Source: Candidatus Omnitrophota bacterium
GTDB taxonomy: Bacteria > Omnitrophota > Gorgyraeia > JABMRG01
Assembly (NCBI GenBank): GCA_013202525.1
Contig: JABMQS010000001.1
Location: 1 to 41,847 of the forward strand
DNA: 41,847 bases
Direction: 5' to 3'
The translations under genes and the position numbers were made by a program. Each line of letters opens with the position of its first letter. The stretch's first letter is position 1. The notes below the pieces were generated by a model. The model saw only the letters and a program-made list of their open reading frames with translations. It did not search any database and was not told where the DNA came from. Of this stretch, positions 1 to 41,847 are shown piece by piece.

Positions 1-2000
1 GTTGCGCGGCCATCTTCATTGTACTGATTTTTGGTGATGTTGAGCCTGGTCTTTGAATCCGGGTCTGTGTAGGTGTAGTTAGCTATATCCTGGTTGCGAA
101 TAATATATTCGATTACATCCTGGCCTTCTTCGTATATGTTTATCATAGAGACCGAGGATCTCATCTGGTATGAACCTTCTAAATATTCCCTTGAGGTCAA
201 TGTCTTCTCAACCCTGCCGTCCTTATCCACCCTTGTCTGCTCTGTGGCTATTATCTTGCCATCTGCATCCTTTGTGGTCCTGCTAAATGACCAATCCTGT
301 GATGTCAGCTCGCTGGGGTCCTGGGTATTATCGTAGTATTCCCTGTGCCTTGTGCGGAATGTTACCTCTGCCTGACCCTCTCCCTGGGCATAGGTATAGG
401 TGTGTGTATCGACCCAGGATGTTGTGTCAGGATTTGTATATATTATGGCATATTCGGTGATCCTCTCCTGCGCGTCATAGCGCCTTGTGATCTCTCTCCT
501 TGAGACATCGCCGTTTGTCCTGTAGCTGGATCTCTCTGATACGGTCTGCAGGAGTTTCTTGTCTGCGCCCTGGCCCTGGTATATGTAGTTGATCTCTGTC
601 TCTGTAAGCTGACCGTTCTCCGCTATGACCGTATATATATTCCTCAGGATATCACCGTCATCATCGTATATGGTGTAGGTCCTGTAGATGGTGCCACTCT
701 CACTCACCCATTCGCTCTGATAGTCGGTCAGCTCCATCTGGCTGTTTCTGATCTCACTGACCTTCCATATCCTGCCATCTGTCATGGAAGAGCTCGCCTC
801 TGTCTTGATCTTCCCATCCTCCAGTGTCTCTGTCAGGGTCACGGTGAAATCAGCGTCATAGACTGTATCACCATCTGCCCTGGTCTTGACCTCATGGAAG
901 CCTGTTACATTTCCGTCTTCATCATATGTTATATCTGTCCTTGTTACGGTATAAACAAGGTTGCCATCCTGGTCCCTGCTCTCTTCTACAAAAGATGCCA
1001 TCCTGCCGGATACGTCGATCTGGCTGTCTGTCATGACCGTGCTGTAGGCATCCTTGTAGGCATCGATGCCCAATTCGCTATATACGTAACCCTCTTCCGT
1101 CTGGTTGTTATCTGTATCATATACCTTGCGGAAGTAGCTTATAAGCTCGCCTGTCTGCATGTCATATATGCACTCCGAAGCCTCTATCCTGTATGCAACA
1201 TTTCCGTCTTCATCGTAGACCAGCTCGGTATAGCTCTCCGGGTTGTTATTTGAGTCGTAGTTAATATTTGATCTCTTATGGGTGAACTCTCCGATCTCCT
1301 GCCAGGTGCCGGTCGCAATGCTGTAGAAGCGCTCGCTGGTCTTGTATGTGATGAGCTTTTTGTCGGCGTTGGTATCCTCATCAGCATACCAGAGGGAATC
1401 CGCTGTATACTCGGCATCATACCAATGGACCTCGCTTATGCCGCCGTACTCATCCCTGGTCCTTGAGGTATACTCTACGAGAAGCGCCCTATCGTTGTAC
1501 TTCATGTCATAGGTATCTCTGTAGTAAACGCGGCCTGCATCCTCGACCCTCTCATCGTATATGGCCACGACATTACCTCTGAAGAACTCTATTTTTTTCT
1601 GCTTACCGTTCTCATCCTCGGGGAAGAGGACATATGTCTTTGAAGCTCTATGAATGAGGTCTCTGGCTTTTTCGATCTGCTTGAGGAGTGCGCTTACCTG
1701 CTGGTAGCTTGAGTACATGGTGGCAAAGAGGTGGGACTTCATGTCATAGGTAGCCTGGTTGAGGGACTTCATCCTCTCGTGCTCTATGACGGCCTTCTGC
1801 TGGACATGCTGCTGTTCCTGCTTTAAGGCCTTTATAAATTCGATAGCGCTAAAGCCCTGCTTCTCGCTGGTCCTTTCACGCTGCCTTCTTTCAATGTCAG
1901 CTGCGCCGGCATAGGCAAGCTGCTGCCACATAAATGTAACTATGACTATCCACGAGATAGTCTTAAATGTCCTGCTATATGTACTTCGGTGTCTTTCCAT
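1..2000 (-). CDS. Large secreted repeat-rich protein, N-terminal 666 residues (runs off the left edge)
   Basis: The frame is open from an ATG at 2000 to the window edge with no stop, so only the N-terminus is seen. Residues about 10-31 form a hydrophobic segment ending WQQLAYAG, a plausible signal peptide or membrane anchor. Residues about 32-130 are charged and Gln-rich (helical or coiled coil). From about residue 135 the chain is a long run of degenerate beta-type repeats rich in Tyr, Asp, Thr and Gly, with recurring YDEDGN, YDDDGD and KDADGK motifs resembling YD/RHS-like or MORN-like strands. Cysteine is almost absent. The family was not identified; very large secreted proteins of this style are known from Omnitrophota, and a surface or adhesive role is inference. 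Upstream there is only a weak purine-rich site (GGGAGCGGAAAAAAGG) and no confident promoter. Confidence 0.8.
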   Translation of the reverse strand, partial: MERHRSTYSRTFKTISWIVIVTFMWQQLAYAGAADIERRQRERTSEKQGFSAIEFIKALKQEQQHVQQKAVIEHERMKSLNQATYDMKSHLFATMYSSYQQVSALLKQIEKARDLIHRASKTYVLFPEDENGKQKKIEFFRGNVVAIYDERVEDAGRVYYRDTYDMKYNDRALLVEYTSRTRDEYGGISEVHWYDAEYTADSLWYADEDTNADKKLITYKTSERFYSIATGTWQEIGEFTHKRSNINYDSNNNPESYTELVYDEDGNVAYRIEASECIYDMQTGELISYFRKVYDTDNNQTEEGYVYSELGIDAYKDAYSTVMTDSQIDVSGRMASFVEESRDQDGNLVYTVTRTDITYDEDGNVTGFHEVKTRADGDTVYDADFTVTLTETLEDGKIKTEASSSMTDGRIWKVSEIRNSQMELTDYQSEWVSESGTIYRTYTIYDDDGDILRNIYTVIAENGQLTETEINYIYQGQGADKKLLQTVSERSSYRTNGDVSRREITRRYDAQERITEYAIIYTNPDTTSWVDTHTYTYAQGEGQAEVTFRTRHREYYDNTQDPSELTSQDWSFSRTTKDADGKIIATEQTRVDKDGRVEKTLTSREYLEGSYQMRSSVSMINIYEEGQDVIEYIIRNQDIANYTYTDPDSKTRLNITKNQYNEDGRA

Positions 2001-2553
2001 AATTAGCGCCTTTTTTCCGCTCCCATTATATATAACACTTATAGCGCACGATTATTCCACTTATTTTACATATTTCATAAAACTTTTCGAAAGTCAATAC
2101 GAACTTTTCTAAAGTCTTTAATTTTGAGACCAAAGTAAACTGGTTCTGGCTCCTAAGGTGATTCTGGTCTATTTTTGTAGGGGTATAAACTGAAGAACTA
2201 CTGAAAACTACTGTGGAATGAATCATCTCCTTCCCCCCTTATGCTTGCCTTCTAACCTCACTATAAGTATGCCTAATAACTCTATAATAGTCAAGGGGTC
2301 AAGGTGTCTTTTTTACACTTTTTCCCTTTTGCAAAAAGGGACCGTTTTACCCCTTCCGTGGGCCTTGTGCCACATAGGGTTATGGCTTCACCAAATCAAT
2401 TCTTGCATACATTTACGGTTGCCTAAAACGTAATTGGTGAGGTCATAACCTATTGATACTAAAGGGCTCCGGGAGGGGTGAAACGGTCTCATTGCAGTAT
2501 ATGTAATATATAGGGATGAGACGGTTTGTGAAGGGGATTTTGCGTCTTTTTGG
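2001..2553. other. 553-base gene-free gap with nested inverted repeats
   Basis: This gap separates the lipid-kinase stop from the start of the large secreted protein. No convincing gene is present. The right half (about 2324-2513) is highly structured and is described separately. The left half (2001-2230) is AT-rich. On the minus strand it holds TTGACT near 2092-2097 and several TATAAT-like boxes (2025-2060), but none at good spacing, so the promoter of the large gene is unassigned. Confidence 0.6.
2338..2490. repeat. Long imperfect inverted repeat with nested arms
   Basis: The outer arms are 2338-2357 (ACCGTTTTACCCCTTCC core) and 2471-2490 (GGGAGGGGTGAAACGGT core). The inner arms are 2374-2396 (ATAGGGTTATGGCTTCACC) and 2432-2453 (GGTGAGGTCATAACCTAT). 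Together they fold into one long stem with mismatches around an apical loop of about 35 bases. Flanking it are a perfect 7-bp hairpin (2324-2340, CCCTTTT/AAAAGGG) and a second hairpin (about 2479-2526, AAACGGTCTCAT against ATGAGACGGTTT, 11 of 12 paired). It could be a MITE-like element or a structured 3'/5' untranslated RNA. No U-run follows on the minus strand, so it is not a textbook terminator. Confidence 0.65.
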
Positions 2554-3429
2554 CTAACAGAGAACGGGTAATTTATGTTTTGAGATGAGGAATTCTGCCT
2601 CTGTTATCTGGCCAAGAAACTCGCCGTCAAGCATCAGATTGCAGGGCTTATGCATCGCTATCTTCATCCTGTTAAGGCAGTGTTTTGAACCGGGGTAATA
2701 GAAATAGGTCTTTGTCAATATACCAATATTCCACATGAGCTGGCCGATGGCACCCATCTTGCTAACCCACACATTGAAGTTTCCATCTGAAAAAGAGGCC
2801 TCCCGGCATACAGGCATATATGCTATGTGGGTTGTATTATTGATGAGTAGATCTGTAAACTCCATCCCACAAGGTGAGTGCCCGTTTAGAGAAACCTCGG
2901 CCATCATTCTCTCTCTCTTGATGGAATGGTAGAATGCCGCTGCGGCGTAGCACCTCTTTCCTATCCTCTTAAACATGGCATTGGCGCTTTTTGCCACATC
3001 CGCAAAAAAACCTATGCCTGCTGTTACAACCATATACCTGCGGTCTTGGGTATCATTGTTCTTAAAGCGCACCTCTACCAGATCTACATCTCTGGTCTCT
3101 TCTCTTTCTATTGCCTCAAGCGCGCCTTCTACAGAGCTTATACCCAGATCATGCGACAGGCTGTTGCCGGTACCTATAGGCAGTATGCCAAAGGTCTGCC
3201 TTCCGATCTCCACGCCATTTACTATCTCAAACGTGGTGCCGTCTCCGCCTGCCGATATGATAGTATCAAAACCGCTCGCATCCTTTACAATATCAGAGAC
3301 AGCGCCTGGATACTCACTCATGCGGACCTCGGCCCCAAGCCTCTTCTTCAAGGCCTCGATAAGCGAAGACGCCTCTCTCTTCCTGAGCCTCCCCAGACAC
3401 TCTGAATTCACTATCGCAAGTCTTCTCAT
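2554..3429 (-). CDS. Diacylglycerol kinase / sphingosine kinase-family lipid kinase (YegS/DagK-like)
   Basis: Predicted ATP-dependent lipid kinase that would phosphorylate diacylglycerol or a related membrane lipid on the cytoplasmic face. With the start at 3429 it has 291 residues, close to the usual length of about 300. The GGDGT nucleotide loop is at residues 61-65, followed by GILPIGTGNS at 81-90, both hallmarks of the DAGK catalytic domain. The C-terminal beta domain contains LMLDGEFLG, the typical DGE motif. An upstream ATG at 3549 would add 40 residues, but that stretch is encoded by the inverted-repeat block at 3442-3631, so I chose 3429, where family homology begins. Its ribosome site is poor. 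It lies downstream of the Lgt-GspG fusion, probably in the same transcription unit. The exact substrate is not evident. Confidence 0.85.
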   Translation of the reverse strand: MRRLAIVNSECLGRLRKREASSLIEALKKRLGAEVRMSEYPGAVSDIVKDASGFDTIISAGGDGTTFEIVNGVEIGRQTFGILPIGTGNSLSHDLGISSVEGALEAIEREETRDVDLVEVRFKNNDTQDRRYMVVTAGIGFFADVAKSANAMFKRIGKRCYAAAAFYHSIKRERMMAEVSLNGHSPCGMEFTDLLINNTTHIAYMPVCREASFSDGNFNVWVSKMGAIGQLMWNIGILTKTYFYYPGSKHCLNRMKIAMHKPCNLMLDGEFLGQITEAEFLISKHKLPVLC

Positions 3430-3441
3430 ATTAAGAATTTG

Positions 3442-3631
3442 TAAGAATTTGGAGACGTCTATAAGAATTTGGAGACGTCTACCAAGCTGAGCACGAACCT
3501 GTCCTGTTTCCAAGCACGAACCTGTCTTGTCTTTTTCTGCTACGGACAATAATGAAGGCTTGTGTGATTTTTTAAGACAGGTTCCCGAACAAATTCTGGA
3601 CAGGTTCGTGCTTGGATCGGTAGACGTCTCC
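3442..3631. repeat. Inverted-repeat block with a perfect 20-bp tandem duplication (family also at 19475-19586)
   Basis: Positions 3442-3461 and 3462-3481 are identical 20-mers (TAAGAATTTGGAGACGTCTA). The left arm, about 3471-3532, reads GGAGACGTCTACC followed by two copies of GCACGAACCTGTC. The right arm, 3573-3631, is its reverse complement with the same ordered motifs (GACAGGTTCCCGAAC, GGACAGGTTCGTGC, GGTAGACGTCTCC). The loop is about 40 bases. The same GGAGACGT-TACC and TTCGGGAACCTGTC motifs recur between recG and rsmD. It looks like a dispersed palindromic repeat of non-coding origin. Confidence 0.75.
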
Positions 3632-3634
3632 AGA

Positions 3635-4819
3635 TTAGTTGGTGGAGATGGTGCAAAAGGATGCGGGGCCTTCTCCGTTTACCGTGTATTTATAGGGCCT
3701 GCCCTTCTCATCATTGAATGGCTTATTTGTATACGGCCCGCTCCAATTCTGCGGCAGCGGCCCTGTATCGGGCTTCACCAATAGCGCCTTAAGCCCCTGT
3801 TTCTCTGTGGGGTATTGGCCATTGTCAATTCTGTATGCCTCCAGGGCGCTTCGGATCTCTGCCTTTGATGCATATTCCCGCGCCTTTGTCCTGAAGGTTG
3901 AGATAAAGGTAGTTTCTTGCCCGCTTACCCCGGCTGCATCGCCTTTGCCTATTATTATCTCTCCGGGAAAATTTGACTTTGGCACAAAGGTGAGTATTGC
4001 CAGTATAACTACGGCAGAAATTACAAGGGTTGCTGCAAACGACAGAAACATGCCCCTTAGCTGACTGATAAGGCCTGCCTTCTGAACACCCCTTTTACAT
4101 ACCCTGTATAGCCCTATTGCCCCATATATAACTATAAGAAATAAAACGAATTGTGAAAGTTTTAATGAGCCAAGCAGCGCAGGGCTGTCTACCCTGAAGA
4201 ACTCAACAAAGAAGCGGCCGACCCCATACATTATTATTGCTGAAAAGAATATAGCCCCGGGTACATCGCGCAACTTCTTGTAGTATAATCTCCCCGCGAC
4301 AAATATAGACAGGCCCAGTATCATCATATAGGCCTGGGTCGGTTGGCGAAGTATGCCATCGCCTGCATATACTGCCCATGGGAGGTCCGAGGCAGTGCCA
4401 TGGCAGCAGCCTGTCAAAAGACATCCTATCCTACCTATCAGGCGGTGGATCCCAGCGAAAGGTATGATATAATCCGCCATATAGAGAAAGCTGATCTTCG
4501 AATACCTGCAATATATATAAATAGACAAAAACCCAAATAATGCCCCTCCCAGAAAAGCCTGGCCTGCGGTAGATAATATCTCAATCGGGCCTTTGCCACT
4601 GTATGCCCCGGTCTTCAACAGGATATGCACAAAAGCCGCCCCTAAGACTGCAAATGATATCATTACCGCACACGCCCCTATGACCTGCCGCCTGTTCAGC
4701 AGGGAGTCCTTATCTAAAAGAATGAGGGCAAGTACAACAAGAACGGCAAACGCCGCAAAATAGAATATGTCGTAGCTGCCTATGTTGAAAGACCCTATTA
4801 CTATATCAAACGGATACAT
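3635..4819 (-). CDS. Lgt-like membrane protein fused to a GspG-type pseudopilin domain
   Basis: 394 residues in one open frame. Residues 1-240 resemble prolipoprotein diacylglyceryl transferase: multiple membrane helices, GQAFLGGALFG (86-96) at the HGGL position, HRLIGRIGCLLTGCCHG (125-141) at the Lgt signature, and YGVGRFFVEFFR (198-209) at the C-terminal Arg/Glu motif. The His of HGGL is replaced by Leu. A further helix spans about 258-279. Residues about 316-394 match the soluble core of the type II secretion major pseudopilin GspG: ALEAYRIDNGQYPTEKQGL, then a WSGPY segment and KGRPYKY. No prepilin cleavage site precedes it, so this domain is probably tethered outside the membrane. A canonical lgt exists at 10247-10981, so this is a paralogue. 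It overlaps the upstream SDR gene by 14 bp. Lipid transfer to pilin-like partners is speculation. Confidence 0.8.
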   Translation of the reverse strand: MYPFDIVIGSFNIGSYDIFYFAAFAVLVVLALILLDKDSLLNRRQVIGACAVMISFAVLGAAFVHILLKTGAYSGKGPIEILSTAGQAFLGGALFGFLSIYIYCRYSKISFLYMADYIIPFAGIHRLIGRIGCLLTGCCHGTASDLPWAVYAGDGILRQPTQAYMMILGLSIFVAGRLYYKKLRDVPGAIFFSAIIMYGVGRFFVEFFRVDSPALLGSLKLSQFVLFLIVIYGAIGLYRVCKRGVQKAGLISQLRGMFLSFAATLVISAVVILAILTFVPKSNFPGEIIIGKGDAAGVSGQETTFISTFRTKAREYASKAEIRSALEAYRIDNGQYPTEKQGLKALLVKPDTGPLPQNWSGPYTNKPFNDEKGRPYKYTVNGEGPASFCTISTN

Positions 4820-5927
4820 ATCTGTGTTGTGCCATCCTCTCTCTCATATACTTAAATACCGAGCGGACCTCATCATCCCTCAATGAATTGTAGCAAAACC
4901 CCTTATCCTTTAATACCTTATCGGCATTCCTGGAATCAAATCGCGCTTTAAAATTAAAATACGGTATAAACGGCCCTACCATCTGCCTCTGTATGCCTGT
5001 CAGACTATTCATATCAAAATCCTCCAGTGGCACCCGGGCAGGCCTTTTTAGCTCAAAGACCTCTTGCGCTATGTCGAGCGCGTGGTCAAAGGGGAGCTCT
5101 GAATTATTTACGATATGATAGTTGCGGCCCTTTCCGTTTGTTGATAATGATATAAGCGATACGGCCTTTGCAGCATCCTCCGCGGAAACAACGTTAAACT
5201 TCGTATTGCCGTATACCGGTATCTTATCAAAGGTGCCGGATATTATAAAATGGAAAGGGCGAAATAGCCCGCTCAAAAACTCATAATCCACGACAGGAAT
5301 GGAATCTGTCAGGATAGAAGGCCTGTAGATATCAACGGCAAGGCCCTTCTTCCTGTAATCATTTACAGCAAGTTCTGCTTCGTATTTGCTCTCTTCGTAG
5401 GTGTTATTGAAACCTTGCGATATCGCAAGATCATCTTCGCGAAATACAATGTCGCTTTTGCCCTTGGTGCCGACTACATAGGCTGTACTTACGTGGCAGA
5501 GCTTCTTCAGTCTGCCATATGTCTTGCACATAGACGCGAATTCAAGCACATTCTGCGTGCCGTAGGCATTTACCACCCTGATGCCCTCGTCAGAGTTGCC
5601 AATATTTACATCTGCTGCCAGATGATATATGAGATCGATGTCTTTAGCGATCTCCTTGAGCCTATCCCCGTCCATGCCAAGGCCTTCTTTGGCAATGTCC
5701 CCCTCTACGATAGTGATCCTTTTCAGGTAATCTTCTATCCTGGCATCGGAGGTTATGCCCGAAAGCGCAGATTTGAGCCTTGGGATAGAGGTCTGCTTCT
5801 TCCTGGGTCTGATTAAAAGAAAAAGGTGGGATTGACTGCTGTCCAATATAACCTTAAGAAGCCTTGAGCCAAAAAAGCCCGTGGCTCCTGTCATAAATAT
5901 ATTTCGCTGATCTAAGGAATTAGGCAT
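4806..5927 (-). CDS. NAD(P)-dependent SDR, thioester/fatty-acyl reductase-like (NAD_binding_4 type)
   Basis: Extended short-chain dehydrogenase of 373 residues. The nucleotide-binding motif GATGFFG is at residues 14-20, a conserved HVSTAYV segment at 145-151 supplies the active-site Ser/Thr region, and the catalytic Tyr-Lys pair lies in TYEESKYEAE (Y177, K181). YHLAADVN and DIYRPSIL fit the male-sterility / carboxylic-acid-reductase R-domain family, which reduces acyl thioesters to aldehydes or alcohols. An ordinary sugar-nucleotide epimerase is possible but fits less well. I chose the ATG at 5927, just before the Rossmann fold. A start at 5969 would add 14 residues inside aroA. The gene overlaps aroA by 16 bp and the Lgt-GspG fusion by 14 bp, so translation is probably coupled. 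Substrate unknown. Confidence 0.8.
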   Translation of the reverse strand: MPNSLDQRNIFMTGATGFFGSRLLKVILDSSQSHLFLLIRPRKKQTSIPRLKSALSGITSDARIEDYLKRITIVEGDIAKEGLGMDGDRLKEIAKDIDLIYHLAADVNIGNSDEGIRVVNAYGTQNVLEFASMCKTYGRLKKLCHVSTAYVVGTKGKSDIVFREDDLAISQGFNNTYEESKYEAELAVNDYRKKGLAVDIYRPSILTDSIPVVDYEFLSGLFRPFHFIISGTFDKIPVYGNTKFNVVSAEDAAKAVSLISLSTNGKGRNYHIVNNSELPFDHALDIAQEVFELKRPARVPLEDFDMNSLTGIQRQMVGPFIPYFNFKARFDSRNADKVLKDKGFCYNSLRDDEVRSVFKYMRERMAQHRYVSV

Positions 5928-7204
5928 CGTAAGGTATCCATAAAATCCGGAAATGATGTTGCTATGCATTCTGTATCGTTAACCGTAGTAGTACCTTCTG
6001 CCACAGAACCTGCTATAACCATCATCATGGCAGTGCGATGATCGCCGAAACTTTCGGCAGAGGCACCCTTTAACCTGCACGGGCCCTTGATGATGATGCT
6101 ATCGCCCTCGCTCTCAATATCAGCACCCATGGCCTTAAGGTTTGTGACAATAGAATTGACCCTGTCCGTCTCCTTGACCCTAAGTTCGCCGCAGCCTTCT
6201 ATAACAGTGGTACCCTCTGCAGCGGTCCCAAGCAATGCGATAAGAGGTATCTCATCTATCAAAAGCGGGACCTCATCCTCTGTAACCTTGGTCGCCTTAA
6301 GGGACGAGCTCTTTATCACAATATCCGCATATGGCTCAAAACCATTATTTTGGTTTGTCAATTCCACATCCGCACCCATTCTCTCCACTACTGTTAATAT
6401 ACCCGTGCGCGTGGGATTTATTCCGCAAGAAGTGAGGATTATCTCCGAATCATCGGCCATAATGCCCAATGTTATGAAGAATGCCGCAGATGATATATCG
6501 CCTGGCACAACTATTCGCTGTGAAGTGAGATTTGAATCATCCAGTCCCCGTACCGATGCGGATAAGCGTTCCTGTGTTACATCTGCCCCGAAGAGCCTCA
6601 GCATCCTCTCGGTATGGTCTCTCGATCTATACGGCTCCGTAACCTTTGTTGTACCATCTGCATATAGTCCTGCAAGAAGTATGGCAGACTTTACCTGGGC
6701 GCTTGCAACTGGGGAGTCGTATTCTATCGGCCCTAGCCTGCCCGGATTTATGATGAGAGGCGCTAGATTCCCGTCATCGCCGCCTTCTATCTTAGCGCCC
6801 ATAAGCCTTAGGGGAGAGGTCACCCTCTTCATCGGCCTCTTAGATAGCGAATCGTCGCCGCAAAGGACGGCCCTGAATCCTGAACCGGCCAACATGCCAA
6901 GCAGAAGACGCATCGTCGTGCCTGAGTTTCCCAGGTAGAGGTCAGACCTCGGTTCTGTCAAGCCCCTCAGGCCTTTACCTTCTATGGTATAGGCCTTATC
7001 GCTGCCCTGCGTTATAACTATACCCATGTTGCTGAATGCATCTATGGTGGCCCGGCAATCCAGCCCATCCAGTAGGTTTGAGACAGAGCTCTTGCCCTCC
7101 GCAATAGATGATATCATAACAGCGCGGTGGGATATTGATTTGTCGCCCGGCAGGGAAACCCTGCCGCGCAGACCGGATATATCTGTTACCTGTATAGTGG
7201 ACAT
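5912..7204 (-). CDS. aroA: 3-phosphoshikimate 1-carboxyvinyltransferase (EPSP synthase)
   Basis: Transfers the enolpyruvyl group of phosphoenolpyruvate to shikimate-3-phosphate, the sixth step of the shikimate route to chorismate and aromatic amino acids; cytoplasmic. The 430-residue length is typical. SLPGDKSISHR (residues 17-27) binds substrate through Lys22, GNSGTTMRLLLGMLAG is the second family signature, and LSKRPMKR, YRSRDHTERML and GDHRTAMM follow in the expected order. The ATG at 7204 is preferred over an in-frame TTG two codons earlier. It follows the coiled-coil gene by 34 bp and overlaps the SDR gene, so it sits inside an envelope-flavoured operon rather than with other aro genes. 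Confidence 0.96.
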   Translation of the reverse strand: MSTIQVTDISGLRGRVSLPGDKSISHRAVMISSIAEGKSSVSNLLDGLDCRATIDAFSNMGIVITQGSDKAYTIEGKGLRGLTEPRSDLYLGNSGTTMRLLLGMLAGSGFRAVLCGDDSLSKRPMKRVTSPLRLMGAKIEGGDDGNLAPLIINPGRLGPIEYDSPVASAQVKSAILLAGLYADGTTKVTEPYRSRDHTERMLRLFGADVTQERLSASVRGLDDSNLTSQRIVVPGDISSAAFFITLGIMADDSEIILTSCGINPTRTGILTVVERMGADVELTNQNNGFEPYADIVIKSSSLKATKVTEDEVPLLIDEIPLIALLGTAAEGTTVIEGCGELRVKETDRVNSIVTNLKAMGADIESEGDSIIIKGPCRLKGASAESFGDHRTAMMMVIAGSVAEGTTTVNDTECIATSFPDFMDTLRCLIP

Positions 7205-7238
7205 TGGCAAAATAGGTCTTGTGGCGTGAGGAAGATCA

Positions 7239-8006
7239 CTAGGGGTTTAAGAGCCTGACTGTGTCGTCAGGCGAAATAGGCGCGTCCAGCCATTCGTTAA
7301 GAACCGTTATGCTGGACATCTCCTCGTACACATTCTCTGCAACCGCCTTTGCTATCAACTCATTCCCCTTATAGATACCGAACATATCGCCGTTTTTGAT
7401 GTTGTTCTTTGTGCCTAAGGCGATGATTACAAAATTGTGCTCTTTGTTGACATCGAGGACCCTCGTCTCAATAGGCGGGGGCAGCTTGACCACGATCCTC
7501 TTAAGCTCCACCCCTTTCTTCTCCCGGGGCAGCTTTGTTCTGGATTTTATCTCTTCTTCGAGCGCCAGCTTCTCTTCGCGCGCAGCTTCTGTATCCTGGC
7601 TCAGTTTTTCGTAATCGGACTTTACGGCATCGAGCTGTGTCTTTAACTCAGATTCCTTGCTCATAAGCCTTCTCAATCTTTTGTTCATGTCCCTGAGCGT
7701 TATCTCTCTTGTAGAAGACTCCTTTGCAAGCTTTCCTTTTAACTGTTCCATCTCTGATATATCAGACTTTAAGGATTTCACCTTATCGCCGAGACCGCTC
7801 AACTCCTTGGCATGCTTCTGCCTTAACGTTTCTATCTGCTTAATCTTTTTTACCAGCGACATCCTCTCTGAGAAGGCCACCTTTATCTCCGCCTCAAGGG
7901 AACGGATCCTGTCCAGCTCCTGCTGTCTCTGATTAAAAAACATCGCAGAGCTCGCCACTGCGGCAGCTATTAAAAGTATCCCTATGATAAGAAAAATCTT
8001 CTTCAT
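7239..8006 (-). CDS. Membrane-anchored coiled-coil protein B with C-terminal beta domain
   Basis: 255 residues. An N-terminal membrane helix (about 4-26) is followed by a long heptad-rich, Lys/Glu-rich coiled coil (about 28-165). A compact C-terminal domain (about 175-255) includes RVLDVNKEHNFVIIALG, then a GDMFGIYKGNELIAKAVAEN segment. The architecture and the C-terminal pattern are shared with the preceding gene (8033-8845), so the pair arose by duplication. The domain pattern (a VxxVNxxxNFVxxxLG strand, then a GDxF turn) resembles small beta-barrel modules in MreC-like and flagellar-assembly proteins, but I do not recognise a named family. Topology suggests a short cytoplasmic tail with the coiled coil in the periplasm. 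No function assigned. Confidence 0.75.
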   Translation of the reverse strand: MKKIFLIIGILLIAAAVASSAMFFNQRQQELDRIRSLEAEIKVAFSERMSLVKKIKQIETLRQKHAKELSGLGDKVKSLKSDISEMEQLKGKLAKESSTREITLRDMNKRLRRLMSKESELKTQLDAVKSDYEKLSQDTEAAREEKLALEEEIKSRTKLPREKKGVELKRIVVKLPPPIETRVLDVNKEHNFVIIALGTKNNIKNGDMFGIYKGNELIAKAVAENVYEEMSSITVLNEWLDAPISPDDTVRLLNP

Positions 8007-8032
8007 CCTGTTTCTCGTATCCTATCTTTGCG

Positions 8033-8845
8033 CTATTCGGTTGTTTCGGGGGCTAATAGAGCGCCTTGAGAAGTTACAACCTTATCCCCTGACCTGATCT
8101 TGGTGATCAGCTCCTTGTCAGACAGGGCAGCAGCTGAAATATTCGTCCTTACTGTTTCAACCTTGGCCTGACCCAATATGCCATCATCCCGTACGATATC
8201 GAGGATCATACCTTCTTCCGTGCCGTCATCGCTGCCAAGATCCACAACTATAAAATTAAACTCATTGTTGATAGTCAGGATCTCACCTGTCAAAATAGGC
8301 CTGAGGGGTATGATACCCTGCTGGATCCCCTCAAGACCAGCCTCCGCCGCTACACTCTCTCTCTTCTTATCTTTACGGTATGAGGCAAGATGCTTCTTGA
8401 GGGCGGCCTTTGTCTTCTGCAGCATTGTAAACTGCTCTTTTATGCCTACCGCACCACTGGCAACCTCGGAGATATTATTTGAAAGCAGCTCTATATTCTT
8501 TTTTGTCTGCTCAGCTTTTGCCTTAGACTGTGATGTATTGCTGTTGATCTGGCTGATCTTATCACTGATCGTTTTTACCTGCTTCTTGTTTCTTACGAGC
8601 TCTGCCTCAAGGGCGGCCGCTGCTTCCTTGGATTGGGCGATCTTCTTCTGAAGATAGTCTCTCTCCTTCTCTGCGGCAGAGAGATCCTTGGCGCTCTTCT
8701 TCTTGCTCACCTTCTCCTGCCAGAGCTTCTCCTCGGTCTGGATGCGACGGGACTTCTCAGTCTCCTTCTGCATAAAAAGCCATGCCGAAGCGCCTATTGC
8801 CGCCAAAAGGACTGCTATAAGTAATATATTTATTATATTCTTCAT
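8033..8845 (-). CDS. Membrane-anchored coiled-coil protein A with C-terminal beta domain
   Basis: 270 residues, first gene of its transcription unit. Its start is about 30 bases downstream of a near-consensus promoter at 8877-8905. A membrane helix (about 6-25) is followed by a coiled coil (about 30-170) rich in Lys, Glu, Ala and Gln. The C-terminal domain (about 185-262) contains GEILTINNEFNFIVVDLG, then DGTEEGMILDIVRDDGI. This matches the tail of the next gene position by position (xxVNxExNFVIVxLG, then a G(D/M)xxxIxR turn). Ribosome-binding sequence upstream is weak. It lies 26 bp upstream of protein B. The two could form a hetero-oligomer across the periplasm (inference). Family not recognised. 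Confidence 0.75.
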   Translation of the reverse strand: MKNIINILLIAVLLAAIGASAWLFMQKETEKSRRIQTEEKLWQEKVSKKKSAKDLSAAEKERDYLQKKIAQSKEAAAALEAELVRNKKQVKTISDKISQINSNTSQSKAKAEQTKKNIELLSNNISEVASGAVGIKEQFTMLQKTKAALKKHLASYRKDKKRESVAAEAGLEGIQQGIIPLRPILTGEILTINNEFNFIVVDLGSDDGTEEGMILDIVRDDGILGQAKVETVRTNISAAALSDKELITKIRSGDKVVTSQGALLAPETTE

Positions 8846-8876
8846 CGTTTATGCATCCATAATGTTATTAAGTAAT

Positions 8877-8905
8877 AGTATATTTGCAAAACAAACATAA
8901 GTCAA
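8877..8905 (-). promoter_or_regulatory. Sigma70-type promoter for the coiled-coil/aroA operon
   Basis: On the minus strand TTGACT (8900-8905) and TATACT (8877-8882) are separated by exactly 17 bases. Transcription would start near 8870, giving a leader of about 25 bases before the ATG at 8845. The next upstream sequence is the gene-free region 8906-9359, so this is the natural operon head. Confidence 0.8.
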
Positions 8906-8992
8906 CTGTAAAATAGGGCCAGGTTCTATTTTTAAAAATGGTAACAATACAATAGATACAGGGCTTGTGGACAATCTCCGCTACGTGACCAT

Positions 8993-9171
8993 GCTTATGC
9001 CATTACTCCATAGCGCTGAAATTTTTCGCCGTCTGCTACGGTTTACGGCTCGCGCATTTGGGTTTACCCTTCTATACGTATATGAATGCTGTTTACGCCA
9101 TTCGCTCGCCGTAAGCCCTTGCAGACATTTGCCGAAAAATTTCTTAGGCGCTACTCCGCAATGCCATAAGC
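8993..9171. repeat. Very long imperfect palindrome centred on TATACGTATA
   Basis: The centre is TATACGTATA at 9073-9082. Outward, TTTACGGCTCGCGCATTTG (left) matches the reverse complement of the right arm around 9093-9115. GAAATTTTTCG (about 9019-9029) pairs with CGAAAAATTTC (about 9133-9143), GTCTGC with GCAGAC, and the ends GCTTATG (8993-8999) with CATAAGC (9165-9171). Pairing covers most of both 85-base arms, with mismatches and small indels. It could be a MITE-like element or a large RNA hairpin. No target-site duplication was evident. Confidence 0.7.
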
Positions 9172-9214
9172 AAACGACACGTATCGCAGCTGGAAATCAA
9201 TGCATGTGGGGATT

Positions 9215-9340
9215 GATAAGAAAAAAGGTGTGGGGTGTTTAGTGAGTGGGAGGATCCACACCGGGCGGAGGGGCCCACGAACAAATACCCCACACCTTTT
9301 AAATTCGTGAAGCGGTCCCGCGAAGATTAACCGCAAGGCC
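9215..9340. repeat. Dispersed inverted-repeat element, copy A
   Basis: Begins GATAAGAAAAAAGGTGTGGG and ends ATTAACCGCAAGGCC. The stem is AAAAGGTGTGGGGT (around 9223-9236) against ACCCCACACCTTTT (9287-9300), continuing through GTGAGTGGG against CCCACGAAC. The same sequence, with few changes, occurs at 21765-21905 (copy B). The conserved right flank (GCG-AGATTA-CCGCAAGGCC) lies outside the stem, so the repeated unit is larger than the palindrome. Confidence 0.85.
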
Positions 9341-9359
9341 TATATCCCCAAACAAGTTT

Positions 9360-10250
9360 TCATCCTCTGTCTAAACTCTTCAGTTCTTCGGGTATCTCGA
9401 CCGCAAATTTGAGTTGTTCCCCGGTGCACGGGTGCTTTAGGGTAAGTCCGGCAGCATACAGGGCTATCCTTTTGAACCGCCCGCCCCCATACTTGGTATC
9501 GCCTATAATAGGACAGCCCATGTAGGAGGCATGGACCCTTATCTGGTGTGTCCTGCCGGTCTCAAGGCTCAGCTCAAGTTTCGTATACTCCTTAAATCTC
9601 TTTAATACCTTATATCTCGTTATTGCTTCTTTGGAGTTATGAAACCTCACCGCCATCTTCTTCCTGTCCCTCAATGCCCTTCCTATCGGGAAGGATATTA
9701 CACCGTTATCCTGCGGCGGACTGTCCTTGACAAAGGCTATATATCTCCTGCTTATCGTCCTGTTCTTAAACCCATCGACCAGGACCGTATACGCGCTGTC
9801 TGTCTTGGCAACGACCATGAGGCCGGAGACCTCCTTGTCAAGCCTGTGGACGATTCCGGGCCTTGGGCCGTCAAGGTGTGAGAGTTTGCCCTTTGTATGA
9901 AACAGCAGCGCATTGACAAGGGTATGCTCGGGATTTCCTGCTGCAGGGTGGACAACTATGCCTGAGGCCTTATTGACCACCAGTATATCATCGTCTTCAT
10001 AGACAACATCGATGGATATCTTCTCGGCCAAAACTTTTGGCTTTCGATCTTCCGGCATAAGGACATCGATGGTCTGCGAGGCCTTTACAGGGTAGTGGAC
10101 CTTTCTCGACTTTCCATCGACCGAAACCCTGCCTTCCTTGATGAGCCGTTTTATCTGGCTGCGCGAGCAGATCCCCTTGAGGCTCTCCGCAAGAAAGGTG
10201 TCGAGCCTTTTACCCTCATCACCTGGTTTTGTTTTTATGATTTCTTTCAT
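9360..10250 (-). CDS. rluD: RluA/RluD-family 23S rRNA pseudouridine synthase
   Basis: Isomerises specific uridines to pseudouridine, most likely in 23S rRNA. 296 residues. An N-terminal S4 RNA-binding domain (about residues 10-75, with RLDTFLAE and SQIKRLIKEGRVSVDG) precedes the catalytic domain. The active-site segment PGIVHRLDKEVSGLMVVAK carries the catalytic Asp, and GRTHQIRVHASYMGCPIIGD is the second hallmark. The start at 10250 gives an ATGA 4-bp overlap with the lgt stop, which favours it over an upstream GTG/ATG in lgt. RluD versus RluA/RluC cannot be fixed from motifs alone; the S4 domain and length favour RluD. Followed by dispersed element copy A. Confidence 0.9.
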   Translation of the reverse strand: MKEIIKTKPGDEGKRLDTFLAESLKGICSRSQIKRLIKEGRVSVDGKSRKVHYPVKASQTIDVLMPEDRKPKVLAEKISIDVVYEDDDILVVNKASGIVVHPAAGNPEHTLVNALLFHTKGKLSHLDGPRPGIVHRLDKEVSGLMVVAKTDSAYTVLVDGFKNRTISRRYIAFVKDSPPQDNGVISFPIGRALRDRKKMAVRFHNSKEAITRYKVLKRFKEYTKLELSLETGRTHQIRVHASYMGCPIIGDTKYGGGRFKRIALYAAGLTLKHPCTGEQLKFAVEIPEELKSLDRG

Positions 10251-10981
10251 GGTTGTCTTTTGGTTATAGCGTAGAGCCACAGGCCGGCGGCTACAAGGCC
10301 GATGCTTATAAGCTGGCCTGTGCCAAACCACAAGATCAGCGGTTCAACGTCTCCTCGTAAAAACTCGAGTAGGAACCTGAGGGCCCCGTAGGAGATGAGG
10401 TAGAGTGAGAATATCTCGCCCTTGAACCTTCTCCTTCCCTGCATAAAAAAGAGCGCTATGAATATAATGAAGAGTCCTGCTGAAGAAAAGAGCTGCGTTG
10501 GATATATTGCCGTATCGCTATAAGGGAAGACGATGCCCAGGCCTGACGATGTCGGCTTGCCGTAGCAACATCCATTCAAAAAACAGCCTATCCTGCCGAT
10601 GGCATGGCCCAATGCTACAAACGGCGCCAGGAGATCCATCGTGTCCAGGATCGGCATCTTATGGATCCTGGCAAATATAAACCCTGCTGCCAGCGCTGAT
10701 ATAAACCCGCCGTAAAAAACAAGGCCTCCTCTATTTATAAAGAGCACCTCTACAGGATGCCTGCTAAAATAGGTTGCATTTAGCAGGACATAGAGCGCCC
10801 GCGCACCGACTAAGCCGGCAACAAGAAGCACAAAGACCAGATTGCCTACAGACTCCTCTGGTATATTGAAGACCCTTGACCTCTTGGAGGCAAGGAGCGC
10901 TGTCAGGATAAAGGCAAGCGCAAGCATGGCCCCGTAAGAATAGACTGTTATGCGACCCATGGAGAATAGGACTGGATACAT
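10247..10981 (-). CDS. lgt: Prolipoprotein diacylglyceryl transferase
   Basis: Inner-membrane enzyme that moves diacylglycerol from phosphatidylglycerol to the lipobox cysteine of preprolipoproteins, the first step of lipoprotein maturation. 244 residues with about seven membrane helices. INRGGLVFYGGF (82-93) is the HGGL region with Tyr in place of His, a common variant. GHAIGRIGCFLNGCCYG (125-141) is the Lgt signature, and YGALRFLLEFLRGD (198-211) supplies the C-terminal Arg. It is followed by rluD with a 4-bp overlap. lspA, the next enzyme of the same pathway, lies just upstream. The GRIG motif falls at the same residue number as in the Lgt-GspG fusion. Confidence 0.95.
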   Translation of the reverse strand: MYPVLFSMGRITVYSYGAMLALAFILTALLASKRSRVFNIPEESVGNLVFVLLVAGLVGARALYVLLNATYFSRHPVEVLFINRGGLVFYGGFISALAAGFIFARIHKMPILDTMDLLAPFVALGHAIGRIGCFLNGCCYGKPTSSGLGIVFPYSDTAIYPTQLFSSAGLFIIFIALFFMQGRRRFKGEIFSLYLISYGALRFLLEFLRGDVEPLILWFGTGQLISIGLVAAGLWLYAITKRQP

Positions 10982-10991
10982 TTTTTTAGCT

Positions 10992-11024
10992 GGTTAGCTT
11001 GTTAGGTTGTTAGGTTGTTAGGTT
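10992..11024. repeat. 8-bp tandem repeat (TGTTAGGT, about four units)
   Basis: Units GGTTAGCT, TGTTAGGT, TGTTAGGT and TGTTAGGT follow one another from 10992 and fill the lspA-lgt gap. On the minus strand the lspA stop codon (11018-11020) falls inside the array, so the repeat sets the C-terminus of LspA. Array length may vary between strains. Confidence 0.8.
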
Positions 11025-11461
11025 TTTCTTTTGGTTACAACCAGATAGAACAAGACTAAAACTGTGCCGATGGTTATGGCCGAGTCTGCTATATTAAACA
11101 CAGGCCAGACCTTAAAGTCTATAAAATCCAGAACATGCCCGTAGGCGATACGGTCGATAAGGTTGCCGCAGGCTCCGGCAAGTATAAGGCAAGACCCCAG
11201 AGACAGAAGCACGGATCCGGGCCTCTTGACCAGGATAATGAACAATATAAAGACTATTGCAATAACCGAAGCCGCTATAAACAGACAAGGCGCGCTCTCC
11301 CGAAAAAGGCCGAATGCCGCGCCTTTATTATAAGTAGGGGTAATATAGAGGATGCCCTTTATGAGGGGCGATGAAGAACCTATGCAAAAGTTCTTAAATA
11401 TAACGAACTTAAGAATACGATCTAGGGCAACTATTATGACAGAAAGGATTAAAAATGGCAC
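11018..11461 (-). CDS. lspA: Lipoprotein signal peptidase (signal peptidase II)
   Basis: Aspartic protease of the inner membrane that cleaves the signal peptide of lipid-modified prolipoproteins after Lgt. Four membrane helices are visible. The catalytic Asp pair lies in GACGNLIDRIAYGHVLDF (Asp103) and VFNIADSAITIG (Asp126), and YNKGAAFGLF is the conserved periplasmic motif. I chose a GTG start at 11461, 16 bp after the dksA-like stop, giving 147 residues. The ATG at 11533 would add 24 residues read from the other frame of the zinc-finger-coding end of that gene and has no ribosome site. Clustered with lgt. Confidence 0.92.
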   Translation of the reverse strand: MPFLILSVIIVALDRILKFVIFKNFCIGSSSPLIKGILYITPTYNKGAAFGLFRESAPCLFIAASVIAIVFILFIILVKRPGSVLLSLGSCLILAGACGNLIDRIAYGHVLDFIDFKVWPVFNIADSAITIGTVLVLFYLVVTKRKT

Positions 11462-11477
11462 GCTTGCCTTGCTCTGG

Positions 11478-11858
11478 TTATTCCTTGGACAACTTATCCT
11501 CTTGCTTCTGGCAAGATATGCATAACTGGGCATAAGGAACCGCGCTTAAGCGTTTCAATGTTATGACCTTGCTGCAGGTCTGGCATTTGCCGAAGTCCTT
11601 ATCCTTCAGGCGCTTCAGCGCATCATCTATCTGATAGAGCAGTTCCTGCTCATTTGCAGCAAGCCCCAGTGCTATCTCGCGCTCGAAATTATCACTGGCC
11701 ACATCTGCCATATCGAATGCATATCCGGAAAGGTCTCCGGAGGCCTCTCTCTGTGACTGGCCAAGTGCATCCTGCCTGATATGCTTTATCTTTTCTACAA
11801 GATCGTCTCTTTTCTTGGATAATATATTTTTGAGTTTCTCTTTCTTCTTTCTGTCCAT
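11478..11858 (-). CDS. dksA: DksA/TraR-family zinc-finger regulator
   Basis: 126 residues: a predicted helical hairpin (about 1-85) followed by a four-Cys zinc finger, C92-x2-C95 and C113-x2-C116. This is the layout of DksA, which binds the RNA polymerase secondary channel and works with ppGpp on rRNA and amino-acid promoters. The acidic tip includes DMADVASDNFE; the Asp-Met-Ala-Asp order differs from the DxxDxA of E. coli DksA, so the activity may not be identical. Flanked by ileS (20 bp upstream) and lspA (16 bp downstream) in one run. It is shorter than E. coli DksA (151 residues) and resembles the short DksA-like proteins common outside Proteobacteria. Confidence 0.85.
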   Translation of the reverse strand: MDRKKKEKLKNILSKKRDDLVEKIKHIRQDALGQSQREASGDLSGYAFDMADVASDNFEREIALGLAANEQELLYQIDDALKRLKDKDFGKCQTCSKVITLKRLSAVPYAQLCISCQKQEDKLSKE

Positions 11859-11878
11859 TTAGTGTGAATCTCCTTTCA

Positions 11879-14638
11879 TTAAGGTCTTAATGCTTCCTGG
11901 CACCTCTGGCATACATCCTTAGTCACAGACGGGCTGTAGTTCCAGCAACGCGGGCATTTTTCGCCGTCTGCCTTATCTACCTTGACAAAGACCCCGGATA
12001 GATCCTCGCTCCCAAGCGCATCGGCAGGGGCCTTCTCTTTCAAAAGAAGCGCCTGTGAAACTATAAAGAGCGCGGACAGCTGTTGCTCATAATCCTTAAG
12101 GGAAGCGTAGATCTCATCCGATTCGGTGTATATAATGACTTTTGCCTCTAAAGAGCTGCCTATTATACCAGAACCGCGCTTGAGTTCAAGGACTTTTAGC
12201 ACGGCATCCCTGATCTCGATAAAGCCCTGCCACTTCGCCTCGAGGGCCTTATCGGACTTAAGGCTCTCCGCATCAGGCCAGGCGCTCAGGTGAACGCTCT
12301 CAGGCATCTGCTTATCACGCGGCATATTCTGCCACATCTCTTCTGCGGTAAATACGAGTATGGGCGCTATGGCATTGATGATGACCTTCAATATCTCATG
12401 CATCGCTGTCTGGCAGGAGCGCCGCTCGAGCGAATCAGACTTTGATATATATAGCCTGTCCTTTACTACATCCAGATAAAAATTCGACATGTCTGTTATG
12501 CAAAAACCATAGAGTGCATGATAGATCTTATGGAATTGAAACCCCTCATAGAGGCCGGCTATATCCTTGAGCAGGCTGTGTGCCCTCGAAACCGCCCACT
12601 TGTCGACCTCCAGCAGCTTTTCGTAATCGACGGCATCGCGCTCTGGATCAAAATCATAGAGGTTGCCCAATATGAACCTGCCTGTGTTTCGTATCTTGCG
12701 GTATGCCTCAGTCAGCCGCGCAAGGATCTTATCGGATATGCGCACATCATCCTTGTAATCGGACGAGGCGACCCATAATCTCAGAATATCGGCGCCGTAA
12801 TGCTTTATTATATCCTGAGGCGCCAGGACATTGCCAAGAGACTTGGACATCTTTCTTCCTTCACCGTCCACAACAAAACCATGCGTAAGCACAGACTTAA
12901 ACGCCGATTCACCATCTATCGCCATGGATGTTATGAGCGCTGACTGAAACCACCCGCGGTGCTGATCGCTGCCTTCAAGGTATAAGTCCGCCGGAAATGA
13001 GAGTTCTTCGCGGCCCTTTACAACTGCCTGATGGCTGACGCCTGATTCAAACCATACATCCAGTATGTCCCTGCCCCTTTCAAACTCACTGCCGCTGCAA
13101 TGCGGACATCTATAACCTTTGGGCAGGAGTTCTGCCATCTCCATTGTAAACCAGGCATCGCATCCCTTCTCCTTGACGATATCGGCAAAATGGCTAATAA
13201 ATTTACTATCCGCAATCGGCTTGTCGCATTTCTTGCACAACAACACGGGTATAGGCACACCCCAGTACCTCTGCCTCGAAAGGCACCAGTCGGGACGGCC
13301 CTCTACCATTGAGGATATCCTCTCCTGCCCCTGAGAAGGAACCCACCTTACCTTTTCTATCTCACCGAGCACCTTCTTTCTCAAGCCGTTATGGTCAACG
13401 GACATAAACCACTGCTCTGTGGCCCTGAAGATTATCGGGCTCTTGCACCTCCAGCAGTGCGGGTAGGAATGTGTGAGAGAATCCGAGTGCAACAAGGCCT
13501 TAAGCTGTTTTAACTTATCTATGATAACGGGATTGGCCTTATGCACATTCATGCCCTTAAACTCTGCGGCCTCTTCTGTAAAATTGCCCTTTCCATCAAC
13601 AGGCATAACCACATCCAGTTTATACTTAAGTCCGGTTGCATAATCATCCTGACCATGGCCCGGGGCAGTATGCACACAGCCTGTCCCCTCTTCCATGGAG
13701 ACATAGTCGGCAAGGACTACCTTGCCCTCTCTGAGCCCAAACGGATGTTCATAGGCTGCGCCTTCAAGCTCCTTGCCCTTTACAACATCCAGGACCTTAT
13801 AATCATCTATTGCCGATGCCTCAGCCACTTGATCCAAAAGCGATTTGGCCAGGATAAGGTTGCCTGCAGTAGTCTCTATCTTCGCATATTCAGAATCAGG
13901 ATGAACAGCTATTGCCACGTTTGCAATCAGTGTCCATGGCGTGGTCGTCCAGATGAGCATGTATGCATCATCTGTAAGCTGGCAACCACTCTTAAGCTTA
14001 AACTTCACATATACAGACGGAGAGGTATGGTCCTCATACTCGACCTCTGCCTCTGCAAGAGCTGTCTCACACCTGTAGCAATAGTTTACAGGCTTAAGAC
14101 CCTTGTAGATATAGCCGGCCTCTACCAGCTTGCCAAAAGACCTTATGATACTCTCCTCGTAGGCCTTATCGAGTGTCAAGTACGGCCTCTGCCAATCAGC
14201 AAAGACACCCAGCCTTTCAAACTCTTCTCTCTGGATATCCACAAAACCCATCGCGTAATCGTGTGCGCTTTTTCTAAACTCCGCCTGCCCTATCTGCTCT
14301 TTCCTTATCTTGAGTTTCTTTAGAAGCTGATGCTCTACCGGAAGGCCGTGGCAGTCCCAACCTGGTATATAGGCTGCCCTAAAGCCGCGCATGGTCTTAT
14401 ATTTGATAACAATATCCTTGAGTGTCTTATTAAGGGCATGGCCTATGTGTATGTGGCCGTTTGCATAGGGCGGCCCGTCGTGCAGGGTATATCTCTTATC
14501 ATCAGGCCTGGACTCTATTATCCTGGCATATATATCCATGCCCTGCCAGAACTTTTCCGTATCAGGCTCCCTCTGCGGAAGGTTTGCCTTCATCGGAAAA
14601 TCGGTCTTGGGTAGATTTAAGGTCTCTTTATAGCTCAT
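11879..14638 (-). CDS. ileS: Isoleucyl-tRNA synthetase
   Basis: Charges tRNA-Ile with isoleucine and edits misactivated valine; class Ia, cytoplasmic. 919 residues, the usual bacterial length. The HIGH-type motif is PPYANGHIHIGH (residues 56-67) and KMSKS is at 596-600. The CP1 editing insert contains WTTTPWTLIANVAIAV and a GTGCVHTAPGHGQDDY segment. A C-terminal four-Cys zinc site (CPRCWNYSP and CQRC) marks the bacterial IleS1 form. The start at 14638 fits the family N-terminus (LPKTDFPMKANLPQREP). The 179-base upstream gap is filled with palindromic repeats, with no T-box pattern. Confidence 0.97.
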   Translation of the reverse strand: MSYKETLNLPKTDFPMKANLPQREPDTEKFWQGMDIYARIIESRPDDKRYTLHDGPPYANGHIHIGHALNKTLKDIVIKYKTMRGFRAAYIPGWDCHGLPVEHQLLKKLKIRKEQIGQAEFRKSAHDYAMGFVDIQREEFERLGVFADWQRPYLTLDKAYEESIIRSFGKLVEAGYIYKGLKPVNYCYRCETALAEAEVEYEDHTSPSVYVKFKLKSGCQLTDDAYMLIWTTTPWTLIANVAIAVHPDSEYAKIETTAGNLILAKSLLDQVAEASAIDDYKVLDVVKGKELEGAAYEHPFGLREGKVVLADYVSMEEGTGCVHTAPGHGQDDYATGLKYKLDVVMPVDGKGNFTEEAAEFKGMNVHKANPVIIDKLKQLKALLHSDSLTHSYPHCWRCKSPIIFRATEQWFMSVDHNGLRKKVLGEIEKVRWVPSQGQERISSMVEGRPDWCLSRQRYWGVPIPVLLCKKCDKPIADSKFISHFADIVKEKGCDAWFTMEMAELLPKGYRCPHCSGSEFERGRDILDVWFESGVSHQAVVKGREELSFPADLYLEGSDQHRGWFQSALITSMAIDGESAFKSVLTHGFVVDGEGRKMSKSLGNVLAPQDIIKHYGADILRLWVASSDYKDDVRISDKILARLTEAYRKIRNTGRFILGNLYDFDPERDAVDYEKLLEVDKWAVSRAHSLLKDIAGLYEGFQFHKIYHALYGFCITDMSNFYLDVVKDRLYISKSDSLERRSCQTAMHEILKVIINAIAPILVFTAEEMWQNMPRDKQMPESVHLSAWPDAESLKSDKALEAKWQGFIEIRDAVLKVLELKRGSGIIGSSLEAKVIIYTESDEIYASLKDYEQQLSALFIVSQALLLKEKAPADALGSEDLSGVFVKVDKADGEKCPRCWNYSPSVTKDVCQRCQEALRP

Positions 14639-14645
14639 ATTTAAC

Positions 14646-14760
14646 GTCCGTCATTGCGAGTGAGCCCTCCTTCGCTGAAGCTACGGAGGGTAAATTCCGC
14701 GAGCGAAGCAATCTCAAACTTTAGTTCCCTCGGAGACTCCTATTCGTCGTCTCCTCGGGA
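14646..14760. repeat. REP-like palindromic repeats upstream of ileS
   Basis: GTCATTGCGAG near 14650 pairs with GCGAAGCAATC near 14703-14713, enclosing a hairpin CCCTCC (14665-14670) / GGAGGG (14685-14690). A second imperfect hairpin, TCCCTCGGAGAC against GTCTCCTCGGGA, lies at 14727-14760. This CATTGCGAG-to-GAAGCAATC style of repeat is frequent between genes in many environmental genomes. It ends about 8 bases before the ileS start. Confidence 0.7.
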
Positions 14761-14821
14761 TAAAATCTCCACCCTAAAATTTACGCTTCCTGTGGTCGCG
14801 TAAATTTTGTGGAGATTTTAT
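14760..14821. repeat. 24-bp hairpin overlapping the mtnP stop codon
   Basis: ATAAAATCTCCAC (14760-14772) pairs with GTGGAGATTTTAT (14809-14821), and AAAATTTACGC (14776-14786) with GCGTAAATTTT (14798-14808). A 3-base bulge (14773-14775) and an 11-base loop complete it. The pairing is otherwise perfect. The mtnP stop codon lies inside the right arm. There is no U-run after it on the minus strand, so it may be a 3'-end stabiliser or another inserted palindrome. Confidence 0.85.
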
Positions 14822-15678
14822 TTAATATATTTGCCGATAATAAGATCGAGCTTCTTCTTCACATCATCCGGTATAAATTCCGGCCTTGTGATAATCGCAT
14901 TCTCCAGCGCGCTTGCACACACACAGTCTCTTCTTTCATCCAGGCCCGCTATAACCTTTGTCAGGATCTTCTTGGCATTGTCGGCGTTCTTCATGAGGTT
15001 CTGTATTATCATCCCTATATCCACGTGCGCCATCTCCTGGTGCCAACAGTCATAATCGGTGATCATCGCCATGGTCGCATAGCATATCTCAGCCTCTCTG
15101 GCACAACGCGCCTCGGGCATATTGGTCATGCCGATAACATCCATGCCCCAGCTCTTGTGCAACTCGGACTCCGCCTTAGTTGAAAAGGCAGGACCCTCCA
15201 TGTTGAGATAAGTCCCGCCGAGATGCATATCCAGGCCGAAAGACTTTCCTGTATCATAGAGCGCCTTGGAGAGCGCCGGACAGGTCGGCTGCGAAAAACT
15301 TATGTGCGTCACTATACCGCCGCCGAAGAAGGTCGTCTTTCTGGACTGGTTTGTCCTGTCCACAAACTGGTCAGGTATGAGTATATCGAGCGGCTTTATC
15401 TCTTCCCTGAAGCTGCCCACGGCAGAGACCGACACTATCGTCTCAACACCCAATTTCTTCATGCCGTAAATATTGGCGGGGTAGTTCAGCTCTGAGGGCA
15501 TGATCCTGTGGCCTCTGCCATGCCGCGGAAGGAATACGACCTCCCTGCCGGATAATTCCGCGATCATGTACTCATCCGACGGCTCACCAAACGGCGTATC
15601 GACCTTTACCCATTTAGCATCCTTCAAGCCTTCTATCTCGTATAGCCCGCTTCCGCCTATTATTCCTATCTTTGACAT
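14818..15678 (-). CDS. mtnP: S-methyl-5'-thioadenosine phosphorylase
   Basis: Phosphorolyses methylthioadenosine, a by-product of polyamine synthesis, to adenine and methylthioribose-1-phosphate. 286 residues, normal for the trimeric PNP/MTAP family. IGIIGGSGLYEI opens the protein, and LPRHGRGHRIMPSELNYPAN is the phosphate and base site. NMEGPAFSTKAESELHKSWG followed by DVIGMTNMPEARCAREAE is the family signature. Asp in ITDYDCW favours adenosine-type substrates. It follows yceD by 7 bp, so it appears to share that transcript. No other methionine-salvage gene is in the window. Confidence 0.95.
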   Translation of the reverse strand: MSKIGIIGGSGLYEIEGLKDAKWVKVDTPFGEPSDEYMIAELSGREVVFLPRHGRGHRIMPSELNYPANIYGMKKLGVETIVSVSAVGSFREEIKPLDILIPDQFVDRTNQSRKTTFFGGGIVTHISFSQPTCPALSKALYDTGKSFGLDMHLGGTYLNMEGPAFSTKAESELHKSWGMDVIGMTNMPEARCAREAEICYATMAMITDYDCWHQEMAHVDIGMIIQNLMKNADNAKKILTKVIAGLDERRDCVCASALENAIITRPEFIPDDVKKKLDLIIGKYIK

Positions 15679-15685
15679 TGGATAA

Positions 15686-16093
15686 TCACTCCTTGCATTT
15701 ACAAAGGGCGCTGCTTAGGTTCTTACCACACAGGGCGCAGAGGCCTTTACAATCCGGTTTACACAACATCCTGATGGGGTGATCGAGGATCACCTCATCC
15801 TTGATCTTATCATCCAGCTCTATGGTGCGTTCGCCCTCCAGTTGAAATATAAAATTCATACGCTTATCAATCGACGCGCTGAATTCAGAAAGGCACCTGC
15901 TGCATGTGCGCTTCTCCACGCCCTTGGCGCTGCAGTCGACTGTAACGATATCCTTATCCTTCTCTATGTGCGCCTTGATATCCAGGCCATCTGTAAAGTG
16001 GATCTGATCTGTTTCAAGATCCAGCACAGACGGACCCATCTTCTCCTCCAGATCCATGCCTTCCGGCAATATCTCATTGACGAATATCTTCAT
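15686..16093 (-). CDS. yceD: YceD/DUF177 family protein
   Basis: 135 residues. In many bacteria YceD helps 23S rRNA accumulation, and it is normally followed by rpmF. CSRCLSEFSASIDKRMNFIF is the conserved central motif, and the C-terminus has CKPDCKGLCALCGKNL plus CKC, a typical YceD Cys cluster. ackA's TGA overlaps its ATG by 4 bp (ATGA), so translation is coupled to ackA. The next gene is mtnP rather than rpmF, an unusual neighbourhood. Confidence 0.85.
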   Translation of the reverse strand: MKIFVNEILPEGMDLEEKMGPSVLDLETDQIHFTDGLDIKAHIEKDKDIVTVDCSAKGVEKRTCSRCLSEFSASIDKRMNFIFQLEGERTIELDDKIKDEVILDHPIRMLCKPDCKGLCALCGKNLSSALCKCKE

Positions 16094-17238
16094 CTCTTAA
16101 GGGCCCGTATAACAGAGGCTGTGTCGCGGGCTATCATAAGTTCTTCGTCGGTAGGAATTACCAGTATGCGCGCCTTGAACCTCTTCAAAAACTGATTCAT
16201 GCCTTCTGAGATCCTCTTCTTTATATAATGGGAATGCTCGCCTATGCCCGCTGTCAGGACCACTGCATCCAGGCCATCCATGGCGGCAGTATATGCGCCT
16301 ATATACTTCTCAATTCGATATATGAAGAGCTCAATGGCAGCCTTTGAGCGCTTATCACTTTTCCTGGCGGATTTTAGTACATCCCTCATGTCGTTGCTTA
16401 CACCGGATATGCCCAACAGGCCGCTCTTTTTGTTTAAGAGATCGTTCATTTGCGTTGTGTTTAAACCCTTCTTCTCCATCATATAAAGGACCGCTGCCGG
16501 GTCGATGTCGCCGCAGCGTGTACCCATCAATAGGCCCTCCAGGGGCGTAAAGCCCATGCTCGTATCTACTGATCTGCCGTTATGGACAGCGGCTATACTG
16601 CAGCCGTTTCCAAGGTGGCAGGTGATTATCTTAAGGCCCCTTATGTCGCGCCTGAGCTTTTTGGCGGCCTGATGCGCCACAAACTTGTGGCTTGTCCCGT
16701 GAAAACCGTATCTCCTCACCTTAAGCTGTTTATAAAAACTGTATGGAATCCCGTAGATATATGCCTTTGGCGGCATTGTTTCATGGAATGCCGTATCGAA
16801 TACAGCAACCTGCGGTATGTTGCTGACAAAATTGCGTGATGCCTTTATGCCCAGAAGCGCCGGCGGGTTATGCAGCGGCGCCAGCTCATTAAACCTCTCT
16901 ATAGTCCTTATAACCCTTTTGTCGATAATCGTGGGCTCGGTGAATACCTCGGCCCCGTGTACTACGCGGTGGCCTATGCCAAAGATCTCACGATGAGACT
17001 TTATGACGCCAAACTTCGGATCTGTGAGTATGGCAAATATGTCTTCCATGGCCCGCTGGTGCTCCGGTGCCTTGACCTCTATCTGTACGGGTTTTTTGTT
17101 ACCCTTCTGGTGGGTGAGGCTGCTCCTTCGGGAGCCGATCCTATCAACCACCCCTTTGCACAGGGAGCGGGAAGACTTCATATCGAAGAGTTGATACTTG
17201 ATGCTGGATGAACCACTGTTTATAACAAGGATCTTCAT
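16090..17238 (-). CDS. ackA: Acetate kinase
   Basis: Interconverts acetyl phosphate plus ADP with acetate plus ATP, giving substrate-level ATP during fermentation. 382 residues from the ATG at 17238. MKILVINSGSSSIKYQLFD is the canonical N-terminus, VVHGAEVFTEP and FDTAFHETMP are substrate motifs, and CHLGNGCSIAA and LTAGIGEHSH are ASKHA nucleotide motifs. An upstream in-frame ATG (17277) would add 13 residues inside the pta end, against the family start. AAAGGAAAGG precedes the chosen start. It forms a pta-ackA pair with 17-bp spacing. Confidence 0.96.
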   Translation of the reverse strand: MKILVINSGSSSIKYQLFDMKSSRSLCKGVVDRIGSRRSSLTHQKGNKKPVQIEVKAPEHQRAMEDIFAILTDPKFGVIKSHREIFGIGHRVVHGAEVFTEPTIIDKRVIRTIERFNELAPLHNPPALLGIKASRNFVSNIPQVAVFDTAFHETMPPKAYIYGIPYSFYKQLKVRRYGFHGTSHKFVAHQAAKKLRRDIRGLKIITCHLGNGCSIAAVHNGRSVDTSMGFTPLEGLLMGTRCGDIDPAAVLYMMEKKGLNTTQMNDLLNKKSGLLGISGVSNDMRDVLKSARKSDKRSKAAIELFIYRIEKYIGAYTAAMDGLDAVVLTAGIGEHSHYIKKRISEGMNQFLKRFKARILVIPTDEELMIARDTASVIRALKR

Positions 17239-17255
17239 AATGGCGTGCCTTTCCT

Positions 17256-18266
17256 TTAGGCCTTCGTGTGGGCACATCTCAGCGCTGTTACACAGACCAC
17301 GTCTATAACATCATCGGCACTGCATCCCCTTGAAAGGTCACTGCAGGGCGCAAGAACACCGTGAAGCAGCGGGCCTAATGCACGTGTCTTCGCCAGCCTC
17401 TGGGTAAGTTTGTATGCGATATTGCCGGCTTCAAGATTTGGAAATATAAGAATGTTTGCCCGGCCGCCTATGGGGCTGCCCGGAGATTTTCTCTTGGCAA
17501 CCTCGGGTATCAATGCCGCATCACCCTGAAGTTCACCGTCTATGAGCAGGTCCGGGCGAAGCTCCCTGACCTTTTCAACCGCCTTCAGCAGGTTCTCTGT
17601 GTCGGGCGTTGCGCCGCTGCCTTTGGTAGAAAAGCTTAAGACCGCTATACGGGGCTGGGTCTTAAAGAGGGCCTGCATCAGATCGCTCGCTGATATGGCG
17701 ATATTGCAGAGTTGTTTTGGTGAAGGCTTTGGTACTATGGCGCAATCTGCAAATATCAGTATGCCCTGCTCGCCAAAGGAATCGTCATCCATGACCATGA
17801 TAAAGGAGCTCGACATCGTACCGGCCCTGGGGTCGAGGCCAATACAGTAAAGCGCGGAACGCGCAACATCCCTTGTCGTGTGGACAGCCCCGCCTACAAA
17901 ACCATCTGCTCTTTTTTCATTTACCAGCATGGCGGCAAAATATACGGGCTTCTCAGTAAGGAGCTTCTTCGCCTCATCAAGGCTCATGCCTTTGGCCTTG
18001 CGAACCTCGTATAACTTCTGGCTATAATCCTGGAGATGTTCTGATGACGAAGGCTCTATTATCTCGGATCCATCCAACTTGAGGTTATTTTGTGCGGAGA
18101 GGGCAGCTATCTTCTCCTTGCTGCCCAGAAGTATAGTATCCACCAGCCCTTCACGATTCATATAATCCACCGCCTTGAGGACCCTTATATCCTCGCCTTC
18201 CGGCAATACTATCTTTGCGTCAGCGCCCTTTGCCTTTTCCCTGATCTCAGCAATTACCCGTAACAT
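17256..18266 (-). CDS. pta: Phosphate acetyltransferase
   Basis: Converts acetyl-CoA and phosphate to acetyl phosphate and CoA, feeding acetate kinase. 336 residues, the short single-domain Pta form. KIVLPEGEDIRVLKAVDYM near the N-terminus, FVGGAVHTTRDVARSALYCIG and DCAIVPKPSPKQLCNIAISA are typical, and SPIGGRANILIFPNLEAGNI is the C-terminal signature. AAAGG lies 9 bases before the ATG at 18266. With ackA it gives an acetate-forming energy module, pointing to fermentative or mixed metabolism. Confidence 0.95.
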   Translation of the reverse strand: MLRVIAEIREKAKGADAKIVLPEGEDIRVLKAVDYMNREGLVDTILLGSKEKIAALSAQNNLKLDGSEIIEPSSSEHLQDYSQKLYEVRKAKGMSLDEAKKLLTEKPVYFAAMLVNEKRADGFVGGAVHTTRDVARSALYCIGLDPRAGTMSSSFIMVMDDDSFGEQGILIFADCAIVPKPSPKQLCNIAISASDLMQALFKTQPRIAVLSFSTKGSGATPDTENLLKAVEKVRELRPDLLIDGELQGDAALIPEVAKRKSPGSPIGGRANILIFPNLEAGNIAYKLTQRLAKTRALGPLLHGVLAPCSDLSRGCSADDVIDVVCVTALRCAHTKA

Positions 18267-18279
18267 GCATAGTGCCTTT

Positions 18280-18765
18280 CTATTTTTTCAATAACTTCTT
18301 TCTTAGCGCCTTTTCCACGGATGGCGGAACGAAAGAACCAACATTTGCCCCGAGAGAAACCGCCTCTTTAATGAGTTTCGATGACAGGTAGGAGTAGGAT
18401 TCATTCGGCATAAGAAACATGGTCTCAACATCCTTGCTAAGCTGCCTGTTGGTAAGCGCCATCTGGAATTCGTATTCGAAATCGGAGAGCATCCTGATGC
18501 CGCGTATTATGGTGCGGGAACCCCTGCTCTTTACATAATCCACTGCCAGGCCCTTGAAGCTATCGACCTCCACCTTTTTCAAATCAGCGGTGGACTTCTT
18601 TATAAGGGCAACGCGCTCCTTTATCGTAAAGAGCTCTTCTTTTGAGGTGTTGTCGGCAACGGCTACCACGACCTTGTCGAATATCTTTAACGCCCTTTTG
18701 ATGAGATCTATATGGCCATAGGTGATGGGGTCAAAACTTCCGGCATATATCGCCTTATTTGGCAT
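18280..18765 (-). CDS. coaD: Phosphopantetheine adenylyltransferase
   Basis: Transfers AMP to 4'-phosphopantetheine, the penultimate step of coenzyme A synthesis. 161 residues from the ATG at 18765, the normal length. AIYAGSFDPITYGHIDLIKR carries the nucleotidyltransferase HxGH-type site, and RTIIRGIRMLSDFEYEFQMA and SYLSSKLIKEA complete the family pattern. GGAG sits 8 bases upstream of 18765, which favours it over the ATG at 18771. The open frame continues upstream to 18900 only because the repeat there lacks stops. It precedes pta by 13 bp. Confidence 0.95.
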   Translation of the reverse strand: MPNKAIYAGSFDPITYGHIDLIKRALKIFDKVVVAVADNTSKEELFTIKERVALIKKSTADLKKVEVDSFKGLAVDYVKSRGSRTIIRGIRMLSDFEYEFQMALTNRQLSKDVETMFLMPNESYSYLSSKLIKEAVSLGANVGSFVPPSVEKALRKKLLKK

Positions 18766-18795
18766 CGGCATCTCTCCTTTGCTGTGACAAAACCT

Positions 18796-18906
18796 GGATA
18801 GGCGGGACTTTCTAGTCCCGCTGGCTGGTGGGGTTACCCCTCGCATCCGCTCGGGATCCCTCAGCGAGAGGTCCCGAACACAGTGAGGGAAAAACCCCAC
18901 CTATCC
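18796..18906. repeat. Branched inverted repeat between rsmD and coaD
   Basis: GGATAGG (18796-18802) plus TGGGGTT (18829-18835) pair with AACCCCA-CCTATCC (18893-18906). Between the two left arms lies a perfect hairpin CGGGACT-TTCT-AGTCCCG (18803-18820), so the fold would branch. The right arm runs into the end of rsmD and covers its stop codon (18901-18903). It fills the 135-base gap and creates a false N-terminal extension of coaD. Confidence 0.7.
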
Positions 18907-19470
18907 GAGCTTCTCGGTATCTCTCCTTTTATATATACTTAGTATAGTATCGCCGTAAGTCAACTGGCGCACAAGTAAAAGATCTTCGGGGTTTTCAGGG
19001 GCCTTATCCTTCTTGGAATGTTCGGCTACGATGAGACCTGAGTTTGAGAGTATATCATATATATTAATATTCTTCAAGCACTTTTTTAGCCAGTTTCTGT
19101 AATACGGAGGGTCTAAAAAGATGATATCGAACCTCTCCTGCCTTTTTCCAAAGAGCCTTATGGCGGAGATAACATCTCTTGTAAAGACATCGGCCTTTTT
19201 GATATCTTCAGGATCCAACCTCTCCAGATTCTTCCTTATCGAAGATGTCGAGGCCCTTAAACTGTCGACAAGGCATACGTAAGAGGCGCCCCTGCTCAAC
19301 GCTTCTATGCCAATGGCGCCGCATCCGGCAAAGAGCTCAAGCACGCGCGCGTCCCGGATATCAGCAGCCAGCACATTAAACAACGCCTCTTTCACATTGT
19401 CCTTCGTGGGCCTGATACTCCCGGGCGCCGTTATCCTCAACCCTCTATATCTTCCCGCTATCACTCTCAT
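18901..19470 (-). CDS. rsmD: 16S rRNA (guanine(966)-N2)-methyltransferase
   Basis: SAM-dependent methyltransferase that modifies G966 of 16S rRNA during 30S assembly. 189 residues. MRVIAGRYRGLRITAP is the typical start and RPTKDNVKEALFNVL the RNA-side motif. VLELFAGCGAIGIEALSRGA is the SAM-binding loop and IIFLDPPYYRN the catalytic DPPY motif. The start codon directly abuts a dispersed repeat (19475-19586), and the stop codon lies in another inverted repeat (18796-18906). Placed between recG and coaD, a common rsmD-coaD pairing. Confidence 0.94.
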   Translation of the reverse strand: MRVIAGRYRGLRITAPGSIRPTKDNVKEALFNVLAADIRDARVLELFAGCGAIGIEALSRGASYVCLVDSLRASTSSIRKNLERLDPEDIKKADVFTRDVISAIRLFGKRQERFDIIFLDPPYYRNWLKKCLKNINIYDILSNSGLIVAEHSKKDKAPENPEDLLLVRQLTYGDTILSIYKRRDTEKLG

Positions 19471-19474
19471 TTTT

Positions 19475-19586
19475 GGAGACGTTTACCAATCTGTTCGGGA
19501 ACCTGCCTGTCCTCCGTAGCCCCACCGAAGAATCCGCATGATAGGGCGTAGGGGGATCCAGAACTTGTTCGGGAACCTGTCTTGTC
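19475..19586. repeat. Second locus of the GGAGACGT / TTCGGGAACCTGTC repeat family
   Basis: Fills most of the recG-rsmD gap. GGAGACGTTTACCAATCTG (19475-19493) is followed by TTCGGGAACCTGCCTGTC (19494-19511). After about 48 bases TTGTTCGGGAACCTGTCTTG appears at 19565-19584. The same motifs form the arms at 3442-3631. Translations of both loci share an RQVPEQ-x-LD peptide on the strand reading GACAGGTTCCCGAACA, which is a repeat signature and not a protein domain. Confidence 0.75.
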
Positions 19587-19587
19587 G

Positions 19588-21660
19588 CTATCCTATCAAG
19601 CCGAGGTGGAAGGTATCCTTGAAGCTCTCTGTGAGCATCTCCCTTAGTTTCTTGTGACAAGTTTCTGCCATATTCGGATCCTCGGCGATCATGGCAAAGG
19701 CCTCTTTGCGTGCTGCCTCAAGAATATCGACATCTGTGATGACATTGCCCAGCTGAAGCTGCGGCACACCGTGCTGCCGGCTGCCGAAAAGCTCCCCTGG
19801 ACCCCTTATATTCAGGTCTTCCTGCGCTATCTGAAAACCATCTTCGGTATTAGATATGACCTCGAGCCTCTGACGCGCCTCCTCTGTCTCTGCATCGGAT
19901 ACCAGGATGCAATAAGACTTAAATTTGCCCCTGCCTATCCTTCCTCTTAACTGGTGCAGCTGGCTCAATCCGAAACGCTGTGCATTTTCGATGACCATGA
20001 CAGAGGCATTGGGTATATCTATGCCCACCTCTATAATAGTAGTGGCAATGAGTATATCTATCTTGCCCTTCTTAAACCTCTTCATGATATCGGTCTTTTC
20101 ATCATCGCTCAACCTGCCATGGATCAATGCCACCTTGAAGTCCTTGAACGGGCCTTTGCTCAGGGCATCATGCATCTTCGTCGCACCTTCTGATTTAAAG
20201 GCGCTTGAGGCCTCTATGACAGGGTAGACTATATAGGCCTGCCTTCCTTCAACAAGCTGTTCCTTCAAAAAATCATATACATTATCAAGTTCCGAGCTCT
20301 CCACCCAGAGGGTCTGCACATCCCTCTTTCCCTGCGGAAGCTCATTTATGACAGAGATGTCCATATCGCCATATAGCGTCATGGCCATTGTGCGCGGAAT
20401 AGGGGTCGCGGTCATTACCATGATATCGGCGTCTTCGGTCTTTGATTTAAGGACTGAGCGCTGCTCCACGCCAAACTTATGCTGTTCATCCACGATAACA
20501 AGTCCAAGGTCCTTGAACCTTATGCCCTTTTGAATAAGCGTATGTGTGCCTACTATTATATCGGCCTCGCCCGACTCTATCAATTTAAGAGCCTCTTCCC
20601 TCTCATCCTTAGGCAGGGCATTGATAAGAAGCACAACCCTTATGCCCAGCGATGAAAAAAAGCCGCTGAGTGTCAGATAATGCTGTCTCGCCAGTATTTC
20701 GGTAGGCACCATAATAGCGCCCTGGTGTCCATTGGCATTGGTAAGAAACAACGCGTATGCCGAGACCGCGGTCTTGCCCGAACCAACCTCACCCTGTATC
20801 AGGCGGTGCATGGTCCTTGGCGAGGCCATATCCTTCTTTATATCCTCTATGGCCTTCTTTTGAGCATCGGTAAATTCAAAAGGCAAGGCCTTCAAAAACT
20901 CCTCTAACCTTCCCTCGGACTTGTGTGCCTTCCCCCTTGGCTCGGATTTCATCTTGTATCTTCTGAGGGCCAGCGCTGACTGCAGCAGAAAGAACTCATC
21001 AAAGACCAACCTTCTCCTGGACTCATCCTTTTGTCTCTCGTTAGCAGGAAAGTGAATATTTTTGATTGCGGACTTCAGATCCAGGAGCTTATGGCGTGCG
21101 CGGATCTTGGTGGGCATGGGATCTGCCGCATAGGAAGAGTACTGCTCGACCGCGTGCTTTATTATACCCCTCAACATCCTCTGGTTTACGCCGGAGACGA
21201 GCGGGTATATGGGGACTATCCTTCCTGTGTGTATGATCTCATCCTGTGGCTCATCTCCTCTTATTATCTCATACTCGGGATGAATTATCTGCAGGGCCTT
21301 GACCTTCTGTACCCTTCCGTAGAGGATGACGGTATCGCCGTCTTTGAAGTACTTCTTGAGGTATGGCTGATTAAACCAGAGCGCCTTCATCTTTCCGGTG
21401 TCGTCTGCAACCGTAAGCTGAAAGATCGTCATGCCCTTCCTGGTCCTGAATACGCTGGAAGAGGCGACCCTTGCCCTTATGGTCTTAAACTCATCCGCAA
21501 CAAGCTCTGATATAGGCTTTAGCTGGCTGCGGTCCTCATAGCGCCTGGGAAAATACCAGAGGCAGTCCTTCACCATAGAGATGCCGAGCCGCTTAAGGAG
21601 CTTCAAGCGGTCCGGCCCTACACCTTTAATATACTGCGCAGAGGTTGTTGTAATATCCAT
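19588..21660 (-). CDS. recG: ATP-dependent DNA helicase RecG
   Basis: Branch-migrating helicase that regresses stalled forks and processes Holliday junctions. 690 residues from the ATG at 21660. The wedge/OB region (about 40-150) includes WYFPRRYEDRS. Helicase motifs follow: GEVGSGKTAVSAYAL (Walker A), VPTEILARQHY, IVGTHTLIQKG, DEQHKFGVEQR, MTATPIPRTMAMTLYGDMD, ATTIIEVGIDIPNA and QLRGRIGRG. GAGGGTTAGG directly before 21660 supports that start over the ATG at 21672. Followed by rsmD after a 117-base repeat-filled gap. It complements RuvABC, also encoded here. Confidence 0.97.
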   Translation of the reverse strand: MDITTTSAQYIKGVGPDRLKLLKRLGISMVKDCLWYFPRRYEDRSQLKPISELVADEFKTIRARVASSSVFRTRKGMTIFQLTVADDTGKMKALWFNQPYLKKYFKDGDTVILYGRVQKVKALQIIHPEYEIIRGDEPQDEIIHTGRIVPIYPLVSGVNQRMLRGIIKHAVEQYSSYAADPMPTKIRARHKLLDLKSAIKNIHFPANERQKDESRRRLVFDEFFLLQSALALRRYKMKSEPRGKAHKSEGRLEEFLKALPFEFTDAQKKAIEDIKKDMASPRTMHRLIQGEVGSGKTAVSAYALFLTNANGHQGAIMVPTEILARQHYLTLSGFFSSLGIRVVLLINALPKDEREEALKLIESGEADIIVGTHTLIQKGIRFKDLGLVIVDEQHKFGVEQRSVLKSKTEDADIMVMTATPIPRTMAMTLYGDMDISVINELPQGKRDVQTLWVESSELDNVYDFLKEQLVEGRQAYIVYPVIEASSAFKSEGATKMHDALSKGPFKDFKVALIHGRLSDDEKTDIMKRFKKGKIDILIATTIIEVGIDIPNASVMVIENAQRFGLSQLHQLRGRIGRGKFKSYCILVSDAETEEARQRLEVISNTEDGFQIAQEDLNIRGPGELFGSRQHGVPQLQLGNVITDVDILEAARKEAFAMIAEDPNMAETCHKKLREMLTESFKDTFHLGLIG

Positions 21661-21764
21661 CCTAACCCTCATCCGACGACGATATAACTGTGATACCCGC
21701 GGGCCCTGTGATAAGCCGAGCAGGCCTTATTTTAGCAGGACTTGTGACAATCTGAGCAGGACCT

Positions 21765-21905
21765 GATGAGAAAAAAGGTGTGGGGTATTTAGTGAGTGGG
21801 AGGATCCTGATCCCCGCTTTCGCGGGGACGCGGAGGGGCCCACGAACAAATACCCCACGCCTTTTAAGTTCAAAAGGCGCTCCTGCGGAGATTACCCGCA
21901 AGGCC
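21765..21905. repeat. Dispersed inverted-repeat element, copy B, with a nested hairpin
   Basis: Near-identical to copy A (9215-9340): AAAAAAGGTGTGGGGTATTT, GTGAGTGGGAGGATCC, CGGAGGGGCCCACGAAC, TACCCCAC-CCTTTTAA and a right flank ending ATTACCCGCAAGGCC. Copy B carries about 20 extra bases after GGATCC, including the perfect hairpin CCCCGC-TTTC-GCGGGG (21812-21827), absent from copy A. This looks like one repeat inserted into another. Confidence 0.85.
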
Positions 21906-21922
21906 CGCCCACTTTATTTCTC

Positions 21923-21952
21923 TTGCCTCGCCACAATGATTTATGGTATTAT
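21923..21952 (+). promoter_or_regulatory. Probable sigma70 promoter of rpmB
   Basis: TTGCCT (21923-21928) and TATTAT (21947-21952) are separated by 18 bases on the plus strand. An AAGGAGGTT ribosome site follows at about 21974-21982, 8 bases before the rpmB ATG. Confidence 0.6.
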
Positions 21953-21990
21953 AGCACATTCACAATTATTCTCAAGGAGGTTAAACGATT

Positions 21991-22224
21991 ATGTCAAAGG
22001 TCTGCGACATCTGCGGAAAAGGCCCAGTTGCCGGAAGATCCATAGTCCGGCGCGGTATGGCCAAGAAAAAAGGCGGCGTTGGAAGAAAGATAGTGCGCAC
22101 CAACAAGCGGCGCTTTCTACCCAACCTTGTCAAGGTAAAAGCCATAGTCGGCAAGGCAACAAAGACCATAAAGGTCTGCGTCAAGTGCCTGAAGTCCGGA
22201 AAGGTAAAGAAAGCCAAAAGATAA
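21991..22224 (+). CDS. rpmB: 50S ribosomal protein L28
   Basis: Structural protein of the large ribosomal subunit. 77 residues, very basic. The CDICGK pair near the N-terminus, with CVKC near the C-terminus, gives the four-Cys zinc-binding (C+) form. GRSIVRRGMAKKKGGVG and RKIVRTNKRRFLPNL fit the L28 core. A strong AGGAGG site precedes the ATG. It is the only plus-strand gene in the window and is transcribed alone between its own promoter and the terminator at 22220-22277. Confidence 0.95.
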   Translation: MSKVCDICGKGPVAGRSIVRRGMAKKKGGVGRKIVRTNKRRFLPNLVKVKAIVGKATKTIKVCVKCLKSGKVKKAKR

Positions 22225-22277
22225 AGGATGAGGCACTCTTTTTTTCGGTTTATAAAGAGTCTCATCCTTTATCTTTT
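22220..22277. terminator. Bidirectional intrinsic terminator shared by rpmB and otsB
   Basis: GATAAAGGATGAG (22220-22232) pairs with CTCATCCTTTATC (22261-22273), and ACTCTTT (22235-22241) with AAAGAGT (22254-22260): 20 bp with a 2-base bulge and a T-rich loop. TTTT follows on the plus strand, and an A-rich stretch gives U residues on the minus side. The rpmB stop codon (22222-22224) and the otsB stop codon (22269-22271) both lie inside the stem. Confidence 0.85.
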
Positions 22278-23060
22278 CAGTATCAACTCAAGAAACGCCT
22301 TAACTGCGCCGGGGGAATCGACATAGTATTCGGCGCAGGAACTTCTCTTCTCGCCTCTTACAAATAGGGTAATACCCTTTCTTCTCAATACCTTAAAGGC
22401 ATCCTCATCTGTTACATCATCACCTATATATACGGCAAGCGGACTGTTTTTGCCGCTGCCCTTAAGCTTCTTTAGAAGATATCGGCAATAGTCACCCTTG
22501 TTCCAGCCAAGGGGCGGTCTTATCTCGAGCACCTTCTTGCCTTTTGAGACACTGATCTTTCCTGACTTTATATAGGCAGCCGTCTCCCTGCGGAATATCT
22601 CCTTGAGCAGGCGGACATCAGCCCCATTGACCCTCCTGTAATGGACAGACAGTATAGGGCCCTTGTCCTCAATCTCATAATTGCTTATAGTCTTCAGCCT
22701 GGCTGATAAGGACTTCTTTAATCTCTTGATGATCAGCCGAACCTTTTTGGCCTCAGGCATAAGAATGACCTTGCCCCCGGCCTCTATCTCCAGTCCATGA
22801 TTGCCGGCATAGTATATATTCTTTAACCCTATGAGCCGCTTTATCTGGTTTAAGGGCCGCCCGCTAACCACAGAGAGGCTGACATCCTTATCCTTTGAGA
22901 GGCTTCTCAGTAGGGCCCTTGTGCCGGTAGAGAGCTGAGCCATATCGGGCCTTTTTACAATGGGGGTCAATGTGCCGTCGTAATCCAGAAATAAGAGTAT
23001 GTGGGGGGATCTTCTTATCTTTTGCAGGATATTCGTTAGGTTGTTACGTAGGGCTTTCAA
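22269..23060 (-). CDS. otsB: Trehalose-6-phosphate phosphatase
   Basis: HAD-superfamily phosphatase that converts trehalose-6-phosphate to trehalose, the second step of OtsAB synthesis. 263 residues. Motif I is LFLDYDGTLTPIV with both catalytic Asp residues, LSVVSGRPL is motif II, and VYIGDDVTDEDAFKVL is motif IV. AGNHGLEIE is a typical cap-domain sequence. It starts 3 bp after otsA, and its last codons form the terminator stem shared with rpmB. Confidence 0.95.
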   Translation of the reverse strand: MKALRNNLTNILQKIRRSPHILLFLDYDGTLTPIVKRPDMAQLSTGTRALLRSLSKDKDVSLSVVSGRPLNQIKRLIGLKNIYYAGNHGLEIEAGGKVILMPEAKKVRLIIKRLKKSLSARLKTISNYEIEDKGPILSVHYRRVNGADVRLLKEIFRRETAAYIKSGKISVSKGKKVLEIRPPLGWNKGDYCRYLLKKLKGSGKNSPLAVYIGDDVTDEDAFKVLRRKGITLFVRGEKRSSCAEYYVDSPGAVKAFLELILKR

Positions 23061-23063
23061 TAT

Positions 23064-24551
23064 CTATTCTGACTTATGATTGTGGATCTTGCCGAATTCT
23101 GAAATAATATCGCCTGCCCACTTGTATATATTCTTTTCTTCAACAACAGCGCGCAGGGCAGCCATATGCTGCTTTCTCTCTTTCTTGGGCATCTCTATTG
23201 CCTGCTTTATCTTATCCGCAAACTCATCTATATCAAATGGGTTGATATATAGGGAATCTGTCAGCTCGCGGGCTGCGCCTGTGAAGTGGCTCAAAAGCAG
23301 CGTCCCGTCACCGTCAACACGGGAAGATATATACTCCTTGGCAACAATATTCATGCCGTCATGCAAGGAACTGACAACGCAGATATCTGCAAGCCTGTAA
23401 AAGGCCAGGATATCCTTGAATGAGAGATGGCGCCTCACCATGATTATAGGCGCCCAATCTTCAGTCGAGTACTTCCAGTTTATCTCCTCTACCACGGCGT
23501 TGATCTTATCGTTTAAGTCCTTATACTCCTTAAGGTGGATACGGCTCAAATCGCCCATCTGCACAAAAGCAATCTTACCTCTATACTTAGGGTATTTCTC
23601 CAGGAATCTATCCAGGGCCCTGATCCTCTCGACTATGCCCTTGGTATAATCTATCCTGTCGAGCCCAAAAATAAGGTGGTCTATGCTGTTTAAGCCGTAT
23701 TCCCCTTTAAGCTGCACCATAGCCTTTTCAACCTCGCCGGTACTGGCTTTTGAGGATAGGGCGCTGAAATCCACGCTTATCGGAAATGCCCTTATGAGCG
23801 TCTCGTGGCCCTTGTAAACTATAGAGTAGCGCTCACGGTCTATCCTTGCCTCAAGCGTCTTATCCACTGTATCAAGGAAGTTCTCACAATGATAACGTAT
23901 ATGAAACCCCAGGAGATCATTGGCAAGCAGGCCCTTCAATATCTCTTTTTTCTTAGGGCAGATACGAAAGACCTCTGAATTTGGCCAGGGTATATGCCAG
24001 AAATGGGATACTATCAGATCGGGTCTTTTTTCCTTAAGCAATTGCGGCAATAGGGTGAGGTGATAATCCTGCACCCAGACAAAGGCCTCTTTCTTGCCTA
24101 CTTCTTCCATTACCGCATCCGCGAATTTCTTATTTACCTCAACGTAGTGCTTCCACTCGTCTGCGCGGAACTCCGGTCTCGTATAGGCTATATGTGAGAG
24201 CGGCCATAAGGCCCTGTTGGAGAAACCATAATAATAGCCCGCTTCCTCCTCTTTACTCAGCCAGATCCTGCGCAGGTTATAAAGCTTCTCATCCGGGGGA
24301 ACCTTTACGTGGTCTTTGTCATCGACGACCTTTTTGTCCGCATTCCCGGATCCGAAAGCGACCCATACGCCGCCACAGGCACGCATGACAGGGTCCAGGG
24401 CAGTGACAGCGCCGCCCGTAGGACGGCTGCATTCAATCTTGCCCTCTCTCATCACATGGACGTAGGGCTCGCGGTTTGAGACTATCACAAGCAGCCTGTC
24501 GCCTAAGATATCTTTTACCGTATTTTGAAGGTCCCTCTTTGAAAAGGCCAT
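23064..24551 (-). CDS. otsA: Trehalose-6-phosphate synthase (GT20 family)
   Basis: GT-B glycosyltransferase expected to join glucose from a nucleotide sugar to glucose-6-phosphate. 495 residues. VWVQDYHLTLLPQLL and FWHIPWPNSEVF are donor/acceptor motifs, FGLDRIDYTKGIVERI is the phosphate-binding segment and SSLHDGMNIVAKEYI the C-terminal nucleotide-sugar motif. The N-terminal motif reads VIVSNREPY rather than the usual SNRLP, so the protein belongs to a divergent GT20 branch and acceptor use is less certain. The otsB partner 3 bp downstream strongly supports trehalose. mscS lies 8 bp upstream. Confidence 0.9.
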   Translation of the reverse strand: MAFSKRDLQNTVKDILGDRLLVIVSNREPYVHVMREGKIECSRPTGGAVTALDPVMRACGGVWVAFGSGNADKKVVDDKDHVKVPPDEKLYNLRRIWLSKEEEAGYYYGFSNRALWPLSHIAYTRPEFRADEWKHYVEVNKKFADAVMEEVGKKEAFVWVQDYHLTLLPQLLKEKRPDLIVSHFWHIPWPNSEVFRICPKKKEILKGLLANDLLGFHIRYHCENFLDTVDKTLEARIDRERYSIVYKGHETLIRAFPISVDFSALSSKASTGEVEKAMVQLKGEYGLNSIDHLIFGLDRIDYTKGIVERIRALDRFLEKYPKYRGKIAFVQMGDLSRIHLKEYKDLNDKINAVVEEINWKYSTEDWAPIIMVRRHLSFKDILAFYRLADICVVSSLHDGMNIVAKEYISSRVDGDGTLLLSHFTGAARELTDSLYINPFDIDEFADKIKQAIEMPKKERKQHMAALRAVVEEKNIYKWAGDIISEFGKIHNHKSE

Positions 24552-24559
24552 CTCTTTGC

Positions 24560-25606
24560 CTACTTTTCCTGGTATATGGTTCTTATGGGGAATGGTATCT
24601 CAATGCCCTCTTTGCCATATCTCTTATGGAGGGCCTTTATGAATTCATGCTTTACGAGGTAGTTGTCGACAAACTCCTTTGCCCTTAATATAACTGTGAA
24701 GTCTATGCTGAAATCCCCGAATGTATGGTACCTTATAAACGGATCAAACTCCGGTACGCCGCCTTTTACCTTCTGCAGGACCTCCTTTGCCACCTCGATA
24801 GTCACCCTCTCTACCCGCTCGAGATCGCTGTCATAGTGGACACCCACCTGCACAAGAACCGCCAGCTCTTTCTCCGGGTAGTAGTAATTTGTAAGGACAC
24901 TGTTTACCAGCTTGGAGTTGGGTATTACAACCGTATTGTTCGGCAGCATACGTATCTTTACGGAACGCCAGCCTATCTGTTCTACATACCCTTCATCGCC
25001 TGAATCCAGCTTTACGAACTGCCCTACCTGGACCGGCTTGTCGATCAATATGTGCAGTCCGGCAAAGAAATTCGAGAGTGTATCCTGAAGCGCAAGGGCC
25101 ACAGCCAGGCTGCCTATGCCCATGGCCGTTATAAGCGTGGTTATCTTGACGCCGAGAGAATCCAGCAGTATCATCACGCCGATGGCGAGAATAGCGGTCT
25201 TTACAAAATTCCGTGTCAGGTTTGTAACAGGCAGAGCGGGCACGATCTTGCCGGCGTATACAGACAAAAACTTAGAGACACCGTTCGCCAGGGCCCATGT
25301 AACAGATAGTATAATAAGGCTCAACAGGCACCTGTCTATAATAAGGTCCCAGCGGTTGGAAAGGTCGGGAAGGAGCTGTAAAGCAAAATAGAAAGCGGGA
25401 ATTATAACCCAAAGGGCTGAAGGCCCTTTTACGGTTTCGAGCACAAGATCATCGATCTGCGTCCGAGTCCTGGAGGTAGCCTTGTGAAGAAATTTTATAA
25501 GTATGGCCCTTATAATAAAACCCGCCAGCACCAGGGCTATAAACACGGCCGTTGCCAGAAAAACCTTCATCCCTGCAGTACTCAATATTTCGTTAAGGTT
25601 TTGCAT
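24560..25606 (-). CDS. Small-conductance mechanosensitive channel (MscS family)
   Basis: Inner-membrane channel that opens on hypo-osmotic shock to release solutes. 348 residues with four to five membrane helices, more than the three of E. coli MscS. The pore-helix region is TTLITAMGIGSLAVALALQD followed by TLSNFFAGLHILIDKPVQVG, the MscS signature, and the cytoplasmic beta domain has DEGYVEQIGWRSVKIRML and VVIPNSKLVNS. First gene of mscS-otsA-otsB, with a promoter at 25700-25728 and a leader of about 90 bases that can fold a GGGTT/AACCC hairpin (25655-25669). Solute release and compatible-solute synthesis are thus co-transcribed. Confidence 0.93.
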   Translation of the reverse strand: MQNLNEILSTAGMKVFLATAVFIALVLAGFIIRAILIKFLHKATSRTRTQIDDLVLETVKGPSALWVIIPAFYFALQLLPDLSNRWDLIIDRCLLSLIILSVTWALANGVSKFLSVYAGKIVPALPVTNLTRNFVKTAILAIGVMILLDSLGVKITTLITAMGIGSLAVALALQDTLSNFFAGLHILIDKPVQVGQFVKLDSGDEGYVEQIGWRSVKIRMLPNNTVVIPNSKLVNSVLTNYYYPEKELAVLVQVGVHYDSDLERVERVTIEVAKEVLQKVKGGVPEFDPFIRYHTFGDFSIDFTVILRAKEFVDNYLVKHEFIKALHKRYGKEGIEIPFPIRTIYQEK

Positions 25607-25699
25607 GATCTCACATAAGGAATTTTGGAGTGAACTTCTCTACCCCTTCTTGGGTTAGCAGAACCCGAAAGAAAGAGGCCGCATGAACTACAAAGTAGT

Positions 25700-25728
25700 A
25701 TTCTATCTTAAAAAAAGGGCTTTGTCAA
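25700..25728 (-). promoter_or_regulatory. Sigma70 promoter of mscS-otsAB
   Basis: On the minus strand TTGACA (25723-25728) and TAGAAT (25700-25705) are separated by exactly 17 bases. It begins 8 bases after the recJ stop. The leader is about 90 bases and contains a small hairpin near 25655-25669. Confidence 0.85.
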
Positions 25729-25735
25729 ACACTTT

Positions 25736-27487
25736 TTAGGAGGGGGTGCCTACCTGCCTGCCGGTAGGCAGGCCTGCAACAGCTTGAGGGCTGCCGCTCT
25801 CTGACAAACGTAAGTCTTTCAATTGCAGCTGGATAGAGGTGATCCCCTTGTAAGTATTCAGGTTGCAGGCATAGGCTATATCCACCTTCTGCCCCAGGGG
25901 ATCGCTGGGCAGGGCATCTGCCATCTTAAAACCTATGGCCTCTGCTGTCTTCTTGCCGTCTGTTACCCACATCTTTATGCCATCCCGCCTTAACAGCTTG
26001 GGGAGGCTTCGTATGCTGAGGCCGCAGGACGAGAAGACCGGCTTGGGGTTGCCCAAACCAAAGGGGCTCAGCTCATCTAACTCAAGAAGCAGTTTCTTGC
26101 TAAGGGATGATAAGGGCATCTCAACATCTATATTTACAACGGGTATAAGATCCGTAGGCAGTATCCTTTCGCGGGCCAGGGTATTTATCCTCTTCTTAAA
26201 ATCGAGGAGTCTATTCCTGCTCATAGAAAGCCCTGCCGCGTACTTATGGCCCCCATATGTCTTTAGAAGGTTCGAACACTCGCTCAAGGCCTCAAAGAGA
26301 TGAAAGTTCTTTATGGAGCGCGCGGAACCCTTTGTCTCATTGCCGGTTGTGGACATCATTATCGTGGGCCTGTAGAACCTATCCACGAGTCTTGAGGCGA
26401 CAATACCTATAACCCCATGGTGCCATTCCTCATCCTCAAGGACTATGACCAGGTTTTCTTTAAAATCCATCTCCCGCTCTACCTTGGCGAGGGCCTGTTT
26501 CAAGACCGCCTCTTCCATCTTCTGGCGGTTCCTGTTTTCCCGATCGAGTGTACGGGCCAGCTCCCTTGCCTCATCATCATTATCGGTAAGAAGCAGCTGC
26601 AGGGAGAGTTCGGGCGAGCCGAGCCTGCCCATGGCGTTTATGCGCGGGCCCAGCATAAAGCCGACATAATGCGATGTTATATCCTTGCTTTTAAGATATG
26701 CCTTCTCTATAAGGGCCTTTAAGCCCTTCTTTTTAGTATGGGTGAGCTGATCGAGGCCGCTCTTTACGAGTATCCTATTCTCACCGATAAGCGGCACTAC
26801 ATCCGCTACCGTGCCGAGACAGACAAGGTCGAGATGCTCGTAGAGCGAGTTGTTGTCCCTGCCCAACAGGGCAGATGCGAGTTTAAAGGCAACACCGACA
26901 CCTGAGAGGCTCTTGTCCGGATAATCACAGCCTTTCTGTAAGGGGTTTATTATGGCATATGCCTCGGGCAGGTCCTGCCGTGGATTGTGGTGGTCTGTTA
27001 TGATCGTCTCTATGCCAAGACGGTTCAGCTCCTTGACCTCATCGCATGCGGTGATACCGCAGTCGACTGTTATAAGAAGATCGATCTTGCTCTTATGGAT
27101 CTTGACTATGGCCTTCTTGTTAAGGCCGTAACCTTCCTCGAGGCGGTTCGGTATGTAGTGCTTCACATCCGAGCCCATGCCCTTAAAGATAAGGCTTAAC
27201 AGTGCCGTGGCTGAGATGCCGTCGACATCATAGTCCCCATAGATCATTATCCTCTCTTTTTTGTGTATGGCCTTCTTTATCCTTGCGGCCGCACGGGCCA
27301 TATCCTTCATCAGTAAGGCATCATGAAGATTCAAAAGGCTGGGCCTTAAGAAGTCTTCTGCCTTCTCAGGAGTCTCTATATTACGGTTGATGAGGAGTTG
27401 GGCTACTATGGGGGATATCAAGAGAGTCTCTGATAATCTCTTTTGAGCGGATGGGTCTTTTTCTTTAGCTTTCCAGATCTTTCTCAT
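25736..27487 (-). CDS. recJ: Single-stranded-DNA-specific exonuclease RecJ
   Basis: 5'-3' exonuclease on single-stranded DNA for recombination and repair. 583 residues. DHH-phosphoesterase motifs follow in order: MIYGDYDVDGISATALL, LLITVDCGIT, TIITDHHNPRQDLP and GVGVAFKLA. The DHHA1 region has HGVIGIVASRLVDRFYRPT and GSARSIKNFHLFEALSEC. The last 19 or so residues (QAVAGLPTGRQVGTPS) are encoded by a palindromic repeat (25747-25770) and look like an added tail. The start overlaps the CDF gene by 23 bp. Last gene of the long run before the mscS promoter. Confidence 0.95.
   Translation of the reverse strand: MRKIWKAKEKDPSAQKRLSETLLISPIVAQLLINRNIETPEKAEDFLRPSLLNLHDALLMKDMARAAARIKKAIHKKERIMIYGDYDVDGISATALLSLIFKGMGSDVKHYIPNRLEEGYGLNKKAIVKIHKSKIDLLITVDCGITACDEVKELNRLGIETIITDHHNPRQDLPEAYAIINPLQKGCDYPDKSLSGVGVAFKLASALLGRDNNSLYEHLDLVCLGTVADVVPLIGENRILVKSGLDQLTHTKKKGLKALIEKAYLKSKDITSHYVGFMLGPRINAMGRLGSPELSLQLLLTDNDDEARELARTLDRENRNRQKMEEAVLKQALAKVEREMDFKENLVIVLEDEEWHHGVIGIVASRLVDRFYRPTIMMSTTGNETKGSARSIKNFHLFEALSECSNLLKTYGGHKYAAGLSMSRNRLLDFKKRINTLARERILPTDLIPVVNIDVEMPLSSLSKKLLLELDELSPFGLGNPKPVFSSCGLSIRSLPKLLRRDGIKMWVTDGKKTAEAIGFKMADALPSDPLGQKVDIAYACNLNTYKGITSIQLQLKDLRLSESGSPQAVAGLPTGRQVGTPS
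25747..25770. repeat. Palindromic repeat inside the recJ 3' end
   Basis: TGCCTAC (25747-25753) pairs with GTAGGCA (25764-25770), and the CCTGCC/GGCAGG core gives alternative pairing. A related perfect 18-bp palindrome (GCCTGCCGGCCGGCAGGC) lies at 30610-30627 between yajC and secDF. Read on the minus strand it encodes LPTGRQVG. Confidence 0.75.
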
Positions 27488-28349
27488 CTATTGTGTCGGG
27501 CTCTATATGTACGGTTATATCGGTGATCCCTGTTATTTTTTCTTTAATGGCCTCTTCTATCGTGTTGGCCAGCTGGTGAGCCTTGGCCACATCCATGCTG
27601 CCCTCGACAAGGACATGCAGATCAACATAGATATCATCGGGACGCCCCCTTTCCCTTATCTTGTGGCAGCCCTTGACCCCTTCGATGCCTGCAACTATGC
27701 CCTTTAGTTCATCCGATATCCCGGCGGCACGGTCGCATAGCACATCGGAGGACTCTTTCAGTATCTCAATGGCTCCATGGCCTATGAACAGGGCTATGGC
27801 AATAGAGACGATGGCATCTATCATCGGAAAGCCGGATTTTACGGCAAGCAGGGTAAAGACCACAGCCACGGAGACCAGTATGTCGCTTCTGGTGTGAAAC
27901 GAATCGGCCTTCAGTATATCGCTTCCAAGTTCCCTGGCCTTGCCGCGCTCATAGGCAAAGACAAAACAGTTTATCATTATGGTAAATGCCATGACCACAA
28001 AGCTGATGGCCGTAACATCGGGTATGACCGGATTAAAAAGGCGAACTATGCCTCCCCTGATAAGGTTAAACGAGATCAGGAACAGAAGCATTGCTATGAC
28101 TATCGTCGCAAAGGTCTCATACTTCTTGTGGCCGTAGGGGTGGTCCTTGTCTGTTGGCTGGGAGGCGATCCATATACCGACGATGCCGATTATGTTGGAG
28201 GCGCCGTCTGCGAAGGAGTGAAACCCGTCAGCGCTCATGGCTGTCGACTTTGTCATAAACCCGTATATGATCTTTGCCGCGGCGACAAGCCAGTTCAGCG
28301 CCAGTATCGCAATGAGTATATTACGTATCCTGAGAGAACGAGTATTCAT
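27465..28349 (-). CDS. Cation diffusion facilitator family metal transporter
   Basis: Inner-membrane divalent-metal/proton antiporter (Zn, Fe, Mn, Co or Cd). 294 residues from the ATG at 28349. Six membrane helices are visible. The metal-site helices read SADGFHSFADGASN (helix II, xxDxxxD variant) and KADSFHTRSDILVS (helix V, HxxxD). DHPYGHKKYE is the typical inter-helix loop, and a cytoplasmic ferredoxin-like domain (DIYVDLHVLVEG) closes the protein. An upstream ATG (28391) overlaps the secDF end and gives a non-family N-terminus, so 28349 is preferred. Metal specificity cannot be read from the sequence. Confidence 0.9.
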   Translation of the reverse strand: MNTRSLRIRNILIAILALNWLVAAAKIIYGFMTKSTAMSADGFHSFADGASNIIGIVGIWIASQPTDKDHPYGHKKYETFATIVIAMLLFLISFNLIRGGIVRLFNPVIPDVTAISFVVMAFTIMINCFVFAYERGKARELGSDILKADSFHTRSDILVSVAVVFTLLAVKSGFPMIDAIVSIAIALFIGHGAIEILKESSDVLCDRAAGISDELKGIVAGIEGVKGCHKIRERGRPDDIYVDLHVLVEGSMDVAKAHQLANTIEEAIKEKITGITDITVHIEPDTIDEKDLES

Positions 28350-28374
28350 ATAGAACGGGGAACGGGTCCCCCTT

Positions 28375-30582
28375 TTACTTTCTTCGCCCATGCCAGAGTA
28401 TCAGGAGCGGGCTGGCAATAAATATGGTGGAATATATACCGGATATAATCCCGATTATGAGACAGAAGGCAAAATTATTCAGTACTACCCCGCCATAAAA
28501 GAACAGGGCAAATGCCGTAAAGAGCGTGGTAAGCGTAGTAAATATGGTCCTTGCCAGCGTCTGGTTTACACTCAGGTTTATGAGCTCGACAAAGGTCATC
28601 TTTCTCAGGAGCCTTACGTTTTCACGTATCCTGTCGTAGATGACAACGGTGTCGTTTATAGAATAACCGGCTACGGTCAATATCGCCGCCACAACAGTCA
28701 GGTCAAACTCCCTGCCCGTTATAGCCATTGCCCCTACTACTATAAGGACGTCATGGAAGAGCGCTATTACACCGGCCAGGCCGTACTCCCAGTGCTTAAA
28801 CCTGAATCCGATATATACGAGTATACCCAAAAGCCCCAGCAGCAGTGCGCGTATGGCATTCTTGCGCAGCATCCTTCCCACCGAAGGCCCTACCTTCTCA
28901 ATGCGCATGAGCTCATAGCTGTTATCCTCAAAAGAGCTCTTCAGTGTATCATTGATCATGCCATGGGTGTCCTCCGGCGTCCTTATGAGTATCTCACGGT
29001 TTCCGGAGAGCCTCTGTATGGATATGCCCTTTACGCCCAGGTTGTGCAGCGAACCCCTTACCCTGGCAATGTCTATCGGGTTTTCAAATTGAAACTGCTG
29101 CAGGGTTCCTCCTGTAAAGTCCACACCAAAATTTTTGCCTCCGCGCATCGTAAAGATGGTAAGGCCTATAAGTATAATGGATATGGAGATCCCGTAGCAT
29201 ACCTTTCTCTTTGCTATAAAGTTTATCTTGGTGTCCTTGATCCATCTGAGCATCCTGATGGTCTTAAAGTTCGGAGAAAGCGAAAGCAGCTGGAATATCG
29301 TGCGCGTGACAAAGAGCGATGTAAACAGGCTTGCAAATATACCTATCGTAAGGGTCATGGCAAAGCCCCTGATAGGCCCTGTCCCGAACTGGAACAGGAG
29401 TACCGCGGCTATCAGCGTTGTAAGATTTGAATCTATGATGGCGCTGAATGCCTTCTGGTAGCCTGTGGCTATCGCGCTGCGCACGGTCTTTCCGGAACGA
29501 AGCTCCTCCCTTATCCTCTCATATATAAGGACGTTGGCATCGACCGCCATGCCGAGAGTCAGGATAAGGCCTGCTATGCCCGGCAGTGTCAGGGTAAAAT
29601 GAAAATACCCCATAACTCCCAGGATTATGATAAGGCTGAAGACGAGCGCTATAACCGCGACCACTCCGGCCAGAAGATAATAGATGATCATAAAAAGAAA
29701 GACCAGGCAGGCGCCTATCGCTATGGCCCTGATACCGCCTATAATAGAATCGCGGCCGAGCAGCGGGCCCACGGTCCTTTCTTCCTCTATCATGACCGGG
29801 GCAGGAAGCGCACCGGCACGCAGGACTATCGCGAGGTCATTGGCCTCTTCCGGGCTAAACCTTCCCTGTATCACGCCCTCGCCTCCGGGGATCCTCTCCT
29901 TTATAACAGGCGCTGACTTCACAACACCATCGAGCACAATGGCAAGCCTTCTGCCTGTATTCTCACCTGTCAATTTCGCAAACTTCCTTGCGCCTTCCTT
30001 ATTAAAGGTTATGCCGACAATGGGCTGGTTGAAGGCGGATTGGTCAAACTTGACTATGGCGTTTACCAGGTCTGCGCCCGTGACCTCTCCTGCCTCTTCC
30101 AGGATCAGCTTCTCGCCATCCTCGGTCTCTTTCAGCTCATAACCTTCGGGCACCTTTGACGACAGGGCCTCTTTAAGTTTTTCCGGATCAGATGATACGA
30201 GCCTGAATTCAAGGAGCGCGGTCTGGCCTATGAGCTCCAACGCCCGGTCCCTGTCCGTGACACCGGGAAGCTGGACCACGATTCCATCCTTGCCCTGCGC
30301 CGCTATAGAGACCTCCTTTACGCCAAACTGGTCTATCCTGTTTCTGATAACCTCAAGCGCCCGCTCAGGAGCACCGTCGGCCTCCTTAGGTGATAGCTTG
30401 GAGGTATCTACCTTCATGACCAGGTGCATTCCGCCCTGAAGATCGAGGCCAAGGTTTATCTTGCCCTCTCTTATGATGTCACCTGCTTTGTCCTTGATAC
30501 TTAATGGCGGCCAAAGGCTCCACAGGGATAGGCCTATAATAACCAGTATCAAAAGCACCTTCCATTTAAGGTTTTTGTGCAT
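28375..30582 (-). CDS. secDF: Fused protein translocase subunit SecDF
   Basis: Inner-membrane RND-type motor that uses proton-motive force to complete Sec export. 735 residues with SecD and SecF in one chain. The SecD half (about 1-450) has INLGLDLQGGMHLVMKVD, the periplasmic domain, then LTLGMAVDANVLIYERIREE. The SecF half (about 455-735) has NFGVDFTGGTLQQFQF and AGYSINDTVVIYDRIREN. About twelve membrane helices are expected. The ATG at 30582 has GGGAG 7 bases upstream, better than a TTG two codons earlier. It follows yajC, the usual order. Confidence 0.97.
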   Translation of the reverse strand: MHKNLKWKVLLILVIIGLSLWSLWPPLSIKDKAGDIIREGKINLGLDLQGGMHLVMKVDTSKLSPKEADGAPERALEVIRNRIDQFGVKEVSIAAQGKDGIVVQLPGVTDRDRALELIGQTALLEFRLVSSDPEKLKEALSSKVPEGYELKETEDGEKLILEEAGEVTGADLVNAIVKFDQSAFNQPIVGITFNKEGARKFAKLTGENTGRRLAIVLDGVVKSAPVIKERIPGGEGVIQGRFSPEEANDLAIVLRAGALPAPVMIEEERTVGPLLGRDSIIGGIRAIAIGACLVFLFMIIYYLLAGVVAVIALVFSLIIILGVMGYFHFTLTLPGIAGLILTLGMAVDANVLIYERIREELRSGKTVRSAIATGYQKAFSAIIDSNLTTLIAAVLLFQFGTGPIRGFAMTLTIGIFASLFTSLFVTRTIFQLLSLSPNFKTIRMLRWIKDTKINFIAKRKVCYGISISIILIGLTIFTMRGGKNFGVDFTGGTLQQFQFENPIDIARVRGSLHNLGVKGISIQRLSGNREILIRTPEDTHGMINDTLKSSFEDNSYELMRIEKVGPSVGRMLRKNAIRALLLGLLGILVYIGFRFKHWEYGLAGVIALFHDVLIVVGAMAITGREFDLTVVAAILTVAGYSINDTVVIYDRIRENVRLLRKMTFVELINLSVNQTLARTIFTTLTTLFTAFALFFYGGVVLNNFAFCLIIGIISGIYSTIFIASPLLILWHGRRK

Positions 30583-30609
30583 TCTCAAGCTCCCTTGTTT
30601 TCGTATATA

Positions 30610-30627
30610 GCCTGCCGGCCGGCAGGC
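30610..30627. repeat. Perfect 18-bp palindrome between yajC and secDF
   Basis: GCCTGCCGG followed by its exact reverse complement CCGGCAGGC. Related to the repeat in the recJ 3' end (25747-25770). Confidence 0.85.
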
Positions 30628-30638
30628 AGGTCTTTTGG

Positions 30639-30971
30639 TTAATCGCCGGCTGTCTGCTTCTTTACTCCGGATACTGCCGTCCTCGAGACCTCTATCTTTA
30701 CATTATCATCGACCCTGACAACAAACGTAGTGGGTTTTACATTTACCACAGTGCCGTGGATACCGCCTGTTGTTATAACCTCATCGTTCTTCTTAAGCTG
30801 TGATACCATAGCATTGTGGTCCTTCTGTTTCTTCTGCTGCGGCCTTATCAGAAGAAAATAGAATATCGCAAACATCAGAATAAGCGGCATAAAACTAAGA
30901 AGCGGGCTTGGCGATCCCTGTCCCTGCGCCTGCGGCGTCTGTCCCATTGCATATGCTATAGACTCAAACAT
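30639..30971 (-). CDS. yajC: Sec translocase accessory subunit YajC
   Basis: Small inner-membrane protein associated with SecDF. 110 residues. A Gly/Gln-rich N-terminus is followed by one membrane helix (about 25-42), then FYFLLIRPQQKKQKDH, the family signature, and a soluble beta domain with GDEVITTGG-like sequence (NDEVITTGGIHGTVV). A strong GGAGG sits 6 bases before the ATG. It lies between tgt and secDF, the classic tgt-yajC-secD-secF order. Confidence 0.95.
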   Translation of the reverse strand: MFESIAYAMGQTPQAQGQGSPSPLLSFMPLILMFAIFYFLLIRPQQKKQKDHNAMVSQLKKNDEVITTGGIHGTVVNVKPTTFVVRVDDNVKIEVSRTAVSGVKKQTAGD

Positions 30972-30984
30972 TTATACCTCCAAT

Positions 30985-32184
<1,200 letters not shown>

Positions 32185-32189
32185 CTATC

Positions 32190-33227
32190 TCATAGGACAA
32201 GCATTGCATCGCCATAACTGTAGAAACGATACCGTAAGTCTATGGCTTTTTGATATGCCCTCAATATATGCTCACGCCCCGCAAACGCAGAGACGAGCAT
32301 AAGCAGTGTGGTGTGGGGCAGGTGAAAGTTGGTCAATAACGCATCCGTAATCTTAAATTTATAACCTGGATAGATGAAAAGGTCTGTTTTGCAGCTTTCA
32401 GCCTTCAGCTCACAGCCTGCGGCTTCCTCTTTAGCGGAGGCCTCCAGCGCACGGCATGCGGTCGTGCCCACAGCTATAACCCTGTTGTTGTTTCTTTTGG
32501 CATTGTTCACCTTACCGGCCGCCTCCCCTGAAATACTGTAATACTCTTTATGCATCTTGTGCTTGCTGATATCTTCTTCCGTAACAGGCTTGAAGGTGGC
32601 ATAACCCACGTGGAGCGTGATATAGGCGATATCGACACCCTTGGCCTTGATCGCGTTTATAAGATCATCTGTAAAATGCAAACCTGCTGTCGGCGCTGCT
32701 ATCGCACCTGTATTCTTTGCATAGACCGTCTGGTACCTGTTCTCATCCTCTGCGGCCACATCCCTCTTTATGTACGGCGGCAAAGGAACCCTGCCTATCT
32801 TCTCCAACAGGCCGGTGAGGTCGCCTTCGGCCTTAAAGCGAAGCAGTCTGAATTCACCCTCTATGCCAATGATCTCCGCCTTCAGCAGACCGTCTCCGAA
32901 CACTACCGTTGTGCCCTGCTTCAGCTTACGGGAGGGTTTGCATAACGCGGCATAGAGATCATCCTCTCTTCTGTCGCTGAGCAATACCTCGACTTTGCCC
33001 TCAAGGCCTTCCCTATTTCCCAGAAGCCGCGCCTTAAACACCTTCGTATCGTTTAAAACAAGCAGGTCGCCTTTTTTAAAAAATGTGAGCACCTCTTTAA
33101 AGCTGCTATCCTTTAACCTGCCGCTATCTCTGTGAAGGACAAGGAGTTTTGATGCATCGCGCTCCGGGAGGGGGTGCTGGGCTATCAGTTCCCTGGGTAG
33201 ATCATAATCAAAATCGGAAAGTCTCAT
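32190..33227 (-). CDS. queA: S-adenosylmethionine:tRNA ribosyltransferase-isomerase
   Basis: Transfers and rearranges the ribose of SAM onto preQ1-tRNA to give epoxyqueuosine. 345 residues. FDYDLPRELIAQHPLPERD opens the protein, and FLVLNDTKV-like LLVLNDTKVFKARL, AAPTAGLHFT and HVGYATFKPV are family motifs. TDLFIYPGYKF and LTNFHLPHTTLLMLVSAFAG lie near the C-terminus. Residues about 266-278 (KEEAAGCELKAESC) are extra relative to the family and coincide with a CAGCTTTCAGCCTTCAGCTC repeat. Starts 3 bp after the SpoIID gene and forms a queuosine set with tgt and queH. Confidence 0.96.
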   Translation of the reverse strand: MRLSDFDYDLPRELIAQHPLPERDASKLLVLHRDSGRLKDSSFKEVLTFFKKGDLLVLNDTKVFKARLLGNREGLEGKVEVLLSDRREDDLYAALCKPSRKLKQGTTVVFGDGLLKAEIIGIEGEFRLLRFKAEGDLTGLLEKIGRVPLPPYIKRDVAAEDENRYQTVYAKNTGAIAAPTAGLHFTDDLINAIKAKGVDIAYITLHVGYATFKPVTEEDISKHKMHKEYYSISGEAAGKVNNAKRNNNRVIAVGTTACRALEASAKEEAAGCELKAESCKTDLFIYPGYKFKITDALLTNFHLPHTTLLMLVSAFAGREHILRAYQKAIDLRYRFYSYGDAMLVL

Positions 33228-33230
33228 CTT

Positions 33231-34391
33231 TTAAGGGGTCTCTGCCTGTCTGAACTTTACTAGCTTTGAGCCGGGATAGTAGTGTCTCAATATCTCCTCT
33301 GCGGCCTCACCTTCCCTGCCCATTGTAAAGGCGCCCCACTGGCACAAGCCAACGCCATGGCCCCAGCCCTTGCCGCTGAAATTGGCTATGCCGCCCTTAA
33401 CAGAAACTACAAAATCCGCGCTTCGTATGGCATCTGACCCGACAAAATGGCGGAAGTGCTTTGCGCTTATCTCAACGCTATCTTTTTTTCCTACGAGCGT
33501 CAAATCAATCAATCTACCGGAGGGATCCCTTCTTCCTGTATCTATTGAGATTATATCCGAAACCTCGTAACCGTTCTTCTTAAGCCTTTCTATTATATCC
33601 GAAACCGAAATACTCCTGCTCCAATAGAAATGCGGGGAATGTTTACAGAAAGGGCACTTTGTGCCCTTGAGGGGCCTGAGGTTCACATTCCACAGGCGGG
33701 CGGCATTCTCGGTTTTTCCTCCGCAGGTAGCATGAAAAAATGCCGGCAGCAACTTTCCTCTGTACGTCAAGACCTCGCCTCTGGGCTGATCTACCGCCTT
33801 GTTGGTCCTGTATCTTTCTCCATAGACGCCGCCGTAGACCTGCGAACTAATATCTGCCTTTAGATAGTAATCTTTTGTCCTGTTCTGCTGTGCCTGGTAG
33901 AGCGCAAATGTCCTGGATGCTATGGCCTGCGCCTTGATCGATTCCATTGGCCAGCGATGCGATATCTCATGATAGAGCACGCCTTTTAGATAATCGTCAA
34001 GGCCAACAATATTTATAGCGCGCAATGAGCCTTCCTTTGTCCTCATGATCAACAGGCTGCCGCGGTATAGCCTCTTGCCGATAGATATGGCCGGTTCCCT
34101 TTCGGGCATTATCTCTATGGCGTGGATCTTAAAATAGTCCTTACCGAGATTTATGCCGTAGGCGTCCGATGAGACCTTTATAGGAAAAACACTCTTTTTC
34201 ACCTCTTGCAGGAGCTCGCGGGTCTCAACGGTCACCACCCTAAAGCGGCCTCTTACCGACAGTTCAAGGGTAGGCATATCATCTGCAACCACCACCCTGA
34301 TACTATCAGGAACCTCTATTGTGGCGCTCATAGCAGACAGCGGCATGAGGATTACAGCAAATATGATTATCAGCTTAAAGGATCTCTTCAT
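33231..34391 (-). CDS. SpoIID/LytB-domain cell-wall protein
   Basis: 386 residues with a signal peptide or anchor (about 1-22). The SpoIID-type domain includes GLDDYLKGVLYHEISHRWP, with the catalytic-type Glu region seen in SpoIID lytic transglycosylases, then MESIKAQAIASRTFAL and FFHATCGGKTENA. GWGHGVGLCQWGAFTMGREG is the C-terminal signature. In Bacillus SpoIID cleaves peptidoglycan during engulfment. In non-sporulating Gram-negatives these proteins are thought to act on the wall in division or remodelling. No sporulation gene is nearby. It sits between queH and queA with 3-bp gaps. Confidence 0.88.
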   Translation of the reverse strand: MKRSFKLIIIFAVILMPLSAMSATIEVPDSIRVVVADDMPTLELSVRGRFRVVTVETRELLQEVKKSVFPIKVSSDAYGINLGKDYFKIHAIEIMPEREPAISIGKRLYRGSLLIMRTKEGSLRAINIVGLDDYLKGVLYHEISHRWPMESIKAQAIASRTFALYQAQQNRTKDYYLKADISSQVYGGVYGERYRTNKAVDQPRGEVLTYRGKLLPAFFHATCGGKTENAARLWNVNLRPLKGTKCPFCKHSPHFYWSRSISVSDIIERLKKNGYEVSDIISIDTGRRDPSGRLIDLTLVGKKDSVEISAKHFRHFVGSDAIRSADFVVSVKGGIANFSGKGWGHGVGLCQWGAFTMGREGEAAEEILRHYYPGSKLVKFRQAETP

Positions 34392-34394
34392 GGT

Positions 34395-34931
34395 TTATGA
34401 ACTCTTCAGGAACCGTTCCCTTTCGCTATATAGACAGCCGCAGTAGTTCTGATGATACAACCCCATCTTCCTGGATATGGTATGCGACTCCCTAAACCCC
34501 TTACGGAAGTCCTCATATACAAACTCTACCGCATACCTTTCTGCCGCAGCCTCCCCTATCTGTCTTATCTTATCATGATCCTGATAGGGGCTGATCAGGA
34601 GTGTTGTAGAAAACCCGTCAAAACCGTTTTTGGCTGCGTACTCAGCCGCCTTGTTTAGCCTGAGCGACCAGCAGAGGGGGCACCTGCCCTCCTCTTCGTG
34701 AAAGTTGACTTTCCTGAAAAAATCTTCGAACCGGCAATCTCTAAAAATGCGGATCTTTAGCCCTAAGGACTCAGAGAGCCCTTGAGCCGATTCCTTCCTT
34801 TTCATATATTCAGACGAAGGATGTATGTTTGGATTATAAAAAAATCCCTCTACAGCATTGCCTTTCTCTTTTAATATGTTAAAGGTATACACTGCACAGG
34901 GCGCACAACATATGTGGAGTAGTATTCTCAT
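34395..34931 (-). CDS. queH: Epoxyqueuosine reductase QueH
   Basis: Reduces epoxyqueuosine in tRNA to queuosine, replacing the unrelated QueG. 178 residues. LLHICCAPCAVYTF carries the N-terminal Cys-Cys, GRCPLCWSLRLNKAAEYA the middle pair, and LYHQNYCGCLYSE the final CxC. These supply the iron-sulfur and metal ligands and redox cysteines of the DUF208/QueH family. With tgt and queA in the same run, the last three tRNA steps of queuosine synthesis are covered. No preQ1 synthesis genes are in the window. Confidence 0.93.
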   Translation of the reverse strand: MRILLHICCAPCAVYTFNILKEKGNAVEGFFYNPNIHPSSEYMKRKESAQGLSESLGLKIRIFRDCRFEDFFRKVNFHEEEGRCPLCWSLRLNKAAEYAAKNGFDGFSTTLLISPYQDHDKIRQIGEAAAERYAVEFVYEDFRKGFRESHTISRKMGLYHQNYCGCLYSERERFLKSS

Positions 34932-34942
34932 AGGTTTATTGA

Positions 34943-35980
34943 CTAAAACAATTCCTTCTGTTTCTCCTTGTCCCTTCCCAGGTGTTTGTACGCAAGAGCG
35001 GTCACCTCTCTCCCTCTCGGGGTGCGTTTCAGGAAACCTATCTTCAGAAGAAATGGTTCCACCACGTCCACTATCGTATCCGGTTCTTCATTGAGAGAGG
35101 CTGCCAAAGCATCGATGCCGACAGGCCCCCCGTCATAATAATCTATAATGGCGCTGAGGACCCTGCGGGCTATAGCATCCAGGCCTGCTGAATCCACGCC
35201 CTGAGCATCCAGTGCCGCCTGAACAACATCCTTATTTACAGGAAACTTTTCCTTCATCTGGGCATAATCCCTCACCCGGCGCAGAAGCCGGTTGGCGACC
35301 CGTGGCGTACCCCTGGAACAGCGGGCCACCTCCTGCGCAGCATCTTCCAAGACGTCAATGCCTAAAAGGTTTGACGATCTTTTCAATATCCTGATCAGAT
35401 CATCCGTCTGGTAAAACTCAAGGTGGTGGAATATACCGAACCTCTCGCGTAAAGGCGCTGTAAGAAGACCTGAGCGTGTAGTAGCGCCCACGAGGGTAAA
35501 GGGTTTCAGGTTGAACTTTATCGTCTTGGCATAGGGCCCTTTGTCGATGACAAAATCTATCTGAAAATTCTCCATAGCCGGGTAGAGAAACTCCTCCACG
35601 ACATGTGAAAGCCTGTGTATCTCATCTATAAAAAGGATGTCGCCTTTCTCCAGATTTGTCAGGATACCGATAAGGTCACCCGCCCTTTCTATCGCCGGGC
35701 CTGATGTCGCCGTTATCTTTGTACCCATCTCATGGGCGATGATATGCGCAAGGGTGGTCTTGCCCAGCCCCGGCGGACCCGATAAGAGTACATGCTCAAG
35801 CGTCTCTTTTCGCTTCTTCGCAGCGCCTATAGAGACCAGCAGGTTCTCAATGATCTTCTCCTGACCGACAAAATCCTTTATCTTCGTCGGCCTGAGAGAG
35901 ATATTCATTACCCGATCTTCATCTGTCTCCTGCTGCGTTATGATCTTTTCCCTCTTATCGTCGTTCTTCTCTTTTACCAT
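34943..35980 (-). CDS. ruvB: Holliday junction branch-migration ATPase RuvB
   Basis: Hexameric AAA+ motor that drives branch migration with RuvA. 345 residues. RPTKIKDFVGQEKIIENL is the typical N-terminus, LLSGPPGLGKTTLAHIIAHE is Walker A and GDILFIDEIHRLSHVVEEFL Walker B. FTLVGATTRSGLLTAPLRERFG is sensor 1 with the arginine finger, and GTPRVANRLLRRVRDYAQ is sensor 2. Follows ruvA by 24 bp and precedes queH by 11 bp. Confidence 0.97.
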   Translation of the reverse strand: MVKEKNDDKREKIITQQETDEDRVMNISLRPTKIKDFVGQEKIIENLLVSIGAAKKRKETLEHVLLSGPPGLGKTTLAHIIAHEMGTKITATSGPAIERAGDLIGILTNLEKGDILFIDEIHRLSHVVEEFLYPAMENFQIDFVIDKGPYAKTIKFNLKPFTLVGATTRSGLLTAPLRERFGIFHHLEFYQTDDLIRILKRSSNLLGIDVLEDAAQEVARCSRGTPRVANRLLRRVRDYAQMKEKFPVNKDVVQAALDAQGVDSAGLDAIARRVLSAIIDYYDGGPVGIDALAASLNEEPDTIVDVVEPFLLKIGFLKRTPRGREVTALAYKHLGRDKEKQKELF

Positions 35981-36004
35981 CCTATACCCCTTATAGCTTA
36001 AGGC

Positions 36005-36628
36005 CTATAATTGTTTCCTCTGCCGGTATACTTCATTTAAGAGTTCTTCGCTTGTGGAGATATCGGGATTTCTATCGATAGCTGACTTAATCATATCCTG
36101 TGCCTGCTGCTTCTTGTATTGAAGCTGTACAAGCACCTGCATGGCCTCCTTTTCAATATCCTCCTTCGGGGCGATATCGTCGGGCTTGAAGCCATCCTGG
36201 ATCAGGCCGAACTTTCCTATCTTATTCTGCAGTTTGGCTATGATCTCCCTGGCCCTCTGTTCCCCTATGCCGGGCAGTGATTTCAATGATACCACATCTC
36301 CTGAATCTATAGCCCTGGCTATCTCGGATATTGGCTTGTTTATAGCCCTGACCGCTGCCTTAGGGCCGATACCTGCCACGGTGATGAACTTCTCAAAAAA
36401 CTCCTTCTCGATCTCATTCATAAAACCGATGAGTACGGGCACACTCTTGGAGGGTTCGCTTGCATAATAGTGAAATGTAACGAGCTCTATCTCCTGGCCT
36501 TCGGGAATATTCTTTAACTCATTCAACGCCGTATTGGCGACCTGCACCTCATACCCTATACCGCCTACCTCAAGAAGGAGGCACGAATCCCTCTTCTCCA
36601 TTAACCTTCCCTTTAGAGTTGAGATCAT
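36005..36628 (-). CDS. ruvA: Holliday junction-binding protein RuvA
   Basis: Tetramer that holds the four-way junction and loads RuvB. 207 residues: N-terminal OB fold (MISTLKGRLMEKRDSCLLLE, GIGYEVQVAN), middle helix-hairpin-helix motifs (ITVAGIGPKAAVRAI and KSLPGIGEQRAREIIAKL), and a C-terminal RuvB-binding three-helix domain (AMQVLVQLQYKKQQAQDMI). Its ATG overlaps the ruvC stop by 4 bp (ATGA). Confidence 0.96.
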   Translation of the reverse strand: MISTLKGRLMEKRDSCLLLEVGGIGYEVQVANTALNELKNIPEGQEIELVTFHYYASEPSKSVPVLIGFMNEIEKEFFEKFITVAGIGPKAAVRAINKPISEIARAIDSGDVVSLKSLPGIGEQRAREIIAKLQNKIGKFGLIQDGFKPDDIAPKEDIEKEAMQVLVQLQYKKQQAQDMIKSAIDRNPDISTSEELLNEVYRQRKQL

Positions 36629-37122
36629 ACCCTCACAACCTCCTTGTTCTTATTTGAGTGGTGTAAATGCGTAAGGCAAAGTGCGAGTGCATCGGTAACA
36701 TCGACCGGTCTGGCATCATCTGACAGATTCAAAAATCTATTTATCACGCGCTGGACCTGCATCTTCGAGGCATTTCCGTTGCCGGTAACGGCACGTTTTA
36801 CCGTCTTTGCCGGATAATCCACGGTCTCCAGATCCTTCTGGCTGCAGGAGTGCAAGACCACGCCTCTGGCATGCCCCATAAGTATCGCAGTCATAGGGTG
36901 TTTATAATGGGAATAGAGTTTTTCAACAACACATACATCAGGTGAGGTCTGATCTATCAGGCGGCTGAGCTGGGAGTGTATTGACTTTAACCGCTGTGCA
37001 AGATGATCCTTACTGGAAGACCTGATAATACCTGCCTCGATGACAACAGTAGAACGGACCGTGCCTTCGACGACTCCGTATCCTGTAACATCCAATCCTG
37101 GATCTATGCCGAGTATTCTCAT
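36625..37122 (-). CDS. ruvC: Holliday junction resolvase RuvC
   Basis: Metal-dependent endonuclease that cuts Holliday junctions symmetrically. 165 residues. GIDPGLDVTGYGVVE holds the first catalytic Asp (Asp7), VCVVEKLYSHYKHPM the Glu, and PVDVTDALALCLTHLHH the C-terminal acidic pair. PAKTVKRAVTGNGNASKMQV is a family motif. Begins ruvC-ruvA-ruvB downstream of yebC, a widespread gene order. Confidence 0.96.
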   Translation of the reverse strand: MRILGIDPGLDVTGYGVVEGTVRSTVVIEAGIIRSSSKDHLAQRLKSIHSQLSRLIDQTSPDVCVVEKLYSHYKHPMTAILMGHARGVVLHSCSQKDLETVDYPAKTVKRAVTGNGNASKMQVQRVINRFLNLSDDARPVDVTDALALCLTHLHHSNKNKEVVRV

Positions 37123-37127
37123 TTTTT

Positions 37128-37178
37128 CGTACTTAGTACTTCGTACTTCGTAAAACGATGTACTATGTACGAAGTACG
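37128..37178. repeat. GTACTTCG / CGAAGTAC repeat cluster between yebC and ruvC
   Basis: The gap reads TCGTACTTAGTACTTCGTAC, then TTCGTAAAACGATGTACTATG and TACGAAGTACGGA. GTACTTCGTAC-type units face CGAAGTAC units, so a hairpin can form. Same family as 32149-32176. Confidence 0.7.
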
Positions 37179-37181
37179 GAG

Positions 37182-37925
37182 CTACTCTCCTTCTAATATC
37201 TCATCAGGTATATCAAAGTTTGCGTAGACATTCTGGACATCATCATAATCTTCCAGAAGCTCCACCAGGCCCAGGGCCTGCCTGGCATCCTGGCCTTCTA
37301 ATCTCACTGTGCTGGAAGGGATCATCGTGATCTCAGCAGACTCAACCGCTATGCCCTTGCCTGCCAGGGCCTCTTTTACCTTTTCAAAATCAGCCGGCGA
37401 AGTCGTGACTTCATAGACATCTTCTTCGGTCTTCATATCGTCGGCGCCGGCATCAAGAACGATAGCCATTATGCTGTCCTCATCCGCCGCATCCTTCTTT
37501 ATGAGTATGTAACCTTTTTTGGTGAAGATCCAGTTTACGCTGCCGGTGCCGGCAAGGTTTCCGCCTTTTTTTGTGAATGTATTTCTGACTTCTGCGGTCG
37601 CCCTGTTCTTATTGTCGGTCACAACCTCCACCATAATAGCCACGCCCTTTGGGCCGTAACCCTCATACAGTATCTCCTCGTAAGAGACCCCGGGGAGTTC
37701 ACCTGTGCCTTTTTTTATCGCGCGGTCTATGTTGTCGGCGGGCATGTTTACAGACCTGGCCTTGTTTACAGCTACACGCAGGCGGGCATTGGCAGAGAGG
37801 TCCTTGCCGCCAGACCTTGCTGCCATGGTAAGCTCTTTGGAGATCTTAGAAAAGATCTTTCCCCTCTTGGCATCCTGTGCTGCCTTCTTGTGTTTGATAC
37901 CTGCCCATTTACTGTGTCCTGACAT
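37182..37925 (-). CDS. yebC: YebC/PmpR (TACO1) family protein
   Basis: 247 residues. [22 protein letters not shown] at the N-terminus (first 20 or so residues) and [19 protein letters not shown] are near-invariant in the family, with [17 protein letters not shown] and [20 protein letters not shown] following. Members act as DNA-binding regulators in some bacteria, while recent work points to a ribosome-associated role easing translation through difficult motifs. Located between an EF-G2-like gene (3-bp gap) and ruvCAB. Confidence 0.96.
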
Positions 37926-37928
37926 ATA

Positions 37929-39989
37929 TTATTCCTCCGCAGCCCCTTCTTTCGACTTCTCATACTGCGCGATTATAGTCTGTGTAACCTTGTGCGGCAC
38001 ATCTTCATAACGGGAAAATTTCATAGAATAAGAGCCTCTGCCGCCGGTCAATGAACGCAGCTCTGTCGCATACTTGAGCATCTCCGCCAATGGTATCTGC
38101 GCCCTGACTACCTGATTGCTGCCCTTCGGCTCCATTCCCATTATCCTGCCGCGCCGGGAATTCATATCACCTGTTATCGAACCCATGGCGTCTTCCGGCA
38201 CGATCACCTCAACATCCATTATTGGCTCTAACAAAACGGGGTTTGCCTCCAACATACCCTTTCTGAGCGCCATGCTTCCGGCAATCTTAAATGCCATCTC
38301 CGATGAATCCACGGGATGGTATGAACCGTCACAGATCGTCACCCTTACATCCACGATGGGATAGCCGGCAACCGCACCCTCTTCCATGCCCTGCTTTACA
38401 CCCTTCTCCACAGCCGGGATATACTGCCTCGGAACCACACCGCCCACAACCTTATCTACAAACTCGTAATTCTCGCCCCTTGGAAGCGGCTCTATCTCAA
38501 GCCAGCAGTCGCCGTATTGTCCGCGGCCGCCGGACTGCTTCTTGTATTTTCCCTGTACCCTCACCTTCTTCTTCACGGTCTCCTTGTAGGCCACCTTTGG
38601 CATACCTAAATCGACATCCACCTTAAAATGTTTTTTGAGCCTGTCTATCATTATGGTAAGATGCATATCGCCCAACCCCGATATAATAAGCTCTTTGGTC
38701 TGGGCATCCCTGGCATATTTGAATGTCGGGTCTTCGCTGTTTAACTTGGCCAGAGCAGGCATGATCTTTTCTTCGTCATGGCGTGATTTTGGTTTTACGG
38801 AAAGGGATATTGCCGGTTCCGGCAACACTATGGGTCCAAATTTCACCTTCGGATTTTCAGTGCAGATAGTATCGCCCAGCGCAGTCTCTTTTAACTTGGC
38901 AACCGCAATGATGTCACCCGCTGTCGCCTCTGGTACCGGCTTCTGCTCCTTGCCCTGCAGCAGAAAGAGCTGGCCTATCCGCTCTTTACAGTCTTTTGTA
39001 GAATTATAGAAGCCTGTGTCGCTCCTTAATGTCCCTGAGAAGATGCGAAATATCGTAAGATGGCCTATGTACGGGTCTATGAGTGTCTTGAAGACCAGGC
39101 CTGACAATGGCTCATCCTTGGACGGCTTCTGCGGTACCGGGTCTCCGCTCTTCAGATCCGTTGCCTCGACCGGGGGCCTCTCCAATGGGGAAGGTAAAAA
39201 GTCCTCGATGGCCAGGATGAGAGATTCTACCCCTATCTCTTTTGTCGCTGAGCCGCAAAGGACCGGAAAGATCTTACACTCTGCCACACCCTTTGCCAGG
39301 GCCGGCTTTATCTCATCAAGGGAGAGCTCCTCCCCGCCTAAATACTTCTCTATCAAGGCATCATCAACCTCTGCCGCAGATTCTATGAGCTGCTCACGAT
39401 ACTTTAGGGCATCCTCCTTATCCTGGCCATCGAGTTTTTCAATAGCAGCCTTATCAAGAAGCGAGACGGTCCCTTCGAGAGATGCCTCTTTGCCTACGGG
39501 AAATTCAAGGGGTACGCACGACTTACCGAGTGAATTGCGTATCGACTCAAGCGCATTATTAAAATCTGCGTTCTCTTTATCCAGCTTGCTGATAAATATA
39601 AGTCTCGGCATGTTCTTCTCATTCAAAAACCCCCAGTCCCTCTCTGTGCCGACCTCAATACCATTTGCAGCACAGACAAGACATACCGCGGAGTCAACCG
39701 CCCTTATGGATGATTTCACAGAACCTACAAAATCGGCATAACCGGGCGTATCCAGGAGGTATGTCCGCTTATTGTTGTGCTCTATATGCAGCACCTTGGA
39801 TGTTATTGTGATCTTGCGCTCGATCTCATCTTCATTATAGTCGCACAGGCTTGTCCCATCATCAACGCTTCCATGCCTGCTATTGACCCCTGCCTTGTAG
39901 AGTATGGCATCGATAAGTGAGCTCTTACCTGCATTGGAGTGCGATACAAAGACGACGCTTCTCTTCATTTTTACATCCATAGTACCCAT
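37929..39989 (-). CDS. EF-G2-type translation elongation factor G-like GTPase
   Basis: 686 residues with the five-domain EF-G layout. The P-loop reads SHSNAGKSSL (about 16-25). G3 is LLDTPGYADFVGSV, with Tyr where EF-Tu and EF-G carry the catalytic His. G4 is FISKLDKENADF instead of NKMD. These substitutions are characteristic of the EF-G2 / FusA2 subgroup, so this is unlikely to be the main fusA. Domain IV contains GRGQYGDCWLEIEPLPRGE and VDSSEMAFKIAGSMALRKG; domain V contains DAMGSITGDMNSRRGRIMGM. Cellular role of EF-G2 is unresolved. First gene of the long run, with a consensus promoter 67 bases upstream. Confidence 0.9.
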   Translation of the reverse strand: MGTMDVKMKRSVVFVSHSNAGKSSLIDAILYKAGVNSRHGSVDDGTSLCDYNEDEIERKITITSKVLHIEHNNKRTYLLDTPGYADFVGSVKSSIRAVDSAVCLVCAANGIEVGTERDWGFLNEKNMPRLIFISKLDKENADFNNALESIRNSLGKSCVPLEFPVGKEASLEGTVSLLDKAAIEKLDGQDKEDALKYREQLIESAAEVDDALIEKYLGGEELSLDEIKPALAKGVAECKIFPVLCGSATKEIGVESLILAIEDFLPSPLERPPVEATDLKSGDPVPQKPSKDEPLSGLVFKTLIDPYIGHLTIFRIFSGTLRSDTGFYNSTKDCKERIGQLFLLQGKEQKPVPEATAGDIIAVAKLKETALGDTICTENPKVKFGPIVLPEPAISLSVKPKSRHDEEKIMPALAKLNSEDPTFKYARDAQTKELIISGLGDMHLTIMIDRLKKHFKVDVDLGMPKVAYKETVKKKVRVQGKYKKQSGGRGQYGDCWLEIEPLPRGENYEFVDKVVGGVVPRQYIPAVEKGVKQGMEEGAVAGYPIVDVRVTICDGSYHPVDSSEMAFKIAGSMALRKGMLEANPVLLEPIMDVEVIVPEDAMGSITGDMNSRRGRIMGMEPKGSNQVVRAQIPLAEMLKYATELRSLTGGRGSYSMKFSRYEDVPHKVTQTIIAQYEKSKEGAAEE

Positions 39990-40055
39990 TCCCCTTTCTT
40001 GAAGATATATAGATTGGATATAATAGTATATATATTAGTGTAGTTATAGGCGTAT

Positions 40056-40085
40056 ATTATATAAAAGGAGGGTTTATCTTGTCAA
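40056..40085 (-). promoter_or_regulatory. Consensus sigma70 promoter of the EF-G2/yebC/ruv run
   Basis: On the minus strand TTGACA (40080-40085) and TATAAT (40056-40061) have an 18-base spacer. Both hexamers match consensus perfectly. The start codon at 39989 gives a leader of about 60 bases ending in AAAGGGGAAT. Confidence 0.88.
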
Positions 40086-40112
40086 GGTAATAAAAATAGG
40101 GTGCGTCCGTGC

Positions 40113-40142
40113 AAAGGAAAAAGGCGGCCCTAAGCAGCCGCT
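40113..40142 (-). terminator. Intrinsic terminator of the pilin-like operon
   Basis: GCGGC / GCCGC stem (40137-40141 with 40124-40128) and an 8-base loop, followed on the minus strand by CTTTTTCCTTT. The stop codon of the last pilin-like gene (40130-40132) lies in the loop. Confidence 0.75.
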
Positions 40143-40639
40143 GAGGCCCGTAATGCACATCCGGAGGTCATGGTAATAGACTCATCTTCATCTGTGTCTG
40201 ATGCCTTTACAGATGTCATGGTGACAGTTACGTAATTCAAAGGCTCCGCGGTGAAAGTAAGGCTGGTTATATTATGAGCTATTGTTGAGGAGGTGCCGGC
40301 ATCATTACGTATGAGGTCTTTGCCGCTCAAGCTGTAGATGACCGTCTTTGTGGAAGTGGGCTCAGGAAGCAAGCCGACAGTAAGCGTAAGCTGCGATGCT
40401 GTAGTATCATCCGCCTCTATGGACAGGAATATGTCTTTTATGATATAAGACATGGCAACAGAGACCTCATCCTGCAACTCAGTTATTACAATCTGTTCTT
40501 TCAGAAGCTCCTGCTGGGTCATGTACGGGTAGATGCCGCCTGCCAAGACGACCAGAAGCAGTATTGTGACTATCAGTATCTCAACGAGTGTCATACCGGA
40601 TGTATCTGTCTTAAGGCGCATAAACCTTCCCTTGATCAT
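40130..40639 (-). CDS. Type IV pilin-like protein (third of cluster)
   Basis: 169 residues. A short basic leader is followed by SG-MTLVEILIVTILLLVVLAG, a class III prepilin signal with Glu at position +5 and a roughly 20-residue hydrophobic helix (residues 15-38). Cleavage and N-methylation by a prepilin peptidase are expected; the peptidase is not in the window. The globular part is Thr/Ser-rich, with a helix (ELQDEVSVAMSYIIKDIFL) and beta strands, typical of minor pilins or pseudopilins (PilW/GspJ-like). Overlaps the preceding gene by 4 bp. Function as a minor pilin or pseudopilin is inference. Confidence 0.8.
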   Translation of the reverse strand: MIKGRFMRLKTDTSGMTLVEILIVTILLLVVLAGGIYPYMTQQELLKEQIVITELQDEVSVAMSYIIKDIFLSIEADDTTASQLTLTVGLLPEPTSTKTVIYSLSGKDLIRNDAGTSSTIAHNITSLTFTAEPLNYVTVTMTSVKASDTDEDESITMTSGCALRASAAA

Positions 40640-41073
40640 GATATCTCATCCCATGTAACCGTAACCGTTATCTTCTTAAATATCTGATCTGGGGTCTGGC
40701 TTCCATCTACAGCCATCTCTACCCCGTTATTAAACCAGACCTGTGATACGTTATATTGAGCGGCCAGATCGCGGACCTCCTTATTTACAACTATATCCCA
40801 TGAGCTCACATCTAGCACATTATATGCAGCGGCTGGATAGATATGGTTGCCGTTGGTTAAATCCGGGTTGTCATAATCTAAATGGTGTCTCAGGTAATCT
40901 GCCAGTTCATTGGCCCTGTTGATGGCATATGTCTTGTGCTGGAAACGGTGGCCGAACATGCGGGCAAGGAAATAGCTACTGTAGCTTCCGGCAACTGCCA
41001 GGCTCATGATCACAGCTGCCACTATAACCTCTGATAAGGTAAAACCTCTTTTTGATTTCAGCAGTCTTATCAT
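40636..41073 (-). CDS. Type IV pilin-like protein (second of cluster)
   Basis: 145 residues. SKRG-FTLSEVIVAAVIMSLAV is a canonical prepilin cleavage site with Glu+5 and a hydrophobic helix (about 11-32). The remainder is a small soluble domain ending ITVTVTWDEIS, a terminal strand pattern seen in PilV/GspI-like minor pilins. Starts 2 bp after the first gene and overlaps the third by 4 bp, so the three subunits are co-translated. Precise subclass not fixed. Confidence 0.8.
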   Translation of the reverse strand: MIRLLKSKRGFTLSEVIVAAVIMSLAVAGSYSSYFLARMFGHRFQHKTYAINRANELADYLRHHLDYDNPDLTNGNHIYPAAAYNVLDVSSWDIVVNKEVRDLAAQYNVSQVWFNNGVEMAVDGSQTPDQIFKKITVTVTWDEIS

Positions 41074-41075
41074 AT

Positions 41076-41432
41076 CTAATGCTCGGTTGTTGCTCTGATA
41101 GGCCAGATGTGCTGGGTAGGGCTATACTCATTACCGTCTACCGCAACCGCAACATCTTTGGTGGTACCGCCATGTTCTGTAAATGTAACTGTATGAGATC
41201 CGGTATTGCCTGCCCCTACAGCGTTCGGGTGCGTCCAGGTACCCTCTCTAAACATCTGGTATGTGACATAAGAGGCTGATTCGGTGTATTGCAAGGCCTG
41301 GTATCTCTCGTTCATGCTGTTTGTCATGGTAAAGCGCCCGCTCACCAACGAATAGACAGCTGCTGACGCCAGCATAAGCAGCATACTCAGCACTATCGCA
41401 ATATATAAGACCGATCCCCTCTTATTCCCCAT
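41076..41432 (-). CDS. PilX/GspK-like prepilin (first of cluster)
   Basis: 118 residues. NKRG-SVLYIAIVLSMLLMLAS resembles PilX and GspK N-termini: a G/S cleavage point, a long hydrophobic helix, and no Glu at +5. The globular part (NERYQALQYTESASYVTYQM) follows PilX in having an aligned helix of alternating Ala/Tyr; it is shorter than full PilX or GspK. Promoter at 41458-41487 and AAAGGAT just before the ATG. Starting a three-gene minor-pilin set with a PilX-like subunit matches many pilin operons. Confidence 0.7.
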   Translation of the reverse strand: MGNKRGSVLYIAIVLSMLLMLASAAVYSLVSGRFTMTNSMNERYQALQYTESASYVTYQMFREGTWTHPNAVGAGNTGSHTVTFTEHGGTTKDVAVAVDGNEYSPTQHIWPIRATTEH

Positions 41433-41457
41433 ACTTGTATCCTTTTCTATTGTAAGT

Positions 41458-41487
41458 ATTATAAGTTATAAAGAATACAGCTGTCAA
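41458..41487 (-). promoter_or_regulatory. Consensus sigma70 promoter of the pilin-like operon
   Basis: On the minus strand TTGACA (41482-41487) and TATAAT (41458-41463) have an 18-base spacer and perfect hexamers. It begins directly after the terminator at 41493-41521. Confidence 0.88.
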
Positions 41488-41492
41488 GGGAT

Positions 41493-41521
41493 AAAAAAAG
41501 GACACACTAAAAAGTGTGCCC
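41493..41521 (-). terminator. Intrinsic terminator after the 5S-like segment
   Basis: GG-CACACT-TTTT-AGTGTG-T-CC hairpin with a single-base bulge, followed by seven T residues on the minus strand. It is a near-copy of the terminator at 41784-41815. Confidence 0.85.
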
Positions 41522-41530
41522 TGAAGAAAA

Positions 41531-41690
41531 ACCAGCAGCGGCCTACTCTCTCGCTCGCTGACGCTCGCTCGTTAGGGAAAAACCCTGATGGTTTTTCCCT
41601 AACGTCCTTCGCTATCGCTCAGGACTGTTCCTTTTCCTTCCGCATAGAAGCCTACTGCGCCGATAGGGGGAAACGGTCTTTTCCGGCCGC
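41531..41690 (-). pseudogene. Degenerate 5S rRNA-like copy interrupted by repeats (tentative)
   Basis: Plus-strand 41531-41552 matches 19 of 22 bases of the 5S 3' end at 41823-41844, and both are followed by near-identical terminators. GGCCGC at 41685-41690 could close the terminal helix. The middle does not read as a normal 5S; it includes a perfect 14-bp hairpin (GTTAGGGAAAAACC at 41571-41584 with its complement at 41590-41603). Extent and status are uncertain. Confidence 0.35.
41571..41603. repeat. Perfect 14-bp hairpin
   Basis: GTTAGGGAAAAACC (41571-41584), loop CTGAT, then GGTTTTTCCCTAAC (41590-41603). Flanked by GCTCGCTCG and GCTATCGCTCAGGAC sequence of dispersed-repeat style. No U-run follows. 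Confidence 0.9.
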
Positions 41691-41783
41691 CTCACTTACT
41701 CGGCGGCGCTCGCAGGCTTGGTTGCGCTTATTCGCGCAACCGCTCGCCCCCTAAAACCCCTTTTTGGAGAGTAGGTCTTACAC

Positions 41784-41815
41784 AAAAAAAAGGCACACTA
41801 AAAAGTGTGCCTTTT
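41784..41815 (-). terminator. Intrinsic terminator of the rRNA operon
   Basis: AAAAGGCACACT / AGTGTGCCTTTT, a perfect 12-bp stem with a TTTT loop (41800-41803), followed on the minus strand by an eight-T run. It starts about 8 bases after the 5S 3' end. Confidence 0.92.
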
Positions 41816-41821
41816 AAATAA

Positions 41822-41847
41822 AGCCAGCAGCGACCTACTCTCCCACA
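41822..41847 (-). rRNA. rrf: 5S rRNA, 3' end only (runs off the right edge)
   Basis: On the minus strand the sequence reads TGTGGGAGAGTAGGTCGCTG then CTGGCT, the conserved 3' part of bacterial 5S rRNA (helix IV/loop E, helix V and closing strand). A strong terminator follows at once. The rest of the rRNA operon presumably lies beyond the right edge. Confidence 0.85.

Follow-up and report, generated by a model that had tools for sequence, protein, structure and literature searches.

A fused Lgt–GspG gene in Omnitrophota and the gene neighbourhood of its Lgt clade

Organisation of the locus

The stretch of DNA analysed here (the window; 41,847 nt) is the whole of contig 109 of a Candidatus Omnitrophota genome (G000; 1.64 Mb, 149 contigs). 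Its minus strand carries, in this order, aroA, an SDR gene, the fusion gene that is the subject of this report, a dispersed repeat, a DAGK-type kinase gene and a giant gene. The fusion gene (P0001; 3635..4819, minus strand) specifies a 394-amino acid protein with an Lgt and a GspG part, an architecture that recurs in a second genome, G003. It is overlapped by 14 nt by the SDR gene (4806..5969, minus strand), the product of which is of the thioester reductase/NAD_binding_4 type (PF07993, E=6e-46). On its other side lie the gene of a YegS/DAGK-type lipid kinase (2554..3429, minus strand, with a likely start at 3429; Pfam DAGK_cat, E=1e-18) and the 5' part of a giant secreted-protein gene (3..2000, minus strand), of which 666 residues are seen before the contig end cuts it and which has a homolog in G003 (E=2e-137). 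The genome's ordinary lgt is also in the window (10247–10981), adjoining lspA (11018–11533). Two prepilin-type proteins are specified near the opposite end of the window, well away from the fusion gene (40130–41073).

Between the fusion and the kinase gene is an inverted-repeat element (3442–3640) with 39-nt arms that are 87% complementary; it abuts the fusion stop codon. The genome contains 45 matches to it, full-length or partial, which makes it a dispersed MITE-like repeat. Truncation of the GspG part by this element was considered and rejected, since the fusion of G003 stops at the same place and has no repeat there.

A preliminary description of this DNA, made from the sequence alone, had proposed a single uninterrupted Lgt and GspG frame. 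The frame was confirmed, on the minus strand, which that description had not given. Correct on the fusion itself, it had not included the adjacent giant gene, the Lgt clade described below, or the absence from the head of a prepilin signal and a calcium-loop end.

Architecture and conservation of the fusion protein

Pfam LGT matches residues 7–237 (E=1.2e-37; 129.9 bits, cut-off 24.9) and T2SSG residues 320–384 (E=7e-15; 55.5 bits, cut-off 21), and beyond these two no Pfam domain scored above its cut-off. Both halves of the proposed layout, the GspG half included, are thus matched significantly. The NCBIfam matches to Lgt (6e-27) and GspG (5.5e-16) fall below their equivalog cut-offs, as expected of divergent or partial family members; for TIGR00544 the fusion scores 64.9 bits against the 118.9 required, and the ordinary Lgt of G000 passes with 136.6. 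Sequence matches in the PDB were to GspG entries (2kep, 3fu1) and to Lgt (5azb). The motifs quoted in the preliminary description are where it had placed them, with GRIGC at 129–133 and YGVGRFFVEFFR at 198–209, and the GspG core motifs YRIDNGQYPTEKQGL and KGRPYKY lie within the C-terminal 80 residues.

Structure prediction, which had been suggested as a check, led through AlphaFold models and Foldseek to E. coli Lgt and to GspG/PulG structures. The Lgt-type domain (residues 1–243; 4091..4819, minus strand) has seven helices and is supported by Pfam LGT, AlphaFold and Foldseek: averaged over blocks of ten residues, pLDDT mostly exceeds 90, and 5azb is the top Foldseek match (E=1.3e-8, TM 0.67 on the target). 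It is followed by a K/R-rich loop and an eighth transmembrane helix (residues 244–280; 3980..4090, minus strand; model helix 247–277), which is the extra membrane helix noticed earlier. The loop before this helix (242–255) contains four K/R and no acidic residue and is, by the positive-inside rule, predicted to be cytoplasmic, which would place the GspG head in the periplasm. A poorly conserved linker (residues 281–311; 3887..3979, minus strand; 19% identity to G003) leads to the GspG-like head (residues 312–383; 3671..3886, minus strand), which is supported by Pfam T2SSG, Foldseek and the codon comparison given below. In the full-length AlphaFold model, built with two rows, the head was of low confidence; it was therefore folded with GspG rows, giving pLDDT of about 80–87 over the core and 13 Foldseek matches at E <0.001, all of them to GspG/PulG.

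The head resembles GspG/PulG (PF08334; 3g20, 1t92, 4lw9) in its core, YxxDNGxYPTxxQGLxAL...P.NW.GPY...G..Y.Y, and in its predicted fold. Unlike these proteins it has no prepilin cleavage/N-methylation segment, no pilin helix of its own and no calcium-loop end, and it is joined by a linker of about 40 residues to a polytopic membrane enzyme. Pfam N_methyl had no match in P0001; the ordinary GspG of G000 is matched at E=2.6e-8. Aligned with ordinary GspG rows, the gene ends in a short tail and stop (3635..3670, minus strand), and the C-terminal calcium-loop segment (SYGPDG..DDI.NW), present in those rows, is absent from both fusions, that of G003 ending at the same position with tandem stops. 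Since it lacks both the prepilin signal and the end with the calcium loop, the fused head is a tethered domain and not a pseudopilin, in keeping with the membrane-tethered head that had been proposed at the outset. From what is known of type IV filaments, a head lacking both should not undergo normal pseudopilin processing and assembly.

The second fusion (L053, JAUVHV010000014.1) belongs to Ca. Omnitrophota CSMAG_411, which shares its family with G000 and differs in genus. It has the same architecture, length and C-terminus, and is 47% identical over residues 1–382, with 54% in the Lgt part, 27% in the eighth helix, 19% in the linker and 44% in the GspG part. Codon comparison of the two genes gave pN 0.27 and pS 0.79 for the Lgt part, the lowest pN of the protein, 0.35 and 0.79 for the GspG part, and nearly equal values (0.54 and 0.60) for the eighth helix and linker; owing to saturation of synonymous sites these are proportions and not rates. 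Judged from these codons, both the Lgt and the GspG domain are under purifying selection and the linker is without it. An assembly or frameshift join of the two domains is ruled out by the independent G003 assembly and by this selection pattern; a full-length protein of the same architecture in a second genus is no artefact.

The preliminary description knew of no protein with this layout, and G003 was the only other carrier in all genomes searched. Among six genomes of the order the full fusion is present in two, G000 and G003; the relative in G106 has the eighth helix and no GspG part, and no close relative was found in G001, G002 or G087. No further fusion was found among 384 genomes of the class, nor, beyond G003, when 84,980 species genomes were scanned by pattern. 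Long T2SSG frames in G122, G138, G044 and G101 proved to be ordinary GspG genes with long open leaders. Literature searches returned no match linking Omnitrophota with prolipoprotein diacylglyceryl transferase, and no Lgt–pseudopilin fusion was apparent in titles and abstracts. G000 also retains an ordinary gspG (one, on contig 22, its product 51% identical to the fused head) besides its ordinary lgt, and the fusion is thus an extra copy of both parts.

A paralogous Lgt clade beside giant genes

The Lgt half of the fusion belongs to a rare paralogue clade, here named LGT2, which forms a supported group (SH-aLRT 99) apart from the ordinary, lspA-linked Lgts and from E. coli Lgt. A profile of ten members found LGT2 in 13 of the 384 class genomes at 214–363 bits, the next match being at 192 bits, and no additional member in a 384-genome sample of the phylum. 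An ordinary lgt was already present in the LGT2 genomes examined.

Compared with Lgt (PF01790; E. coli 5azb/5azc), the fusion has the same fold and most of the conserved residues, including R143, Y235, R239, E243 and R246. It differs in being a second genomic copy with R73, G98 and H103 changed, in carrying an eighth helix and a C-terminal GspG head, and in its neighbours, which are not lspA but a giant gene, an SDR and a DAGK. Thirteen of 18 Lgt-conserved positions (list in PMC13251419) are retained (Y26, G99, G104, D129, G142, R143, G145, G154, F211, Y235, R239, E243 and R246); R73, G98 and H103 are altered, and the changes N146C and E151C are common to ordinary Lgts of the phylum. G142 is lost in most LGT2 members outside the f1/f2/G076 branch. 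Position 103, the His of the HGGL motif, is Leu or Met in the fusions, and most ordinary Lgts of Omnitrophota have Tyr, Gln or Phe there (Tyr in that of G000 itself), so that Leu at this site is less telling and not decisive. The earlier suggestion that loss of this His might alter activity is not supported, as genuine Lgts show little conservation of His103 (PMC13251419). R143, Y235, R239 and R246 take part in holding the phosphatidylglycerol (PG) head group (PMC8689077), and protein-substrate specificity is governed by arm-2 residues, H103 and the periplasmic head domain (PMC13251419). With the PG-site residues kept and the R73/G98/H103 region changed, the simplest inference is that LGT2 would have kept its lipid site and changed its protein site.

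LGT2 adjoins a giant ORF, or is separated from it by one small gene, in 10 of 12 assessable genomes; of these giants six are seen at 1,291–21,903 aa and four are cut by contig ends. The giant lies either upstream or downstream of LGT2, on the same strand. None of eight ordinary lgt loci (the window, L118–L124) has a giant neighbour, most of them showing the usual ileS/lspA/lgt/rluD/aroA-type context. The difference gave Fisher p=7e-4, or 0.04 when only ORFs >1,000 aa are counted, values which are not independent tests because the counts are small and the genomes related. The thirteenth LGT2 genome, G076, was outside this count; contig ends of these MAGs cut many LGT2 neighbours, and neighbours outside the Pfam-scanned set were named by eye.

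In G003 a giant homologous to that of the window follows the fusion by ~245 bp and runs for 1,678 aa to the contig end. In G081 an ORF of 21,903 uninterrupted codons ends 63 bp before LGT2. This giant (L044, L117, L126–L129; contig 10, 36296–118336) appears to start near 36.3 kb and to span about 82 kb, the frame breaks by repeats at ~40–52.6 kb probably being assembly errors, and its N-terminal hydrophobic segment ends in WYDIAWAGD. The others include giants of at least 3,187 aa (G064), at least 2,971 aa with RHS and laminin-G domains (G249) and at least 1,579 aa with one PilZ gene between (G106), a giant split over two frames with one small gene between (G221), and contig-cut pieces (G204, G235, G031). 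No Pfam domain was found in the scanned pieces of the G003 and G081 giants. As a neighbouring gene of this type, and in the RHS-type and laminin-G domains of LGT2-adjacent relatives, they resemble the giant ORFs described from Omnitrophota (PMC10066038). No link between giant ORFs and an Lgt paralogue was found in the literature searched, a mention in the preprint bioRxiv 2023.11.21.568195 being possible.

In the six giants whose N-termini are visible, a common hydrophobic segment closes with a motif resembling TF-x-WQQ-L-A-W-A, and the first 110 residues contain no cysteine; lacking an N-terminal cysteine, these giants are not classical Lgt clients.

A small secreted protein family lies directly downstream of LGT2 in five f30/f37 genomes (L044:9174–9818, L046:144–800, L042:1262–1915, L047:5866–6462 and L114:8976–9467), with no Pfam match in the two members scanned.

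Possible roles of the fusion

The location of LGT2 mostly beside enormous surface-protein genes suggests an enzyme adapted to those proteins. It is quite possible, and is our tentative reading, that the fusion is an Lgt-type transferase which belongs to giant-protein loci and is specialised in its substrate, the GspG head serving for recognition or docking. In one family an eighth helix would have placed the C-terminus in the periplasm, where a GspG head would have been added. The fusion would, like Lgt, bind a phosphatidylglycerol-like lipid, and would have an exported client of its own to which it transfers diacylglycerol or a different lipid group; the best candidate for this client is the giant encoded next to it, or a partner of that giant. 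More tentatively, the periplasmic head may act in docking or recognition, and would either hold the client or couple the lipid step to the machinery of type II secretion (or of the pilus). The preliminary description had proposed that the head may recognise pilin-like or lipoprotein partners. Genes of the type II secretion types E, F, G, K and M occur in G000 or G003. Pullulanase, which the Pul system exports, is a lipoprotein and so offers a precedent for a single protein that is both lipidated and handled by type II secretion. A reference listed in PMC10790770 names the pullulanase lipoprotein. Against our reading stand the cysteine-free N-termini of the six giants and the two LGT2 loci that are not beside a giant: that of G104 is in a fatty-acid-type cluster, and that of G250, with a contig end close on one side, has a glycosyltransferase gene. 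Its basis, moreover, is two fusion sequences and small linkage counts.

LGT2 may instead belong, although this is somewhat unlikely, to a cassette that makes or remodels glycerolipids with the SDR and the DAGK-type kinase, the acceptor being a lipid or small molecule and the giants secondary. SDR, kinase and LGT2 occur together in G000, G076 and G104, the last of which also has ketoacyl synthase, adh_short (FabG-like), acyl carrier protein and FabA-like genes, and in G250 the kinase occurs, without the SDR, with a family-2 glycosyltransferase. The co-occurrence with SDR and lipid-kinase genes that the preliminary description had raised therefore holds at three of 13 LGT2 loci, but neither gene is beside the G003 fusion and most LGT2 loci have neither next door; a periplasmic protein-like head would also be odd on a lipid enzyme.

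That the Lgt half is a catalytically dead, phospholipid-binding anchor, and that the head does the work, for example by docking on or regulating type II secretion or pilus assembly, is rather doubtful. The changes at R73 and G98 and of H103 to Leu or Met would fit such an anchor, as would selection on the head, but the PG-contacting R143, Y235, R239 and R246 and most essential residues are kept, the Lgt half has the lowest pN of the protein, and H103 varies in ordinary Lgts too (PMC13251419).

A bolder form of our transferase reading is that LGT2 lipidates giant surface proteins which lack a lipobox cysteine, through a new acceptor chemistry or site, and that the GspG head links lipidation directly to type II secretion; we regard this as a long shot. 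In the Skillet-1 prediction a lipobox-like signal without a cysteine has been proposed (PMC12419801).

It is improbable that the fusion is just a second Lgt of the ordinary sort, with cysteine lipobox proteins as substrates and a neutral or lineage-specific ornament as its head: the Lgt fold, most conserved residues and the C-terminal extensions known from M. tuberculosis (PMC13251419) and Hymenobacter would allow it, but the LGT2 genomes examined already have an ordinary lgt, the head is constrained and LGT2 loci lie away from lspA.

As a candidate transferase of giant-protein loci, LGT2 offers a testable handle on the anchoring and export of Omnitrophota proteins of >20,000 residues, a question without genetics so far, and the fusion documents how, in nature, a pseudopilin head was put to new use as a fixed domain in the periplasm.

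Other unusual arrangements of the two families were seen. Lgt-like proteins of 600–660 aa with a long C-terminal extension occur in Hymenobacter and Prolixibacteraceae (L069–L072, L078, L080–L085, L087). Like the M. tuberculosis protein, the extended Lgts of Hymenobacter and relatives (L069–L087) share with the fusion an Lgt core followed by a C-terminal region; unlike the fusion, the Hymenobacter extension has no Pfam match and is not GspG, and R143 is apparently absent. Two Lgt genes lie ~4–5 kb apart on the deltaproteobacterial contigs L056, L057, L061, L063 and L065. Lastly, a single frame in G132 (L146:1147–1926) joins a response-regulator receiver (Pfam, 3.7e-25) to a complete GspG with N_methyl (7.4e-36).
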